NCBI GenBank assembly: GCA_947625015.1
Contig: CANQMR010000015.1
Location: 1-64,000 of the forward strand
Reading direction: 5' to 3'
Length of the DNA stretch: 64,000 nt
DNA from: an uncultured Lachnospiraceae bacterium
GTDB taxonomy: Bacteria > Bacillota > Clostridia > Lachnospirales > Lachnospiraceae
Of this stretch, positions 1 to 64,000 are shown one piece after another. Position numbers and translations under genes: made by a program. The notes under the pieces are model-generated. The model had not been told where the DNA came from and did not search any database. It worked only from the letters and a program-made list of their open reading frames with translations. Position 1 is the stretch's first letter, and every line of letters starts with the position of its first letter.

Positions 1-231
1 TATTCAAAAATTTTGCAGATTGGTACGTTTAGGAAGATATACTCAATTTTTTTACAGTTTGCGGAAACTCAAGAAAATTTGAAATTTGTCTTTTATTTTT
101 TATCGTATGTTGCCGGGCGGAACAAAAAAATCATACAGGAGAGAAAACTTATCGGAGAAAAAGTGTAAAAAATATGTGGTTTAATCAAAGAAAAAATGTA
201 TATAAATGATGAAATAACCGAAGAAAAAGTG

Positions 232-259
232 TTGATAATAAGAATAAGTTTGTTATAAT
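232..259 (+). promoter_or_regulatory. Sigma-A-type promoter for the AAA/DUF4143 gene
   Basis: TTGATA at 232-237 and a perfect TATAAT at 254-259 are separated by 16 bp. The -10 box ends about 20 bp before the start codon at 280, and an AAGGAGGTG ribosome binding site follows at 266-274. The leader is therefore very short. The rest of the first 231 bases is AT-rich and holds no gene that I can support. Confidence 0.7.
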
Positions 260-279
260 AAATGTAAGGAGGTGTTGCT

Positions 280-1569
280 ATGGAACGCTTTGCAATGCAG
301 CAGCTTGTCTGTTGGAAGGATAAGGAAAAACGCAAACCCATGATTGTAAAGGGAGCCAAACAGGTGGGGAAAACCTGGCTGATGAAAGAATTTGGAAAAC
401 GATATTTTAAAAAAACCGCCTATGTTTCATTTTCTAACAACCAGCGGATGAAGCAGATATTTGAAGAGGACTATGACATCCGCCGGATTGTAATGAATAT
501 TAATATAGAAACCGGATTAGAGGTAACGCCGGAGGATACATTAATTATTTTTGATGAAATTCAGGAGGCGCCAAAAGCTCTTGAGGCGCTGAAATATTTT
601 TGCGAAGATGCGCCGGAATATGCTGTGATAGCGGCAGGTTCTTTATTGGGGGTTGCAATTCATGAAGGAGTCTCTTATCCTGTGGGGAAGGTGGAGACTA
701 TGGAATTACACCCCATGAATTTCAGGGAGTTTTTAAAGGCTATGGGAGAGGAAACATTGGAGCGGCTGATAGCGCAGAAAGACTATCTGCTAATCAGGGA
801 TTGTCGTGACCGGTACAGTTTTTGGCTTAAGAATTATTATTATGTTGGTGGTATGCCGGAGATTGTTGAATTTTTCAGCGCGCATAAAGATTATGCGGAA
901 GTCCGCAATCTGCAAAACGGCATTTTGGAACAGTATGAGAATGATTTTGGCAAGCATGCCGATAAAAGCAGTCTGGCAAGGATTCGGCTGGTATGGAATT
1001 CGATTCCTATGCAATTATCTAAGGAAAACAAGAAATTCTTTTTTGGACAGATTAAAAAGGGCGCCAGAATGAAGGAGTTTGAACTTGCCATAGAATGGCT
1101 GTTGGATTGCGGCCTGATTAAGAAGGTATATCGGGTAAACAAGCCCGGAGTGCCGTTGAAAGCGTACATTGATTTTTCTGCTTTTAAATTATATTTGTTA
1201 GATGTGGGACTTCTTGGCGCTTTAAGTGAACTGGATGCGGGGGCTATATTGGAAGGAAATGCAATATTCACTGAATTTAAGGGAGCTTTGACGGAACAGT
1301 ATGTGTTGCAGCAGTTAGTGTCTGACACGAGTTATATACCGTATTATTACGCAGGGGAAAAATCCACCTATGAGGTAGATTTTCTGTTGCAGAAAGGAAA
1401 AAATGTGATTCCTGTGGAGGTAAAGGCGGAGAAGAATCTCAGAGCGAAAAGCTTAAAAGTATATTGCCAGAAATACAGTCCGGAATATGCCGTAAGGGTA
1501 TCGATGTCTGATTACCAGAAGGAAGAATGGGTTGTGAATCTGCCGTTGTATGCTGTGCGGAATATATAG
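280..1569 (+). CDS. AAA-family ATPase with DUF4143 C-terminal domain
   Basis: A 429-residue P-loop ATPase of the widespread AAA_14/DUF4143 family. The Walker A motif GAKQVGKT lies at residues 25-32 and a Walker B ending in FDE at 87-93. The C-terminal third carries the DUF4143 region, with a PD-(D/E)XK-like pattern (YEVDFLL, then PVEVKAEK). Such proteins are common single-gene accessory ATPases in gut Firmicutes and Bacteroidetes, and their cellular role is not established. The start is fixed by the AAGGAGGTG site 5 bases upstream. The gene has its own promoter and stands apart from the operon that follows. Family assignment is firm, function unknown. Confidence 0.9.
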   Translation: MERFAMQQLVCWKDKEKRKPMIVKGAKQVGKTWLMKEFGKRYFKKTAYVSFSNNQRMKQIFEEDYDIRRIVMNINIETGLEVTPEDTLIIFDEIQEAPKALEALKYFCEDAPEYAVIAAGSLLGVAIHEGVSYPVGKVETMELHPMNFREFLKAMGEETLERLIAQKDYLLIRDCRDRYSFWLKNYYYVGGMPEIVEFFSAHKDYAEVRNLQNGILEQYENDFGKHADKSSLARIRLVWNSIPMQLSKENKKFFFGQIKKGARMKEFELAIEWLLDCGLIKKVYRVNKPGVPLKAYIDFSAFKLYLLDVGLLGALSELDAGAILEGNAIFTEFKGALTEQYVLQQLVSDTSYIPYYYAGEKSTYEVDFLLQKGKNVIPVEVKAEKNLRAKSLKVYCQKYSPEYAVRVSMSDYQKEEWVVNLPLYAVRNI

Positions 1570-1647
1570 AAAATAAGAAAAAGTTGTCAAGGAATGGTTG
1601 ACACAAACGTTCTCCCTTTGGGGTTTTCTATTTCTTCAATAGTGTGG

Positions 1648-1729
1648 TATAATAACGAGGAAAGTGCCTGCTGTGCTTGCACAAGCAGGCATTTGACGAG
1701 TATCCCCATCGAGACGATAGTCGAGATGG
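1648..1729 (+). promoter_or_regulatory. -10 box and two-hairpin leader of the MoxR/VWA operon
   Basis: A TATAAT at 1648-1653 is followed by two stem-loops in the untranslated leader. The first pairs TGCCTGCT (1665-1672) with AGCAGGCA (1684-1691). The second pairs CCATC-GA-GAC with GTC-GA-GATGG (1706-1729), leaving a symmetric GA/GA internal loop of the kind seen in structured RNAs. No T-run follows either hairpin, so they do not look like terminators. The -35 box is poor. I know no RNA family that matches. Confidence 0.45.
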
Positions 1730-1768
1730 TATATACATATAAAATATAATGCGACAGGAGGAAAGATT

Positions 1769-2140
1769 ATGGCGGACCGAATCAGACAATATATGAAGTA
1801 CATAGACCAGCTATTGGAATCGGAGGAAGAAATGGACTGGGAGGAGGAGATGAAAAAGCATTTGGTACAGATTGCATTTTTTGCACATGAGAGAATGATT
1901 CACCTGATTGTGACAGTGACATTTGCTATCCTGACAGTGCTGATTATTTTATACACCTTTGACCATTTTTCCATTCCCATGGCACTGTTGATTATTCTGT
2001 TTATGGGACTGATGATTCCCTATATCAGACACTATTTCCTGTTGGAAAACAGTGTGCAGGACATGTACGAGCAGTATGACAAAATGCAGGCAAAAGCGGG
2101 AAAGGCTTCTTTTGTCCGCGTGGGCAAATACAAGAGATAG
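1769..2140 (+). CDS. Small two-TM membrane protein, operon leader gene
   Basis: A 123-residue protein with an acidic N-terminal third (ESEEEMDWEEE around residues 18-28), two hydrophobic helices near 45-65 and 70-90 separated by a very short loop, and a basic C-terminal tail. It starts at ATG 1769 behind an AGGAGG site in 1754-1762. I do not recognise a named family. It is the first gene of a tight forward operon (gaps of 0-46 bp) running to 15186 that contains ABC, MoxR, DUF58 and VWA genes, so a role in that envelope complex is likely but inferred from context only. Confidence 0.75.
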   Translation: MADRIRQYMKYIDQLLESEEEMDWEEEMKKHLVQIAFFAHERMIHLIVTVTFAILTVLIILYTFDHFSIPMALLIILFMGLMIPYIRHYFLLENSVQDMYEQYDKMQAKAGKASFVRVGKYKR

Positions 2141-2160
2141 GCGGCAGGAAGGAGAAGATT

Positions 2161-4626
2161 GTGCGGGGTAAGAATGATAAATGTGTGTGGGTGTTGTGTA
2201 TATTGTGCTTTGGCCTGTTGTTCGCAAGACCGGCTGCTGCGGCTTCCTATTCGGATACCGAAGCAGGGGGAACGGCAAAGGCGGGAGATGTTTTGCAGGA
2301 CGGGGATTTTCAGATCAGTGTGGAGGCAGGCATTGACGGTTTTCTCGCCTATGAATATCCCAGTATGATACGGGTGACGGTGTTAGGGAAAAAGGATTTT
2401 GCAGGGACGCTGCGCCTGATACCGGATAATATGAGCGGCGGAAAGACAGTAGCCTATGGGGAGGATATCGCCCTGGCCGCCGGGGAAGAAAAGACATTTA
2501 CCCTGTATACGGGAGGGTTTTCGGCAGGCGATAAGATTACCATAACACTGTTGAATAAAAAGGGAAAAAAGGTCTTTGAAAAGGAGAAAAGTTTAAATAT
2601 CAGTTCTACGGACGCCCATGTGATGACCGGCGTGATGAGCGATGATTATAACGGGTTTCAGTACCTTGCCGGAATGTCTTTGGAGTTTGCCGGAAACACG
2701 ATGTGGGATACGGATCTTTTAGAGCTTGAGCCAGAGACTTTTCCGGAGCAGAGCAGCGCGCTATCTATTTTTAATTATGTGATTATTGACAATATAGATA
2801 CCGGCAGATTATCTGATGCGCAGTACGCAGCCCTCAAGGACTGGGTAAACAACGGGGGAGTCCTGATACTGGCTTTAGGCGGCAACTATCAGAATGTGCT
2901 GAACCGGTTTGATGATGATTTTATAAGCGGCACCATTGGCAGCCTTTCCAAAAAAAATTTATCGTGGAATATCGGTTTTCAGGGGATAAATATTCAGCCG
3001 GGTAATCAATTGACTGAAGAGACGCAGGAAAAGACGGAAGAACCGGATATTGCCTTAGCCGGGGTGGCTTGTGTGGAATTTGACGTTGATTCCGGCAGGG
3101 AGCTTACCGGTTTTTCCAATGACCAAACGGCTTTTTACCGGGATATGGGACTTGGAAGGGTAATCGTGCTGTCTTATTCTCTCAGCATGGAACCCTTTGC
3201 CAGCTATGAGAACAGGGATCTGATAACGGCCAAGTTGATGACTGCGGACCTGCCGCAGTCCATAAGAAACCGGCTGGGCAGCGGGGTTACTGCCTTACAG
3301 GGAATGTCTGAAGGCTTTGAGCTTGCCCCTCTCGCAGACCGGAGCAGAAAACCCAGCGCGGTTTTGTACGCCCTTATCCTGTTGGCGTATGTGTTACTGG
3401 TGGGGCCGGTGCTTTATCTGGTTTTGAAAAAGCTGAAAAAACAGGAAAAGCTATGGGTTGCAATCCCTGCGGTGACGCTGGCCTTTACCCTGATTATCTT
3501 TCTGTCGGGATTTTTGTTCCGGGTAAACAAACCGTTGGTGAATACGTTTTCCCTAGTTATGCCGGACGGCGGCAGCGTGACGGAAAAACTCTTTGTCAAT
3601 GTTACCTGTCCTAAGGCGAAGGAGTATGTAATCCGGATGAAACCGGAATACGGCGGCCTGCAATGGGCTTCTTCGGGATATGATTTTAGACTCTTTGACT
3701 TAAATACTAAGGAGACGGACTTTGATTATCTGGTGAAAAAAGGGGCTGAAGGAACGGAGCTTGCGATTAACAATTCCGCTACCTTTGAAGAAAGCGAAAT
3801 TTCCCTGCAAAGGACGGACCAAAGCGGCATAGGACAGATAGACGCCGACCTCAAATGCTACACTGCTGGTTTTGAGGGAAGCATTACCAACAATACCCAA
3901 TACGACTTGACCAATGTGGTAATCAATTTTGAAAAGTATATCTATCAGGCGGGCGATTTGGACAGGGGGGAGACAGTGCAGATTGACCCGAACAAACTGC
4001 TGGTGTCCGTAGGGTATGGAACCTTTCAGGATTTGCTGAATAAGCAGACTTATGTAAGCCGGGAGACGCGCAGGCAATACCGGATGAATATTGCCATGGA
4101 AAGTGCCTTTGTCAATGTGAATAATTTAGGACAGGGCTGTATCTGGGGGCAGCTTCGGGGGTATCAGCCGGATTTTATCGGCAGGACTTCTGTAAAGCAG
4201 TATTCCCTTGGTATGCTGTACCAGACCTTTGATGCGACTTATGAGGATGCGGCGGCGGACTTCTGTCCGGATATCAGCCAACTGGCCCTTATTTCCGACG
4301 GGGAAATTGATGAGAACGGATACTTTTATAACAATACGCCGGTGACTGTTGCCTACTCATTTGAGGGGCATCCGGATATCACTACTTTGGAAAATACATG
4401 CTTTGATGAATACGATACTTCACAGCACCGGAACTATGCGCAGGTATATGCGATGAATCCCGAAACGAATCAGTTTGAGCGGATTTTTGAGGACAGCGGG
4501 ATATTGAACGGAAAGGATTTTTCAAAATATATGCAGGAGGGCGTCATTGTCTTACAGTATGTGCCGTCCACAGCCGATTACTATGATAACTATATACCTC
4601 GGATTAGCGCAAGGGGGGATGAGTAA
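2161..4626 (+). CDS. Large membrane-anchored extracytoplasmic protein with GATase-like region
   Basis: An 821-residue protein starting at GTG 2161 behind AAGGAGAAG. A hydrophobic signal segment spans about residues 8-27 and ends in PAAAAS. An extracytoplasmic region follows; around residues 205-250 it shows a class I glutamine amidotransferase-like pattern (YVIIDNID, then LKDWVNNGGVLILALGG) without a recognisable catalytic triad. Two TM helices lie at about 398-422 and 433-456, and a second large domain at 457-821. Its stop codon directly abuts the start of the ABC ATPase gene. Similar membrane proteins accompany MoxR/DUF58/VWA genes in Clostridia. The exact function is unknown; a scaffold or sensor of the complex is an inference. 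Confidence 0.8.
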   Translation: MRGKNDKCVWVLCILCFGLLFARPAAAASYSDTEAGGTAKAGDVLQDGDFQISVEAGIDGFLAYEYPSMIRVTVLGKKDFAGTLRLIPDNMSGGKTVAYGEDIALAAGEEKTFTLYTGGFSAGDKITITLLNKKGKKVFEKEKSLNISSTDAHVMTGVMSDDYNGFQYLAGMSLEFAGNTMWDTDLLELEPETFPEQSSALSIFNYVIIDNIDTGRLSDAQYAALKDWVNNGGVLILALGGNYQNVLNRFDDDFISGTIGSLSKKNLSWNIGFQGINIQPGNQLTEETQEKTEEPDIALAGVACVEFDVDSGRELTGFSNDQTAFYRDMGLGRVIVLSYSLSMEPFASYENRDLITAKLMTADLPQSIRNRLGSGVTALQGMSEGFELAPLADRSRKPSAVLYALILLAYVLLVGPVLYLVLKKLKKQEKLWVAIPAVTLAFTLIIFLSGFLFRVNKPLVNTFSLVMPDGGSVTEKLFVNVTCPKAKEYVIRMKPEYGGLQWASSGYDFRLFDLNTKETDFDYLVKKGAEGTELAINNSATFEESEISLQRTDQSGIGQIDADLKCYTAGFEGSITNNTQYDLTNVVINFEKYIYQAGDLDRGETVQIDPNKLLVSVGYGTFQDLLNKQTYVSRETRRQYRMNIAMESAFVNVNNLGQGCIWGQLRGYQPDFIGRTSVKQYSLGMLYQTFDATYEDAAADFCPDISQLALISDGEIDENGYFYNNTPVTVAYSFEGHPDITTLENTCFDEYDTSQHRNYAQVYAMNPETNQFERIFEDSGILNGKDFSKYMQEGVIVLQYVPSTADYYDNYIPRISARGDE

Positions 4627-5577
4627 ATGCTGGAAATACAGGGTTTGACTAAAAAATATGGCAAATTCCTTGCCTTGGACAATCTGAACCTTCATGTTGA
4701 CCGGGGGGAGATTTTTGGCTTCGTGGGCCCGAACGGCGCCGGAAAGACTACTACCATGCGGATTATCTGCGGTCTGCTCCGGGCTACGGGGGGAACCGTC
4801 CTTGTAGATGGGGTAAACGCCATAGCCAATCCGCAGGAGATAAAGCGGAAGGTGGGGTATGTGCCGGATTTCTTCGGCGTGTATGACAACTTAAAGGTTA
4901 TGGAGTACATGGAGTTTTACGGCGATATGTACGGTATGGATAAAGAAGATGTGGACGAGGTGGCGGTGGGGCTTTTGGAGCTGGTCAATCTGGCGGATAA
5001 AAAGGAAACTTTTGTGGATACGCTTTCCCGGGGAATGAAGCAGCGTCTCTGTGTGGCGAGGGCGTTAATCCATAATCCGGATTTGCTGATTCTTGACGAG
5101 CCAAATTCCGGTCTGGACCCGCGAGCCCGGTTTGAGATGAAAGAAGTGCTGAAGAATTTAGGCTCCATGGGAAAGACCATTATGATTAGCTCCCACATTT
5201 TGCCGGAGCTGGCTGAAATGTGCACCAGCATCGGGATTATGGAACGGGGCAGATTGATGTTAAGCGGCAGGGTAGAGGATATCATGCACCAGACAAGGAT
5301 ATCCCGGCCCATTCATATGCGGGCCTACGCTCCGGATTTTGCAGATGCAAGGGAGAGCAGGGATTATATTGTCACTCTGCTTATGGAGCAGCCGGAGATA
5401 AGCCGGGTAAACTTTACCGAGGATGAAATTCTGCTGTCCTTTACCGGGGAGGAAGAGGATGCGGCAAGGCTCCTTAAGTATCTGATATCCAAAAATGTGT
5501 TGGTCAGCAATTTTTACAGGGAGAAAGAGAATTTAGAATCCCTGTTCTTAGAGATAACGGGGAGGGCGAGGGCATGA
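4627..5577 (+). CDS. ABC transporter ATP-binding protein
   Basis: A 316-residue ABC ATPase. Walker A is GPNGAGKTT at residues 34-42, the signature LSRGMKQ lies at 133-139, Walker B LLILDEP at 153-159, and an SHIL H-loop follows near 184. The C-terminal 80 residues form the extension typical of multidrug or antimicrobial-peptide exporters of the CcmA type. The gene begins immediately after the preceding stop, and its own end overlaps the permease gene by 4 bp (ATGA), which indicates translational coupling. The pair resembles the Gld/Nos-type exporters found next to MoxR-VWA operons. The substrate cannot be read from the sequence. Confidence 0.95.
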   Translation: MLEIQGLTKKYGKFLALDNLNLHVDRGEIFGFVGPNGAGKTTTMRIICGLLRATGGTVLVDGVNAIANPQEIKRKVGYVPDFFGVYDNLKVMEYMEFYGDMYGMDKEDVDEVAVGLLELVNLADKKETFVDTLSRGMKQRLCVARALIHNPDLLILDEPNSGLDPRARFEMKEVLKNLGSMGKTIMISSHILPELAEMCTSIGIMERGRLMLSGRVEDIMHQTRISRPIHMRAYAPDFADARESRDYIVTLLMEQPEISRVNFTEDEILLSFTGEEEDAARLLKYLISKNVLVSNFYREKENLESLFLEITGRARA

Positions 5578-6485
5578 AAAAGAAAAGGCGCATGAATCCG
5601 GTATTGAAAAAGGAACTGGTGGTTAATTCCAGAAGCATAAAGATGTCTTTGGCGATTATGGGAGTCAATGCCTTTCTGGCCCTGATTGCATTGGTGGCTA
5701 TCTTAGAGGCGGGAGCGGGCTCTTCTAACTATGAATATTCGGCGCTGGTATCTCTGTTTCCCATTATCGGCTGTCTGGAATGCGGCATGTTAAGCCTGAT
5801 TGTTCCGGTCATTACCTCCGGCTCCATTTCCGGTGAACGGGAGAAACAGACATTAGATATTATGTTAACCACGCCGATGTCGCCCTTTTCCATTGCAGCG
5901 GGAAAACTTTGGTCGGCTATGGTGATCGTGATGATGTATATGCTTACCAGTATTCCCATTTTATCCATTGCTTTTGTGTTGGGGGGCATGAGCTGGTGGG
6001 CTCTTTTAGGGCTTTTGGGTATGCTGTTGTATTTGGGGATTTATGTGGGAAGTATCGGTATATTCTGTTCCAGCGTGGTAAAGCGTTCTATCAGTGCGAC
6101 TGTGCTGACAATCATTATCGGCGTGGCAATCCTTATGCTGACCTCGATTCTCTTTGCTGTGGGAATGGGGGTATTGTCCTATCTGACCACGGTGGTCAAC
6201 AGCCAGCAGGCTGCCGGCAATCCGCAGGTTTTTCATCCGGGACTTGTGCCGGCAATTATGATGTTCAATCCCTACTCCCCGTTTTTTGATTTTATGCTGC
6301 GCTCCATGACTAACTACAGCATATGTGAAATGGTGAAAGATGCAGGAAATATCAGTCCCCTGCTGGAGATTTTTTATAATCTGTGGATTCCCATATCGAT
6401 AGGGCTAAATCTTCTCATCGCGCTGGGATTTTTGAAGCTGGCAGGCAAGAATATAACGGTCAGCCGGAAAATCAAAAGAAAGTAA
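5574..6485 (+). CDS. ABC transporter permease (ABC-2 type)
   Basis: A 303-residue integral membrane protein with about six hydrophobic segments (near residues 25-45, 60-85, 110-135, 140-165, 175-205 and 275-297). The loop after TM2 holds GSISGEREKQTLDIMLTTP, the conserved motif of ABC-2 permeases of the NosY/GldF type. It overlaps the upstream ATPase gene by 4 bp and is followed 12 bp later by the next gene. With the ATPase it should form an inner-membrane exporter. The cargo is unknown. Confidence 0.93.
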   Translation: MKKKRRMNPVLKKELVVNSRSIKMSLAIMGVNAFLALIALVAILEAGAGSSNYEYSALVSLFPIIGCLECGMLSLIVPVITSGSISGEREKQTLDIMLTTPMSPFSIAAGKLWSAMVIVMMYMLTSIPILSIAFVLGGMSWWALLGLLGMLLYLGIYVGSIGIFCSSVVKRSISATVLTIIIGVAILMLTSILFAVGMGVLSYLTTVVNSQQAAGNPQVFHPGLVPAIMMFNPYSPFFDFMLRSMTNYSICEMVKDAGNISPLLEIFYNLWIPISIGLNLLIALGFLKLAGKNITVSRKIKRK

Positions 6486-6497
6486 GGAGGGAGCCGT

Positions 6498-7949
6498 TTG
6501 GACGAGCAGATTCGGAAATTTGTATATCGTATCAGGGGAAGGCTGCGGGAGCAGCAGGTTGTGTCTAATCTCGTGAACTGGTCGGTCTGCGGTTTGCTGG
6601 CGGCTGACGTCATTTCGCTGGCCTCCTTAGCGGTTCCCTTTTATTATGCCGCACTGGCCGCAGCGGCTATTGTGGCGCTGCTTTTTGCGGCAGGGGCAGT
6701 AATCGGCATTTGCAAGACGCCAGATCCCATGCAGGCGGCGTTACAGGCGGATGCAAAAGGATATAAGGAAAAAATATCTACGGCCTATTTTCTGATTGGC
6801 AGGGAGGACGCCTTTAGCCGGTTACAGAAAAAGGACGCCTTACAGGTGATGGAGGGCTTTGCCGTCAGAAAGGAATTTCCGGTGAGGCTGCCGGGAAAAA
6901 GATTGGCGTTGCTGGCGGTTTTGGCGCTTGTCTTTGCCCTTACCATACAGGTGGATACGCCCGCAAGAAATGAGGCAAGGACGAAACACCGGGTAGGGCA
7001 AGAGGTGAAGGAGGATATTGCCCGACTGGAAAAGGTGGAAAAACAGCTAGAGGAGCACAAGGACATTTCCCCAAAAGAGACGGAAATGTTAAAGGAACAG
7101 TTAAAACAGGCCGGGGAGGAGATAAAAGAGGCGGATACCTTAGCGGAGTTAAAAAAGGCGGAGGAGCGGATTGCAAAGAAGTTAGAAATGGCCGCAGGGC
7201 GCATGGAAAATGAGACATTAAGCGAAATTGCAGAGCAGGGGGCAAAAGAGGCAGAGGATGCGGCTTCGGGCAGGGAAGAGGAACTGGCAAAAGCGGCAAA
7301 GGAAGCCATGGAGCAGGCAGAAAACGGCAGTAAAAAGGATAAGGAAAAGGCATGTGAAAGTCTGGAGGCTCTAGCCGACCAGACGGAGAATGAGGCGTTA
7401 GAGGACGCAGCGGCGTCCTATCGGGATTCCGGTTATGCGCAGAATGAGTATAAAAATGCACAGAAAAAGCTGGAGGACGCCCTGAATGGTGATGGCGTTC
7501 AGCCGGGGGATAAGCAGGAATATGCCCAGAGCGGCAATGAGCAGCAGCAAGGGGGACAGAACCCGTCAGGCAACGCTGGTGAAGGAAACGGGGGACCAAA
7601 CGGACAAGGAGATTCCGGCAACGACAAAGGCGGACAGGGGCAGTCCACAGGCAGCGGCTGGAACAAGGGCAGCAAGGAAGGCGGAGAAGGGCCGGGCAGG
7701 ACAGATGAGAGCATAACCGTTCCCGAAGGGGAGGTCGGCAGCGACGATAACCTTACCGGAAAGGCTAACAGCAGCGGGAACAGGGAAACCGGCAAAACCA
7801 ACCAGTCAAGCGCATGGTCCGGCAGCAAGGTCAATTATGGGAAAGTGTCCGGCGCTTACAAGGAGAAGGCGTATAAGAAGGTAGAGGGTTCGAATTATCC
7901 GGTAAAGCTAAAGGACAGGATTAAGAATTATTTTGACGGTCTCAATTAA
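6498..7949 (+). CDS. Membrane protein with long coiled coil and Gly/Asn/Gln-rich tail
   Basis: A 483-residue protein starting at TTG 6498, chosen because AAGGAGGG lies 7 bases upstream at 6484-6491. Hydrophobic helices are near residues 27-72 (one or two) and 132-152. A highly charged Glu/Lys/Ala-rich coiled coil runs from about 160 to 310. A low-complexity segment rich in Gly, Gln, Asn and Ser (about 335-430) ends in a short basic domain. Similar DUF-type proteins sit between the ABC and MoxR genes in clostridial operons of this kind. It may link the membrane complex to the MoxR ATPase; this is inferred from position only. Confidence 0.8.
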   Translation: MDEQIRKFVYRIRGRLREQQVVSNLVNWSVCGLLAADVISLASLAVPFYYAALAAAAIVALLFAAGAVIGICKTPDPMQAALQADAKGYKEKISTAYFLIGREDAFSRLQKKDALQVMEGFAVRKEFPVRLPGKRLALLAVLALVFALTIQVDTPARNEARTKHRVGQEVKEDIARLEKVEKQLEEHKDISPKETEMLKEQLKQAGEEIKEADTLAELKKAEERIAKKLEMAAGRMENETLSEIAEQGAKEAEDAASGREEELAKAAKEAMEQAENGSKKDKEKACESLEALADQTENEALEDAAASYRDSGYAQNEYKNAQKKLEDALNGDGVQPGDKQEYAQSGNEQQQGGQNPSGNAGEGNGGPNGQGDSGNDKGGQGQSTGSGWNKGSKEGGEGPGRTDESITVPEGEVGSDDNLTGKANSSGNRETGKTNQSSAWSGSKVNYGKVSGAYKEKAYKKVEGSNYPVKLKDRIKNYFDGLN

Positions 7950-7973
7950 GCCGTCTCTAACGGAGGAAACCAT

Positions 7974-8954
7974 ATGATAGAGGAAAAGACATTGCAGGAA
8001 ATGATAGGGAAAATAAAGGCCTGTGAGGCAGAGATTGGAAGGGGGATTATCGGACAAAGGGGAATTATCCGCCAGCTTATGCTGGCTGTTCTTGCCGACG
8101 GCAATGTGCTGTTAGAGGGCGTTCCGGGACTTGGAAAGACGGAAATGGTGAAGGCGGTGTCCAAGGTGTTTACCATGACCTTTTCCCGAATCCAGTTTAC
8201 TCCGGACCTGATGCCGGCGGATGTGACCGGAACCAATCTGATTATCAAGGAGGAAGGCAGCAATGTCTTCCAGTTTGAAAAAGGTCCTGTGTTTGCCAAT
8301 CTGGTGTTGGCAGATGAGATTAACCGGGCCACGCCGAAAACCCAGTCCGCTCTCTTAGAGGCCATGCAGGAACAGACGGTGACGGTGGGAAAGACTACCT
8401 ATCCCCTTCCCCAGCCCTTTATGGTCTTAGCAACCCAGAATCCCATAGAAAACGAGGGAACCTATCCTCTGCCGGAAGCCCAGCTTGACCGTTTTCTCTT
8501 TAAACTTTTAGTCGGCTTTCCCACAAAGGAGGAATTGAGGACGATTATGGATATTACCGTAACCAATGAAAATGTGGAATTGCAACCGGTAATAGATGCG
8601 AATGATATTATCATGATGCGGAAGGCGGTGCGGGATATGCCTGTGTCGGATGCCGTAATGGATTACGCCCTGACTTTGGTTATGGCAACCCACCCGGAGT
8701 TTAAGGCAAGTCCGGAGACGGCCAAAAAATATGTAGCCTGCGGCGCAAGTCCCAGAGCAGCCCAGGCGATAATAAAGACGGCAAAAGCTATGGCGCTGAT
8801 GGAGGGAAGGTATAATGTGGCGTTTGACGACATTGCCTTCGTGGCATACCCGGCTCTGCGGCACCGTCTAATCCTTAACTTTGAGGCAATATCCGCAGGC
8901 TTTGGCCCGGACTATGTAATCCATGAGATTTTAGAGGCGGTAAAACCGGTATGA
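7974..8954 (+). CDS. MoxR-family AAA+ ATPase
   Basis: A 326-residue MoxR ATPase. Walker A GVPGLGKT is at residues 49-56, Walker B with VLADEINRA at 111-119, and the family-specific sensor 1 motif LATQNPIENEGTYPLPEAQ at 152-170. MoxR proteins act as chaperone-like ATPases that insert cofactors into, or activate, partner proteins with VWA domains. Those partners lie directly downstream here: a DUF58 protein overlapping by 4 bp and a triple-VWA membrane protein. The start ATG follows a GGAGG site at 7962-7966. Confidence 0.95.
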   Translation: MIEEKTLQEMIGKIKACEAEIGRGIIGQRGIIRQLMLAVLADGNVLLEGVPGLGKTEMVKAVSKVFTMTFSRIQFTPDLMPADVTGTNLIIKEEGSNVFQFEKGPVFANLVLADEINRATPKTQSALLEAMQEQTVTVGKTTYPLPQPFMVLATQNPIENEGTYPLPEAQLDRFLFKLLVGFPTKEELRTIMDITVTNENVELQPVIDANDIIMMRKAVRDMPVSDAVMDYALTLVMATHPEFKASPETAKKYVACGASPRAAQAIIKTAKAMALMEGRYNVAFDDIAFVAYPALRHRLILNFEAISAGFGPDYVIHEILEAVKPV

Positions 8955-9823
8955 CAGATGTATTTGACGGGGAATTTTTTGAAAAACTGAACACCCTGAA
9001 AATGAGCCTTGACATGCGGCTTTCCCAGGGCTTAAGCGGGGCAAGGAAGTCCAGCGCGAAGGGAGTTTCCGTTGAGTTTTCCGACTTTCGGGAATATGTC
9101 TTAGGCGACGATATCCGGCGGATTGACTGGAACGCCTATGGGCGCAGCGATAAGCTGTATATCAAACAGTTTATGGAGGAAAAGGAAGGCATATTCCAGA
9201 TATTTGTGGATACCAGCCGCTCCATGTCCTTTGGGGAAATTCCCAAGGCAAAGATGGCCTTACAGACCGCCGGGGCGTTATCCTATATCATTTTAAATAA
9301 TCTGGACAGGGTATACATCAATGAAATGAAGGAAAATTCACTAACCAGAGGGAAAGGGGTTACGGGAGCAGCCGCATTTCCCTATGTGCTTGAGGAGCTA
9401 AGGCGCATGGAATTTGACGGGGGGACGGACCTTAACCACACCATACTGTCCCGGCCTGTACAGCCCGGAGGCGTCTCCTTTATCATCAGCGATTTTTTGG
9501 ACGGCGGCAGAGTGGAGGAGGCGGTCCGGTATCTGGCCTTCCGAAAACAGGCGGTTGTCCTGGTTCAGATTTTGTCTAAAGAGGAAATGGAAATCGGTTA
9601 TGAAGGAACCTTAAATATGCGGGATATGGAGACCGGGGAGCGGGTAAAAATTACCATGTCAAATGCCGTAGTGAAAAGCTATCAAGAACGGCTTGCCAAT
9701 ATGCAGGCGTCCCTTAAAAGCCTTGCGAAAAAATACGGGGCGGGCTATATTTTTATGCGCTCCGACGAATCCCTGATAAACGCCATGCTGCATGGATTTT
9801 ACGGCATTTTACAGGGTAAATAG
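8951..9823 (+). CDS. DUF58 domain protein (VWA-like MoxR partner)
   Basis: A 290-residue DUF58 protein. The family hallmark is near residues 37-75: SDFREYVLGDDIRRIDWN, followed by KQFMEEKE. A VWA-like core with FVDTSRSMSFG near 82-92 supplies an intact metal-ion-dependent adhesion site pattern (DxSxS). Unlike many homologues it lacks N-terminal TM helices, so it should be cytoplasmic. It overlaps the MoxR gene by 4 bp (ATGA). DUF58-MoxR pairs are widely conserved and thought to work as a chaperone and substrate unit. Confidence 0.93.
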   Translation: MTDVFDGEFFEKLNTLKMSLDMRLSQGLSGARKSSAKGVSVEFSDFREYVLGDDIRRIDWNAYGRSDKLYIKQFMEEKEGIFQIFVDTSRSMSFGEIPKAKMALQTAGALSYIILNNLDRVYINEMKENSLTRGKGVTGAAAFPYVLEELRRMEFDGGTDLNHTILSRPVQPGGVSFIISDFLDGGRVEEAVRYLAFRKQAVVLVQILSKEEMEIGYEGTLNMRDMETGERVKITMSNAVVKSYQERLANMQASLKSLAKKYGAGYIFMRSDESLINAMLHGFYGILQGK

Positions 9824-9854
9824 AAAAATCAGCAAATATATGGAGGAAGGAAAT

Positions 9855-10706
9855 ATGATGCTGCAGGAAATAAGCCCCAGCTTTTTTCATATTGAATATA
9901 TGGAAATTGAGGCAGAGGAAAGGGATTTGCTGCTTAGTTACCGAAGGGGAGCTTTATTGGTTCATAAGACGGAAAATGGAGAGATAACCCTTCCTACTGT
10001 GGGGGAAGCAGAAAGAAACGGAATGCTGCTGGCAGGAAAGATATGCACCTATCTTTTTTCTGTGGATCAGGTACGGTTTTTCTGTGTAATAGGGCAAATC
10101 ATTGACGAGTTTTCCACATATCGGTATGAACACATCAAATGCCTGCGCAATGCGCAGCCCGCTTGGGCTGCCTTTGCAGCGGCGACGGGTTATCATCTCT
10201 GGTGGTGGTATCAGAAGAACCGGTTTTGCGGAGTCTGCGGAAAAGCAATGGTCCACAGCAGGAAAGAACGAGCCATGTGTTGTTCGGACTGTGGGAATAT
10301 AGCCTATCCCATGATTGCCCCCAGTGTGATTGTGGCGGTTCTTGACAGGAACCGGATTTTGCTTACCCGGTATCAGCCCTCCCATAATTCCTACAGTCAC
10401 TATGCGTTGGTCGCCGGCTATGTGGAGGCCGGAGAAACCCCGGAGGATACGGTGCGCCGCGAGGTTATGGAGGAGGTGGGCCTGAGAGTGAAAAATATCC
10501 GTTACTATAAAAGCCAGCCCTGGGGATTTACCGGAGCTCTGCTTTTGGGTTATTTCTGCGAAGCTGACGGCTCTACCGGCATATCTTTAGACGAAGAGGA
10601 ACTGTCCGAGGCTGCCTGGGTGGAACGAAGCGCCATGCCGGACCGTTCCGCTGACACAAGCCTTACCAGCGAAATGATGGAGCAGTTCCGTCTGGGCTGC
10701 ATATGA
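9855..10706 (+). CDS. nudC: NAD+ diphosphatase (NudC-type Nudix hydrolase)
   Basis: A 283-residue Nudix hydrolase. A four-Cys zinc site (C125, C128, C143, C146) precedes the Nudix box near residues 187-209, where G, E, REVMEEVG are all present. After the box comes SQPWGFTGALLLGY, matching the SQPW signature of NADH pyrophosphatases, which cleave NAD(H) to NMN(H) and AMP and can remove NAD caps from RNA. An in-frame ATG exists at 9792, but ATG 9855 is preferred: GGAGGAAGG lies at 9842-9850 and the upstream start would sit inside the DUF58 gene. A housekeeping enzyme placed within a MoxR-VWA operon is unusual. Confidence 0.9.
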   Translation: MMLQEISPSFFHIEYMEIEAEERDLLLSYRRGALLVHKTENGEITLPTVGEAERNGMLLAGKICTYLFSVDQVRFFCVIGQIIDEFSTYRYEHIKCLRNAQPAWAAFAAATGYHLWWWYQKNRFCGVCGKAMVHSRKERAMCCSDCGNIAYPMIAPSVIVAVLDRNRILLTRYQPSHNSYSHYALVAGYVEAGETPEDTVRREVMEEVGLRVKNIRYYKSQPWGFTGALLLGYFCEADGSTGISLDEEELSEAAWVERSAMPDRSADTSLTSEMMEQFRLGCI

Positions 10707-10752
10707 GCAGGCTTACCGGTTTGTGTTTCACATTTATTGGAAAGGAGCCCTT

Positions 10753-13700
10753 ATGACTGTACAAAATGTATGGCCTCTGGCGTTTCTGATTCTTGTTCCG
10801 CTTATTATCCTTTTGTATCTGTTAAAGCAGAAGGTGCGGGATGAAGAAATCTCCTCCACCATGCTCTGGCGGGAGGTTTACAAGAATCTGGAGGCCAGAA
10901 CCCCTTTTGAAAAATTCAAACATAATATTCTGCTGTATCTACAGCTTTTGTTAATACTGCTCCTGATTTTTGCCCTGATGGCTCCGGTTTTGAAAAGAGG
11001 CGGTGCCCGTCAGGAAAATGTAGCGCTGGTTATGGATAACAGCGCGAGTATGCAGTATCTCTATGACGACAGGGAAACCCGGTTTGAGCGGGGCGTCGAG
11101 CTTGCAAAGCGGGAGATAGACGGGCTTGGCGAGGACGCGAATGTAATTTTGATTGTCTGCGGGGAAAAGGCGCAGGTCGCCTATCAGGGAAAGGACAAGA
11201 CTACCCTGAAAAAACGGCTTGCTGAGATTGCGCCCTCCCTGGAGGCAGGTACCCTCGATACTGCCGCCAGTTTAGTAAATTCCATGACTGCCGGGTGGGA
11301 CGGCGGCCGGGTGGTCTGCTATACGGACACCGCTTTTGACAGCGTCAGTTGGACAGAACATAACAGGGATATAGCGCTGGTGGTGGAAGATTTGTATTCG
11401 GAGGGAGAAAACTGCTCCGTAGATTATGTAAACTATACTTTGACAGAGCAGGGAGTGGAGGCACTCTGCAATGTGACCAATTACAGCGGGGAAGAGGTAA
11501 CGCAGGATATAAGCCTGTATGCAAATTCGGACCTTCAGGATGTAAAGAGCATAACCCTGCCGCCGGGGGAGAGCCAGACGGTGTATTTTCCCGTCTTAGA
11601 GGCAGCGGCTGACGGAAGCGTGACGCTGACGGCTGAACTCAGCAAAAAAGACAGTCTGACAGGGGATAACCGACAGAGTATTGTGGTTGCGGATACTGCC
11701 GGAAAAAAGGCGCTGCTGCTGTCGGAGGGGAATGTATTTTTGGAAAAGGCCCTTTCTGCCGGTGACGCCATGACCGTATATAAGTCTGATGATGCGGGAG
11801 TGTTAAATCAGCAGGAGGAAACCTTTGACCTTTATGTGTTTGACGGGATATCCCTGCCGGAGGATTTTGATGTGGTGCAGCTTCCCGAAAATGCGGCTCT
11901 TTTGTTTTTTAACTGCGGCGAAGATTTTTACGACAGCGGCTATATCAGAAAAGCGGGCAGCGTAACGGACCGGGTTCTCTATTTTGACGAGACGCCGGTT
12001 ACGGAATATGTAACCGGATATTCCTTCGGCATTGCCGCCGCCCATACATATGAACTGCCGGAGTGGGGAAATCCCTTTATTAAAACGGATACGGATGAAG
12101 TGGTTGGATACTACGGGGAAAAAGACGGACGGAAAATCGGCGTAATCGGCTTTGATATTCACGATACGGATTTAGCCTTACAGGCTGAATTTCCCATTGT
12201 CATATCCCAGCTTGCGGATAGCCTTTCCGGCAGCGGGCAGGAAGGGGAGCAGATTCAGAATTTCCCGTCTGCGTCGGAATCTGATGTAACCCCTGTGGAG
12301 GCGGCAGAAGTGGAAGGCAGCCTGAAAGGGCTGAAGGGCGGCGGCAGGGCAATCCGCAATCTGCTGCTTATGCTGGTAATCCTTCTTTTGCTCGTGGAGT
12401 GGCTGGTCTATATCCGGCAGGCGTATTCTTCAAAGAAAAAACAGTTTCTTGCCGTCAGGATTTTGGTACTGCTTGCCGTCATTTTAGCCATGGCGGGGAT
12501 TTCTGTTTCCAAAAAGCAGAACCGGACGGAGACTATTTTTCTGGTAGATGTATCCGACAGCATGAAGGACCATTTTGAGGATTTGGAACAATATCTGCAA
12601 CAGACAATTTCCGATATGCCGGAGAAAAATTATGCGGGGATTGTAGCCTTTGGCAAAGATACGGCTGTGGAGCAGTTCTTGACAGATGAAAAGATATTTT
12701 CCGGTTTTACCGCAAAGACCGTAACGACAGCCACTAATATTGAGCAGGCGGCGGTTTCGGCTGCGTCCATGTTTGATGAAGGGGCGGCCAAGCGGCTGGT
12801 TTTAATTACGGACGGGGCAGAAAATGAGGGAAATATGAGCCTGGGCGCGGCTGTTTTAAAGAACAGTGATGTGGAGCTTTTGTCGATTCCTTTAGAGGAC
12901 AGTATCAGCAGTCATAACGAGGTGTACATTGACGGGCTTAAGGTTCCCAGAGTAATCCATGCGGGAGACCACTACAATGTGGAGGTATCTGTCAGCTCGA
13001 ATGTGGAGACCGATGGCGCCCTGTCCTTATTTCAGGGCAGGAATATGAAAGGGCAGCAGGAAATTCATCTGAGCAAGGGGGAGAACCGGTTTGTCTTTGA
13101 AGATGTCGGCGAGGAGGGAACCATTGCGGATTACCGGGCGGTTATTGAGCCGGAGAAAGATACGGTTTCCGTCAACAACACATATGTTACCTTTGCGGAG
13201 GTGGCGGCAAAACCGAGGCTTTTACTGGTGGAAGGGACAGCCGGGGAAGGCGATGAATTTGAGAAGGTGCTCCAGGCGGCGGGAATGGAATATGATAAGG
13301 TGACGCCAAAGGGAACGCCCTCCTCCTTAGCGGACTTGAACCGGTATAAGGCCGTTGTCGCTTTGAATGTGCACTATGAGGATTTGAAAAAAGGCTTCGT
13401 GGATGCATTGCAGTCCTATGTGAAGGATTATGCCGGCGGCTTCGTCTGTATCGGCGGGGAAAACAGCTATGCCCTTGGCGGCTACCGGGATACGGTTTTA
13501 GAGGAGATTCTGCCCGTCAGCATGGATTTGCAGGGGGAAAAGGAAATACCGAAAATGGCCATGGTTATGGTGATTGACCAGTCCGGCAGTATGACGGCTC
13601 CCTCCGAGGAAAACTCCTCCATAACAGGGCTTGACCTGGCAAAGCAGGCGGCTATATCCGGCGTGTCAGAGCTTCGCAGCACAGACGAGGTTGGCGTTCT

Positions 13701-15186
13701 TGCCTTTGACGACCTCTATAACTGGGTGGTTCCTATTTCCCCGGCGGCAGATACTTCAGATGTGGAGGATGCAATCCGCACGATTGGTTTCGGCGGCGGA
13801 ACCAGCATTTATCCCGCCTTGGAGGAGGCGTTTGAGAAGATTTCCCAAAGCGACGCCATGCTTAAGCACATCATTTTGCTGACGGACGGGCAGGACAGTT
13901 TTTCCGGTTATGACGACCTGTTGGAGAAAATGAATGAATATGGCGTTACTGTGTCAACGGTGGCGGTAGGCGGCGATTCCGACCAGAATTTACTTAAGGA
14001 GATTGCCGAAAAATGCGACGGCAGATTTTATTATACGGATATTAATAATTCCATACCGAGAATTTTTGCCAAGGAGGTTTATCTCTCAACAGGCACTTAT
14101 CTGATAAATGAGGAGTTTTATCCTGTGATTACCAGCAGCAATGAAATACTGGCGGAGGTCATGGATGAGGGCTGTCCGGCGTTAGGCGGCTATGTGGCGG
14201 CGCTGCCGAAGCAGACGGCGGAGGTTATTTTGGAGTCAGACCGGGGGGACCCGATTCTTTCCACCTGGCAGTATGGACTTGGGCGGACGGTTGCATGGAA
14301 CAGCGACGGTAACAACCAGTGGACGGCGGCTTACAGCCAGTGGGAGCGCTATCCCCTGCTCTGGTCTAATATTTTGAATTATGTTATGTCGGATATGGAC
14401 TTAGGCGGGGACGCCTTTGAGGTCGCAAAAGATGGAAATTCTGTAAGGCTGCACTATGAGACGCAGGAGTATGATACGGATACCTCCCTGTCCGCGGTAG
14501 TTACGGGAGAAGACGGCAGCAGAGAGGAAATTCCCATGCAGGCGTTGAAGCCGGGGGTTTTTGAGGGGAGTGCGCCGATTACAGATGTAGGCGTTTACAG
14601 TATAAATGTGCGAAAATATTCCGGCGGCGAGGTGGTAAAAAATTACAACACAGCCTATGCCAGCCAGTATTCACCGGAGTATCAGTTTACAGACTCGGCG
14701 ATGGATTTTCTTTCTTTTGTCCGTCAGGCGGGAGGAAAGGAGATTACCTTTGAGGATAATGTGTGGTCTGATAAGCAGGAGATGATGAAGTCCAGGGTTT
14801 CCCTGACGGTACCTCTTTTGATACTCGCCATGCTGTTGTTTTTGGCGGATATTATTATCCGGAGGTTTTCTATCGACTTAGCGGCGGGATTGAAAAACGG
14901 ATGCCGGACGGTATGTGGGAAAGCGGCGGCAGTTGTGAGAGGAAGAAAAGCCGGAAAATCTGCGAAGAAGGATACGGCGAATGAGAAAATTTTTGCCGGA
15001 GAGCCGGAAGGAAGGCCCGAAGGGAAAGACACGACAGGAGAGCAGGAAAGAAAGTCCGAAGGGAGAACTCCGGCGGGAAAGAAAAAGCAAAGAGGGCAGG
15101 AGAAAACGGCGGCCAACGGGCAGAATGAGAAGCTGGATATGAACCAGTTATTGCAAAAGAAACGGGAACGGGATGAAAAAGGATGA
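10753..15186 (+). CDS. Giant membrane protein with BatA-like N-terminus and three VWA domains
   Basis: A 1477-residue protein. ATG 10753 is chosen because AAAGGAG lies 7 bases upstream; another ATG 10 codons earlier has no such site. The order is: BatA-type N-terminus with TM helices near 7-25 and 58-78; a first VWA domain (MIDAS DNSAS from D95); a TM pair at about 533-585; a second VWA domain (DVSDS from D599); a GATase-like segment (FVCIGGENSYALGG near 897-910); a third VWA domain (DQSGS from D942); a final TM helix near 1349-1371; and a Lys/Glu-rich cytoplasmic tail. All three MIDAS patterns look intact. It ends the MoxR operon and is the probable membrane partner of the MoxR ATPase. The ligand is unknown. 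Confidence 0.92.
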   Translation: MTVQNVWPLAFLILVPLIILLYLLKQKVRDEEISSTMLWREVYKNLEARTPFEKFKHNILLYLQLLLILLLIFALMAPVLKRGGARQENVALVMDNSASMQYLYDDRETRFERGVELAKREIDGLGEDANVILIVCGEKAQVAYQGKDKTTLKKRLAEIAPSLEAGTLDTAASLVNSMTAGWDGGRVVCYTDTAFDSVSWTEHNRDIALVVEDLYSEGENCSVDYVNYTLTEQGVEALCNVTNYSGEEVTQDISLYANSDLQDVKSITLPPGESQTVYFPVLEAAADGSVTLTAELSKKDSLTGDNRQSIVVADTAGKKALLLSEGNVFLEKALSAGDAMTVYKSDDAGVLNQQEETFDLYVFDGISLPEDFDVVQLPENAALLFFNCGEDFYDSGYIRKAGSVTDRVLYFDETPVTEYVTGYSFGIAAAHTYELPEWGNPFIKTDTDEVVGYYGEKDGRKIGVIGFDIHDTDLALQAEFPIVISQLADSLSGSGQEGEQIQNFPSASESDVTPVEAAEVEGSLKGLKGGGRAIRNLLLMLVILLLLVEWLVYIRQAYSSKKKQFLAVRILVLLAVILAMAGISVSKKQNRTETIFLVDVSDSMKDHFEDLEQYLQQTISDMPEKNYAGIVAFGKDTAVEQFLTDEKIFSGFTAKTVTTATNIEQAAVSAASMFDEGAAKRLVLITDGAENEGNMSLGAAVLKNSDVELLSIPLEDSISSHNEVYIDGLKVPRVIHAGDHYNVEVSVSSNVETDGALSLFQGRNMKGQQEIHLSKGENRFVFEDVGEEGTIADYRAVIEPEKDTVSVNNTYVTFAEVAAKPRLLLVEGTAGEGDEFEKVLQAAGMEYDKVTPKGTPSSLADLNRYKAVVALNVHYEDLKKGFVDALQSYVKDYAGGFVCIGGENSYALGGYRDTVLEEILPVSMDLQGEKEIPKMAMVMVIDQSGSMTAPSEENSSITGLDLAKQAAISGVSELRSTDEVGVLAFDDLYNWVVPISPAADTSDVEDAIRTIGFGGGTSIYPALEEAFEKISQSDAMLKHIILLTDGQDSFSGYDDLLEKMNEYGVTVSTVAVGGDSDQNLLKEIAEKCDGRFYYTDINNSIPRIFAKEVYLSTGTYLINEEFYPVITSSNEILAEVMDEGCPALGGYVAALPKQTAEVILESDRGDPILSTWQYGLGRTVAWNSDGNNQWTAAYSQWERYPLLWSNILNYVMSDMDLGGDAFEVAKDGNSVRLHYETQEYDTDTSLSAVVTGEDGSREEIPMQALKPGVFEGSAPITDVGVYSINVRKYSGGEVVKNYNTAYASQYSPEYQFTDSAMDFLSFVRQAGGKEITFEDNVWSDKQEMMKSRVSLTVPLLILAMLLFLADIIIRRFSIDLAAGLKNGCRTVCGKAAAVVRGRKAGKSAKKDTANEKIFAGEPEGRPEGKDTTGEQERKSEGRTPAGKKKQRGQEKTAANGQNEKLDMNQLLQKKRERDEKG

Positions 15187-15225
15187 AACCGCTTAATCGG
15201 CTGCGGCAGAAAGGAATATAAAATT

Positions 15226-15885
15226 ATGGAACGAAACATTGATATGTCACAGGTTTCTGATGGAAAACGATATGGGTTAAATGATATGGTAAAGGTAGGC
15301 TGCGACGACTGCCGGGGCTGCTCTGCCTGCTGTCAGGGCATGGGAAATTCCATTGTTCTTGATCCCTATGATGTCTATCGGCTGACTACAGGACTTAATT
15401 GTAAGTTTGAGGAGCTTTTAGGAAGGCAGCTTGACCTGAATGTTGTGGACAATATAATTTTGCCAAACCTGAAAATGTCGGGAGAGGGGGAACGGTGTGG
15501 GTTCCTAAGTGAAGAAGGGAGATGCAGCATACACAGTCTCCGCCCCGGCATATGCCGCATTTTTCCGCTGGGCCGGATTTACGAGGAGGGCAGCTTTTCC
15601 TATTTTCTACAGGTTGATGAATGTCGGAAGGCGAACCGTACCAAGGTAAAGGTGAAAAAATGGATTGACACGCCGGAACCCTTGCGGAATGAAAAGTTTA
15701 TAACGGACTGGCATTATTTTATTAAGGAGCTGGGAAAGAAGCTATCCTCCCTTCCGCCGGAAAAGGGAAAGGAGGTAAATCTGTATATATTAAATGTATT
15801 TTTTATGACCTTGTATGAGCAGCGGCGGGACTTTTATCAGCAGTTTGATGAACGGCTGGCAGCGGCGAAAGAGTGGACGGCATGA
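15226..15885 (+). CDS. YkgJ-family cysteine-cluster protein
   Basis: A 219-residue protein of the YkgJ/UPF0153 group, which holds a predicted zinc- or iron-binding cysteine cluster. Cysteines occur in CDDCRGCSACC (about residues 26-36), then CGFLSEEGRCSIHSLRPGIC (about 89-108), and a further one in the VDEC segment. The start ATG follows AAAGGAATATA. It lies 39 bp downstream of the triple-VWA gene on the same strand and may be co-transcribed. The biochemical role of the family is not settled. Confidence 0.88.
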   Translation: MERNIDMSQVSDGKRYGLNDMVKVGCDDCRGCSACCQGMGNSIVLDPYDVYRLTTGLNCKFEELLGRQLDLNVVDNIILPNLKMSGEGERCGFLSEEGRCSIHSLRPGICRIFPLGRIYEEGSFSYFLQVDECRKANRTKVKVKKWIDTPEPLRNEKFITDWHYFIKELGKKLSSLPPEKGKEVNLYILNVFFMTLYEQRRDFYQQFDERLAAAKEWTA

Positions 15886-15941
15886 TAAGAAGAATATCAG
15901 CGAATTTTAAATGAACAAAAAAGAAGTAAGATGAGGCAATA

Positions 15942-16084
15942 TCAAATTAAGGTTTGAACAATATAGGTTTGATATTGTGGATAAGGAAAATGGTACCGTT
16001 ATTAATGAAGACAAAGAATTGCATGATGAATTTTTTGATTATTTGTGGGAAGTGCGTAATGGTGATTCATACAGAAATCTATAA
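15942..16084 (+). pseudogene. Start-less reading-frame remnant
   Basis: An open frame ends at 16082-16084 and reads as coherent protein for about 46 codons (for example RFDIVDKENGTVINED and FFDYLWEVRNGD), but it is closed upstream by a TGA near 15939 and has no usable start codon. It looks like the C-terminal end of a lost gene in the decayed 15.9-17.5 kb stretch. I cannot name the family. Confidence 0.35.
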
Positions 16085-16099
16085 AGAAAGGTGGTAAAT

Positions 16100-16738
16100 A
16101 TGAAAAAGATATTAGTAGCAGTCACAATGATGGTAATCGCAATGGTAACACCCACCACAGTGGCTAAGGCAGCAGAAGAAACAGATAATATAGATGTATT
16201 TATTCCTTGGGGAATCCAGAATGTATATGTTCAAGGCAAACAAAAACCTTATAATAACCCAGAGAATCCTATAGATTTTGAACATAAAAGCGAAATTACA
16301 CAAAGTGAAGTTGATAATGATTATCCTGATTCACATATGGAGTTTAAAGCAGATGGTATATATTCTGACACAAAATGTATTGCTGCATCAAAGGATGCAT
16401 CTGTTACATATGGAGATAAAAGTTATACTAAAAAGTATATATCAGTAAAGGTGATATCTGCAAACAGTAAAAAGATTAAAATAAAACTAGAAAATCGAGG
16501 AAGTAAAACATATTTGTATTCAGAAGTATTCAAAATACGTAAATATAAAAAAGGAAAGTGGAGAAAAATAAATTATAGGAAGGATGCAAAATTTGCTAAA
16601 TGTTTATATAGATTAGAACCAAATGATAGTAAAATTATAAAAATAGCATGGAAAAAATATTTTGATACAGAAGATTTTAAGCGAGGAAAATACAAAATTA
16701 TCTGGATGTCAAATTGTAGATTTAGGATAAAAAATTAA
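16100..16738 (+). CDS. Secreted protein with Ig-like C-terminal domain
   Basis: A 212-residue, AT-rich gene. ATG 16100 follows a GAAAGGTGG site; a GTG three codons earlier overlaps that site and is less likely. Residues 1-24 form a signal peptide ending TTVAKA-AEE. The C-terminal 110 residues (ISVKVI, KIKIKLENRGSKTYLY, FKIRKYKKGKWRKI, YRLEPNDSK, FKRGKYKIIW) follow the pattern of bacterial Ig-like domains of the Big_14 type. Base composition is clearly lower in GC than the neighbouring metabolic genes, suggesting separate acquisition. The domain assignment is from memory of the pattern, not a search. Confidence 0.7.
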   Translation: MKKILVAVTMMVIAMVTPTTVAKAAEETDNIDVFIPWGIQNVYVQGKQKPYNNPENPIDFEHKSEITQSEVDNDYPDSHMEFKADGIYSDTKCIAASKDASVTYGDKSYTKKYISVKVISANSKKIKIKLENRGSKTYLYSEVFKIRKYKKGKWRKINYRKDAKFAKCLYRLEPNDSKIIKIAWKKYFDTEDFKRGKYKIIWMSNCRFRIKN

Positions 16739-16856
16739 AATATGATCTTTTGAATGTTGTAAATGAGAGTATGTTTTACTTCGAGTTGTTAATGTTGATA
16801 AAATTCCGGTATCAGACATTTGCCCTGAACTTGACTATGCGTGAAGCGCGGTTGTA

Positions 16857-17168
16857 ATGTTGTATGATTGGATGGGCGATGTATTGCCTACGGAGGAGGA
16901 AATTTGTAATTTACAATTTAAGCCGATTGTGCAAGATTATTGGCAAAAACCGAAAAGAGTTGTCAGTTCCATTTGTCTGAAGGTAGAGGGAACAAAGGAA
17001 GAAAAGAAGTGGTGCGAAATCACTTTGTTGAAAAGTGAGAAAGATTTTGTAAAGCCACAGATGTATCTTGAGCATAGAGGTGCACCGTATGAATTAGTCA
17101 GTCAATTTGATTCAACTTTGGTATTTACATATGCGCTTGCGGAAGATGAGGAAACACAGTGGTCATAG
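16857..17168 (+). CDS. Hypothetical protein of 103 residues, possibly a fragment
   Basis: A 103-codon open frame with protein-like composition (FKPIVQDYWQKPKRVVSSI, WCEITLLKSEKDF). A TGA closes the frame four codons before the ATG, and no good ribosome binding site precedes the start. It could be a small intact gene or the C-terminal part of a decayed one. I recognise no family. Confidence 0.4.
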   Translation: MLYDWMGDVLPTEEEICNLQFKPIVQDYWQKPKRVVSSICLKVEGTKEEKKWCEITLLKSEKDFVKPQMYLEHRGAPYELVSQFDSTLVFTYALAEDEETQWS

Positions 17169-17548
17169 CAGTAAGCATTTTTTTGAAGAACGGTAAATGA
17201 GCAGGATAACATTTGAAAATCAAATAAAAGAGTATTTGGATGATTTATCATTATTATTACCTTTCTGGTATTGTGATGATGTTTTGTAGCTTGCGTCACC
17301 GGACCAACACACTTTAGAGGAGGTTTAACAGCAAGATGAAAAATTATGAACTGGTTTCTTCTAATAATTTGCAATTTATATTGGGAGTTTGTTGGAAAAA
17401 CTGTATCAATGATATGTATGAAATGAAACCATATTAGCCGGGGCGGCAAATGGATATAAAGAAGGTATATTTTACAAATTCGTGGGTTATCCTATAAAGA
17501 ACGAAAGTATTTCTAATTAAAAATTGATATGAGAAAGCGAGACCAGCC
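17169..17548. other. Decayed intergenic stretch with short coding fragments
   Basis: About 380 bp without an intact gene. Short open pieces occur on the plus strand: a 30-codon frame from ATG 17197 ending TAG near 17290, a 33-codon frame from ATG 17336, and a start-less frame reading ANGYKEGIFYKFVGYPI before 17520. They sit in different frames and have no long extension, consistent with frameshifted gene remains. The last 30 bases hold the leader of the dehydrogenase gene. Confidence 0.4.
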
Positions 17549-18538
17549 ATGAAGATTTTATTCTATGATGCTACCAGCTACGATAAAGAAGCCTTTGACA
17601 AGGAACTGAAAAATTACCCGGAAATACAGATTACCTATCAGGAGATTGATATTTCTTTAAAGACCGTATCCCTGGCAAGGGATTATGACGCAATCTGCGC
17701 CTTTGTCAATTCGGATTTGAGCCGGGAAGTGATTGAAAAACTTAAGGAGATTGGAATTAAGCTGATTCTGCTCCGCTGCGCCGGATTTAACAATGTGGAC
17801 TTAAAGGCAGCCAACGAATGTGGCATGACGGTGCTCCGGGTTCCGGGCTATTCGCCGGAGGCTGTGGCGGAGCTGGCTATGGCGCTGGCGCTTTCGGTAA
17901 ACCGGCATTTACACAAGAGCTATATTAAGGTTCGGGAGAATAATTTTAGTCTGGTGGGACTTACGGGAATGAATTTTTACCAGAAGACGGCAGGCGTTAT
18001 CGGAACCGGTAAAATCGGCGCGGCCATGTGCAGGATTTGCCGGGGATTTGGTATGCGCGTGATTGCCTATGACATGTATCCCAATAAAGACCTTGATTTT
18101 GTGGAATACAAGTCTTTAGAGGAGGTGCTTAAGGAAAGCGACCTGATTTCCCTGCACTGTCCGCTGACTAAGGATACCCACCATTTAATTAATAAAAATA
18201 CGATTGAAATGATGAAGGACAATGTGATTTTAGTCAATACCTCAAGGGGCGCGCTGGTTAAGACGGAGGACTTAATACAGGGAATCCGCAACGGGAAATT
18301 CTTTGGCGTAGGTTTAGATGTCTACGAGGAGGAGGGGCAGAATGTCTTTGAAAACAGAGAGGACGAACTGTTAGAGTCCTCTGTTACCGCAAGGCTCTTA
18401 TCCTTCCCCAATGTGATTGTTACCTCCCACCAGGGCTTTCTGACCTATGAGGCTTTAGCGGCTATCAGCCAGATTACCCTGCAAAATGCCATGGACTACG
18501 AACAGGGCAAAATTCAGGAGGGAAATCAAGTTAAATAA
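17549..18538 (+). CDS. D-2-hydroxyacid dehydrogenase (D-lactate dehydrogenase-like)
   Basis: A 329-residue NAD-dependent dehydrogenase that interconverts 2-oxo acids and D-2-hydroxy acids, most likely pyruvate and D-lactate. The Rossmann motif GTGKIG is at residues 152-157. The catalytic residues are recognisable: Arg233 in NTSRGAL, Glu262 in DVYEEEG and His294 in TSHQGF. The N-terminal RCAGFNNVD and the length fit D-lactate dehydrogenases closely. It stands alone, converging with the DUF305 gene only 19 bp downstream. Confidence 0.92.
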   Translation: MKILFYDATSYDKEAFDKELKNYPEIQITYQEIDISLKTVSLARDYDAICAFVNSDLSREVIEKLKEIGIKLILLRCAGFNNVDLKAANECGMTVLRVPGYSPEAVAELAMALALSVNRHLHKSYIKVRENNFSLVGLTGMNFYQKTAGVIGTGKIGAAMCRICRGFGMRVIAYDMYPNKDLDFVEYKSLEEVLKESDLISLHCPLTKDTHHLINKNTIEMMKDNVILVNTSRGALVKTEDLIQGIRNGKFFGVGLDVYEEEGQNVFENREDELLESSVTARLLSFPNVIVTSHQGFLTYEALAAISQITLQNAMDYEQGKIQEGNQVK

Positions 18539-18557
18539 ATTGCTTTTCGGAGTGGAA

Positions 18558-19127
18558 TCAATTCCTTATGCAATGCAGTAACTGCTCCATTTGCTGAATC
18601 CCTTTTTTCTGGGAAGTGATAATGGCATCTAGAATGGGAACCAGCTCCTCACAAATCTCGTATTGGAGCGTGGTCTCTGAAAGTTTCACCGCCCCTCTGT
18701 GGTGAGGTATCATTTCCCGGAGAAAATCTGTGTCTGTCTGGTTGGTATCTCCCGCATACTCCATCTCACAAAACATGGTATTCATAATCTGGTTAATCTG
18801 CCTTTGGTATAAAGTCACATCCTGCCTTGTATTCTCCAGTTGGGAACAGCAGGGTAGGGCTTTTTCCATATTGGAGATACTTTTGGTCTGTTCGGTAATA
18901 ATCTGATTGGCAATTTTCTGTAAAATCGGGGAATGAGTATAACGAAGAATATTTTGGGACATTTCGATAGCAGCACAGTGGTGGGGAATCATCTGTACAA
19001 TGAAATTGTGGGATATGCTGTCCATAAGCTCGGCGGTGGTCATTCCTTCAATCATATTATCTAAAATGCAGTAGAATGTTGAAAGATAATCTTTGGCATT
19101 TTGGCTTAATTTACAAGAATTACGCAT
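18558..19127 (-). CDS. DUF305 family protein, two DUF305-like halves
   Basis: A 189-residue protein with the DUF305 motif twice: MIPHHCAAIEMSQ in the N-terminal half and MIPHHRGAVKLSE in the C-terminal half, each within a helical, ferritin-like repeat. No signal peptide or TM helix is seen, unlike many exported DUF305 proteins. The start is set by AGGAGGTAT just upstream on the minus strand. The His-His pairs suggest metal binding. The function is unknown, and no metal-resistance genes are adjacent. Confidence 0.85.
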   Translation of the reverse strand: MRNSCKLSQNAKDYLSTFYCILDNMIEGMTTAELMDSISHNFIVQMIPHHCAAIEMSQNILRYTHSPILQKIANQIITEQTKSISNMEKALPCCSQLENTRQDVTLYQRQINQIMNTMFCEMEYAGDTNQTDTDFLREMIPHHRGAVKLSETTLQYEICEELVPILDAIITSQKKGIQQMEQLLHCIRN

Positions 19128-19196
19128 AATATACCTCCTGAAATGTCTAATCTATTCTATGCATATTGAGGGGATGTGTTACGGTAATACCTTCCG

Positions 19197-20846
19197 TTAT
19201 AATTCCTCCTGAAGCTTGCTGACTAAAGCCGGAACCACCTGTTTTTTCCGGGAGACCACTCCGGGAAGGTGGCAGATATTATCCTCGGTTTCTGCATGGA
19301 AGGCTTCTGCCGAATACCGTATCGCGTCCGGGCCGAAAGCAAGCAAGTCGGAACTCTGCTTATGAATATTGGTTAACATAACATACGAAAGCTGAATCGG
19401 CAGGCTGGATAAAGCCTGCGGCACATATTCCTGCATAATGGAGGCCACCTTGTCAAGCTCCCTCTGGTTAATGGAGCTAATCTGGCTTACGCCAATCCGC
19501 ATATTTTCCACCTGGAATACCTTGTAATCCTGATTAAATAATTCCTCCGGCGTCTTGTCTTTTAAGCTGCTGCCCGCCTCAAACATTTCCATGGCAAAGG
19601 TTTCCATATCAATCTCTGCAATGTCAGCTAAAGTCCTTGCCGTTTCCTCGTCTAACGGGGTACAGGTGGGAGAGCGGAACAGCAGGGTATCTGAAAGGAT
19701 TGCCGCGCATAAAATACCGGCGATTTCCTTTGTGATTTCCTGATTATTTTCCCGGTACATCTGATAGATAATCGTGGCTGTACAGCCCACAGGCTGGTTG
19801 CGGAAGTATACCGGCGAAATGGTCTGTAGGGAGCCTAGACGGTGATGGTCGATAATTTCGCAGATTTCCGCTTCTTCAATCCCGTCTACTGCCTGGGATT
19901 TCTCGTTGTGGTCCACTAAGATTACCTTTTTCCGCCGCAGGGCTAACAGGTTCCGGCGGGAAACCATGCCGTAGTAGTGGCCCATATCGTCTACAATCGG
20001 AAAATCCCGGTGCCGTTTCTTTGACATGATATCCTTAATGGAATCGACGGTTTCATCTAATTCAAAGGTTAAGAGGTTCTCCCGGCGCATAAAATATTTT
20101 ACCGGAATACTCTGGTTAATCAGGCGGGCAACCGTATAAGTGTCAAGCTTGGTGGTAATGACGCTGCATTCCCGCTCCTTTGCAAGCTGTAACACCAAAG
20201 GATTAACCTGGGCGTCTAAGCAGAGAATCAGGCAGCCCACGCCCATTTCAATACCGCAGATTTGGGTGTCCACCCGGTCGCCCACAATCATAATGTCGTC
20301 CTGCTCTATGACATTTTCAATCAGATGGGGATTGGCGGCGCCGATAATCACCTTTCCATGGATAATGTGGTTATGGGGATTGCCGGATACTAAGGTTCCC
20401 TCTAATACTTCAATTAAATTGGCGTAAGGGGTTTTCGCGCGGGAGATTACATCGCTCTCTAAATCGTCCATGTAGGATTTGGCAATATCGTTAATGGTGA
20501 TAATGCCCTCTAACAGATTGTCCCGCTCCACAATGGGCAGGGTAACGACATCTAATTCCCGCATCATTTTCCACGCGGCTTTAATGGAGATGTTATCCTT
20601 TACGCCCGGCGTCTGCCGGTACTCAATGTCCATAACCTGCGTGTTGACGTCTTCAATCAGTTCGGGAATATCTATATGAAAATAATTTAATACAAAAGCG
20701 GTTTCATTGTTAATCCGCCCCGCCCTTCCGGGGACATATCTGCCTGACTGTAATTTATTTTTCAAATGGGAATATGCAATGGCGGAGCAGATAGAATCCG
20801 TATCAGGATTCTTGTGTCCGATTACAAGAATAGGTGTCTGTTCCAT
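19197..20846 (-). CDS. ppaC: Manganese-dependent inorganic pyrophosphatase with CBS and DRTGG domains
   Basis: A 549-residue family II pyrophosphatase (PPi to 2 Pi). DHH-type metal motifs are at the N-terminus (IGHKNPDTDS, residues 9-18) and later at LVDHNE and IIDHHRLGS. The regulatory insert holds two CBS halves (around 70-125 and 245-300) flanking a DRTGG-like region, the layout of the adenine-nucleotide-regulated CBS-PPases of Clostridia. The C-terminal DHHA2 domain ends with the substrate-binding SRKKQVVPAL. The start ATG has GGAGG just upstream. It diverges from the sucrose hydrolase gene. Confidence 0.95.
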   Translation of the reverse strand: MEQTPILVIGHKNPDTDSICSAIAYSHLKNKLQSGRYVPGRAGRINNETAFVLNYFHIDIPELIEDVNTQVMDIEYRQTPGVKDNISIKAAWKMMRELDVVTLPIVERDNLLEGIITINDIAKSYMDDLESDVISRAKTPYANLIEVLEGTLVSGNPHNHIIHGKVIIGAANPHLIENVIEQDDIMIVGDRVDTQICGIEMGVGCLILCLDAQVNPLVLQLAKERECSVITTKLDTYTVARLINQSIPVKYFMRRENLLTFELDETVDSIKDIMSKKRHRDFPIVDDMGHYYGMVSRRNLLALRRKKVILVDHNEKSQAVDGIEEAEICEIIDHHRLGSLQTISPVYFRNQPVGCTATIIYQMYRENNQEITKEIAGILCAAILSDTLLFRSPTCTPLDEETARTLADIAEIDMETFAMEMFEAGSSLKDKTPEELFNQDYKVFQVENMRIGVSQISSINQRELDKVASIMQEYVPQALSSLPIQLSYVMLTNIHKQSSDLLAFGPDAIRYSAEAFHAETEDNICHLPGVVSRKKQVVPALVSKLQEEL

Positions 20847-20942
20847 GGAATAACCTCCGAATCATATATTGGCCGGCCGGAAAATGAGCGGCCAAGCCCT
20901 GTATGTATCATATTCTGTAATCCGGCAAAATGCAAGGGAAAA

Positions 20943-20992
20943 TTGACAAACGCAGAATACAGGCGTATTATAACCGAAAAAATAACCGGTTA
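20943..20992 (+). promoter_or_regulatory. Promoter and operator-like palindrome of the sucrose genes
   Basis: A consensus TTGACA at 20943-20948 and TATTAT at 20966-20971 are separated by 17 bp. Twelve bases downstream of the -10 box lies a perfect palindrome, TAACCGGTTA (20983-20992), placed where a LacI/ScrR-type repressor would block transcription. No sucrose repressor gene is present in the window, so operator function is an inference. Confidence 0.7.
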
Positions 20993-21014
20993 CCGGGAAG
21001 GAGATGAAACTAAA

Positions 21015-22472
21015 ATGACGCCATTAGAGAGAGCAAACCAATATCAGAACGAGCACAGAATCGGAAAAGAGGAAAAACCGGTGTTCCATGTTACTCCGCC
21101 GGTAGGCTGGATGAACGATCCCAACGGCTTTTCTGTATATCGGGGAAAGATCCATTTATTTTATCAATACCACCCGTATAGCGAAGTCTGGGGACCGATG
21201 CACTGGGGACACTGTGTTTCTGATGATTTTATCGACTGGAAGGAACTCCCTGCCGTATTAGCGCCGGATCAGGAGTACGACGCTGCCGGATGTTTTTCGG
21301 GCAGCGCGGTAGAGACTGCGGACGGGCATGCGTTAGTGTATACCGGAGTGAAAGACACAAAGAGAGAAGACGGGACAAAGGAAACGCTCCAGCAGCAATG
21401 TCTGGCAATAGGCGACGGGCTCTGCTATAATAAGGTGAAGGAAAATCCCGTCATTTCAGGCAAACAGCTTCCTGACGGTTTTTCCAGGGGGGATTTCAGG
21501 GACCCGAAAATCTGGAAAGAGGGAGAGCGGTATTATCTCGTGGCGGGCAGCAGGAATGAACAGGGGAATGGACAGGTTGTTTTGTTTACCTCGGAGAATC
21601 TGACGGATTGGAGATATGTATCCGTACTGGCTGACAATCAGGGCCGGTATGGTACGATGTGGGAATGTCCGGATTTTTTCCGGATGGGAGACAAACATAT
21701 TCTGCTGGTTTCCCCGATGGATATGCAGGCAGACGGAAAAGAGTTTCACAATGGAAATCAGTCGATCGCAGTGATTGGAACCTACGACAGAAAAAATTTC
21801 CGCCTGGAATACGAGCAGGTTGTCCCGCTGGACTATGGGACAGATTTTTATGCGACGCAGACATTGCAGACAGAGGAAGGACGTAGGATCATGATTGCAT
21901 GGATGCAGTCGTGGGATATGCTTATTAAACCGGCCGGTCAAAAGTGGAATGGAATGATGACGGTTCCCAGGGAGTTAGAACTGCGGGACGGCGTGTTATA
22001 TCAAAATCCTGTCCGGGAACTGGAGAAATACCGGACAGCGCCGGTGCTTTGCGGCAACAGGGAAATCTCCGGAACCTGTGTGATACCGGGCGTGGAGGGA
22101 CGGGTGCTTGATCTGACGCTGGAAATCCTCGGTGGAGATTTTGAACGGTTCTCCATTCAGTTTGCAAAGGACGAAACGCATTTCACGCAAGTCTGCTATC
22201 AACGCTCCAGCGGAAAGATTGAATATGACCGCACATATTGCGGAATGACGCGGGACGTGGTGTGCCGGAGGGACATGCTGATCAAAAAGCCGGAAAAGAC
22301 GTTAAAACTCCGCCTGATCCTGGACGTATTTTCGGCAGAGCTGTTTATCAACGACGGCGCGCAGGCATTTAGCTCGATTTATTTTACGCCGCCGTCTGCA
22401 AAAGATATTATATTTACATGCGACGGAACGGCGCTCGTCAATATTGAAAAGTACGGGATTGCTTTGAATTAG
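21015..22472 (+). CDS. scrB: Sucrose-6-phosphate hydrolase (GH32)
   Basis: A 485-residue GH32 enzyme hydrolysing sucrose-6-phosphate to glucose-6-phosphate and fructose. The nucleophile is Asp35 in WMNDPNG, the transition-state stabiliser Asp163 in FRDPK, and the acid/base Glu217 in WECPD, followed by a C-terminal beta-sandwich. ATG 21015 is chosen because GGAAGGAGATG lies upstream and the length then matches ScrB; the frame stays open further upstream into the promoter. There is no signal peptide, so the enzyme is cytoplasmic, consistent with PTS-delivered sucrose-6-phosphate. No sucrose PTS gene is in the window. The fructokinase gene follows after 19 bp. Confidence 0.93.
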   Translation: MTPLERANQYQNEHRIGKEEKPVFHVTPPVGWMNDPNGFSVYRGKIHLFYQYHPYSEVWGPMHWGHCVSDDFIDWKELPAVLAPDQEYDAAGCFSGSAVETADGHALVYTGVKDTKREDGTKETLQQQCLAIGDGLCYNKVKENPVISGKQLPDGFSRGDFRDPKIWKEGERYYLVAGSRNEQGNGQVVLFTSENLTDWRYVSVLADNQGRYGTMWECPDFFRMGDKHILLVSPMDMQADGKEFHNGNQSIAVIGTYDRKNFRLEYEQVVPLDYGTDFYATQTLQTEEGRRIMIAWMQSWDMLIKPAGQKWNGMMTVPRELELRDGVLYQNPVRELEKYRTAPVLCGNREISGTCVIPGVEGRVLDLTLEILGGDFERFSIQFAKDETHFTQVCYQRSSGKIEYDRTYCGMTRDVVCRRDMLIKKPEKTLKLRLILDVFSAELFINDGAQAFSSIYFTPPSAKDIIFTCDGTALVNIEKYGIALN

Positions 22473-22491
22473 GGAAAGGATGGTGTTCTGT

Positions 22492-23454
22492 TTGAAAAAA
22501 TATGATGTAACGGCGCTGGGAGAGCTGCTGGTGGACTTTACCGAGAGCGGCGTAAGCGGTCAGGGAAACCCTTTCTATGAGGCAAATCCGGGCGGCGCGC
22601 CTTGCAATGTATTGGCAATGTTGCAGAAATTAGGAAAAAAGACGGCTTTTATCGGAAAAGTCGGCAGGGATTCCTTTGGGGAATTACTGCGCCGCGCTGT
22701 GTCGGAACAGGGTATTGATATCGGCAATCTGATTATGGACAGCGAAAATGCGACGACATTGGCGTTTGTCCACAATGCGCCGGACGGGGACCGCAGCTTT
22801 TCCTTTTATCGGAATCCGGGAGCGGATACGATGCTTAAGGAAGATGAGGTGGATACTTCCCTGTTAGGCAATACAAAGATTTTTCATTTTGGCAGTCTGT
22901 CCATGACGCGCGGGGAAGCGGAGCGCGCAACGAAAATGTCTGTGAAAGCGGCAAAGGCGGCGGGCGCGCTGATCTCCTTTGATCCCAATTTGCGCCCGCC
23001 TCTTTGGAAGGACTTAAATGTGGCAAAGGAAAAAATAGGATACGGTATTGAGCAGTGCGATATTTTAAAAATCTCTGACGACGAGATCGCATTTTTTACC
23101 GGCGCATCGGACATTGACCGGGGCGTGCAGAAAATCAGGGAACAATACCATACGCCGTTAATCTGCGCCACAATGGGCAAAAACGGCAGTATGGCGTATT
23201 ATAAAGAATACAAAGCGCAGTGTCCTTCCTTTCCGAATGAGAATACCGTTGAAACAACAGGCGCCGGGGACACCTTTATGGCGTGCGTGTTAAACTATGT
23301 GTTAGAAAACGGCTTAGAGAAGCTTGATGAGCAGAAGCTGTATGAGATGCTGCGGTTCGCAAATGCGGCGGCTTCTATTATCACGACGAAAAAAGGCGCG
23401 TTGCGGGTTATGCCGTCTGAGAGCGACGTGCGGGAATTTTTGCAGGGCAAATAG
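22492..23454 (+). CDS. Fructokinase (PfkB family)
   Basis: A 320-residue PfkB-type sugar kinase. The N-terminal YDVTALGELLVDFTESG is typical of fructokinases, and the anion-hole/catalytic motif GAGD is at residues 257-260. It would phosphorylate the fructose released by the upstream ScrB, forming a two-gene sucrose-use operon. The start is ambiguous. TTG 22492 has GGAAAGGA about 11 bases upstream and gives the usual family N-terminus; ATG 22480 would add four residues but overlaps that site. Confidence 0.92.
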   Translation: MKKYDVTALGELLVDFTESGVSGQGNPFYEANPGGAPCNVLAMLQKLGKKTAFIGKVGRDSFGELLRRAVSEQGIDIGNLIMDSENATTLAFVHNAPDGDRSFSFYRNPGADTMLKEDEVDTSLLGNTKIFHFGSLSMTRGEAERATKMSVKAAKAAGALISFDPNLRPPLWKDLNVAKEKIGYGIEQCDILKISDDEIAFFTGASDIDRGVQKIREQYHTPLICATMGKNGSMAYYKEYKAQCPSFPNENTVETTGAGDTFMACVLNYVLENGLEKLDEQKLYEMLRFANAAASIITTKKGALRVMPSESDVREFLQGK

Positions 23455-23506
23455 CGATGATGTCTGGGCGTCCATTTTGGAACGGGTGCTTTTTTGGCAA
23501 AATATA

Positions 23507-23537
23507 AGACTGCGCCGCTTAAGGAGAGGCGCAGTCT
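23507..23537 (+). terminator. Intrinsic terminator after scrB-fructokinase
   Basis: A perfect 10-bp stem, AGACTGCGCC (23507-23516) with GGCGCAGTCT (23528-23537), has an 11-base loop. An A-rich stretch precedes it and an AT-rich stretch follows, so it could serve transcription from either side. The lipoprotein gene ends on the opposite strand 47 bp further on. Confidence 0.65.
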
Positions 23538-23583
23538 CATATCATATTTTCCGCTTAAATGAATTGTTATGGATTATAGCCCA

Positions 23584-24270
23584 CTAGCGTGTGGTAATGG
23601 CGCCGTTGGAAGAAGATGCGCCGCTCCGGCTGGCCTGATTTCCGCTCATGCTGCCTGTGCTGCCGGTAGTGGAACCATTGCCCTTGCTGCCGGTAGTGGA
23701 ACCATTGCCCTTGCTGCCGGTGGTGGAGCCGTTGCCCGTACTGCCGGTGGTGGAGCCGTTGCCCGTACTGCCGGTAGCAGAACCGTTGCCTGAAGCGGAA
23801 TCACCCCGGTACTCTGTGACCTTGCCGTCGTCGCCTTTGCGGTAGATTGCGCCGGAATTAGCGTCTACATAAAATTCGCCGAACAGCTCACCGTCCTTGT
23901 TGCTGCTGGTGTCATACAGGTTAAAGCGGTATCCCTTAGAACCCTCCTGATAATCATTTAAGTTCTTGTCTTCGTCCCGGAGTTCAAATTTAGCGTCGGA
24001 ATGGTAGGAACCCATGGTATCCATAAAATAGTCATGGGCGTCGCTGTAGTTGTCAAAACCGCCCTTGCCGACTAAATCGTCTACGGCGTCTCCCACGCCG
24101 TCCGCCACATCCTCTACGGCATTTCCTACATCATCTGCCATCTCATCTCCTGTTTTGTTGTCATTATTGCCGCTGGTGGAGCCGGGAGCTGTGTTGCTGC
24201 ACCCTGTCAGAATAAAGCAGAACAGTCCGCTAAGCAGAAGCAGTCCCATATAATGTCTGAATTTTTTCAT
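23584..24270 (-). CDS. Lipoprotein with Gly/Ser/Thr nonapeptide repeats
   Basis: A 228-residue secreted lipoprotein. The signal peptide ends in the lipobox LTGC, lipidated at Cys24. The central 100 residues (YSDAHDYFMDTMGSYHSDA, FELRDEDKNL, RFNLYDTSSNKDG, GEFYVDANSGAIY) form a folded domain I do not recognise. The C-terminus carries five copies of a nine-residue repeat, GNGSTTGS followed by T or K (the first copy is degenerate), encoded by 27-bp DNA repeats at about 23655-23790. ATG 24270 follows AAGGAGAAT; an in-frame start 27 codons upstream would destroy the signal peptide. The repeats may act as a wall-spanning linker. Confidence 0.82.
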   Translation of the reverse strand: MKKFRHYMGLLLLSGLFCFILTGCSNTAPGSTSGNNDNKTGDEMADDVGNAVEDVADGVGDAVDDLVGKGGFDNYSDAHDYFMDTMGSYHSDAKFELRDEDKNLNDYQEGSKGYRFNLYDTSSNKDGELFGEFYVDANSGAIYRKGDDGKVTEYRGDSASGNGSATGSTGNGSTTGSTGNGSTTGSKGNGSTTGSKGNGSTTGSTGSMSGNQASRSGASSSNGAITTR

Positions 24271-24300
24271 GGTTATTCTCCTTTTTTGGTTAAATTTTCT

Positions 24301-24356
24301 GGTAATTGCATAGTTTAGACGGCAGTCGTCGCAGTAAATGAAATTTTGCAATTACC
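24301..24356 (-). promoter_or_regulatory. Long inverted repeat in the lipoprotein leader
   Basis: GGTAATTGCA (24301-24310) pairs perfectly with TGCAATTACC (24347-24356) around a 36-base loop that itself contains a GACG/CGTC stem. It lies about 30-85 bases upstream of the lipoprotein start on the minus strand, in the expected transcript leader. No T-run follows, so it is a candidate RNA structure or protein-binding site rather than a terminator. Confidence 0.4.
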
Positions 24357-24435
24357 CGGAATTTTAGTTCAGAGATAGTATGTCTGCTTTCTTTTTTATT
24401 TATGCAGAATATCCATGAAAATATAGAAAATGAAA

Positions 24436-25212
24436 TTATTTTTTTTGAAATTGTTTCCCTGTGTGGTCGAGATAGTAATTATTACGATAAATGAGAGAAG
24501 AAACCTTGACGAAGCCGTAACCCTGTTCCTCCAATTTAGTTAACATAACATCGAGCGCATCCTTGGTGTAGGCGGCGCCGTTGTGGAGCAGAATAATACT
24601 TCCGTTTTCCAGATTTTTGTGCTCGCAGACAGTGTAAATGATATGGTCAATGCCGTAGTCCTTCCAGTCCAAACTGTCCACTGAATGGTTGATGGAGGCG
24701 TAGCCTAAGGAGCGGGCAGTCTCCACTACGGCGCTGTTCCAGTCGCTGTAGGGCGCCCGGAATAAAGTCATGTCCTTGCCAATCAGATGATAGACGGTTT
24801 CATGGCATTTTTGGATTTCTGTTATCATTTCTTCCTGGGAAATCTGCGGCATATGCTTGTGGGAATAGCCATGGTTGGCAATTTCATGCCCCGCTTTATC
24901 AATGGCGGTAATTGCCTCGGGATATTTTTCCGCCCATTCTCCTGTGACAAAGAAGGTGGCGGGGGCGTGGTGCTTTTGCAGGATGGAAAGAATCTGGTCC
25001 AAATCCTCTGTTCCCCATGCGCTGTCAAAGGTAAGCGCCACTACCGGCTGCGCAGTATCTACGCAGTAAATCGGAAGCTCGTTTACCGAAAAGGCGGTGG
25101 TGGCGACGGTATTCCGGTCTGACAGCGTTTCCCCTGCATAGTGCAGAAATACGGCTAATAATAGAACAAGGGTTATATATTTCATATAATGGCTGGGAAC
25201 AGAGGCGGACAT
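24436..25212 (-). CDS. Polysaccharide deacetylase, PdaB/YlxY-like
   Basis: A 258-residue NodB-domain deacetylase. An N-terminal hydrophobic anchor lies near residues 11-25. The catalytic motifs are VALTFDSAWG (motif 1, as in the sporulation-type PdaB family, where TFDS replaces TFDD), NHGYSHKHM (motif 2, metal-binding His pair) and FRAPYSDWN (motif 3). It probably removes acetyl groups from cell-wall glycans outside the membrane. ATG 25212 is preferred; a TTG six codons earlier is also in frame, but neither has a strong ribosome binding site. It reads away from the small membrane-protein gene on the same strand. Confidence 0.9.
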   Translation of the reverse strand: MSASVPSHYMKYITLVLLLAVFLHYAGETLSDRNTVATTAFSVNELPIYCVDTAQPVVALTFDSAWGTEDLDQILSILQKHHAPATFFVTGEWAEKYPEAITAIDKAGHEIANHGYSHKHMPQISQEEMITEIQKCHETVYHLIGKDMTLFRAPYSDWNSAVVETARSLGYASINHSVDSLDWKDYGIDHIIYTVCEHKNLENGSIILLHNGAAYTKDALDVMLTKLEEQGYGFVKVSSLIYRNNYYLDHTGKQFQKK

Positions 25213-25282
25213 GATTTCACTACCTGACAATAGTATTGATTTAGTGTATGTGCCGTACTTTGTTTTTAGAACCCTGCGGGTA

Positions 25283-25549
25283 TTATTTAATCAGTGTGAT
25301 TCCGCCGATTAACGGAACGGGTTTTTCTTCTTCATTGATAGCGGCAATCAGTCCCATAATCCAGCATATAAAGATAAAGATTGCCCAAATCTGGCCGATG
25401 CAGGGAATGACGGAGAGCAGTCCGAAAAGCCAGATCACCAAAGCCTGGTTGATATGGAATTTGGCGCCCTCTTTATCGCCTGCGCATACAGCGACAATCA
25501 GCCCGATTAATGTAATATAGGCAACAATGCCAGTGGTTCTTGTGTTCAT
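25283..25549 (-). CDS. Small DUF4870/Tic20-like membrane protein
   Basis: An 88-residue protein with three hydrophobic helices. Between the first two lies DKEGAKFHINQALVIWLFG, a pattern seen in DUF4870-type small membrane proteins (FHxxQAL). An AGGAGG-like site precedes ATG 25549 on the minus strand. It lies upstream of the deacetylase gene on the same strand with a 70-bp gap. Function unknown. Confidence 0.8.
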   Translation of the reverse strand: MNTRTTGIVAYITLIGLIVAVCAGDKEGAKFHINQALVIWLFGLLSVIPCIGQIWAIFIFICWIMGLIAAINEEEKPVPLIGGITLIK

Positions 25550-25687
25550 TTTTATTTCCTCCTATGGTATTAAGAATAATAATAGTTTAACTGAAACAGT
25601 CTGAAAAAGCAAATATTTTATAGTGAAAAATAGCTCAGGATATATTATAATATTATTATCAGGCATAAGATGAAATGGGGTGATGAG

Positions 25688-26878
25688 ATGAGACGGATAT
25701 GGAACGCATTGCGCTATGGAGATGCAGAGACAAGGAAGTGCATAGGCAGCGTGATCTTTTTCAGCGTGTTAGGCGTTGTCTTAATTGCGGTGTCTGCCTT
25801 AATCAGTAATTTTTATCTGTTCATTTTTGGCCTTTTATCCATAATGTTCGGGGTAATCGGTTCCCAGACCTTTACGCTGGTAGACGACGATTTTGTGGCT
25901 GAGACGAATAAGGAAGGGGACAAGAATACGGTACAGGCGGTGACAGTGAAACGGACAGTGTCCATGTCAGGGCAGAATAAGTCAGGGCAGAATAAATCCG
26001 GCAGGAAGAAGCCGGAGGTGGCGAAGGAACCGGCCGAAATACCGAAGCCCAAAGACCTTATGGAAAAACAGGCGGAAGTCCCGGAGGAGAAAGAGGAGAA
26101 GGAACACAGGAAAAAGCATGGCGATGAAGAGGAGGATTTCATCGAACCTGCCCAGTTCCACCACTACACCAAGGCGGCGCTGGCAAAAGTGAAGAAGAAA
26201 TACCGTCTCCGCAGGGATCACCGTCCCATTATCATTGACTCGTCCGAATCCTACCGGATTAAGGAATGTCCCGCTTTTATCTGGCGGATTCACAATAAAG
26301 TGTACCTGCTGCTGTTGGAAAAAGAGCCCCGCCGGATTTCCATTTCCAGGGATTTAATCCGGAACATGGGTTATAAGCCCAATGTGGAGGCGAATCCGTC
26401 CGAGGAATATCTGGCATTCCGGAAGGAGGGCTTTGTGACGGGCGTGTTCAAGGAGTTTCTGCCGGATTATAAGACGGTAAAAGGGGCAAAGGGAAGAACC
26501 CGGGTTAAGAATCTTTATACCATTTATCCGGATATCTGCATTACCAACAAATCAGTAGATGATGTGATGGATTTGCTCTGCCTTAACTTTATGCCGGAGG
26601 ATAAGATTACCAAATCAGATGTGCTGAATGGATTTTTCAAGCGTATTTATGCGGCCCATATTCTGTATACGGATCAGGTCTATGGAATTATGGAATATAA
26701 GGCGGCGGTAGAGGAAGTGCTTAAGGATCTGTGCTATTCCGACCTTTTGCAGATGGAGTTCAGCGTTACGCTCGATAATCTGGTAAAGGGGCGGCTGATT
26801 TCGGAGGAATATGCCGATTATTACCGCGAGATGCGGAAGAAGATATTATTAAAACGGGAGGGCGGAAAGAGCAGTTAG
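25688..26878 (+). CDS. Hypothetical membrane-anchored protein, 396 residues
   Basis: An N-terminal pair of hydrophobic helices (about residues 18-60) is followed by a charged linker rich in Lys, Pro and Glu (about 85-150, including two near-identical SGQNKSG units). A soluble domain from about 155 to 396 contains HRPIIIDSSESYRIKEC, VYLLLLEKEPRRISISRDL and LYTIYPDICITNKSVDDVM. I recognise no family. ATG 25688 is chosen over ATG 25670 because GGGGTGATGAG lies in front of it. The topology suggests a cytoplasmic domain tethered to the membrane. It converges on the pyridoxamine kinase gene. Confidence 0.8.
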   Translation: MRRIWNALRYGDAETRKCIGSVIFFSVLGVVLIAVSALISNFYLFIFGLLSIMFGVIGSQTFTLVDDDFVAETNKEGDKNTVQAVTVKRTVSMSGQNKSGQNKSGRKKPEVAKEPAEIPKPKDLMEKQAEVPEEKEEKEHRKKHGDEEEDFIEPAQFHHYTKAALAKVKKKYRLRRDHRPIIIDSSESYRIKECPAFIWRIHNKVYLLLLEKEPRRISISRDLIRNMGYKPNVEANPSEEYLAFRKEGFVTGVFKEFLPDYKTVKGAKGRTRVKNLYTIYPDICITNKSVDDVMDLLCLNFMPEDKITKSDVLNGFFKRIYAAHILYTDQVYGIMEYKAAVEEVLKDLCYSDLLQMEFSVTLDNLVKGRLISEEYADYYREMRKKILLKREGGKSS

Positions 26879-26924
26879 CGGTCCCGCCGGTTGGCGGCAG
26901 GCAGCAATCAATTCGCAGCAATCT

Positions 26925-27746
26925 TTATTTGGATACTAGGGAGAGAAGCTGTCCTAAATGTTCTTCAAAACATACCCCGTCATTGATCGGAACCTCCAGC
27001 TTGGCGGAGGTCAGCAGGCAGGTGCGGATAAAATCTGCGGCTGCCTTTACTGCGTCCCACAAAGGTATGTTATGTAAACTACACCCTGCCAATACGGAAG
27101 CAAATACATCGCCGGTTCCCGGACGCAGGGGAAGTATTTTTTCTCCATAAATTACATGAAAGCTGTCATTTTCAAAAATGGCGTTTCCAATCTGGTTATC
27201 TTTTTCCAATCCGGTCACCACAATCCTCGGCACGCCGGACGCTGAGAGGCTGCGGCACATATGATATATGTCCTGCTCCGACAAATCTTTTCGGTAAGGG
27301 GTGTCTGTCAAAATGCAAAGCTCGGTTATATTGGGCGTCGTCAGCGTAGAATGTATTACCAGCTCTTTCATGGCATGGCACATCTCCGGGGTGTAGGAAT
27401 CGTAAATGATTCCATGATCCCCCATGACCGGATCTACAATTCTCTGCCGGAAGGAAAATTTTTTGAAAATATCCGTAATGTTGTCCAACTGTTCTTTAGA
27501 ACCCAGAAACCCTGTATAGACGCCGTCAAAGGACAGGTGGAGCTGTTCCCATTTGGCGAGATAATCCTGCATATAAGGAGTGAAATCTAACATCCAGTAG
27601 TCGGGATATTCTGTGTGGTTGGACAGCACAGCCGTAGGGATAATGCCGCACTGAATCTTCATCACAGAGAGAATGGGCAGGGCCACAGTGACGGAGCAGC
27701 GGCCAAAGCCGGATATATCGTTTACAATAGCGATGGATTTCTGCAT
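26925..27746 (-). CDS. Pyridoxamine/pyridoxal kinase (PfkB superfamily)
   Basis: A 273-residue kinase of the PdxY/PdxK group, which phosphorylates B6 vitamers with ATP. NDISGFGRCSVTVALPILS at the N-terminus and RPGTGDVFASVLAG at the C-terminus (GTGD anion hole) are characteristic; VDPVMGDHG is the family's central motif. The start ATG has AGGAGAT upstream. The 191-nt structured repeat at 27784-27975 lies directly upstream of it. An ECF S component and a class V aminotransferase diverge from it, which supports a B6 salvage locus. Confidence 0.9.
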   Translation of the reverse strand: MQKSIAIVNDISGFGRCSVTVALPILSVMKIQCGIIPTAVLSNHTEYPDYWMLDFTPYMQDYLAKWEQLHLSFDGVYTGFLGSKEQLDNITDIFKKFSFRQRIVDPVMGDHGIIYDSYTPEMCHAMKELVIHSTLTTPNITELCILTDTPYRKDLSEQDIYHMCRSLSASGVPRIVVTGLEKDNQIGNAIFENDSFHVIYGEKILPLRPGTGDVFASVLAGCSLHNIPLWDAVKAAADFIRTCLLTSAKLEVPINDGVCFEEHLGQLLSLVSK

Positions 27747-27783
27747 GGGTTATCTCCTATCTGATATTTGAATTATTACAGGG

Positions 27784-27975
27784 GCGAAACGCATTTAGGT
27801 TCGTAATGGTTGTGCATATAGAACAATACTAACGCAGGTACGCTTGCGCTTGGTTACGCACGCAGCAATACTAAATTCGTGCTTCGCACTCATTAAGTAT
27901 CGGCGTGCATAAAACAACCTGCTTATCGTATTTGTTCTATAGGCACAACATAATTTCATTTTTTGAGCGTTTCGC
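27784..27975. repeat. Structured dispersed repeat, copy A
   Basis: A 192-nt element bounded by GCGAAACGC (27784-27792) and GCGTTTCGC (27967-27975). The outer stem pairs 27810-27829 with 27928-27948. Inner stems pair GCAGGT with ACCTGC, TTACGCACGC with GCGTGCATAA (one mismatch) and ATACT with AGTAT. The second copy at 42883-43073 has the same ends, a nearly identical core and a different but still paired outer stem. It could be a MITE-like element or a cis-acting RNA of the minus-strand gene starting 37 nt away. Short frames inside it are not considered genes. The rest of the 413-bp gap holds a small palindrome, CACTTTTGAAAGTG, at 28071-28084. Confidence 0.8.
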
Positions 27976-28133
27976 AAGTGTGTAATAGCTGAATTATTTA
28001 TATAAGATATTACACTTCAGGAAAAAAAGCAAGTCTTAATAACTGGCACTGTTAAAAAATATAAAACTGTCACTTTTGAAAGTGCCATATAGGGAGTATA
28101 GTACACCCATGCAAAAATAAAAGAGGAGAAGAT

Positions 28134-28175
28134 ATGGAAAAAGCAAGAGGTGAAGAGATATGGAAAAAGCGATAG
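28134..28175 (+). other. 13-codon mini-ORF from a leader duplication
   Basis: ATG 28134 has a strong GAGGAGAAG site and opens a 13-codon frame that overlaps the start of the ECF gene at 28160 in another frame. The two starts lie in near-identical 26-bp units (ribosome binding site plus ATGGAAAAAGC), so this is probably a small tandem duplication. It may couple or dampen translation of the downstream gene, but could be without function. Confidence 0.35.
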
Positions 28176-28714
28176 AGAGAAAATATAACAAAGAAGGGAG
28201 CAGCTCTGTAAGCGCAACGAAGCAGCTTGCAAGGGACGCCATGTTTGTGGCCTTAACGCTGGTGTTTACCGCCTTCATTAATATTCAGCTTCCAAGTTTT
28301 GGCGGGGCAGGCGGTCTGGTTCATCTGGGAAATGTTCCCCTGTTTGTAGGCGCTATGATTTACGGAAAGCGTACCGGCGCTTTGGCAGGCGCTATGGGAA
28401 TGGGTTTGTTTGACCTGTTAAGCGGTTGGGCGGCCTGGGCGCCCTGTACGATAATCACCTGCGGCCTCATGGGATATGTAACCGGCGCGATCTGTGAAAA
28501 AAGAAAGGGAATGTCGTGGAAGCTAGCGGCTATGGCGGCTGCCTTACTGATAAAAATTACAGGGTATTTTGTCTTTGAAAGCTTTATCATGGGAAGCGGC
28601 GCAGTGGCTGCGCTGAAATCAGTGCCGGGCAATGTGGTTCAGGTTGTTACGGCGGCAGTTATTGTGAGTTTTTTGATTACGCCCTTAGAGCGGGGACTGC
28701 GGTCCCTGGAATAG
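28160..28714 (+). CDS. ECF transporter S component (possibly for a B6 vitamer)
   Basis: A 184-residue membrane protein with about five to six hydrophobic helices and the N-terminal LARDAMFVALTLVFTAFIN pattern of ECF S components, which bind a vitamin or its precursor and use a shared EcfAA'T module (not in this window). The neighbours are a pyridoxamine kinase (divergent) and a PLP-fold aminotransferase 69 bp downstream, so a pyridoxine/pyridoxamine-type substrate is plausible. The substrate is an inference from context only. ATG 28160 is preceded by AGAGGTGAAGAG. Confidence 0.85.
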   Translation: MEKAIERKYNKEGSSSVSATKQLARDAMFVALTLVFTAFINIQLPSFGGAGGLVHLGNVPLFVGAMIYGKRTGALAGAMGMGLFDLLSGWAAWAPCTIITCGLMGYVTGAICEKRKGMSWKLAAMAAALLIKITGYFVFESFIMGSGAVAALKSVPGNVVQVVTAAVIVSFLITPLERGLRSLE

Positions 28715-28783
28715 AAAGGGCACTTGACCGATAACCCGGCGTATACCGCGGGAACGGAACAATACCGGCGAAAGGAAGGATTT

Positions 28784-29896
28784 ATGATGTATAAGATGAT
28801 GACACCGGGGCCAACGATGGTGGCGGAAAATGTGAGGAAGGCCAGAAGCATGGAAACCGGCAACCCGGACCTGGATATGGAGTTTTATGATTTTTATAAG
28901 GAGACCTGTCAGCTATACAGCAGTCTTCTGCATACGGAAAATGAGAGCCTGATATTAAGCGGCGAGGGCATATTAGGCTTAGAGGCGGCAGTCGCCTCCC
29001 TGACGGAGCCGGGAGACAGGGTGTTAGTCCTTGACAACGGCGTTTTTGGAAAAGGCTTTGCCGATTTTGTGTCCCTGTATGGCGGGGAGCCGGTCTTATA
29101 TACGGCGGATTACCGCATTGCGTTGGAGGCGGAGCCCCTGCGGAAGTTCTTAGAGCAGGATTCTGATTTTAAATATGCCACCGTAGTACACTGCGACACC
29201 CCAAGCGGAATGTTAAATGACATCAGTACAATCTGCCCCCTGCTCAAAGAGTTCGGAATCCTGACTGTCGTGGATTCGGTATCGGGAATGTTTGGCAATG
29301 AAGTCCGGGTGGACGACTGGGGCATTGATATCCTCTGCGGCGGTTCCCAGAAGGCAATTTCCTGCCCGGTAGGGCTTACCTTAGTGACAATCAGCAGCGC
29401 GGCTAAAAAGGCAATGGCGGACCGGAAGACAAGAATAGCGTCTTTTTATGCAAACCTCTATATCTTTAAGGATTACGATAAGGATAAATGGTTTCCATAT
29501 ACCATGCCAATCAGCGACATATGCGGATTGCGGCAGGCGTTGGAGAATCTGAAAGCGGATAAGGACAGATTAAAGCGCCACGAGGAGGTTGCCCGCAGGA
29601 CCAGGGAGGCGCTGGTGCGGTCGGGGCTTAAGCTTTATGCGGATAACGGCTACTCGAATACCGTAACCGTCTTTACCATACCGGAGGGGATTACGGCGGA
29701 GCAGCTTTTATCGGTTATGCGGAAGGATTATAATATCATGCTGGCCGGCTCCTTTGATGTGCTGGCGGGCGAGGTGATACGGATTGGCCATATGGGGTAT
29801 AACTGTACGGAAGAAAATATGAAGGAAACCTTACAGGCCCTAAACGGGGCGTTGGAAAAGCTGGGCGTAAAGCTTAAGGCGGCCTTAGCATATTGA
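28784..29896 (+). CDS. Class V PLP-dependent aminotransferase
   Basis: A 370-residue fold-type I aminotransferase of the alanine-glyoxylate/serine-pyruvate group. TPGPTMV opens the protein, HCDTPSGMLND and VVDSVSGMFG line the cofactor pocket, and the PLP lysine is Lys190 in GGSQKAI. Two adjacent ATGs (28784, 28787) follow AAAGGAAGGA and either may be used. This group includes pyridoxamine-pyruvate aminotransferases as well as alanine-glyoxylate enzymes. With the ECF S component just upstream and a pyridoxamine kinase nearby, a B6-related role is possible but unproven. Confidence 0.88.
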   Translation: MMYKMMTPGPTMVAENVRKARSMETGNPDLDMEFYDFYKETCQLYSSLLHTENESLILSGEGILGLEAAVASLTEPGDRVLVLDNGVFGKGFADFVSLYGGEPVLYTADYRIALEAEPLRKFLEQDSDFKYATVVHCDTPSGMLNDISTICPLLKEFGILTVVDSVSGMFGNEVRVDDWGIDILCGGSQKAISCPVGLTLVTISSAAKKAMADRKTRIASFYANLYIFKDYDKDKWFPYTMPISDICGLRQALENLKADKDRLKRHEEVARRTREALVRSGLKLYADNGYSNTVTVFTIPEGITAEQLLSVMRKDYNIMLAGSFDVLAGEVIRIGHMGYNCTEENMKETLQALNGALEKLGVKLKAALAY

Positions 29897-29990
29897 TTCT
29901 TCCGTTTAAGTAAATTTCCACAAAAATCCGGCTTAAACTTATTATTTTTAAGTGAAAATGAAGAAATCTATTAAAAATCGAAAAAAGGAC

Positions 29991-30019
29991 TTGATTTTTT
30001 TAACAGAGTGGGTTATATT
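29991..30019 (+). promoter_or_regulatory. Promoter of the glutamine synthetase gene
   Basis: TTGATT at 29991-29996 and TATATT at 30014-30019 are separated by 17 bp. The predicted start near 30026 leaves a leader of about 110 nt that contains the hairpin at 30057-30087. Confidence 0.7.
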
Positions 30020-30049
30020 ACAACTATCAAAAGCGAATACAGACAGCTA

Positions 30050-30087
30050 AGGACAAGGGTGTTCTCATCAGGAGAATACCCTTTTTT
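30050..30087 (+). terminator. Leader terminator/attenuator of glnN with alternative hairpin
   Basis: A 10-bp stem, GGGTGTTCTC (30057-30066) with GAGAATACCC (30072-30081, one G-U pair), has a 5-base loop and is followed directly by six Ts (30082-30087), a classic intrinsic terminator between promoter and gene. An alternative hairpin, AGGAC/GTTCT (30050-30065), exposes the six-base loop AAGGGT, with A at position 1 and G at 4 as in ANTAR antiterminator targets, and it would break the terminator stem. The second ANTAR hairpin was not found, so the class of control is open. Confidence 0.65.
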
Positions 30088-30138
30088 CTTGAAAAGAATC
30101 GTTCGCTGATAAAGTTAAAGGAAAGGAAGTATTATCTT

Positions 30139-32256
30139 ATGAGTGAAAAAGTTGTTGATGTAACAGAGATATTTGGATCGAACGTGTTTAATGATGCGGC
30201 CATGCGGGAACGTCTGCCGAAGGCGGTGTATAAAGAGCTGAAAAAGACCATTGAGCTTGGAAAGGAATTAAATCCGGCGATTGCAGATACCGTTGCCAAC
30301 GCAATGAAGGACTGGGCTGTCGAGCATGGCGCAACGCATTATACCCACTGGTTCCAGCCTATGACCGGTATCACAGCGGAAAAGCATGACGCTTTCATCA
30401 GCCCGACTGCCGACGGGAAAGTATTGCTTGAGTTTTCCGGCAAGGAGCTGATTAAGGGTGAGCCGGATGCGTCTTCGTTCCCTTCCGGCGGACTGCGCGC
30501 CACCAATGAGGCAAGAGGATATACGGCATGGGATTGTACTTCGCCCGCATTTATCAAGGAATCTCCGGACGGCAGCACGATTCTCTGTATTCCCACAGCC
30601 TTTTCTTCCTATACAGGAGAGGCGCTGGATAAGAAAATTCCGCTGTTGCGCTCCATGGAGGCAGTCAATGCCCAGGCGCTTAGAATATTGCGGCTGTTTG
30701 GCAACACAACCTCTAAGAAGGTCACAACGTCTGTTGGACCGGAGCAGGAGTATTTCCTGATTGACAAGGCGGATTATGCAAAGCGTAAGGATTTGATTTT
30801 TACAGGCAGAACCTTGTTTGGTGCAATGCCGCCAAAGGGACAGGAATTAGACGACCACTATTTTGGTACGGTTCGGGAGAGAGTGCTTTCTTATATGAAA
30901 GATTTGAATATCGAGTTGTGGAAGTTAGGCATTACCGCTAAGACGCAGCACAACGAGGTGGCTCCGGCACAGCACGAGTTAGCTCCGATTTACGGCACCA
31001 CCAATGTGGGAACCGACCACAACCAGTTGGTCATGGAGACCATGAAACGGGTGGCAGATCGTCATGGCCTTGCCTGCCTGCTGCATGAGAAACCGTTCGC
31101 AGGCGTCAACGGTTCCGGTAAGCACAATAACTGGTCCATGGGAACTGATGACGGAATCAACCTGTTAGAGCCGGGCAAGACGCCTCATGAGAATGTACAG
31201 TTTTTGCTGTTCTTAACCGCAATCCTGAAGGCTGTTGACGAGCACGCAGATTTGTTGAGACTGTCTGCCTCTTCTGCCGGTAACGACCACAGATTAGGAG
31301 CAAACGAGGCGCCTCCTGCAATCATTTCCGTATACTTAGGCGAGCAGTTAGATGATGTGTTGAAGCAGTTAGACACTACCGGCGAGGCGACCAGTTCTAT
31401 CCAGGGCAAGACCTATGAGTCCGGCGTAACCACGCTGCCGTCCTTTATGCAGGATGCAACAGACCGTAACCGGACGTCACCGTTTGCCTTTACCGGTAAT
31501 AAGTTTGAGTTCCGTATGGTGGGTTCTACCCAGTCTATCGCTACGCCGAACTGCATTTTAAATACTATTGTTGCGGATTCCCTGTGTGAGTTAGCTGACG
31601 AACTGGAGAAAGCAGACAACTTTGAAATGGCAGTCCATGACAAGATTAAGGAGTTAGTTGGCAAGCATAAGAGAATCATCTTTAACGGCAACGGTTACTC
31701 TGACGAGTGGGTTGCCGAGGCAGAGAAGCGGGGACTTCCGAACATTAAATGTCTGGTGGACGCCGTAGGCGCATTGGTGAAGGATGAAAATGTGGCAATG
31801 TTCGAGAAGTTTGGCGTATTGAACAGGGCAGAGTTAGAGTCCCGGGCAGAGATTTACTATGAGAATTATGCTAAGCAGATTAACATTGAGGCAAAGACCA
31901 TGCTGGATATGGCAAAGAAACAGATTGCTCCTGCCGTAATGAAATACTCTGCCGATATGGCGAAGGGCGTTGTGGACTTAAAGGCTTCCGGTGTGGATAC
32001 CTCCGTACAGGAAGGCATTTTGAAGGATATCGCCACAGAGCTTAAAGCCCTTACCGCAGCGGTAGATAAGCTGGAGGCAGTAGACGCTAAGGCCCTTGCT
32101 TTAGAGGACGATATGGAGAAAGCGGCAAGATGCTTCCATGATGAAGTCTTTGCAGTGATGGGTGAGGTAAGAGAGCCTGCCGATAAACTGGAAAGCCTGG
32201 TGGATAAAGAGTACTGGCCATTCCCGCAGTATGAAGATATGCTGTTCTATGTATAA
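30139..32256 (+). CDS. glnN: Glutamine synthetase, type III
   Basis: A 705-residue GSIII enzyme making glutamine from glutamate, ammonia and ATP. The length and motifs are those of the GlnN group rather than Gln[20 protein letters not shown] early, [39 protein letters not shown] near 325-336, [17 protein letters not shown], and [15 protein letters not shown]. The protein is expected to form a cytoplasmic dodecamer. It has its own promoter, a terminator-like leader suggesting nitrogen-dependent readthrough, and a terminator just after it. An AAAGGAAAGGAAG site precedes the start. Confidence 0.97.
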
Positions 32257-32298
32257 TCGGGAATACTGACAAGGCTTTTATAAAGAGATAAGATAAGG

Positions 32299-32344
32299 AA
32301 AACCGCAGATTTCATGGGAAACCATGAGACCTGCGGTTTTTGTT
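32299..32344 (+). terminator. Intrinsic terminator of glnN
   Basis: AAAACCGCAG (32299-32308) pairs with CTGCGGTTTT (32331-32340), with an inner CATGG/CCATG stem and GAAA loop; a T-rich tail follows. The A-rich opposite side may also serve the XRE gene that ends nearby on the minus strand. Confidence 0.85.
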
Positions 32345-32369
32345 ATGTTGGGCTTTCAGGAGCCTGTCC

Positions 32370-32702
32370 TTACAAATCCATTTTCAGGATATCCTGTAGT
32401 ATCTGGTAAAGACGCTTCTGGTTATCCGGCGTCTGCTGTTCTAACAGACGGTAGCTTTGCAGGGCGTAATCGGTTGGGGCGTCCTTTAACGTATCAATGT
32501 CTTCTAACAGTTTGCCAAGGGGGATGTTGAGGCCCCTCGCAATTTTATACAGAGTGTCAATGGAGGGGGTTTTCTCTCCCCGTTCTAACTGCCCGATATA
32601 GGTATGGTGAAGTTCGCTGTATTCGGCAAGTTTTTCCTGGCTTAAGCGCTGCTTCTGTCTGTACATCCGTATGCGGTTCCCAACGATTTCGGCAATGTCC
32701 AT
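32370..32702 (-). CDS. XRE-family transcriptional regulator
   Basis: A 110-residue DNA-binding protein. The HTH_3 domain fills residues 5-65: RIRMYRQKQRLSQEKLAE, HHTYIGQLERGEKTPSIDT and LYKIARGLNIPLGKLL. The C-terminal 45 residues form a helical tail that may dimerise or sense a signal. ATG 32702 is chosen because AGGAGG lies 6 bases upstream; an in-frame start 14 codons earlier has no such site. It diverges from three tandem secreted-protein genes, and the shared upstream region has repeated TATACTAT-like boxes, so it probably controls itself and that array. Confidence 0.92.
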   Translation of the reverse strand: MDIAEIVGNRIRMYRQKQRLSQEKLAEYSELHHTYIGQLERGEKTPSIDTLYKIARGLNIPLGKLLEDIDTLKDAPTDYALQSYRLLEQQTPDNQKRLYQILQDILKMDL

Positions 32703-32749
32703 TGTGTTCCTCCTGTACTTGAACGACATAATCATGAATATCAATAACT

Positions 32750-32832
32750 AAGAATATACTATTGACTTTATTCTACACAAAACATATACTATAAATATTA
32801 GTAATGGGATAAATATATCAATAGTATACTAT
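32750..32832. promoter_or_regulatory. Repeated TATACTAT boxes, candidate XRE operators
   Basis: Three related AT-rich boxes lie between the XRE gene and the first array gene: AATATACTATTG near 32752, CATATACTATAA near 32781, and ATAGTATACTAT at 32821-32832, a perfect 12-bp palindrome. Their spacing of about 30-40 bp and their position in the divergent region suggest repressor binding. Regulator assignment is inferred from adjacency. Confidence 0.5.
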
Positions 32833-32917
32833 TATCTGCCGCAAAAGCGGAAGGTATACTGTAACTGCACAATCCACAGCAAAAATTGTCCGGGTACAGG
32901 GAAAGGAGACGGAGAAA

Positions 32918-34039
32918 ATGAAAAGAAAAAAGAATGAGATTCAGGGAATAAGAAAAGGCGGAAACAGCCTGCATGGCAGGAGAACAGGGGCGTTGGTGTT
33001 AACGTTAGCCCTAGTGCTTGGCACATTTGCAGCGCCGGAGATTCCGGGCATGACAAATCCGGCAGGCGTAAAGGTGGAGGCCAAAAGCGGAACGGACAAA
33101 AAGAAGCCGACAATAAAATTCAGCGGAAAGTCACAGATTACCGTAGAAAAGAACGAAGTAATAAAAATTCCCAAGACCATAGCGAAGGATAACAAAGACG
33201 GCAATGTGACAAAGAAAATCAGCGTAACGGTGAAGAAAGGAAAGACCAGCTACAAGTCAGTCGCAACAAAGATTAAGAAGAATAAAAAGGTGAAGTTTTC
33301 GAGTACCGGAAGGTATACGGTAACCTATTCCGTAAAGGATAAGGCGGGGAATAAGGCAACGAAGAAGCGGTATATCACAGTGTTAGAGCCGAAAACAGAG
33401 AATACCACAACGGAAGCGCCGACGTCGCAGACTACGGAAATACCGACGACCACAGAGGCGCCAACCACTACTGAGATAGCTACAACAACAGAGCAGTCTG
33501 TTACTGGAGATACAAACAGTTACGCAATAGATTTATCAAAGTATGGAACTATAGAAAAGGTAACAAAAAATGGTGTTACATATAATGTTTTAATAGAAGC
33601 AAATGATTTTTATAAGAGTAATGAAGATTATTCATCAAGAAATGGTTATGAATTGTTAGAGTGCACTGGCTATAATGTAACAGATCTCGCATATGATTTT
33701 TCTAAGTATAATTATCATCAAGATAATAATTATTTACAGTTATTTGGGAAAATTAAATTAATTGACGAGTATGGTGTAGATGTTACAGACAATTTATTCT
33801 TTTATCCATATGCGCAAAATGAACAAGTATATGCTATTGATATAATGTATGTTGACTCTAAAAATGTAAGACATTTTTATAATGATATAAATATATATAC
33901 AAATTACAATGCGTATGCAAATGAAATAGATTTTTGGAATTATACAGATGAAGAAAATGAATTTAGAATGAGATACAAACCAGCTAGTAGTCTTATTAAT
34001 ATTGTTTATGATGAAAAGGATAACAAAAAATTAGTATAG
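32918..34039 (+). CDS. Secreted constant/variable-region protein, copy 1
   Basis: A 373-residue exported protein. The basic N-terminus plus hydrophobic stretch (GALVLTLALVLGTFAAP, about residues 22-38) forms a signal peptide. Residues 55-155 form a Lys-rich Ig-like domain of the DUF5011 type (KPTIKFSG, KDNKDGNVTKKISVTV, GRYTVTYSVKDKAGNKATKK). A Thr/Pro-rich linker (about 160-195) leads to an AT-rich C-terminal domain (YLQLFGKIKLIDEYGVDVTD) that is the variable part. The first 155 residues are almost identical in the two downstream copies. No LPXTG or TM anchor is seen. GGAAAGGAGACGG precedes the start and is shared by all three copies. Function unknown. Confidence 0.88.
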   Translation: MKRKKNEIQGIRKGGNSLHGRRTGALVLTLALVLGTFAAPEIPGMTNPAGVKVEAKSGTDKKKPTIKFSGKSQITVEKNEVIKIPKTIAKDNKDGNVTKKISVTVKKGKTSYKSVATKIKKNKKVKFSSTGRYTVTYSVKDKAGNKATKKRYITVLEPKTENTTTEAPTSQTTEIPTTTEAPTTTEIATTTEQSVTGDTNSYAIDLSKYGTIEKVTKNGVTYNVLIEANDFYKSNEDYSSRNGYELLECTGYNVTDLAYDFSKYNYHQDNNYLQLFGKIKLIDEYGVDVTDNLFFYPYAQNEQVYAIDIMYVDSKNVRHFYNDINIYTNYNAYANEIDFWNYTDEENEFRMRYKPASSLINIVYDEKDNKKLV

Positions 34040-34124
34040 TTATGGGTGTGTGATACAACAAAAACTATTTTGATGTAATAACAGGCAAGAGTCTGCCCGG
34101 GTACAGGGAAAGGAGACGGAGAAA

Positions 34125-35303
34125 ATGGAAAGAAAAAAGAATCAGATTCAGGGCATAAGAAAAGGCGGGAACAGCCTGCATGGCAGGAGAACAGGAGCGT
34201 TGGTATTGACGTTAGCCCTTGTGCTTGGCGTATTTGCAGCGCCGGAGATTCCGGGCGTGACAAATCTGGCAGGCGTAAGGGTAGAGGCCAAAAGCGGAAC
34301 GGACAAAAAGAAGCCGGTTATCAAATTTAGCGGAAAGTCACAGATTACCGTAGAAAAGAATGAAGTAGTAAAAATCCCCAAAACCACAGCGAAGGACAAC
34401 AAAGACGGCAATGTGACAAAGAAAATCAGCGTAACGGTGAAAAAGGGGAAGACCAGCTACAAATCAATCGCGACAAAGATTAAGAAGAATAAGAAGGTGA
34501 AGTTTTCGAGTACCGGAAAGTATACGGTAACCTATTCCGTAAAGGATAAGGCGGGCAATAAGGCAACAAAGAAGCGGTATATCACAGTAACGGACCCGAA
34601 ATCAAAAAGCAAAAATAATTCAACTAAAAAAACAACAGAAAAAACAACACAGACACCAACAACAGAGGAGAAAACGACAGAGAATGTAACAACGCAAGCA
34701 CCAACTACAGAAAAGAAAACGACAGAAACGCCTACGACGGAAGAAAAAACACAAAGCACTCCTGTTGTTGAAAAACCTGTGGCTGGTGATGGTTATTATG
34801 GTGTTAATAGAGTTAAAGTTGGAGATAAAATGTACAACATAATAAATGATCCGGATTTTGAATCTGTTATTGAAAAAACGCCTACTGAATGTGAGAATAT
34901 AACGTTTACTATAGAAAATGATTATTCAACATTTGTCTTTTCAAAAGATTCCGGATTGCTGGAAAATTATAATTATTTAAGTTTCTTGGGCGAAATGACG
35001 GCATTGGATTTAAATGGAATTGATATGAGTGAGGGTATAACAGTTTATGCGCCATATCTTGATGAAGTAAAAACATATAACTATATATATTTGTATATAG
35101 AAGACACTGCTGTATATGAATGTGAGCGTAATTCTATAAAAATACCGATTTGTCTTTATGTGCGTGATTTTATAGAAGGATATGAATATGATGATGGAAC
35201 TTTTGGTTCTGCTTTTCATATGTTAAGCAAAGATCCTTTAGTGTATGGTTTTTTAAGATCTTCTGAACATATTGTAATTTCTTCACCCATGCAAAATAAT
35301 TAG
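34125..35303 (+). CDS. Secreted constant/variable-region protein, copy 2
   Basis: A 392-residue paralogue of the preceding protein: same signal peptide and Ig-like DUF5011-type domain with only scattered substitutions, then a longer Thr/Lys/Glu linker with TTEEKTTE-type repeats (about 165-220). The C-terminal domain shares only a skeleton with copy 1 (YLSFLGEMTALDLNGIDMSE, SKDPLVYGF). The GC content falls sharply after the constant region. The leader keeps the CCGGGTACAGGGAAAGGAGACGG block but lacks the upstream GCGGAAGGTATACTG block found before copies 1 and 3, so it is probably read through from copy 1. Confidence 0.88.
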   Translation: MERKKNQIQGIRKGGNSLHGRRTGALVLTLALVLGVFAAPEIPGVTNLAGVRVEAKSGTDKKKPVIKFSGKSQITVEKNEVVKIPKTTAKDNKDGNVTKKISVTVKKGKTSYKSIATKIKKNKKVKFSSTGKYTVTYSVKDKAGNKATKKRYITVTDPKSKSKNNSTKKTTEKTTQTPTTEEKTTENVTTQAPTTEKKTTETPTTEEKTQSTPVVEKPVAGDGYYGVNRVKVGDKMYNIINDPDFESVIEKTPTECENITFTIENDYSTFVFSKDSGLLENYNYLSFLGEMTALDLNGIDMSEGITVYAPYLDEVKTYNYIYLYIEDTAVYECERNSIKIPICLYVRDFIEGYEYDDGTFGSAFHMLSKDPLVYGFLRSSEHIVISSPMQNN

Positions 35304-35413
35304 ACAAATATATTAACAGCATATTGTTATTTACTATAAAAGCGGAAGGTATACTGCAACTGCACAATCCACAACAAAAGTGTGTCCGGGTACATGGAAA
35401 GGAGACGGAGAAA

Positions 35414-36454
35414 ATGAAAAGAAAAAAGAATGAGATTCATGGAATAAGAAAAGGCGGGAACCGCCTGCATGCAAAGAGAACAGGGGCATTGGTGTTGACG
35501 TTAGCCCTTGTGCTTGGCATATTTGCAGCGCCGGAGATTCCGGGCATGACAAATCCGGCAGGCGTAAGGGTAGAAGCCAAAAGCGGAACGGACAAAAAGA
35601 AACCGACAATAAAATTCAGCGGAAAGTCACAGATTACCGTAGAAAAGAACGAAGTAATAAAAATCCCCAAGACCACAGCGAAGGATAACAAAGACGGCAA
35701 TGTGACAAAGAAAATCAGCGTAACGGTGAAAAAGGGAAAGACCAACTACAAATCAATCGCAACAAAGATTAAGAAGAATAAGAAGGTGAAGTTTTCAAGT
35801 GCCGGAAAGTATACGGTAACCTATTCCGTAAAGGATAAGGCGGGGAATAAGGCAACGAAGAAGCGGTATATCACAGTGGTAGAGCAAAAAACAAATACTA
35901 CAACGGAAACGCAGACTACGGAAATACCGACGACCACAGAAGCACCAACTACTACTGAGCAACCTGCTACGGAGGTTCCTAAAAAACCAACAACTGGAAT
36001 ATATCAAGAAACAATAAATGGAATCACATATAATATTACAAGAGATATAACATATTCTGATATGATTGGTTATGCGCCTCAACAATCAGATAAAATAAAT
36101 ATAGAAATACAAAATGATTATGAAGTTTTATATATGGATTTTAATGATGGGTTTCATAAAACATCACAATATATTAGTTTTCTTGGCTCAATAAAAGCAA
36201 CTGATCAAGATAATAATGATATTTCAGATAGAATATTAATTTACGAATATGTATTAGAAAATATTATTGATAATACAGATAGTTGTAATGTGTATATATA
36301 TGTTAAAGATGGAAAAGGTAATTCTTTAAAAAAATATATAAATTTTCAGTTTAGAGATTTTAAGGAATGTTTTTATGATGATTTAGATGAATTAGATTTA
36401 CTGAATGAAAATCCACTTGTGTATGGCAAGAGACGTGTTAAAACGGAACAATAA
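35414..36454 (+). CDS. Secreted constant/variable-region protein, copy 3
   Basis: A 346-residue paralogue. ATG 35414 is chosen to match copies 1 and 2 and the conserved GGAAAGGAGACGG site; the frame is open 30 codons further upstream, but only across the conserved leader. The constant domain is again nearly identical (KPTIKFSGKSQITVEKNEVI). The linker carries TTEIPTTTEAPTTTE. The C-terminal domain (YISFLGSIKATDQDNNDISD, NENPLVYGK) is closer to copy 2 than to copy 1. Its leader repeats the copy 1 leader (AAAAGCGGAAGGTATACTG, then a block ending ACAATCCACA), so it may have its own promoter. Confidence 0.88.
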   Translation: MKRKKNEIHGIRKGGNRLHAKRTGALVLTLALVLGIFAAPEIPGMTNPAGVRVEAKSGTDKKKPTIKFSGKSQITVEKNEVIKIPKTTAKDNKDGNVTKKISVTVKKGKTNYKSIATKIKKNKKVKFSSAGKYTVTYSVKDKAGNKATKKRYITVVEQKTNTTTETQTTEIPTTTEAPTTTEQPATEVPKKPTTGIYQETINGITYNITRDITYSDMIGYAPQQSDKINIEIQNDYEVLYMDFNDGFHKTSQYISFLGSIKATDQDNNDISDRILIYEYVLENIIDNTDSCNVYIYVKDGKGNSLKKYINFQFRDFKECFYDDLDELDLLNENPLVYGKRRVKTEQ

Positions 36455-36602
36455 AACAAAAGGTACAAGACAGCCTGTTATCTGAAATTTAAAACTTTTT
36501 GGTGGTAAAATCAGTATAGTATGTTACAATTAACTTTGTAACGTTACCCTCATTATGAAGCTTGAAGAAAACTCATAACATAGACAATTCTAATGAAACA
36601 AA
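36455..36602. other. Intergenic region after the secreted array
   Basis: About 150 bp of AT-rich sequence without a gene. It contains a small inverted repeat, GTTACAA (36523-36529) with TTGTAAC (36536-36542). No convincing terminator for the array is seen. Confidence 0.4.
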
Positions 36603-36764
36603 ATGAGCGAAGATTTGAGCGAAGAAGATGAAAATGAGCGAAGATTGAGCGAAGTTTTGAGCGAAGAAGATAAAAATGAGCGAAGATTGAGCGAAGTTTT
36701 GAGCGAAGAAGACAAAAATAAGCGAATTAATGAGCGGAAAGTTTTGCATAAGATTGTTAAATAG
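36603..36764 (+). repeat. TGAGCGAAG tandem repeats in a possible 53-codon ORF
   Basis: Nine complete or degenerate copies of the 9-mer TGAGCGAAG are spaced 11-19 bp apart, organised as a 42-bp higher-order unit present about two and a half times. The plus strand is open from ATG 36603 to TAG 36764 (SEDLSEED, NERRLSEVLSEEDK repeats), which would give a charged repetitive peptide of 53 residues, but no ribosome binding site is visible. It may be noncoding repeats, a protein-binding array, or a remnant. It sits between the secreted array and the AlkD-like gene. Confidence 0.6.
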
Positions 36765-36811
36765 TTACTGAGAAAATAAAAGTACAATCAATATTATATG
36801 AGAGGTAATCT

Positions 36812-37567
36812 ATGCAACAGCAAATCAGAGAACAATTATGCACTATGGCGGAGGACGAATACCGGGCGTTTTCCGCCGCCTTAGTTCCCGGCGTTACCAA
36901 TATGCTGGGAATCCGCCTGCCGCAGCTGCGCAAGCTGGCAAAGCAGATTGCAGGGCAGGACTGGAGGGCGGCGATAGAAGAAGAGGATATTTATTTTGAG
37001 GAAAAGATGCTGCGGGGCATGGTGTTAAGCTATGCAAAGGAGCCTTTGGAGGAAATGCTGCCCTATATTACGGAATTTATTCCTCTGGTAGATAGCTGGT
37101 CGGTCTGCGACAGCGTATTTATGGGAATGAATGTCTTAGAAAAAGACCGGGAAGCAGCATGGGAATATATTCAGCCCTATTTGCAGTCGGATAAGGAATA
37201 TGAGATACGGGTGGCTCTTATTATTATGATGCAGCATTTGTTAAAATGCGACGATAAGGGGAAGAAAATGTCCCGTCTAAAGCAGGTGGAAATGGCGGAT
37301 TTATCCAATCGGAAAGAAAAGCCGGGAATGTATATAAGCCGGATTTTGAAGGCGTTAGACGGCGTGAATACCAGCGCCTATTATGCGTCCATGGGCGCAG
37401 CCTGGCTGCTCGCGGAAGCATTTTGCTGTTTCCCCTATCACACGAATTTATATTTACAGAAAAATAAGCTGGACAAGCTTACCTATAACAAGGCGATTCA
37501 GAAGATGATAGAGTCCCGGATTCCCACTGACGAGGTGAAGGATTATCTGCGCAATAAAAAGAGATGA
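36812..37567 (+). CDS. DNA alkylation repair protein (AlkD-like HEAT repeat)
   Basis: A 251-residue all-helical protein of the AlkC/AlkD superfamily, DNA glycosylases that remove alkylated purines. The N-terminal VPGVTNMLGIRLPQLRKLAKQ and the central LVDSWSVCDS (conserved W and D of the active region) are characteristic, followed by HEAT-like repeats (EYEIRVALIIMMQHL). The length is typical. AGAGG lies 7 bases before the ATG. It appears to be a single gene with no repair partners next to it. Confidence 0.9.
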   Translation: MQQQIREQLCTMAEDEYRAFSAALVPGVTNMLGIRLPQLRKLAKQIAGQDWRAAIEEEDIYFEEKMLRGMVLSYAKEPLEEMLPYITEFIPLVDSWSVCDSVFMGMNVLEKDREAAWEYIQPYLQSDKEYEIRVALIIMMQHLLKCDDKGKKMSRLKQVEMADLSNRKEKPGMYISRILKALDGVNTSAYYASMGAAWLLAEAFCCFPYHTNLYLQKNKLDKLTYNKAIQKMIESRIPTDEVKDYLRNKKR

Positions 37568-37630
37568 AAGAGAAAACAAGAGAGAAAACAGGGGCTTTTG
37601 ACAGTGGCCAAATTGCCATTTTGTAAGGTG

Positions 37631-37704
37631 TTGACAAGCAACAGAGAGTATGCTTAAATATAAATATCAGAACGAAGGTGTTAGGATTTTCCTGACACCT
37701 TTTT
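37631..37704 (+). promoter_or_regulatory. Promoter and leader hairpin of the PEP-binding protein gene
   Basis: TTGACA at 37631-37636 and a weak TAAATA near 37655-37660 (18-bp spacing) are followed by a perfect 10-bp stem, AGGTGTTAGG (37676-37685) with CCTGACACCT (37691-37700, one G-U pair), a 5-base loop and five Ts (37700-37704). This is a terminator-like hairpin between promoter and gene, similar in design to the glnN leader. It could instead be the terminator of alkD if the promoter is not real. Confidence 0.6.
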
Positions 37705-37734
37705 GCGTGTAATCACAGTAAGGAGGGAATGAGT

Positions 37735-40308
37735 ATGGCGGCATTTGAACGTATTATGTCCGGTATTCCGCAGATGGATACCGCCCTTGACAATATCCGG
37801 TTAGGGGATAATGTAGTATGGCAGGTGACGGATTTAGATGAATTTCGGCTGTTTATAGAGCCTTATGTGAGACAGGCGAAGGCGGATAACCGGAACATCA
37901 TCTATATGCGTTTTGCCTCCCACCCTCCTTTCTTAGAGGAGCAGGAGGGCGTAAAGATTGAGCGGGTTGAATTGTCCCACAGGTTTGAGACGTTCACTGT
38001 AGAGATTCATCAAATCATAGAGCGGGAGGGTTTTGACGCCTTTTATGTCTTCGACTGCCTGTCAGAGCTTCAGACGGCGTGGTCAACGGATTTGATGATG
38101 GGTAACTTTTTCCGGGTGACCTGTCCTTATCTGTTTAGTTTGGACACCGTCGCTTTCTTCCCTTTGATTCGCGGAAAACATTCCTTTGAGGCCATTGCGC
38201 AGATACGGGATACAACGCAGCTTTTTTTGGATGTCTACTCTGAGGAAACGGGAGTATATGTAAGACCGATTAAGGTGTGGAACCGTTACTCTGCCACAAT
38301 GTTTCTGCCCCATATCTATGACCGGGAAAAGGGAGACTTCAAACCGCTTATGGACGGCGTCAGCGTAAGCCGGTTCTATCGGCTGATGTCGGAAAGTCAG
38401 GCGCAGGGGGTTGACCAGAACCGGGACAGCTGGGAGCGGTTTTTTTCTTCCACCATGGAAATGTATCGTCAGGGCATGGACGTGACCAAAGCCTGCGGAC
38501 GTATGTGTAATATTATGATGACGCGCGATGAAAAACTGCGGGAAATGGTAAAAGAGAATTTTACGCCGGAGGACTATTTTCAGATTCGGAGCCGCATGAT
38601 TGGCACAGGCATGATTGGGGGAAAGGCATGTGGAATGCTTTTGGCGAGAAAGTTAATTGAAAACAGGAGGCCGGATATCTATGCGAAGCTGGAACCCCAT
38701 GATTCCTATTATATCGGCTCTGATGTGTTTTACTCCTTTATCGTATATAACAACATTTGGGATATCAAGATAAGGCAGAGGAGCAGGGAAGAATATTTTT
38801 CATTGGCAGATACGTTTGCAGAATCGCTTAAGCAGGGTGTTTTTCCCGGTAATCTGAAGGAGCAGTTTATGCGGATGTTGGATTATTATGGGCAAAACCC
38901 CATTATTGTACGTTCCAGCAGTATTTTGGAGGATGGATTTGGAAATGCGTTTGCCGGTAAGTATGAATCTGTCTTTTGTGAAAATACCGGAAGTATGGAA
39001 GAACGCTTGCAGGAATTTGAAAATGCAGTGCGCATTGTTTATGCAAGCACCATGAGCAAATCGGCGTTGGATTACCGGCTGCGGAGAGGACTTGCGGGAA
39101 GGGATGAGCAGATGTCTCTTTTGGTTCAGAGAGTGTCCGGTATGTGGTATGAAAACTATTTCATGCCTTGCGCTGCCGGAGTGGGATATTCTTATAGTCC
39201 ATACCGCTTTTCCCAGACTATGGACGCCGGGGCGGGAATGCTGCGGCTTGTCATGGGGTTAGGAACCGGCGCCGTTGACCGGACACAGGGTTCTTATCCC
39301 AGACTGGTAAGCCTAGACCAGCCGGAAAAGGTATCCGCGACTACCAGCGCGGAGAAACATCAATATTCCCAGCGGAAGGTTGATGCAATCCATATGGTTT
39401 CGGGAAAAGTAGAAAGCGTGCCTTTTGAGACGCTGGAAAATAAGATACCGGCGTATTTGAAAAACTTACTGCTAGAGCATGATTTTGACGGGGAGCGCAT
39501 CTTCCGGGAGCGTGGACAGAGGCGGGATATATTGTTTGTTTCCTGTATTGGTCTGGTTAAAAATCATGCGCTGATGAAGGACATGCGTGAAATCATGGCG
39601 TTAATCCAACAGGAGTACGACTATCCGGTGGACATTGAATATACGATTAATGTTGCGGAAAATGGGGAATATGTGATTAACCTTCTCCAATGCCGGCCCT
39701 TGCAGGTGGCCCAGGATATGGATTCCGTAGAAATTCCTGCTGATTTGGATGCGGAAAAGCTGTTTTTGTCCTGCCGCCATGCGTCCATGGGCCTTTCGCG
39801 TGTCATCAGGCTGGATTACCTTGTGATGGTTGATCCGGTTGGCTATTATGAGATGAATTACAGTGAGAAATCCAAAGTGGCAAAAGCCATTGGCGCAATC
39901 AACTGGTATTTCCGGGACAAGGGAAAACATATGATGCTGTTAGTGCCGGGCCGGATTGGGACTTCGTCCCCGGAACTTGGCGTGCCGACCTCCTTCGCAG
40001 ATATCAGTGAATTTGATGTGGTCTGCGAGGTGTCGGAAAGCAGGGCGGGATATCTGCCGGAGCTTTCCTATGGAAGCCATATTTTTCAGGATTTGGTGGA
40101 GGCGGGTATCCTTTATGTGGCAGTCTTTGAAAATGAAAAGACAGAGTGTTTTCGGCCGGAATGCCTGAAGGATATGGACAATATTTTGACGGAAATTTGT
40201 CCGGAAAGCGGGAAGTTAGAAAGCATAATCGGCGTATATGATGTATCCGGCCTTGAAAGCATGGTATACCATGACATGAAGGCGGAAAAATTTGTATGCA
40301 CCCTATAG
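37735..40308 (+). CDS. PEP/pyruvate-binding domain protein with KaiC-like N-terminus
   Basis: An 857-residue protein. The N-terminus (MSGIPQMDTALDNIRLGDNV) resembles KaiC/RecA-like proteins but the P-loop is absent. The central region has the ATP-grasp signature of PEP synthase/PPDK (IIVRSSSILEDGFGNAFAGK, about residues 390-409) and AGVGYSYSPYRFS and ELLQ-type (INLLQCRPL) motifs. There is no swivelling phosphohistidine domain (no TSH motif) and no PEP/pyruvate barrel. The C-terminal 200 residues carry VPGRIGTSSPELGVPTSF, which I cannot assign. It cannot be a complete PEP synthase; a phosphotransferase or regulatory role is possible. ATG 37735 has AAGGAGGG at proper spacing; ATG 37729 is too close to it. 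Confidence 0.82.
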   Translation: MAAFERIMSGIPQMDTALDNIRLGDNVVWQVTDLDEFRLFIEPYVRQAKADNRNIIYMRFASHPPFLEEQEGVKIERVELSHRFETFTVEIHQIIEREGFDAFYVFDCLSELQTAWSTDLMMGNFFRVTCPYLFSLDTVAFFPLIRGKHSFEAIAQIRDTTQLFLDVYSEETGVYVRPIKVWNRYSATMFLPHIYDREKGDFKPLMDGVSVSRFYRLMSESQAQGVDQNRDSWERFFSSTMEMYRQGMDVTKACGRMCNIMMTRDEKLREMVKENFTPEDYFQIRSRMIGTGMIGGKACGMLLARKLIENRRPDIYAKLEPHDSYYIGSDVFYSFIVYNNIWDIKIRQRSREEYFSLADTFAESLKQGVFPGNLKEQFMRMLDYYGQNPIIVRSSSILEDGFGNAFAGKYESVFCENTGSMEERLQEFENAVRIVYASTMSKSALDYRLRRGLAGRDEQMSLLVQRVSGMWYENYFMPCAAGVGYSYSPYRFSQTMDAGAGMLRLVMGLGTGAVDRTQGSYPRLVSLDQPEKVSATTSAEKHQYSQRKVDAIHMVSGKVESVPFETLENKIPAYLKNLLLEHDFDGERIFRERGQRRDILFVSCIGLVKNHALMKDMREIMALIQQEYDYPVDIEYTINVAENGEYVINLLQCRPLQVAQDMDSVEIPADLDAEKLFLSCRHASMGLSRVIRLDYLVMVDPVGYYEMNYSEKSKVAKAIGAINWYFRDKGKHMMLLVPGRIGTSSPELGVPTSFADISEFDVVCEVSESRAGYLPELSYGSHIFQDLVEAGILYVAVFENEKTECFRPECLKDMDNILTEICPESGKLESIIGVYDVSGLESMVYHDMKAEKFVCTL

Positions 40309-40309
40309 G

Positions 40310-40909
40310 CTATTCCTCGTACTCAAATATATATTTTTCATAGCCGTTGATAACGGTAGTATGTTTGTTGTACTGACATTCCCTCTGCTGGTTGATGTTA
40401 TAATTCAGATGTACATGCCCATGAAGAAAATATTTTGGCCGATACTTGTCCAACAGTTCCCGGAAGGCGCAAAAGCCCGAGTGGGGAAGGTCTTCCCCGT
40501 CGTTGAACTGATAGGCGGGAGCATGAGTGACTAAGATATCAAAGCCCTTGTGCTTCCGGAGTTTGCGCCACAGGCGGCGGACCCGGTTTTGCATTTCCCG
40601 GTCAGTATATTGGAACGGCCCGTAATTATAACATTTAGAGCCCCCTAAGCCTAAAATGCGGACGCCCTCATGGACATAGATGTCATTGTCTATGCAGATG
40701 CAGCCCTCCGGCGGATTGCTTTTGTATACTGCGTCGTGGTTGCCATGGACATAGAGCACCGGCACCCTGGCGTAGGTGGCAAGAAATGAAAGATACTGCG
40801 GTTTTAAATCCCCACAGGAAATAATTAAATCAATCCCCTCCAGTTTACTTTTCTCAAAGTAATCCCATAGGTACTTGGATTCTTCATCGGCAAGTACAAG
40901 TATTCTCAT
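40310..40909 (-). CDS. Metallophosphoesterase
   Basis: A 199-residue calcineurin-like phosphoesterase. Metal-binding motifs are ISCGDLKPQYL (GD), VHGNHDAVY (GNHD), VTHAP and HGHVHLNYN (GHxH); the usual first DxH is replaced by VLADEE, which may weaken or alter metal binding. Its start overlaps the end of the upstream ParB-BMP fusion gene by 4 bp on the minus strand, so the two are translationally coupled. The substrate is unknown; the neighbour suggests a nucleotide-related compound. Confidence 0.88.
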   Translation of the reverse strand: MRILVLADEESKYLWDYFEKSKLEGIDLIISCGDLKPQYLSFLATYARVPVLYVHGNHDAVYKSNPPEGCICIDNDIYVHEGVRILGLGGSKCYNYGPFQYTDREMQNRVRRLWRKLRKHKGFDILVTHAPAYQFNDGEDLPHSGFCAFRELLDKYRPKYFLHGHVHLNYNINQQRECQYNKHTTVINGYEKYIFEYEE

Positions 40910-42837
40910 AACAGAGATGTCCCCCCTTTATCCGGGGAGGTTGTATCAACTCCCCTGAGTTCCACAATCGGCTTCGCCTTATCTTTTAGTTCGTCGATAA
41001 CCGGAATTGTCCCCACTACATTATCTACAAGCCAGTCCATCGTCATAATCTGTTCCGGCGTTAAAATGTCAAATTCGCCGCACCGTACGTTGCCCTTCTG
41101 GTCTGTCAACAGCCCGCTGAAGGGATGAAATACGCCTGCGGAAATGGAATTTTTCAACAGATTGACAAGCTTAATCGTCGCTGCCGGAATGTTTTTCGAG
41201 CAGATGACGTCAATCACGCCAGCCGACAGTCCCCACCAGTAATTAATGGCTTTGCTTTCAGTGGATTCTTCGGCTTTCCAGGAGCCGCGCATAATGCTGC
41301 TGATTAATTCCTCATAGAACGCGCCCCAGTGGTATATGGACATGGCCAGATTGGTCTTTTCCCCGCCATGGATGGTGTACAGGCCGAACTGCTTGGCGTC
41401 GTCGGTAGGCGTAATCATATCCTGGGCGGATATGTAGTTAATCTGTTCGTCCCAGAACAAGGCTCCGGCGTCCGACTGCTTTGTGGAAGACCAGGTCAGG
41501 TAAATTTCTGATCTTGGATTTACCATTTTGGCGCCTAAGGCAAAGGCGTTGATATTGGCAACTACTCCGTAAATGGGATAGTCGGCGATGTAGCCGATTT
41601 TATCATTCTCGCACAGAGCGCCGGCAATGATGCCGGTTAGGAATTTGGCCTCGTACATTCGGGTATAATAGGTGCGCACAGTGTTGTGCGAGGAGTTCAG
41701 CGCGCAGTTTAGTATCTTTACATTGGGGTGGTCGGTTGCCACCTTAAGGCTGGCCTTGATTAGCTGCGGGGTGACGGTAAAAATGATGTCGTTCCCGTCG
41801 TTGCAGATATATTCCAACACTTCTTCTGCGTGCTCGCTGTCCGTAATATAGCTTTTGGTCTTGATTTCTTCCCCGAAGACTTCCTGTAAATGAAGCCGTC
41901 CCAGTTCATGTCCGTAAATCCAGCCGGATTTGGCGGGCTCCCGGTCATAGACAAAGGCTACTTTTTTCCTTGTGGAGATAATGCGGTTAATCACAGAGTT
42001 TACCCTGCTTTTTTCCTCCGAAGGATTCATGTGGAGTTCCACGGTATCCTGTCCGCCCAACAGCAGAATTTCCGGCCATATCTTGTCAAGGTTTTCCTTG
42101 ATTGCAGCGCTGCTCATCTCTCTGGCTTTGTCATAGGGGTAGAGGGACAGATAAAAAATCAGGGCGTCTCCGCAGGTGGTGTCCTTTAACTGGTTGCCGC
42201 CCTTTTCCTTAAACGCCTTGTAAAAGGCGGTGTGGAAGGAGGAAAAATCCATGCACTGGTCCTCGCTCCATGGCGTTTCGGTATCTCCGGCCACGGTCTG
42301 CAAAAGTTTCGGGAAGCTTCCTAACTTGGTAAACTGGACATAGTTAATCTTCGTCAGCCGGTAAAAATCCATAAACTCATAATAAATCCGGTTCTCCAAA
42401 TCCTCTGTCCGTTTTGGCACCTTCCGGATTACTTCTGCGGCAATGGTGGGGGAGTCAAAATATTTTAATACGCTGGTTCGTTTGTTGCCCTCCACCACAT
42501 AATACCGGTTCATGTATTCATAGACTTTAATCGCGTCGTGAATCCCCTCTTCAATCTGTGCGTCAACTAAATGCGACCATTTTGCGGAAAATTCGGTTCC
42601 GTAATCCAAAAGGGGCATGAAATTGGAGGCGAAGGCCCTTGTCCTTCCGGCTGTGCTGGTGCCGATTACCTGGCCTAGGGGAATGTTCATCACCCCCAGG
42701 TTGACTTCACATTCCGTCTCCGCTAAAGTTAATATTTCGTCTAATACGGGCAGATATGGGTACTGCCCTCTTGCAGTGTTCATCTTATATGCTTTTAAAC
42801 CCATTTTCTGGGCCTTAATGTAATCTTCGTATGCCAT
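40906..42837 (-). CDS. ParB-like domain fused to a BMP/PnrA-type ligand-binding domain
   Basis: A 643-residue fusion. Residues 1 to about 280 contain a ParB/sulfiredoxin-fold signature (NRYYVVEGNKRTSVLKYF near 108-125) and a helical extension. Residues from about 288 to 610 match the BMP family of purine-nucleoside-binding lipoproteins: KVAFVYD, then GNDIIFTVTPQLIKA, AKFLTGIIAGAL and KIGYIADYPIYGVVANINAF. There is no signal peptide or lipobox, so unlike PnrA/BmpA the ligand domain should be cytoplasmic. No ABC transporter genes accompany it. It is coupled to a metallophosphoesterase gene. A nucleoside-sensing regulator or enzyme is an inference. Confidence 0.85.
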   Translation of the reverse strand: MAYEDYIKAQKMGLKAYKMNTARGQYPYLPVLDEILTLAETECEVNLGVMNIPLGQVIGTSTAGRTRAFASNFMPLLDYGTEFSAKWSHLVDAQIEEGIHDAIKVYEYMNRYYVVEGNKRTSVLKYFDSPTIAAEVIRKVPKRTEDLENRIYYEFMDFYRLTKINYVQFTKLGSFPKLLQTVAGDTETPWSEDQCMDFSSFHTAFYKAFKEKGGNQLKDTTCGDALIFYLSLYPYDKAREMSSAAIKENLDKIWPEILLLGGQDTVELHMNPSEEKSRVNSVINRIISTRKKVAFVYDREPAKSGWIYGHELGRLHLQEVFGEEIKTKSYITDSEHAEEVLEYICNDGNDIIFTVTPQLIKASLKVATDHPNVKILNCALNSSHNTVRTYYTRMYEAKFLTGIIAGALCENDKIGYIADYPIYGVVANINAFALGAKMVNPRSEIYLTWSSTKQSDAGALFWDEQINYISAQDMITPTDDAKQFGLYTIHGGEKTNLAMSIYHWGAFYEELISSIMRGSWKAEESTESKAINYWWGLSAGVIDVICSKNIPAATIKLVNLLKNSISAGVFHPFSGLLTDQKGNVRCGEFDILTPEQIMTMDWLVDNVVGTIPVIDELKDKAKPIVELRGVDTTSPDKGGTSLL

Positions 42838-42882
42838 GATGTCATCCCTTCCATGATGTAATATTTTATATGGTTTTTATGG

Positions 42883-43073
42883 GCGAAACGCATATGTGTT
42901 ACAAACGCTGCAAGAGATACAACAATACCAACGCAGGTACGCTTGCGCTTGGTTATGCACGCAACGGTACTAAATTCGCGCTTTGCACTCATTAAGTACC
43001 GGCGTGCATAAAACAACCTGCTTATGGTATTTGTTGTATCTTTGCAGCACCCCAAGGTTTTATAGCGTTTCGC
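42883..43073. repeat. Structured dispersed repeat, copy B
   Basis: A 191-nt element with the same ends as copy A: GCGAAACGC (42883-42891) and GCGTTTCGC (43065-43073). The outer stem pairs 42907-42929 with 43026-43048 and differs in sequence from copy A while pairing equally well. The inner stem TTATGCACGC/GCGTGCATAA is perfect here, and GGTACT/AGTACC replaces ATACT/AGTAT of copy A. It begins 45 nt upstream of the ParB-BMP start codon on the minus strand, in the same relation as copy A to its gene. The remaining bases of this 422-bp gap show no gene. Confidence 0.8.
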
Positions 43074-43259
43074 TTGTTATATGTTATGAGATACCTGTAA
43101 TGGAGGTACCGGCTACATCATAGCATATCTGCGGGGGAATTGCTACTGCAAGATGAAAAAATAATAGAGAGGCATTTACAAATAGAAGGTTTCCAGTTAC
43201 AATAATGCAGTGTGGAAGATACCGATAATATAACAGATGATAGAAAGTCAGGTAACAGA

Positions 43260-45308
43260 TTGAAGAATTTATACATAGCTGAGAAACCCAGCGTGGCAAG
43301 GGAGTTTGCCAAAGCGTTGAAAATTAACGGAGGGAGCCGGGACGGCTATATTGAGTCCCAGGACGCTGTTGTGACATGGTGCGTGGGGCATTTGGTCAAT
43401 ATGAGCTATCCGGAGGTTTACGATCCGGCCCTTAAAAAGTGGAGCATGGATACCCTGCCCTTTTTGCCGAAGACCTTTAAATATCAGGTGATTGAAGATG
43501 TGGAAAAGCAGTTCCGTATTGTAAAGGGGCTGCTGAACCGGGAAGATGTGGACTGCATTTATGTGTGTACGGATTCCGGACGGGAGGGGGAATACATTTA
43601 CCGTCTGGTGGACCGGATGGCCGAGGTGCCGGACACGAAGGAGAAAAAGCGGGTGTGGATTGACTCCCAGACAGAGGAGGAAATTTTAAGGGGGATTAAG
43701 GAGGCAAAACCCCTTCGGGAATATGACAACCTGTGCGCCTCTGCATACCTGCGGGCAAAAGAAGATTACCTTATGGGCATTAATTTTTCCAGGATTCTTA
43801 CTTTGAAATACAGCAATGCCGTAAAAAGTTATCTGGGCCGGGATAAGTGCGTGATTTCCGTAGGCCGCGTGATGACCTGCGTTCTCGGCATGATTGTCAG
43901 AAGGGAGCGGGAAATCCGCCAGTTTGTGAAGACGCCCTTTTACCGGGTAATCGGCAATGTGAGTCTGGCGGACGGTGAATTTGAGGCGGAATGGAAGGCT
44001 GCGGAGGGGACAAAATATTTTAATTCCCCTCTGCTTTACAAGGAGAATGGGTTTAAAGAGGAAAAGGACGCAAAGGTTTTAGAGGAGGCGTTAAGGCAGC
44101 CGGCAGTGGGGGATGAGCCGGGGCAGATGCAGGCGGTCATTGAAAAGGTGGAGCGGAAAAAGGAGAAGAAAAACGCGCCCCTGCTCTATAATCTGGCGGA
44201 GCTGCAAAACGACTGCTCCAAGATTTTTAAAATCAGTCCGGATCAGACCTTACAGTTTGTGCAGGAAATGTATGAAAAGAAGCTGGTCACTTATCCAAGA
44301 ACGGATGCCAGGGTGCTGTCAACCGCAGTGAGCAAAGAGATTGACAAGAACCTTTCCGGGCTTAGAAACATACCCGCTATGCGCCCCTTTGTGGAGCAGA
44401 TTCTTCAAAGTGGCAGCTACAAGGGAATTGCAAAGACCAGATATGTAAATGACAAGCAGATTACGGACCACTATGCCATTATTCCCACAGGGCAAGGCTT
44501 GAGCGCTTACAAAAGCCTGTCGGATACGGCCAGAAAGATATATGAGATTATTGTAAGGCGGTTTTTGAGCATATTTTTTCCTCCGGCAGTCTATCAGAAG
44601 ACGACGCTTACCCTTGACCGGAACGGGGAAAAGCTCTTTGCCAGCTTTAAGGTGTTAGTGGAGCAGGGCTATCTTCCCCTTACCGCCTATTCCTTCGGAA
44701 AGCAGAAGGATAAGGAGGAGGAAGAGGGCAAATATTCAAAGGAGTCGGCGGAGGCGGCAGCAAAGCTGAAAAAGGGCGGAAAGCTGACGGTTCGGGATTT
44801 TGAGATTAAGGAGGGGGAGACCTCTCCGCCAAAGCGCTATAACTCCGGCAGTCTGATTCTTGCCATGGAAAATGCGGGACAACTGATTGAGGACGAGGAG
44901 TTAAGGGCGCAGATTAAGGGAAGCGGCATTGGCACTTCTGCCACAAGGGCAGAGATTATCAAGAAGCTGGTAAATAACAGGTATCTTGCGCTGAATAAAA
45001 AAACCCAGATTATCACCCCTACCCAGATGGGAGAGATGATTCATGATGTGGTGGCTTTTTCCATCCGTTCCCTGTTAAACCCGGAGCTTACGGCAAGCTG
45101 GGAGAGGGGCCTGTCCTTTGTGACGGAGGGCAGGGTTACGGAAGAGGAATACATGGAGAAGCTGGAGAATTTTATCCGCAAGCATACGGAGGCGGTTAAA
45201 GGGCTTAATAATCAGTACCAGCTTAGAACTTATTTTGACTATGCGGCGCAGTTCTACCAAAAGCCCGCAAAGAGCGGCTCTTCCGGCAGGAAAGGGAGTA
45301 AAGCATAA
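43260..45308 (+). CDS. topB: DNA topoisomerase III
   Basis: A 682-residue type IA topoisomerase. The N-terminal Toprim domain opens with LYIAEKPSVAREFAKAL and contains VCTDSGREGEYIYR; the active-site tyrosine is Tyr345 in VTYPRTDARVLS; GIGTSATRAEIIKKL lies in the C-terminal core. There is no C-terminal zinc-finger array, as usual for TopB. TTG 43260 is preferred because an AGG lies 7 bases upstream and the protein then starts like its homologues; a GTG 16 codons earlier lacks a ribosome binding site. It relaxes and decatenates DNA. TopB genes are also frequent on integrated elements, but no conjugation genes are present here. Confidence 0.93.
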   Translation: MKNLYIAEKPSVAREFAKALKINGGSRDGYIESQDAVVTWCVGHLVNMSYPEVYDPALKKWSMDTLPFLPKTFKYQVIEDVEKQFRIVKGLLNREDVDCIYVCTDSGREGEYIYRLVDRMAEVPDTKEKKRVWIDSQTEEEILRGIKEAKPLREYDNLCASAYLRAKEDYLMGINFSRILTLKYSNAVKSYLGRDKCVISVGRVMTCVLGMIVRREREIRQFVKTPFYRVIGNVSLADGEFEAEWKAAEGTKYFNSPLLYKENGFKEEKDAKVLEEALRQPAVGDEPGQMQAVIEKVERKKEKKNAPLLYNLAELQNDCSKIFKISPDQTLQFVQEMYEKKLVTYPRTDARVLSTAVSKEIDKNLSGLRNIPAMRPFVEQILQSGSYKGIAKTRYVNDKQITDHYAIIPTGQGLSAYKSLSDTARKIYEIIVRRFLSIFFPPAVYQKTTLTLDRNGEKLFASFKVLVEQGYLPLTAYSFGKQKDKEEEEGKYSKESAEAAAKLKKGGKLTVRDFEIKEGETSPPKRYNSGSLILAMENAGQLIEDEELRAQIKGSGIGTSATRAEIIKKLVNNRYLALNKKTQIITPTQMGEMIHDVVAFSIRSLLNPELTASWERGLSFVTEGRVTEEEYMEKLENFIRKHTEAVKGLNNQYQLRTYFDYAAQFYQKPAKSGSSGRKGSKA

Positions 45309-45369
45309 GTGCATATGGTCGCAATCATTGGACACAGGATGAGGATTGATACAGAAGGGCGGTAGAAAC

Positions 45370-46071
45370 TTGATCAGAATTGCAGTGGTTGATGATGAAA
45401 AGGAGTGCTTGGACAGAATAAGCGGATATCTGGAAATCATGAAGGAATATCCGATAGAATGTTTTTTTACTTCAAGCGCGGAAGGACTGTTAGAAAAACT
45501 AAGGGAAGGCGATGCCTTCGACATTGTGTTTCTTGATATTGAGATGGACAGCATGACCGGAATAGAGGCGGCAAAGTGTATCTGTAAAGATTTTGGCAGT
45601 ACGCTGATTATTTTTACAACCGCATACAAACAGTATGTGAAGGAGGCCTTTTATGTCAATGCTTTTCAGTATATGTTTAAACCCATTGAATACAGGGATT
45701 TTCGATATGAGTTGGAACGGGCAGTCAGAACCATAAAACTTAGGAACCAGACTTTTGAAATAAGCTATGGCCATGAGAAAATATTGCTTAAATGTTCTGA
45801 TATTCTTTATATTGAAACCAGAAACAGACATCTTGCAGTGAAAACTGCCGGTAAGGAATATCTGTATAACGGTGCGTTAAAGGAGGCGGAGCGGCAGCTT
45901 TCAAAATACGGATTTTCAAAGGCGGAGCAGGGGATTCTCGTGAACCTCTGCCATGTCCGCAGGGTTGACACGAAGCGGATTGAGTTTGACAATGGGGACA
46001 TAAGATATATCAGCAGGCGTTTCTACAAGTCCTTTTTATCTGATTTGAATCTTTATCTTTCAGGAGTCTGA
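45370..46071 (+). CDS. LytTR response regulator (AgrA-like)
   Basis: A 233-residue response regulator. The receiver domain has DDE near residues 8-10 and the phospho-acceptor Asp56 in VFLDIEMD. The C-terminal LytTR DNA-binding domain contains DILYIETRNRHLAVK and ILVNLCHVRRVDTKRIE. TTG 45370 is preferred (an AAGGGCGG site lies upstream); an in-frame TTG eight codons earlier has a weaker context. The histidine kinase gene follows immediately. With it and the lipoprotein gene it forms a three-gene AgrAC-like operon, but no AgrB or AgrD peptide genes were found. Confidence 0.92.
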   Translation: MIRIAVVDDEKECLDRISGYLEIMKEYPIECFFTSSAEGLLEKLREGDAFDIVFLDIEMDSMTGIEAAKCICKDFGSTLIIFTTAYKQYVKEAFYVNAFQYMFKPIEYRDFRYELERAVRTIKLRNQTFEISYGHEKILLKCSDILYIETRNRHLAVKTAGKEYLYNGALKEAERQLSKYGFSKAEQGILVNLCHVRRVDTKRIEFDNGDIRYISRRFYKSFLSDLNLYLSGV

Positions 46072-46072
46072 T

Positions 46073-47413
46073 ATGAGTTTGACAAGGTTTTTTATAGAAA
46101 TATTTGGGTGTGTTGCCACAATTTTTGTGTTTTCGGTTTTTTGCAAAATTTTTCTTGTTTCACCAAGCGGGAGCAGGTTTCGCAGGGTGGCATGCGCCGG
46201 CGCAGCGTACTTTCTTTCCGTTGGGAATGTATTTTTTGTGGAGGTTATGCAGGTCAGGGTGTTTGTCACTGTCATTTGGATGTTCCTGTTTACTTATTGT
46301 TATGATTCTACTTTTTTGAAAAGGATCTATTCGGTGCTGATTGGCAGTGCTTTTCTCGATACCTCTGAAATAGTGACGGGCGTTATCACGATTACCCTGC
46401 TTAAAGTGGATATCAACAGTATAAGAGAATCAGATCTGTTATATGTTTTAAATATTTTGGCCAGCAAGGTGATGCCTTATCTGCTGTTGAAGCTGGTGGC
46501 GGTTTTTGCCAAAAAGGGCCGAAGGAGACTTGACGGCGGCTTTTCGGTGGCGTTGACGGTGCTGTTTATATTTATTCTGTTTCATACTGCCTTTTTTATT
46601 AATGAAGTGGTGGATTCTTATTCCGGAACGAAAAATGTCTTAGCCGTTATTTCCATGATTTTAATGGGCGCCGCTGTCATTGCCGTATTTTTCCTTAACG
46701 ACCGGCAGCTACAGTATAAAGAAAATCAGATTAAACTCCGGGAGATGGAGAATCAGTATAAACTTCAGGTAAGAAATTATGAAAATCTGCGGGAGAACAC
46801 CCGGGCCGCAAGTAAGAATATCCATGATGTAAAGAATTTTGCTTTGGCAGTAGAATCCTATCTGGAGCAGGGCAGAGTGGAGGAGGCAAAAAAGAAGCTA
46901 CAGGAATATACAGAACAGATTTCTTCTGTGTCCCGGATATCTTCAGGGTCCCAAACGGTAGATGCATTGTTGGAAGCAAAAGAAAAAGAAATGGATAGGA
47001 TATGTAAAGAAAGATATATTTCGGTGGTGTTGGGGGAGCTTGTATCGATTGACGAGATTGATTTGTGTATTCTATTAGGAAACGCTATTGACAACGCTAT
47101 TGAGGAAAACAGGCGCATTGAAAATACAGACGACAGGGTGATTGAAATACGGGTGCTGCCCTGTGCCGGAGGAATATCTGTCTTTGTCAGAAACAAAGTC
47201 AGCGCGAACCGAAGAGCCGTTGGAGCGGACTTAAAAAAAGACGCTTTTTCCCATGGCTTTGGCATTGAAAATATGAAAGCCATATGTGATAAATATAACG
47301 GTGATTTTCAGGTGTCTGAGAAGGATGGATATTTTGAATTGAGCGCCTTTTTACCGAATAATCAAGCTGAACAACCGAATAGGCAAGAATTATTGAAAGC
47401 AAAAGATTTTTAG
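46073..47413 (+). CDS. Sensor histidine kinase with GHKL domain (AgrC-like)
   Basis: A 446-residue kinase with six or so N-terminal TM helices (residues 5-205), a coiled coil (about 210-245), the phospho-acceptor His251 in KNIHDVKNF, and a GHKL ATPase domain with LLGNAIDNAIEENRRI (N box) and HGFGIENMKAICDKY (G box). The architecture is that of AgrC-type receptors for peptide signals. A CAGGAG site lies in the end of the regulator gene, one base separating stop and start. The signal is unknown. Confidence 0.92.
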   Translation: MSLTRFFIEIFGCVATIFVFSVFCKIFLVSPSGSRFRRVACAGAAYFLSVGNVFFVEVMQVRVFVTVIWMFLFTYCYDSTFLKRIYSVLIGSAFLDTSEIVTGVITITLLKVDINSIRESDLLYVLNILASKVMPYLLLKLVAVFAKKGRRRLDGGFSVALTVLFIFILFHTAFFINEVVDSYSGTKNVLAVISMILMGAAVIAVFFLNDRQLQYKENQIKLREMENQYKLQVRNYENLRENTRAASKNIHDVKNFALAVESYLEQGRVEEAKKKLQEYTEQISSVSRISSGSQTVDALLEAKEKEMDRICKERYISVVLGELVSIDEIDLCILLGNAIDNAIEENRRIENTDDRVIEIRVLPCAGGISVFVRNKVSANRRAVGADLKKDAFSHGFGIENMKAICDKYNGDFQVSEKDGYFELSAFLPNNQAEQPNRQELLKAKDF

Positions 47414-47470
47414 GATATGATGCTCCTGCAAACAAAAATTTTATATAACTTATGCAGGAGGAGAATATTA

Positions 47471-48196
47471 ATGAAACGAAAATTAAAAACAAAACTTGCC
47501 CTTATCATCTGTGGGATTATATGTTTCGGCTTATTTGGATGCAACGGGGAGGAAAACGGCGGCACTGATGCAGATTCAACGGTGGAAGAAAGCGTTGACG
47601 GTGACAGCGAAGAAGTATCCGAGGATGCCGGTGAAGAGTCGTCTGACGAAGCGGGCGTTGCCGATGATGAACAATATAAGAACGCAGAATCACCGGCGCC
47701 GATAGGTGAGTGGATAAAGTCTGCTGCATTTAATCCCGTCTCCGGGGAACAGGAGGTTATCTATTGGAGGGTTACCGGCGTGAACAGTGACGCGCAGGCT
47801 TCTGTGGAGGCTTATAACAACGGCGGTAATTTCTGGGTTTTAGAGCAGCCGGAGGAAGATTTCATTAAATACTATGAGATGGAATATGAAATTAGGTATC
47901 CGGAGGAATATTCCCAAGAGGATTTTGGCATAACGGTCAGTGATCTGTCCTTAAGCGCCGAAAATCGTGATGGCAGAGGATTTGAAAAGGACGGTACAAT
48001 GTATCTGGGTGTGGGAAGTTGTACGGATGTTACGAAAGATACGATTGGAGAGGGAGAAGAAAACCCAAGACCTGGCGACACCGTCAAAAGAAAAATCGTC
48101 TTTACCATGATTGACGGTTGTGACGATTATGTTTTCGCCTATTCCTATACGGATACAGACGGAGAGCGCAAGACATCCTATGCGGCAAGCCGCTGA
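47471..48196 (+). CDS. Lipoprotein downstream of the LytTR two-component system
   Basis: A 241-residue lipoprotein. The signal peptide ends in FGLFGC, with the lipidated Cys near residue 24. An acidic, low-complexity stretch (about 27-65, rich in Glu, Asp and Ser) is followed by a beta-rich domain (GEWIKSAAFNP, VIYWRVTGVNSD, YPEEYSQEDFGI, RKIVFTMIDGCDDYVFAY) of a type often called DUF5067-like; I am not certain of the family. ATG 47471 follows GCAGGAGGAG; the frame is open upstream. It is likely co-transcribed with, or controlled by, the adjacent AgrA/AgrC-like pair. Confidence 0.85.
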   Translation: MKRKLKTKLALIICGIICFGLFGCNGEENGGTDADSTVEESVDGDSEEVSEDAGEESSDEAGVADDEQYKNAESPAPIGEWIKSAAFNPVSGEQEVIYWRVTGVNSDAQASVEAYNNGGNFWVLEQPEEDFIKYYEMEYEIRYPEEYSQEDFGITVSDLSLSAENRDGRGFEKDGTMYLGVGSCTDVTKDTIGEGEENPRPGDTVKRKIVFTMIDGCDDYVFAYSYTDTDGERKTSYAASR

Positions 48197-48220
48197 TTTT
48201 GAGAAAACTTCCGGTTGCTT

Positions 48221-48279
48221 AAAGCTGGTGCTTCTGTGATTTTATTATGGCAGAAGGCATCAGCTTTTTGTTTTTTTTT
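48221..48279 (+). terminator. Intrinsic terminator of the LytTR operon
   Basis: AAAGCTGGTGCTTCTG (48221-48236) pairs with CAGAAGGCATCAGCTTT (48251-48267, with small bulges), followed by a long T-rich run to 48279. Confidence 0.8.
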
Positions 48280-48389
48280 ATTTTGTAGTATGTTATAATC
48301 AGAAAAGATTGGATGAGTGTATGCAAAACACTTTTGACGCTATGCGTGTTGCGCAAGTAGAATCATGTCAGCTATGAAAGGAATCAATA

Positions 48390-49061
48390 ATGGAAAATCA
48401 GGTGACGATTAAAGAATTGTATACTTTGGAGGAAACACTGGCAAAACCTTTGCTGGAGGGATTGACCTATCCATGGGAGGCGCTTCCGAAAATCGGAGAG
48501 TTTATTAAGGAAGTGGGAAAGACGCTGCCGGAAGATATTTATGAACAGCGGGAAGAAAATGTGTGGATTGCCAAGTCGGCAGTCATTTATCCCAACAACT
48601 ATATAACCGGCCCCTGCATTATCGGCGAGCGCACCCAGGTGCGTCCGGGCGCATTTATCCGGGGAAACGCTTTAGTGGGAAACGATTGTGTAGTAGGCAA
48701 TTCTACGGAGCTTAAGAATGTAATCTTATTTAACCATGTGCAGGTGCCCCATTACAATTATGTCGGGGATTCTATTTTAGGCTTTTATTCCCATATGGGA
48801 GCCGGCTCCATTACCTCTAATGTGAAAGCCGATAAAACCTTAGTTCATGTAAAAGGGGAGAGTTACGACATAGACACCGGCCTTAAAAAGTTTGGCGCAA
48901 TGTTGGGGGACCATGTGGAGATTGGCTGTAATTCCGTATTAAATCCCGGTTCGGTAATCTGTCAGGATTCTAATGTATATCCGGTCAGCATGGTACGGGG
49001 CGTTGTGCCGGCCCACTCCATTTATAAGGCGAAGGATTCCATTGTCCCGAAGCAGAATTAG
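48390..49061 (+). CDS. Left-handed beta-helix (hexapeptide) sugar-nucleotide-type protein
   Basis: A 223-residue protein. After a helical N-terminus (LYTLEETLAKPLLEGLTYPWEALPKIGEFI), hexapeptide repeats run from about residue 60 to 205 (VIYPNNYITGPCIIGERTQVRP, NALVGNDCVVGNSTELKN, DHVEIGCNSVLNPGSVI). This is the C-terminal half of GlmU-type acyltransferase/uridyltransferases without the nucleotidyltransferase domain. Homologues in Clostridia are usually labelled UDP-N-acetylglucosamine pyrophosphorylase-related. It probably forms trimers. The substrate is uncertain. The start follows a GAAAGGAATC site. Confidence 0.85.
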   Translation: MENQVTIKELYTLEETLAKPLLEGLTYPWEALPKIGEFIKEVGKTLPEDIYEQREENVWIAKSAVIYPNNYITGPCIIGERTQVRPGAFIRGNALVGNDCVVGNSTELKNVILFNHVQVPHYNYVGDSILGFYSHMGAGSITSNVKADKTLVHVKGESYDIDTGLKKFGAMLGDHVEIGCNSVLNPGSVICQDSNVYPVSMVRGVVPAHSIYKAKDSIVPKQN

Positions 49062-49111
49062 CGATTTCAAAATAAACTAAGCGGATGATTTGTTATCTGA
49101 AAAGTCAAAAA

Positions 49112-49172
49112 AATGAGGGTATCCGGACCGGCTGTGGTCCTTGATACCCTCATTTCTGTTTTTTTGTATTCC
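49112..49172. terminator. Bidirectional intrinsic terminator
   Basis: AATGAGGGTATC with an inner GGACC pairs with GGTCC and GATACCCTCATT (49112-49154), a long stem with one small bulge. A T-run follows on the plus strand and an A-run precedes it, so it can stop the LbH gene and the convergent membrane-protein gene. Confidence 0.88.
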
Positions 49173-49185
49173 TTTCGGGAATGAT

Positions 49186-49623
49186 TCATTTTTTCTTTAC
49201 TGCGGCCTGGCTTAAGGCATTTTTAATCGCCTGGTTTAATATGATGTAAGTATACTGGTTTTCCTTGGAGTATGTAATATCGTCCACGCTGTCCACAACG
49301 GAAATCTGGTTGTTGATTTCATTTAATGCGGGCTCAAGAAGCGGGTACATGGTGGTGATGGTTTCGTCAAGGTTTTCAATGCTTACCCCGCTTATGGTGT
49401 CCTCGTCAACGGTGACGGCAACATTCAAGGTGCTTTCGCCGAGGGTAATGGTTGAGGAATATACTCCGGGGATATATTTATTTGCGGTTTCCGCCTTGCT
49501 GCCTTTTCCTTTTCCAAACATATTGATCAGCAGGATGATTAATAAAATACCAAGAATCAAAAAAATTGCGGTATACAGGATTTCTTTTGCTTTGATTACG
49601 ACAATTTTTGTCTGTGCGCCCAT
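49186..49623 (-). CDS. Small membrane-anchored protein, weak FMN-binding-like domain
   Basis: A 145-residue protein with one TM helix near residues 15-33 and an extracytoplasmic domain: YIPGVYSSTITLGESTLNVAVTV, DTISGVSIENLDETITTM, then NQISVVDSVDDITY and LNQAIKNALSQA. The layout (GxYxxT, V..D..I..V.I...., then a C-terminal repeat of small helices) recalls secreted FMN-binding domains, but the threonine/serine flavinylation motif is not clear. Divergent from addB, from which it is separated by about 140 bp. Confidence 0.78.
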   Translation of the reverse strand: MGAQTKIVVIKAKEILYTAIFLILGILLIILLINMFGKGKGSKAETANKYIPGVYSSTITLGESTLNVAVTVDEDTISGVSIENLDETITTMYPLLEPALNEINNQISVVDSVDDITYSKENQYTYIILNQAIKNALSQAAVKKK

Positions 49624-49764
49624 AAGATTCCTCCCAACGATTGCTTATTATAAGGATATGAGGAGAGGGAAAAAAATAGAACAAAAAATTTTCAGAAATG
49701 TCATGGGGCGGCGGTAAAGTATGTTATAATGGGATTAAATATTCAGCGAAACAGGAGGTGCAGC

Positions 49765-52700
49765 ATGGCGGTACAATTCTATTTAGGCTCCGGTGGCAGT
49801 GGTAAGACGACGGCAATGTATAAGAAGATGATTGAACAATCCATGGAGCCGGACCACAAGCCGATATTATTTATTCTGCCGGAGCAGGCTAACATGGCGG
49901 CGGAACAGGACATGGCCGCCATGCATCCCATGGGGGGAACCATGGAGATCTCTATCCTAAGTTTTACCCGGCTGGCGTTTCAGGTGTTTGATGAACTTAA
50001 TGTCCACACAAGGGATATACTAGACGACTATGGCAAGAGTATGCTGATTATGAAACTTTTAAAGGAGAATGAGGAGCGGCTTACCTATTATGGCGGCATG
50101 GTATCCCGGCAGGGTTTTGTAGACGAGGTAAAGTCCGTACTTTCGGAATTTTATCAGTACCGGATTACGGAGCAGGTGTTAGACCGGGTGTTAGAAAGCC
50201 TGCCGCCGGAGAGGAGCCTGTATCACAAACTTTCGGATTTGCGGCTGCTCTATCAGGCGTTTAATCAGGCTATGGCGGATTCCTATATGGTAACGGAACA
50301 GATTTTGTCCATGTTAGCGGAGGTGGCAGGAGATTCTAAGATTTTAAGGGAAGCGGAGATTTATTTTGACGGGTTTACCGGGTTTACGCCGGTACAGTAT
50401 GATGTGATTGGAAAATTGATGGAATTAGGGGGCAACCTGTATTTTTCCTTTACCATGGACGAGGATATTTTCGGGCGGAACGAGTACAGCGAGCAGGGAT
50501 TGTTTACCCTTGGTAAGCAGTCTGCCGACAGACTGTGCCGTCTGGCAGGGGACCGTCGTGTGCCGGTACTGCCCCATGTGGGATTTTCCGGTAATCATCG
50601 GCAGAAGGCTTCGCCGGAGCTTATGCATATGGAGCGCAGCCTGTTCCGGTTCCCGGTAAAGGCGTATTCCGGCAGCGTCGGGGATATTGGGCTGGTGCGG
50701 GCGAAAGATGTAAGGCAGGAAGCGGTATGGATTGCCAGAACAATCAGGCGGTATGTCATGGAGGGAGGCTGGCACTACAGGGATTTTGCGATTATTACCG
50801 GCGACACAAAGGAGCAGGCGGAGGTCTGGAGACAGGCCATGGAGCAGTCGGGAGTGCCCTGCTTTTTGGATATCAGTGAAACCTTATCCCGCAATCCGAT
50901 TGTAGAGGCGGTGCAGATGTTCATGGATTTATTCGAGACGGATTTTTCCTATGACAGTGTGTTTACCTTTTTAAAATCGGGATTTTTGGAAATGGACAGG
51001 ACTGCGGTCTACGATTTGGAAAACTATGCTTTAAAATACGGCGTTCGCGGATATAGCTGGTGGAACAGGGCCTTTCAGGGCGGAGTGAAGGGGCTCCATG
51101 AATTAAATGAGACCAGAAGGGTTTTCATGGAAAAGCTGGAAAAATCAGCCCTTGTCTTTGGAAAGAAGAGGGCTTTGGCAGACGAGTATATAAGGGCGCT
51201 TTATGATTTTTTGAAGGAAAATCATATGGCGGAAAAGCTTCATGAAAAGAGCCTTTGGTTAGAGGAGAAGGGGAGGCTTAAGGAGGCGAAGGCATATCAG
51301 CAGGTTTATGGCAAATGGATAGAGGTTTTGGATAAGACCATGGATATTTTGGGGAAAGAGGAGATTGCCAGAGAGGATTTTTCCCGGATTCTTATGACGG
51401 GAATTGCCGATATGAAACTTGGGGTTATCCCGTCCACTTTAGACCAGGTGGTAATTGGAGACATGGAGCGGACCAGACTTCACCATATCCGGTTTCTTTT
51501 TGTGGCGGGAGCCAATGAGGGGCTGCTTCCGGCAAACACCTCGGAAAAGGGAATCTTAGGGGATAAGGACCGGATGCAGTTAAAGGAGATGAATGTAGAA
51601 CTGGCGGTGGACAGCAGACAGGAAATTTTCTTGCAGCAGTTTTACTTATATCTTCAGCTTACCCAGGCCGGAGAGCGGATTTGCATATCCTACCGGCAGT
51701 CGGACGACAAAGGGGCAGAACTTCGGCCATCCTATTTTGTCAGCCGGATTCGGCAGATTTTCCCCGGCCTTTTGCCGGAAGAAGCAGGGGAACAGATAAG
51801 AACCATGCGCCCGGCCACCAAAGAGGAGTTAGGCGCAGATTTTGCGGGACAGCTTTTGTCCGGCGACATGGCGGATTCTTCGGCATATGAAGCGTTAAAG
51901 CAATATGATTCTCCTATGGAGGAACGGATATTAGACGGATTTCTCTATAACAATCAGAACCGCGCGTTGGATAAGCTGCTTGCCAAAAGTCTTTATGGAG
52001 ATAAGATGCTGCATAGCGTGTCCCGTTTAGAGACCTATTCGGGCTGCGCCTATCAGTTCTTTTTGCAGTATGGACTGAAACTGCGCAAGCGGGAGGAGTA
52101 CAAGGTTGAGGCAAATCATATCGGAACCATTCTTCACGCTGTAATGGAGAATTTTTTCAAGGGCGTGCGGGATGGGAAGTATCATCCTGACAGCATGACG
52201 GACGAGGAGCGGTACGAGGCTGCTAAGGAGCTTACCGAGGCTGCGGCAAAGGAGGAGAATGAGACGATATTTGAGAGCAGTTACCGCAGCCGCCACCAGT
52301 TGGATGTCTTAATCCGGGTTGCCGCCAGAAGTATGGAAAATCTCTGCCGCCATTTAGCGTATGGCGATATGGAGCCTGCATTTTTTGAAATGAAATTTGC
52401 GCCGGAGCAGCAGCTTGCATACATTGATATGGCGCTAAAAGACGGCAGCCGCATGGAGTTAAACGGTATTGTGGACAGGGTGGATATCAGGGAGACGGAG
52501 GACTGCGTATATATCAAGGTAATCGATTATAAATCCAGCGAGAAGGATATTGATTTTGTTAAGATGTATGAGGGGAAACAGCTTCAGCTTACCGTATATA
52601 TGAGCGTTATGGAGGAGCTTCTTAAGCGGCGCTATCCCGGCAAACGGATTGTTCCCACCGGCATGTATTATTATCATATTCAGGACCCTGTTATTGAGGC

Positions 52701-53133
52701 CGTAGATGAAGAAAAACTTAAGCAGGAGAGAATAAAGGCCGGAAGGCTGTCGGGACTGGTCAACTTAGCAGAAGAGAGCCTTCAGGTTATGGATGGAAAG
52801 ACTGGAATGGCAACGCCTGTAAATTACAATAAGGACGGCGGGTTATCCGCGCAGAACGCTTCCCTGGTTACAGAGGAGGAATTGCAGGCGGTATCAGATT
52901 TTGTCCGGGAGAAAATGATAGAAATCGGCAATGATATCGTAAACGGCAAGATTGACATGAATCCGGAAAAGGGAGAACTAAATTCCCCATGCCGCTACTG
53001 CGATTACCGGAGCGTGTGCCGGTTTGAGGCAGGCATAGGCGGCAATGAGTACCGTATCCGTTGCGGGCTGGATAAGCGGGAGGCGAGAGAGAAGATAATG
53101 GGAGGCGAAGCGCAGGGAGGTGATAAGGCATGA
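49765..53133 (+). CDS. addB: ATP-dependent helicase/nuclease subunit B
   Basis: A 1122-residue AddB. The Walker A GSGGSGKT is at residues 8-15. The four cysteines that bind the nuclease-domain 4Fe-4S cluster are present as Cys761, Cys1076, Cys1079 and Cys1085 (SGCAYQFF and CRYCDYRSVC), and the nuclease motif IKVIDYKSSEKDID lies between them. With AddA it forms the dsDNA end-processing complex that loads RecA at Chi sites. ATG 49765 has AGGAGGTG upstream; the frame is open 12 codons earlier. The gene overlaps addA by 4 bp. Confidence 0.96.
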   Translation: MAVQFYLGSGGSGKTTAMYKKMIEQSMEPDHKPILFILPEQANMAAEQDMAAMHPMGGTMEISILSFTRLAFQVFDELNVHTRDILDDYGKSMLIMKLLKENEERLTYYGGMVSRQGFVDEVKSVLSEFYQYRITEQVLDRVLESLPPERSLYHKLSDLRLLYQAFNQAMADSYMVTEQILSMLAEVAGDSKILREAEIYFDGFTGFTPVQYDVIGKLMELGGNLYFSFTMDEDIFGRNEYSEQGLFTLGKQSADRLCRLAGDRRVPVLPHVGFSGNHRQKASPELMHMERSLFRFPVKAYSGSVGDIGLVRAKDVRQEAVWIARTIRRYVMEGGWHYRDFAIITGDTKEQAEVWRQAMEQSGVPCFLDISETLSRNPIVEAVQMFMDLFETDFSYDSVFTFLKSGFLEMDRTAVYDLENYALKYGVRGYSWWNRAFQGGVKGLHELNETRRVFMEKLEKSALVFGKKRALADEYIRALYDFLKENHMAEKLHEKSLWLEEKGRLKEAKAYQQVYGKWIEVLDKTMDILGKEEIAREDFSRILMTGIADMKLGVIPSTLDQVVIGDMERTRLHHIRFLFVAGANEGLLPANTSEKGILGDKDRMQLKEMNVELAVDSRQEIFLQQFYLYLQLTQAGERICISYRQSDDKGAELRPSYFVSRIRQIFPGLLPEEAGEQIRTMRPATKEELGADFAGQLLSGDMADSSAYEALKQYDSPMEERILDGFLYNNQNRALDKLLAKSLYGDKMLHSVSRLETYSGCAYQFFLQYGLKLRKREEYKVEANHIGTILHAVMENFFKGVRDGKYHPDSMTDEERYEAAKELTEAAAKEENETIFESSYRSRHQLDVLIRVAARSMENLCRHLAYGDMEPAFFEMKFAPEQQLAYIDMALKDGSRMELNGIVDRVDIRETEDCVYIKVIDYKSSEKDIDFVKMYEGKQLQLTVYMSVMEELLKRRYPGKRIVPTGMYYYHIQDPVIEAVDEEKLKQERIKAGRLSGLVNLAEESLQVMDGKTGMATPVNYNKDGGLSAQNASLVTEEELQAVSDFVREKMIEIGNDIVNGKIDMNPEKGELNSPCRYCDYRSVCRFEAGIGGNEYRIRCGLDKREAREKIMGGEAQGGDKA

Positions 53134-56100
53134 ATTGGACAGGCGAACAGCAGCAGGTTATCGATGCAAGACACAGCAATCTGTTAGTGTCGGCGGCGGC
53201 AGGCTCCGGTAAGACGGCCGTTTTAGTTGAACGGATTCTCCGGATGATATCCGACAGTGATAACCCGATGAATATAGACGAACTTTTAGTCGTGACCTTC
53301 ACCAAAGCGGCGGCGGCCCAGATGCGGGATAAGATTACTGCGGCGTTAGAGGATATGCTGTCTAAGGAACCGGACAACGAGCATTTTATGCGGCAGTTAA
53401 ATTATATTCACAAAGCGAACATTTTAACCATAGACAGTTTTTGTTATCAGGTGGTAAAGGAACATTTTCACCTTTTGGGAATCGATCCGGGCGTCCGCGT
53501 GGGAGAGGCGGGGGAGATTGCGCTTTTAAGAGATGAGGTGCTCCAACAGGTCATGGAGGAATTTTATGAGAAACGGCCTGATTTTGTGGAGTTTTCCGAC
53601 GCCTTTTCGGCAGATAAGCAAGATGCGGGGATAGAGGCATACATCACAAAAATTTACGAATTGTCCTCAAGCTACCCAAGGCCGGAGGAATGGATTAATC
53701 AGGCGAGAAAAGAGCTTTTTGCAGAAAATGAAACGGAATTTATGGAGCTGCCCTTTATGAAGGCTTATATGCAGGAAATCCGCAGCAGGACGTTGGAAAT
53801 GAAAGATACTGTGGTAAAGGTATTGGAACGGGCAAGGGGAATAGACGGCGTTCCCTATATGGAAAAAGCGTTATGCGCCGATATTGCGTTGTTAGATGAT
53901 ATGATTGCAGCCGACACCTATACCCGCTGGTCGGAGCTTTCCGGGATTAAGTTCGCCAATATCGGAAGGCCCGGCAAGACGGAGTATAACCCGGATACCG
54001 CGCTTTGGATTAAGAAACAGCGTGATGAGTATAAGGCTGCGGTTGAGGAACTGCGCAAGGGATTTAAACTGCCCTTTGATACGGTTCTTTCGCAGATGAA
54101 AAAGCAGCGCGCCATGTTGTCCGCATTTCTTGATATTGCAGACGAATTTCGAAGATGTTTTTTGCAGGCGAAGATAAAGAAAAATATATTGGAGTTTAGT
54201 GATATAGAGCATTTTGCCCTGCGGGTATTGTGTAGCGGATACGACGGGGACGGCAATCCGGTGCCAAGCGAAGCCGCCGCAGAACTTTCCGACGGGTTCC
54301 GGGAAATTCTCATTGACGAGTATCAGGACAGCAACTATTTACAGGAGGACATTTTAAGGTGTGTATCTAGAATCTCTAAGGGAGAATATAACATTTTCAT
54401 GGTGGGCGATGTAAAGCAGAGTATCTACGGTTTCCGTATGGCAAGGCCGGATTTATTTATGGACAAATACCACGCCTATCCCATGGAGACCGGGCATTCC
54501 TGCCGGAAGTTCCTGCTCAAGAACAATTTCCGTAGCCGGGCGAATGTATTAGAGACGATTAACTATATTTTTTACCAGATTATGGGGAAAGCGTTAGGCG
54601 GGATTGATTATACGGAAAATGAAGAACTGGTGCCGGGAAAAGACTTCCCGCCGATGGAGGGCGCTTCAAATGAGGGAGAGACGGATTGTGTGGAACTGCT
54701 GTTAGGAGAGAGCAAGGATTTTGTCTTCTTAAATGCAGGGGATAAAGAGGTGATTAGCGAAAAACAGGAGACGCTGGACGAGAATTTAGAGGACATTGGC
54801 AGGATGGAGTTGGAGGCTTCCGTTGTGGCGGGCAGAATTAACCGCTTGCTTGGGCGGGAAGGAGGAAAGCCCTATCAGGTGACGGACAGTGAAACCGGGC
54901 GCCTTCGGAATGTCGGGTTTAAGGACATTGTAATATTGTTCCGCGCCCCGAAAGCCTTTCAGCAGATTTTCAGCGAGGTCTTGATGGACAGCGGCATTCC
55001 CGCAAAGGTACAGAATGAAAACGGTTATTTCGATACGGTGGAAATACGCCTGCTTTTAAGTCTGCTTCAGGTGGCGGACAATCCCTATAATGATGTGGAA
55101 TTAGCGGCGGCGCTCAGAGGTTTCTTTGGAAAAATGAACAATGAAGAGCTGGCCATGCTGGCGTTGCTGCAAGGGAAGATGGAGGAAAAAAGAGGACACC
55201 TTTACAGGGTTGTCGAAAGGCTTGCCGCTTATGGCGGGGAGCAGGAAGAAGGCGGCGCCCTTGATATGGACAAGCTGATAGAGGAGGTGTTTAAGTCAGG
55301 GCCTTCCAATAGCAGGGAATACATTTTGCAGACGCTTTATCCAAAATGCAGGAGGTTTACTGCAATCATTGAGGACATCCAGGAGCGGAAAGCGTATACC
55401 GGCTTGGGACAGCTTTTGTCGGACATCTATTACCGCATGGGATATTATTACTATGTGGAGGCAATGCCGGAGGGCGGCCAGCGGATTAAAAATCTGGATT
55501 TGTTTTTGGCGGAGACGAAACGGTTTGAGCAGGGAGCCTTTAAAACCCTGTTCGATTATCTGCGGTTTGTGGAGAAATTGCGGGAAAAATCAGTGTCCTT
55601 AGGCGATGCCCCGGCTCAGGAAAGCAATGAAGATGTGGTTCGGATTATGAGCATACACAAGAGCAAGGGACTGGAATTTCCGGTAGTTTTTCTCTCCGGC
55701 ATTGGCAAGGGATTTAATCTGACGGATACGAAGACGCCGCTTATCATTCATTCCGATTATCATTTGGCGGCCAAATATGTAGATACGGGCAGACGGTGCG
55801 GCAACGATACCCTGCGGCGGCAGGCGGTGGCATCGCTGATGACAAGCGAGAGCATTGCCGAGGAATTGCGGATTTTATATGTGGGGCTTACCCGGGCAAA
55901 GGAAAAGCTGATTATGACCGGGGTGACACCGGATATTCCCAAACTGATTGAACGGTATAAAGGGGTGGCGGAGAGCAAGGAGCAGAAGTTATCTTATAGC
56001 ACTGTCCGTTCCGCCGGGAGTTATCTGGATTTTATTACAGCGGCTTTCATGCGGAACCGGAGTTTTCATGAGGCCATGGGAAAGGTGAGGAAGCGCATGG

Positions 56101-57023
56101 ATAAAAAAGGGGAAAAGATTCTCTCCGCAGATTATGAACTGTCCTTTGCGCTGGATACCCCGGATATACGCCTGCACACAGAGGTCTACGATTTTAAGAG
56201 CATGGCGGTTACCCATGTCCGTTCCCTGGCGGAAAAACAGATGGATAAGATGGGGCAGTTAGAGCTGCTGCGGCAGGCACCGGCGGCAGGAAAGGCGGAG
56301 ATTGAGAAAGGGCTTTTATGGACATATGAAGACGACAGGCTGACCAGACAGAAATCCAAGCTGTCGGTGACGGAGATTAAGCGGATATATGAGACAGATT
56401 ACGAACCCTCGGATGTGGTGGCAAGACAGACGCAGCTTCAGGATAAATATGTGCCGGATGAACCTTGTTTCATCTCCGGCAAACAGCCCTTTAACGCTGC
56501 GCAGAAAGGTACATGGATGCACAAGGCCATGGAGCTTTTTGACAATGCGGGAGCAGTCACCCGGCAGGAGATTGAGGCGCATTTGGACAGGCTCTGGCGG
56601 GAGGGCTTTCTTCCGGAGGAGACAAAGGAATTTGTCACAGTAGACAAGGTTTTCTCCTTTGCTAATTCCGCTCTTGGACAACGCATGGGCAACGCCGCAA
56701 GGAAAGGATTGCTGTATAAAGAGAAGAAATTTGTAATCGGCGTTCCGTTAGGCAGGCTCTTTCCGGACTGGGAGGGAACGGAGCAGACGCCTGTTGTCGT
56801 ACAGGGAATCATCGACGCCTATTTCCGGGAGGGGGACGCTTTGGTGTTAGTGGATTATAAGACGGACAGGGTAAGGCAAGGACAGGAAAAAATGCTTGCC
56901 AACCGGTATGAAACCCAGTTAAAATATTATAAGGACACATTGGAGCAACTTACGGGGCTTACCGTTGCGGAGACATACATTTACTCCTTTGCATTGGGCA
57001 GAGAGATTCCGGTGCCTGTATAA
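53130..57023 (+). CDS. addA: ATP-dependent helicase/nuclease subunit A
   Basis: A 1297-residue UvrD-like helicase with a C-terminal RecB-type nuclease. Walker A AAAGSGKT is at residues 22-29; helicase motifs include LVVTFTKAAAAQMRD, ILIDEYQDSNYLQEDIL, VGDVKQSIYGFR, MSIHKSKGLEFPVVFL and LYVGLTRAKEKL. The nuclease centre has LVDYKTDRV, with Asp1242 and Lys1244. Length and order are normal for AddA. Start ATG lies in the ATGA overlap with addB. The operon makes the heterodimer for double-strand break repair. Confidence 0.97.
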   Translation: MNWTGEQQQVIDARHSNLLVSAAAGSGKTAVLVERILRMISDSDNPMNIDELLVVTFTKAAAAQMRDKITAALEDMLSKEPDNEHFMRQLNYIHKANILTIDSFCYQVVKEHFHLLGIDPGVRVGEAGEIALLRDEVLQQVMEEFYEKRPDFVEFSDAFSADKQDAGIEAYITKIYELSSSYPRPEEWINQARKELFAENETEFMELPFMKAYMQEIRSRTLEMKDTVVKVLERARGIDGVPYMEKALCADIALLDDMIAADTYTRWSELSGIKFANIGRPGKTEYNPDTALWIKKQRDEYKAAVEELRKGFKLPFDTVLSQMKKQRAMLSAFLDIADEFRRCFLQAKIKKNILEFSDIEHFALRVLCSGYDGDGNPVPSEAAAELSDGFREILIDEYQDSNYLQEDILRCVSRISKGEYNIFMVGDVKQSIYGFRMARPDLFMDKYHAYPMETGHSCRKFLLKNNFRSRANVLETINYIFYQIMGKALGGIDYTENEELVPGKDFPPMEGASNEGETDCVELLLGESKDFVFLNAGDKEVISEKQETLDENLEDIGRMELEASVVAGRINRLLGREGGKPYQVTDSETGRLRNVGFKDIVILFRAPKAFQQIFSEVLMDSGIPAKVQNENGYFDTVEIRLLLSLLQVADNPYNDVELAAALRGFFGKMNNEELAMLALLQGKMEEKRGHLYRVVERLAAYGGEQEEGGALDMDKLIEEVFKSGPSNSREYILQTLYPKCRRFTAIIEDIQERKAYTGLGQLLSDIYYRMGYYYYVEAMPEGGQRIKNLDLFLAETKRFEQGAFKTLFDYLRFVEKLREKSVSLGDAPAQESNEDVVRIMSIHKSKGLEFPVVFLSGIGKGFNLTDTKTPLIIHSDYHLAAKYVDTGRRCGNDTLRRQAVASLMTSESIAEELRILYVGLTRAKEKLIMTGVTPDIPKLIERYKGVAESKEQKLSYSTVRSAGSYLDFITAAFMRNRSFHEAMGKVRKRMDKKGEKILSADYELSFALDTPDIRLHTEVYDFKSMAVTHVRSLAEKQMDKMGQLELLRQAPAAGKAEIEKGLLWTYEDDRLTRQKSKLSVTEIKRIYETDYEPSDVVARQTQLQDKYVPDEPCFISGKQPFNAAQKGTWMHKAMELFDNAGAVTRQEIEAHLDRLWREGFLPEETKEFVTVDKVFSFANSALGQRMGNAARKGLLYKEKKFVIGVPLGRLFPDWEGTEQTPVVVQGIIDAYFREGDALVLVDYKTDRVRQGQEKMLANRYETQLKYYKDTLEQLTGLTVAETYIYSFALGREIPVPV

Positions 57024-57102
57024 TGGGCGCGGCTGCAAAAAGCTTTCTGATTGGCGGGCGTTTTACATTCCATAGCAAGGCAGCAGGAAAGGGAATACGG
57101 AT

Positions 57103-57771
57103 ATGCAGAAAATATTGATATTAGAAGATGATGAAAAGCTGCGGTATGAGTTGGAGATTTTTTTAAACCGCAATGGATATGAGACGGAGGGCGTAAAGCA
57201 TTATGAGCAGGCATTAGCGTCCATGGTGCAGTCGGATGCGGAACTGATTTTGCTCGACATTAACCTGCCGGGCGCAGACGGGGAATATCTGCTCAAGGAG
57301 TACCGCAAGGTGTCGGATACGCCGGTCATTATGATAACCAGCAGGGACAGCGAGCTAGACGAGCTTCTCTCCATGCACTATGGGGCAGACCACTATGTGA
57401 CGAAGCCCTTTAATCCGCAGATATTATTGGCTAAGATTGTGGCGGTGCTGAAACGAAGCGGCGGGCAGGCCGTCTGCGATACGGTGGACTGCGGGGACTT
57501 TGTCCTTGATTTATCGAAAAGCCGCATTGAGACGGGAGCCGCTTGCGCAGAGCTTACCGTAAACGAACTGCGGATTATGAAATGCCTGGTAAAAAACCGG
57601 GGAAGCATTGTGTCAAGGGAAGCCATAATGAATGATTTGTGGGAGAATGAAGCATTTATTGACGACAATACCCTGACAGTGAACATGACCAGAATACGGA
57701 AGAAGTTAGAGGAGTTAGGACTTAAGGAGCGGATTGTGACAAAGCGGGGACAGGGGTATATGCTGTTGTAA
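57103..57771 (+). CDS. OmpR-family response regulator (BceR-like)
   Basis: A 222-residue regulator. The receiver has EDDE at residues 7-10 and the phospho-acceptor Asp52 in ILLDINLPG; the C-terminal winged helix ends IVTKRGQGYMLL. With the next gene it makes a two-component system of the type that senses cell-envelope stress or peptide antibiotics. Here the downstream partner is an MFS pump, not the usual BceAB ABC exporter. It starts 79 bp after addA, behind a GGAAAGGGA site. Confidence 0.93.
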   Translation: MQKILILEDDEKLRYELEIFLNRNGYETEGVKHYEQALASMVQSDAELILLDINLPGADGEYLLKEYRKVSDTPVIMITSRDSELDELLSMHYGADHYVTKPFNPQILLAKIVAVLKRSGGQAVCDTVDCGDFVLDLSKSRIETGAACAELTVNELRIMKCLVKNRGSIVSREAIMNDLWENEAFIDDNTLTVNMTRIRKKLEELGLKERIVTKRGQGYMLL

Positions 57772-57834
57772 CCGGAGTTAAACGAGAAAGTATGGAGGAG
57801 CGTATTCTGTCTTTCAGACAGAAGAGTTGAAAGC

Positions 57835-58851
57835 ATGAAGTTTACGACATATCTTTGGGAGAGATGGAAAACGATATTACTGCTGGCGTTTGCCGTTATG
57901 ACCACTGAGATTTTTCTGCTGACCTATCAGGTAAACGGATTTGTTCATATCTATGTCGCCTTAGCGGTGCCGGCTGCATTTTTGCTTGGCGTCTTTTTGG
58001 AGTACCATGCCAAAAAGGTATTTTATGATGATGTGCAGGGAAAGCTAGAACAGTTAGAGGAGAAATATCTGATTGTGGAGATGTTAGGAGCGGCTGCCTT
58101 TACTGAGGAAAGGCAGCTTATGGAGATATTGGCGGAGACCGGCAAATCCATGGCGGAGCAGGTCAATGCCCACAAGCATATCCAGCAGGAATATAAGGAT
58201 TACATCGAACTTTGGATTCATGAAATCAAGCTGCCTATTGCCACTGCCAGGATGATTATTGAAAACAACCGCAATGCGGTATCTGAAAGCATTGGAGAGG
58301 AGCTGAACAGGATAGAGGACTATACGGAGCAGGCCCTTTACTATGCAAGGAGCAGCTATGCCAATAAGGATTACCGGATAACGAAGTGCCATCTGCCGGA
58401 TATGGTAAATGAGGCGGTAAAGAGGAATAAGCAGACTTTGATTAATCAGCATATCCGCATTGTTATAGAGAATGTGGACGCTTTTGTGTATGCAGACGCC
58501 AAATGGTGTCATTTTATCCTGAACCAGATTCTCGCCAACAGCATTAAATACCGGAAGGAGACAGACAGCGAAATCTGCTTTTTTGCGGAGCAGGGAAAGG
58601 AGTCGGTTGTCCTCCATATCCGGGATAACGGAATTGGAATTAAGGCTTCGGAGGTGCCGAAGGTATTTGAAAAGGGATTTACCGGAACCAATGGCAGAAT
58701 CGGGAAGAAATCTACGGGGATTGGGCTTTATCTTTGTAAAAAGCTGTGCGATAAATTAGGGCTTGGCATTGAGCTTGATTCGGAAGAAAATGTGGGAACA
58801 GAGGTAAGGCTTCTGTTTCCTAAAAATAGTTATTTTGGGGAGGGACATTAA
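57835..58851 (+). CDS. Intramembrane-sensing histidine kinase (BceS-like)
   Basis: A 338-residue kinase with two TM helices (about residues 12-32 and 37-55) joined by a loop of a few residues, which defines intramembrane-sensing kinases. The phospho-acceptor is His129 in LWIHEIKLPIATARM. The ATPase domain has QILANSIKYR (N box), VLHIRDNGIGI (D box), and KSTGIGLYLCKKLCD (G box). Its stop codon overlaps the start of the leader ORF by one base (TAATG). Confidence 0.93.
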   Translation: MKFTTYLWERWKTILLLAFAVMTTEIFLLTYQVNGFVHIYVALAVPAAFLLGVFLEYHAKKVFYDDVQGKLEQLEEKYLIVEMLGAAAFTEERQLMEILAETGKSMAEQVNAHKHIQQEYKDYIELWIHEIKLPIATARMIIENNRNAVSESIGEELNRIEDYTEQALYYARSSYANKDYRITKCHLPDMVNEAVKRNKQTLINQHIRIVIENVDAFVYADAKWCHFILNQILANSIKYRKETDSEICFFAEQGKESVVLHIRDNGIGIKASEVPKVFEKGFTGTNGRIGKKSTGIGLYLCKKLCDKLGLGIELDSEENVGTEVRLLFPKNSYFGEGH

Positions 58852-58943
58852 TGTTGTGTCATATGAGAATTGATTTGAGCATTTATCTCTGTACAAGGTC
58901 TGACGCAGGGCAATACTTGTACAGAGGGATAAAAGGAATTTAG
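58851..58943 (+). CDS. Candidate 30-residue leader peptide of the MFS gene
   Basis: ATG 58851, overlapping the kinase stop codon as TAATG and preceded by GGGGAGGG, opens a 30-codon frame ending in TAG at 58941-58943. The peptide contains MRIDLSIYLCTRSDAGQYLY. It overlaps the first and second arms of the stems at 58887-58977, and the transporter starts 65 bp downstream of its stop. Size, position and overlapping stems recall leaders of drug-resistance genes that respond to stalled ribosomes. Whether it is translated is unproven. Confidence 0.55.
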   Translation: MLCHMRIDLSIYLCTRSDAGQYLYRGIKGI

Positions 58944-58977
58944 ATTGCCCGCATCGGATTTTGTACTTATAGGCAAT
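58887..58977 (+). promoter_or_regulatory. Three alternative stems upstream of the MFS gene
   Basis: Stem 1:2 pairs CTCTGTACAAG (58887-58897) with CTTGTACAGAG (58916-58926), 11 perfect pairs. Stem 2:3 pairs GGGCAAT (58908-58914) with ATTGCCC (58944-58950). Stem 3:4 pairs ATTGCC (58944-58949) with GGCAAT (58972-58977). Stem 1:2 encloses the first arm of 2:3, and 2:3 excludes 3:4, so the set is attenuator-like. No T-run follows the last arm; control could be of translation, since AAGGAGATA lies just beyond. Confidence 0.5.
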
Positions 58978-59008
58978 AATAAGATTAAACTATAAGGAGA
59001 TAAATTCG

Positions 59009-60286
59009 ATGGAGAAAAATTATAAAAAATATATTGTATTCTGGTTGAGCCAGGCCATATCGCAGCTTGGCAGCCAAATGACCGGCTTTGCCCTGATTTT
59101 GTGGGCCTACGGGCAGCATAACTCTGCGATGACGGTTTCGCTAATGTCATTTTTTAACTATGTGCCATACATTTTGGTCAGCGTAGTGGCGGGGAGCTTT
59201 GTGGACAGCCACAGGAAAAAAAGTATTATGCTGGCGGCGGATTCCATAGCCGCATTATGTTCTGTGACAGTGTTGGGACTTGGTCTGTCGGGAGCCTTGC
59301 AGATATATCACATTTATATGATTAATTTTGTGCTAGGGCTGATGAATGCCTTTCAGGGACCGGCGTCGGCGGTAGCTGTGGGGAAAATGGTGCCGAAGGA
59401 AAAGATTGCCAAGGTCAGCGGAATGAATTCCTTTTCCGATAATCTGGTTATGGTGCTTGCCCCTGTTCTGGCTTCGGCTTTGTATGGGTTCTATGGGCTT
59501 GGGCTTATATTGGCTGTGGATTTGGTGAGCTTTGCCATTGCATTTTTTGTGCTGCTGGTGTTTATTCAGATTCCGGAGGAGAATTTGGCAAAAAAGGAGA
59601 GTAAGGGAATTTTCGCCGGATGCGGGGAAGGTTTTCGTTATCTCATACGCAATAAGGCCATTTTTACCATTATCATTACAATGGCGCTGATTAACTTCTT
59701 TTCCAGACTGACATATGAAAATATTCTGTCTCCCATGATTTTAGCAAGGAGCGGAAATAATTCCTTTGCGCTGGGCATGGTAAATGCGCTGATGGGGATT
59801 GGCGGCATATTAGGCGGTGTGATTGTGGCTTCCGGAAAATGGAATGGCAGCAGCGTGAAAATGATATATTTTTCTGCCATGCTGTCTTTTCTGCTGGGAG
59901 ATTTGATGATGGGGCTTGGACAGAATGTGGTTTTGTGGTCCTTTGCAGGACTTATGGCAAGCCTTCCCATTCCGTTTATCAATGCGGGGCAGAATGTGAT
60001 TTTTTATGAGCATGTGCCAATGTATATACAGGGGCGGATTTTTGCCGTCCGCAATGCGATTCAGTTTGGCACCATACCCGTTGGGATTTTGGCAGGGGGC
60101 TTTCTTGCGGATTATGTGTTTGAGCCTTTTATGCGAAAGGACAACGGCGTGACGGAGTTCCTTCATCTGCTGGTGGGGGAGGGCTTTGGCAGCGGCATGG
60201 CCGTTATGTTCTTTTGTACCGGCGTGTTGGGAAGCCTGTTTAGTTATCTGTTTTACCGCAGGAAGGATATACAGATGCTAAAGTGA
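59009..60286 (+). CDS. MFS transporter, drug-efflux type
   Basis: A 425-residue major facilitator protein with about 12 TM helices. The N-terminal FWLSQAISQLGSQMTGFALILW and the loop VAGSFVDSHRKKSIM (variant of the MFS GxxxDRxxRR motif) match the macrolide-efflux MefA-like group. An AAGGAGATA site precedes the start. It lies behind a BceRS-like two-component system and a putative leader peptide, suggesting inducible efflux of an antibiotic or peptide. The substrate is not known. Confidence 0.9.
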   Translation: MEKNYKKYIVFWLSQAISQLGSQMTGFALILWAYGQHNSAMTVSLMSFFNYVPYILVSVVAGSFVDSHRKKSIMLAADSIAALCSVTVLGLGLSGALQIYHIYMINFVLGLMNAFQGPASAVAVGKMVPKEKIAKVSGMNSFSDNLVMVLAPVLASALYGFYGLGLILAVDLVSFAIAFFVLLVFIQIPEENLAKKESKGIFAGCGEGFRYLIRNKAIFTIIITMALINFFSRLTYENILSPMILARSGNNSFALGMVNALMGIGGILGGVIVASGKWNGSSVKMIYFSAMLSFLLGDLMMGLGQNVVLWSFAGLMASLPIPFINAGQNVIFYEHVPMYIQGRIFAVRNAIQFGTIPVGILAGGFLADYVFEPFMRKDNGVTEFLHLLVGEGFGSGMAVMFFCTGVLGSLFSYLFYRRKDIQMLK

Positions 60287-60315
60287 CAGGGAATCTGATA
60301 AAGGCAAAAATTAAT

Positions 60316-60397
60316 TTGATTTTTCAGATTCAATATATATAATGATAAGAGAATGGGGAATGATTTGATTGCTTGTTCTCTTATCTTATTTTTTTAT
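60316..60397 (+). promoter_or_regulatory. Promoter and inverted repeat before the flavoprotein gene
   Basis: TTGATT (60316-60321) and TATAAT (60338-60343) are separated by 16 bp. Directly after the -10 box lies GATAAGAGAA (60344-60353), which pairs perfectly with TTCTCTTATC (60376-60385), followed by a T-rich run to 60397. The repeat may be the terminator of the MFS gene, an attenuator, or an operator over the transcription start; its 22-base loop makes a simple terminator less typical. Confidence 0.55.
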
Positions 60398-60413
60398 ACG
60401 AGGAGGTATGACA

Positions 60414-60983
60414 ATGAAAAAAGATCTTGGAGTTAAACCTTATTTATTCCCAATGCCGGTATTGATGATTGCAACCTACAATGATGACGATACCGTTGAT
60501 GTTATGAATATGGCGTGGGGTGGAATCTGTGCAAGCAACATGGTGGCCCTGAATATCGGAGAAGCGCATAAGACGGCGGATAACATCAAAAAGCGGAATG
60601 CCTTTACCTTAAGCATTGCGGACATTCCACACCTGAAAGAATCCGATTTCTTCGGAATCGCTTCCGGACATAAAAGGGCAGATAAATTTGAATGTACCGG
60701 AATGCATGCAGTTAAGAGCAGCCGGGTGGACGCTCCGATTGTGGAGGAATATCCTGTGACTTTAGAATGTAAGGCAGTTGAGCTTCAGCAGACGGTCTAT
60801 GGTTTCCGGGTGTTAGGCGAAATTGTCAATGTCCTTGCAGAAGAAAATGTACTGAATCAAGATGGGAATGTGGAACCGTCTAAATTAAATGCCTTTGTAT
60901 TTGACCAGTTCCAGAACGGCTATTATGCTATTGGCGAGAAGGTTGGTCAGGCATGGGACAGCGGTATGGAATACATGAAATGA
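60414..60983 (+). CDS. Flavin reductase-like FMN-binding protein
   Basis: A 189-residue protein of the flavin reductase (split-barrel) family. VKPYLFPMPVLMIATY at the N-terminus, NMAWGGICASNMVALNI and KTADNIKKRNAFTLSIAD are the FMN-binding and family segments. It probably binds FMN and acts as a small NAD(P)H-dependent oxidoreductase; the substrate is unknown. ATG 60414 has GAGGAGGT at good spacing; the ATG two codons earlier is too close to it. It appears to be transcribed alone. Confidence 0.9.
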   Translation: MKKDLGVKPYLFPMPVLMIATYNDDDTVDVMNMAWGGICASNMVALNIGEAHKTADNIKKRNAFTLSIADIPHLKESDFFGIASGHKRADKFECTGMHAVKSSRVDAPIVEEYPVTLECKAVELQQTVYGFRVLGEIVNVLAEENVLNQDGNVEPSKLNAFVFDQFQNGYYAIGEKVGQAWDSGMEYMK

Positions 60984-61079
60984 TGTTGATATGAGACGCA
61001 GTGTCCGGAAATATTCGTTGGGAATGCGACGAAGGCGTGGTTCAGCAAAAAGTACATTGATATAATTATTGGCTTTAAG

Positions 61080-61116
61080 AAGGTTCTATTGTAGAAATTA
61101 TGATAGAACCTTTTTT
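61080..61116 (+). terminator. Intrinsic terminator
   Basis: AAGGTTCTAT (61080-61089) pairs perfectly with ATAGAACCTT (61103-61112), 13-base loop, followed by TTTTTT. It ends the flavoprotein transcript or attenuates the recombinase gene, which starts at 61160. Confidence 0.85.
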
Positions 61117-61156
61117 GATGTTCTGTTTGTTTTAAAGAATCTTTTAGGAGGAATGA

Positions 61157-61795
<639 letters not shown>

Positions 61796-61802
61796 TCTTA
61801 GC

Positions 61803-61828
61803 GTGTCAAAAAGTGTACTTTTTGACAC
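61803..61828. promoter_or_regulatory. Candidate recombinase crossover site I
   Basis: A 26-bp inverted repeat: GTGTCAAAAAGT (61803-61814), a central GT dinucleotide, and ACTTTTTGACAC (61817-61828), 12 perfect pairs per arm. A two-base centre matches the two-base stagger of serine recombinases. It lies 7 bp after the recombinase stop codon. The two-base loop makes an RNA hairpin of this form unlikely. Confidence 0.6.
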
Positions 61829-61967
61829 ATAATTCATATGGAATATTTTACCATTTTTAAATAACTTATTCAAGAAATTTTTTGTTTTAATTAGTATTTT
61901 CATGTTTTTAGTAAGTAGAGGATGATTTAGCTATTTCCTATTTCAAATGGATATATAGGGAAAAATC

Positions 61968-61993
61968 ATGTCAAAAAGTACACATTTTGATAC
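61968..61993. promoter_or_regulatory. Candidate recombinase site II, degenerate
   Basis: A second copy of the same motif, ATGTCAAAAAGT with a two-base AC centre and ACATTTTGATAC, matching site I in one arm and about 9 of 12 positions between its own arms. Centre-to-centre distance to site I is about 165 bp. A near-repeat, TAGCTATTTCC, occurs on both sides of it (61929 and 62007). The array could be a res-like site with accessory subsites or an operator. Confidence 0.5.
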
Positions 61994-62045
61994 GTACCTG
62001 ATTTATAGCTATTTCCAATATAAATGGGCATTAGGAGGAACACAA

Positions 62046-63218
62046 ATGGATAAAATGTTTAAACAGGACAAAAAGGAAGAAGGACAGGGATTATCAAAGA
62101 ATGTGGGGACGGCGGAAAACGCTAATAAAAAAGAAAAATATTATATAATGATAGAAGATGACGAAGAAACAGAAGCGATAAAAGATATAAAAGGTAAATT
62201 GCCTAAAATAACAGGCTCATACCAAACAGAATATGGAGAAGAAATAAGATACAGAAAATATCACAATTGGGATTATGGAAATTGTAAAAAGGAAGAGAGA
62301 AAAAAATCATATGAGGAAGTTTGTCCTGGCTGTCAGGAGTACTGCATTGAAAAAGTAAGGGAATATATATATGACAAAACTAAAGCAGATAGGACTATAT
62401 GTATAGCTATATATGGGGACGATGAACTCAGCATATTAAATGGCAATGTCCTATATAGCACGTCGAGGACAAGGGACCGTTTAACGGACAATTTAAAAGA
62501 GATTATCCGCCCTATATTTAATGCATATGTTAACGAGGATGAAAAATTGTCTAAACATTCTATTACTGAATCAGGTCCTACTATAGATTCGTTGAAATCG
62601 AAAATTTGTGAGCAGCACAAAGGCAGGAAATGGGAACAGGGTGAAGGAGTGGCGTATGTTGATGGTAGTTATAGGGGAGATTCCATTGGTTTAGGCGTTG
62701 CTTTTGTTTGTGGTGAAAATCCAGAAGATATACAGATGTTTTCTTTGGGTACAAACGAGCTTCAAATTGAGAGGCTGATGAATGATTTGATTGCTTTGAT
62801 TCCCGAGGAGATAAAAAAAGACAAAGTCGAAGAAGTCAAACAAGTCAAAGACATCAAAATGAGCAGGAATATTATTGGCGAAGTGGCGGCATGCATGGAA
62901 GCGATTAAATATGCTTATGAAACATTGCACTTGTCAAAACTTACAATTGTTTATGACTGCGATGAAATTAAATGGGCTTCTTACGGATTGGGAAAAGCCC
63001 CGATTACTCTGATAACCGCTCAGTATATATATAATATGAGAACAGGAAACCGAGGAGATGGCGAAAAAAAAGAAGTAATGAAAATTCAAATTCAAAGCAT
63101 ACAAAAAACGTCGCATAGTGTTAAAAAAGATTATAACCCCGGCAATGTTCTTGCAGATGGACTTGCTAAACTGGGCGTTGGAATGAGCGACAGCTTAGAG
63201 AAATGTGTTGAGGGGTAA
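62046..63218 (+). CDS. RNase H-domain protein with novel N-terminal region
   Basis: A 390-residue protein. ATG 62046 has TAGGAGG upstream; the frame is open 26 codons earlier, but that part overlaps the recombinase-site repeat. The N-terminal 190 residues are unfamiliar and highly charged, with a Cys motif CPGCQEYC at residues 93-100. The C-terminal domain (about 200-380) is RNase HI-like: Asp206 in YVDGSY, Glu279 in IIGEVAACMEAI, Asp304 or Asp306 in IVYDCDEIKW, and Asp371 in VLADGLAKLG, so the DEDD catalytic set appears intact. It probably cuts RNA in RNA-DNA hybrids. A hybrid-binding-domain protein is encoded 80 bp downstream. Confidence 0.85.
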   Translation: MDKMFKQDKKEEGQGLSKNVGTAENANKKEKYYIMIEDDEETEAIKDIKGKLPKITGSYQTEYGEEIRYRKYHNWDYGNCKKEERKKSYEEVCPGCQEYCIEKVREYIYDKTKADRTICIAIYGDDELSILNGNVLYSTSRTRDRLTDNLKEIIRPIFNAYVNEDEKLSKHSITESGPTIDSLKSKICEQHKGRKWEQGEGVAYVDGSYRGDSIGLGVAFVCGENPEDIQMFSLGTNELQIERLMNDLIALIPEEIKKDKVEEVKQVKDIKMSRNIIGEVAACMEAIKYAYETLHLSKLTIVYDCDEIKWASYGLGKAPITLITAQYIYNMRTGNRGDGEKKEVMKIQIQSIQKTSHSVKKDYNPGNVLADGLAKLGVGMSDSLEKCVEG

Positions 63219-63298
63219 TATATGGGCATTCAGAAAATAATCTTACTAATGAATGTTTTTTGAAACACATGAGGTGCAAGCTATAGGAGGACAATCAG

Positions 63299-64000
63299 TT
63301 GAAGAAATCTATTTATGCGGTACGAATTGGAAGAACGACAGGAATTTTTGATGAATGGAAGAAATGTGAGGAGCAGACAAAAGGGTATCATCATGCAACC
63401 TATATCAGCTTCAAATATTGGACTGAGCTTGAGGAGGAGCCGCAAGATGTAGTCGGCAGCTTGCGGTATGCCATAAAAGAAGCGGAAGAATACCTGGGAA
63501 AAGGAAATTTGGTGTATCAGGGGGAGAGTACAGACGATTATTTGAAGGTTACGACTTGGCGGGAAGATGGCTTTTTGCCTTTCGTTAATGAATCCGTTTC
63601 GGAAAAGGCAGAGTCAGTTTACAAGCTGGAAGAAGAGGAAGAAGAGGAGGAAGAAGAGGAGGAAGAAGAGGAGGAAGAAGAGGAGGAGGAAGAAGATAAT
63701 GAATATGAAAAGTTTATCTCTGAAGATATAAAGCCCGTTGCACCAGCAGGATATTGGAAATGGGCAAAAGATATGGATGAATATAGGAGGATTATCAAAA
63801 ATTCATTCGAACAAACTGAAAAAAAGATTGCCGCTAAAAAACTGAGGGAACAGTTGTATCGCTGTGAACGGGATGTTAATCTAGTCAAATTAACGGCTAT
63901 TTACCGGGACCAAAAGGCAGACAATGTTTTAGGATATAAGACAGATGCCGTTAACGGATTTGTAAACTTGATGCTGATGGAATACCCGGAGCCGGAATTA
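63299..64000 (+). CDS. Viroplasmin/RNase H1 hybrid-binding-domain protein (partial, runs off window)
   Basis: A frame open from TTG 63299 to the end of the window (234 codons, no stop), with AGGAGG 8 bases upstream. Residues 4-50 (YAVRIGRTTGIFDEWKKC, GYHHATYISFKYWTEL) match the caulimovirus viroplasmin/RNase H1 N-terminal hybrid-binding domain. A run of 22 glutamates at residues 111-132 (63629-63694) follows, then a segment with WKWAKDMDEYRRIIKN and a charged helix. No RNase H catalytic domain is seen so far. It may partner the RNase H-domain protein just upstream. Truncated by the window edge. Confidence 0.82.
   Translation, partial: MKKSIYAVRIGRTTGIFDEWKKCEEQTKGYHHATYISFKYWTELEEEPQDVVGSLRYAIKEAEEYLGKGNLVYQGESTDDYLKVTTWREDGFLPFVNESVSEKAESVYKLEEEEEEEEEEEEEEEEEEEEEEDNEYEKFISEDIKPVAPAGYWKWAKDMDEYRRIIKNSFEQTEKKIAAKKLREQLYRCERDVNLVKLTAIYRDQKADNVLGYKTDAVNGFVNLMLMEYPEPEL

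Follow-up and report, generated by a model that had tools for sequence, protein, structure and literature searches.

A mobile MITE-like hairpin of Lachnospiraceae with a conserved core and copy-specific arms

The element presented here is real, mobile and MITE-like. We consider it probable that it is a non-autonomous mobile hairpin of Lachnospiraceae, composed of a strand-specific core of ~95 nt and of arms that are corrected through template switching. The inverted-repeat arms extend for ~30 to 200 bp around the core and, in the genus of the window, the element bears terminal repeats of the type TAGGYAATTGCGAAAC. The core merits experiments, and the changes seen in the outer stem are no proof of selection on the fold.

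Copies A and B and the distribution of the element

Two copies, A and B, are located in the window, that is, the whole stretch of 64,000 nt that was analysed. Their features and their neighboring genes are given below (a dot stands where no strand applies).

27778..27990, minus strand: full element of copy A, delimited by the direct repeats GAATTATT and by BLAST and covariance-model matches; 27784-27975 is its inner part
27770..27777,. : left putative target-site duplication of copy A (sequence; the orthologue in genome G023 has GAATTATTTA on both sides)
27991..27998,. : right putative target-site duplication of copy A (sequence)
27784..27792, plus strand: left inner terminal inverted repeat GCGAAACGC of copy A (sequence match)
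27967..27975, plus strand: right inner terminal inverted repeat GCGTTTCGC of copy A (sequence match)
27815..27937, minus strand: conserved core of copy A with adjoining stem (model R1, 127.7 bits; minus strand assumed functional from GNRA and G.U/A.C)
27842..27849, minus strand: side mini-hairpin GC-GCAA-GC of copy A, with a GNRA tetraloop (sequence)
27810..27829,. : 5' arm of the outer stem of copy A in the plus-strand view (sequence, fold)
27928..27948,. : 3' arm of the outer stem of copy A (sequence, fold)
42883..43073, minus strand: copy B (sequence, fold, covariance model; orthologue at the same place in G023)
42914..43036, minus strand: core of copy B (model R1, 131.8 bits)
42941..42948, minus strand: side mini-hairpin GC-GCAA-GC of copy B (sequence)
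42866..42872,. : left copy of the weak 7-bp direct repeat TTATATG at copy B (sequence; partner at 43077-43083)
26925..27746, minus strand: neighbor gene of copy A, Phos_pyr_kin (pyridoxine-kinase-like), starting ~38 bp beyond GCGAAACGC
40906..42837, minus strand: neighbor gene of copy B, a Bmp / PnrA-like domain protein, starting ~46 bp beyond GCGAAACGC

Re-reading of the window letters confirmed where the initial annotation had placed the two copies and the ends that they share. The left end, GCGAAACGC, is located at 27784-27792 in A and 42883-42891 in B, and the right end, GCGTTTCGC, at 27967-27975 and 43065-43073, respectively. The nearly identical core was likewise found as described, with the inner stem ATACT/AGTAT in A and GGTACT/AGTACC in B, and so were the outer stems, which differ in their letters and retain their pairing. 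Copy A had been positioned correctly but described as too short, since the full element runs from ~27778 to 27990 and is bounded by direct repeats. Specifically, GAATTATT flanks it at 27770-27777 and 27991-27998 (with the adjacent TA, GAATTATT(TA) on both sides), and its orthologue in the nearest genome, G023, carries GAATTATTTA on each flank. The flanking duplication of copy A is 8-10 bp. Copy B has a weaker 7-bp repeat, TTATATG, at 42866-42872 and 43077-43083, which could be a chance occurrence. Folding compared with dinucleotide shuffles gave z-scores of -6.1 (A, plus strand), -7.8 (B, plus strand) and -8.0 (A, minus strand), with 0 of 200 shuffles folding as well in each case.

The covariance-model search that the initial annotation had proposed detected 54 copies in the genome of the window (G000; 2.82 Mb in 47 contigs) at E ≤ 1.1e-16, two of them in the window itself. 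The model was built from 21 minus-strand cores of this genome, which were aligned and folded with RNAalifold. BLAST presented 35 matches to copy A in the same genome, fragments counted. The 54 copies comprise 23 short ones, like A and B, and 31 long ones (~550 bp), which have a longer apical stem and long arms, and the remaining 24 of the 78 model matches at E ≤ 10 are for the most part fragments, short apical motifs or the same hairpins matched in antisense.

Other loci carry parts of the element. A third class (L013, L014, L020, L064, L070, L073, L078, L079, L084) combines this core with outer stems that differ in sequence (GGAAAGGAAAATGG or GGACGC-like), and GCGAAACGC was not seen within the stretches printed for it. 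The apical hairpin CACTAAATTCGTGC..GCACTCATTAAGTG occurs without the core inside other small palindromes (L023, L028). At two places in the window's genome, L011/L021 (C44:7302-7396) and L015/L018 (C34:8123-8240), both ends are retained and the core is mostly or wholly deleted.

Concerning the wider distribution, the element was found in at least 83 of 200 sampled Lachnospiraceae genomes and at least 82 of 199 genera, with the best candidates scored. Sampling of the class gave 7 of 196 genomes, all seven belonging to Lachnospiraceae. All 26 sampled genomes of the window's genus, its own included, bear the element in one or more copies, and so do 5 of 10 further genomes of the family; the other families of the order presented one marginal match (E 0.069) in 24 genomes. 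A pattern scan of named genomes yielded at least 118 stretches. The 80 matches listed are mostly titled Lachnospiraceae or a member genus, including Roseburia inulinivorans, Eisenbergiella tayi, Blautia, Butyrivibrio and Acetatifactor; some carry no finer label than Clostridiales, Clostridia or Bacillota, and a few are labelled Muribaculaceae or Muribaculum, and these we take as misnamed MAGs. The model matched 78 of these 80 loci. E. tayi DSM 26961 (G060) has at least 137 model matches at E ≤ 1, a few of them antisense or partial, among the best 150 of 1232 candidates scored.

Rfam (4227 models) gave no match at gathering score in the window; in six loci covering both the short and the long form, the sole match was a tRNA lying outside the element. 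A known Rfam RNA was accordingly dropped, the best sub-threshold match being to a miRNA model (E 1.5). An origin from phages or plasmids was also rejected, as copy A had no match there and none of the four exact pattern matches in viral contigs was supported by the model.

Ends, target duplications and mobility

Near-identical copies with the ends TAGGYAATTGCGAAAC ... GTTTCGCAAACGCCTA were identified in a sister species (G016). The sequence TTGCGAAAC is part of these ends and AGGNNNTTGCGAAAC is present at each of them, so that the copies possess terminal inverted repeats as MITEs do. The end pairs lie 203-258 bp or 522-575 bp apart and have common ends (3 spurious pairings of 30 excluded); like MITEs, they are too short to encode a transposase. 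Target duplications were sought as exact repeats of at least 8 bases, at most 3 nt from the ends. An exact direct repeat of 9-15 bp was found in 24 of the 30 candidate end pairs, compared with a mean of 0.6 and a maximum of 3 when left and right flanks were permuted, and three of the six pairs without a duplication are the spurious pairings. In E. tayi, few target duplications are evident by eye. The long form shares the core, and in G016 its middle resembles by eye that of the long form in the window's genome. As core and ends are shared and the middle is similar, short and long copies were taken as two forms of one element.

Duplications of 9-15 bp typify double-strand DDE transposition and not single-strand Y1 transposition. 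A DDE-type transposase acting in trans would move the element through its ends. The 95 exact end matches of G016 revealed no element that has these ends and carries a transposase. Facing exact ends at a distance of 0.7-6 kb occurred only across neighboring copies, and thus the assembled G016 contigs show no exact-ended element of transposase size. Most of the ends that are unpaired or at contig ends were read by eye, and those read are parts of the short or long form, short remnants or chance matches. A transposase of the PF01609 type was dropped as the mover, because this domain is absent from the three genomes searched. Elements of the IS200/IS605 type, which transpose as single strands, leave no target duplication and lack terminal inverted repeats, whereas both are present here.

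Some copies deserve separate mention. Three loci of G016 (L278, L283, L287) are ~50-bp derivatives with little beyond the two ends, and by eye L278 and L283 are flanked by direct repeats with one mismatch. These mini-copies suggest that the core is not needed for recognition by the mover, although they may also be later deletions. A 203-bp copy (L275, G016) interrupts the T-tract of a hairpin that resembles an intrinsic terminator, and TGTATCTTTTT is duplicated at this insertion. Furthermore, the flanks of long copies are shuffled between the window's genome (L226, L228; L229, L230) and G023 (L317, L318; L319, respectively), a pattern that recombination or inversion between inverted copies could produce.

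Conserved core and outer arms

Read on the minus strand, P1 and a loop are followed by P2, which carries a 2-nt bulge, and by P3, which contains a UUA/UUA internal loop; a variable apical hairpin and a side hairpin of two pairs make up the remainder. The core measures ~95 nt, occupies the tip of the hairpin and forms a three-way junction of P1, the GNRA mini-hairpin and P2. The side loop is a GNRA in 199 of 199 rows of the alignments A4, A5 and A7 (minus strand), namely GCAA (71), GAAA (71), GAGA (32), GGAA (16), GGGA (8) and GCGA (1). This count leaves out A3, which was collected by a pattern fixing part of the side hairpin, and one E. tayi row with an insertion there (L365:1141); A4 and A5 contain duplicate loci (4 and 2, respectively) and many near-identical G016 copies. 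The stem of the side hairpin is GC/GC in 171 rows, GT/AC in 17 and AC/GT in 8, with one G.U in 3. We know of no stable class to which a plus-strand reading of these loops would belong, and for this reason the minus strand was taken as the folded one.

Covariation, the significance of which the initial annotation had proposed to test, lies far above the controls in the core. In A5, 28 of 33 pairs covary, a value that none of 500 shuffles reached, and in A3 25 of 33 do; shuffles and slid controls were all lower in both alignments, whose rows are related by descent and had been fitted to the model. The 21 cores of the window's genome have at least one double change in 22 of the 33 pairs predicted by RNAalifold.

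Mismatches point to one strand as well. In the model-fitted alignments, pair columns with more G.U than A.C stand to the opposite kind as 17:8 (A3), 15:3 (A4), 14:5 (A5) and 14:1 (A7). The 72 distinct E. tayi rows (A7) have 16 G.U and no A.C in P1, P2, P3 and the side hairpin together. At the base of the stem (P1a, P1b) of E. tayi the ratio is 120:4, nearly all of it from two columns, and in the core of 27 long copies of the window's genome 15:0, with 12 of the 15 in one column. Counter-columns are found at one pair of P3, where A.C exceeds G.U by 28:0 (A3) and 6:0 (A5), and at one pair of P2, by 4:0 (A3), 6:1 (A4) and 5:0 (A5). Since many G.U cells fall in few columns and share descent, the claim of a strand in the core rests on the column tallies. 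This excess of G.U over A.C makes a strand-specific fold, of RNA or of single-stranded DNA, likely in the core, as far as the aligned sequences can tell. The initial annotation had spoken of a structured RNA or a hairpin mobile element; mobility is now supported by the terminal inverted repeats, the target duplications and the 54 copies, while an RNA is a possibility for the core only, given its invariant GNRA loop and its G.U excess. The core would be retained because its single-stranded form is bound by a putative factor, and this form would most likely be RNA, produced by transcription of the element together with its neighbors.

Among DNA mini-hairpins, those of the GC-GNRA-GC kind are known to be very stable. 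The core might therefore fold as single-stranded DNA, on the lagging strand or in a transposition intermediate, and be read by a DNA-binding protein. The exact GC/GC around the loop in 58 of 71 E. tayi rows, as in the 171 of 199 pooled rows, agrees with such a fold, and strand specificity suits single-stranded DNA and RNA equally. We nevertheless regard this as unlikely, because the ends with their 9-15 bp duplications point to double-strand DDE transposition and the end-only derivatives (L278, L283, L287), if they are not later deletions, indicate that the core may be dispensable for end recognition.

The outer arms behave differently from the core. The initial annotation had held that compensatory change means selection on the fold. 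For the outer stem this fails, as no wobble preference is seen and the arms are copy-specific and yet self-complementary. A selected minus-strand RNA would tolerate G.U and not A.C. The outer-stem mismatches of the short form are 120 G.U and 134 A.C (p 0.41) in 104 distinct copies, those alignable among 124 non-redundant short copies (the outer stems of the other 20 were too poor). In the window's genome alone (15 of 22 copies) A.C exceeds G.U by 28:12 (p 0.017). For the long form of this genome, 27 of 31 copies were aligned, four being omitted as degenerate or at a contig edge. Double changes occur in 66 of its 159 predicted pairs, and the outer helix has 183 double changes and 21 single changes that still pair. 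G.U:A.C is 25:15 in the outer helix, 31:25 in the middle one and 5:7 in the inner one, 61:47 in sum, with one isolated pair of the 159 (columns 90/502) omitted from these counts.

In E. tayi, the arms of 70 copies have a median of 88 bp and are 97.6% self-complementary, 17 of the 70 being without mismatch or gap (four E. tayi copies adjoin assembly gaps). Best local scores against every other arm are below 30 for 53 of the 65 arms of at least 40 bases, so that most arms are without an evident relative in the other copies. The mismatches are 42 G.U and 64 A.C (p 0.04), the opposite of an RNA bias on the core strand. With regard to base composition, all 66 E. tayi arms of at least 30 bases (loci L330-L399; mean 0.635) are rich in pyrimidines on the 5' side, and the 5' side of the outer helix is so in 27 of 27 long copies of the window's genome (mean 0.705).

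The absence of a wobble preference, together with copy-specific self-complementary arms, suggests homogenisation of the arms at the DNA level, and template switching fits this pattern. During replication, template switching would copy one arm onto the other (quasi-palindrome correction), and such copying would give rise to paired changes that need no selection for an RNA fold. That template switching homogenises the arms of inverted repeats is reported in the accessible parts of PMC8604942 and PMC7202029. Plain gene conversion from arm to arm over the whole length was rejected: the 27 long copies keep arm-specific internal loops while the helices vary, and the persistence of these loops makes conversion of whole arms unlikely, so that correction must be local, within the helices.

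Orthologous copies allowed a closer look at these changes. The long stretches of G023 that align to the window are 95-97% identical to it, and both A and B occupy corresponding positions there. In six long copies, those with a one-to-one orthologue among the copies compared, 35 paired positions differ and 885 are unchanged (26 in gaps, uncounted). Five of the 35 changed on both sides with pairing kept, four of them in L055, compared with ~0.15 expected by chance if the sides changed independently (our own arithmetic). The other 30 changed on one side, giving 12 A.C, 6 G.U and 12 other combinations. The double changes of L055/L315 are scattered and seemingly include a small deletion in both arms. 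Judged by their pattern, the double changes fit template switching between inverted-repeat arms; a DNA cruciform kept by selection is also compatible with it, and the five double changes could have arisen through compensatory selection. As 30 of the 35 changed pairs are still single, arm correction would be slow or incomplete.

If the whole hairpin, arms included, were one large structured RNA (~190 nt in the short form, ~550 nt in the long one), all its stems would be selected. The 66 doubly changed pairs of the long copies in one genome and the conservation of arm-specific internal loops between varying helices are in line with it, but none of the three arm sets has a clear G.U excess (61:47 in long copies, 120:134 in short ones, 42:64 in E. 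tayi), double changes in the outer helix far exceed intermediates (183 and 21), and among new mismatches in orthologous arms A.C (12) exceeds G.U (6); such an RNA appears improbable to us.

The arms could also have been captured by each copy, as an inverted copy of the target flank or as foreign DNA stored in a hairpin, instead of drifting in concert. Copy-unique, near-perfect arms of up to 127 aligned bases would be accounted for in this way. We give capture little credence, because graded families of related arms exist in E. tayi (L355, L358, L359) and orthologous arms change partly in step. Moreover, when one E. tayi arm was searched against its own genome, the matches above chance level were the two arms of that copy and a weak one in a further copy of the hairpin. 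A 165-base query from the same copy (core and inner part of the arms) had no match in a phage search, which is weak evidence.

Returning to the mobile hairpin with template-switch-corrected arms, a further step may be ventured tentatively, and we would sooner call it possible than probable. The element may represent a new, family-wide class of mobile hairpins, the tip of which would be an undescribed folded domain of RNA or single-stranded DNA, built as a three-way junction in which the GNRA side loop is obligatory and selected on one strand for a function in trans, and the arms of which would be self-correcting palindromes. If this holds, the function of the tip in trans would be element mobility or the binding of a host factor, and a genome with ~130 copies would have a private, nearly perfect pair of arms in most of them. 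The arms offer hundreds of natural replicates of the evolution of long palindromes in bacteria. Paired changes in such a hairpin are alone no proof of selection on an RNA fold. R-scape-type tests of covariation could return strong signals for self-correcting DNA palindromes, and a tally of G.U and A.C mismatches helps to separate selection on RNA from palindrome self-correction.

Comparison with known elements and gene context

The literature searched contained no description of the element; supplements lay outside that search, and so did most subscription papers. It is an abundant mobile hairpin of a major family of gut bacteria, and its conserved core invites a functional test. Integron attC sites are palindromes of variable sequence that are retained as a fold, with strand-specific unpaired features. 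The element resembles them in both respects, but differs in having a conserved tip and variable arms. Multi-copy occurrence, mobility and structure are likewise traits of HEARO and other large structured RNAs of Rfam, whereas neither the short nor the long form has an Rfam match. REP mobility through Y1 transposases leaves no target duplication, unlike that of the present element. REP/BIME sequences and REPINs are similar in being dispersed palindromes that are probably mobilised in trans (accessible parts of PMC3116915 and PMC2817692).

Bacterial MITEs (Correia/nemis, ERIC, QMITE), as far as the accessible part of PMC10969869 describes them, are alike in being short, non-coding and intergenic and in having terminal inverted repeats, target duplications and transcripts with predicted stable hairpins. 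The difference lies in the interior, which here is a branched core shared across the family, with no evident transposase remnant, and in arms that are specific to each copy. The nearest published kind that we found is that of the structured mobile/repeat motifs (MRSC), described in the part of PMC11109978 that was accessible, for which PMC8632094 and PMC6429828, in their accessible parts, are pertinent only to the mobile/repeat category. MRSC motifs such as MRSC-65-2 are covarying and structured, reach dozens of copies per genome and have inconsistent gene orientation, as is the case here, and according to their authors the structure may matter as DNA (PMC11109978). MRSC-65-2 consists of one long stem in which a UYCCGG repeat is conserved, and has > 20,000 representatives in diverse phyla (PMC11109978), whereas the present core is branched, UYCCGG is missing in A and B, and among the genomes sampled the element is found in one family only. 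The same paper tabulates 250 mobile/repeat candidates, and the element could be one of them.

Simple ORF calls placed the copies mostly between genes. In the window's genome, 16 of the 22 short copies with both neighbors called, A and B included, have a sense gene downstream in the minus-strand view. Over all 138 short copies with called neighbors, 51 are codirectional sense, 49 codirectional antisense (p 0.92), 26 divergent and 12 convergent. The genus-and-relatives set (A4 and A5) has 35 codirectional sense and 26 antisense copies (p 0.31), and E. tayi 18 and 25, respectively, besides 18 divergent and 5 convergent ones. Long copies tend to adjoin gene ends, with median core-to-stop-codon distances of 191 nt (n = 17) and 204.5 nt (n = 12), close to one arm length. 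A cis-regulatory leader RNA of the downstream genes is very improbable: the 16 of 22 copies in the window's genome had made a 5'-UTR regulator look convincing and A4 with A5 lean the same way, but the candidate was dropped at 51:49 overall, E. tayi leans to antisense, and the neighbors of A and B differ in function. The initial annotation had set its reading against a known MITE with target-site duplications and no link to gene starts. The duplications are present and a general link of orientation is missing, as it had envisaged, whereas the word known would not apply, no description of this MITE having been found in the literature searched.

The other neighbors of the two window copies are an ECF riboflavin-transporter S component (A) and a topoisomerase (B). 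Finally, a short direct repeat like AAAAAGC(A/G)AGAGGTGAAGAGATATGG is located at 28118-28175 of the window, 5' of the ECF riboflavin-transporter gene, and its copy number differs between the window's genome and G023, the latter having ~78 extra bases.
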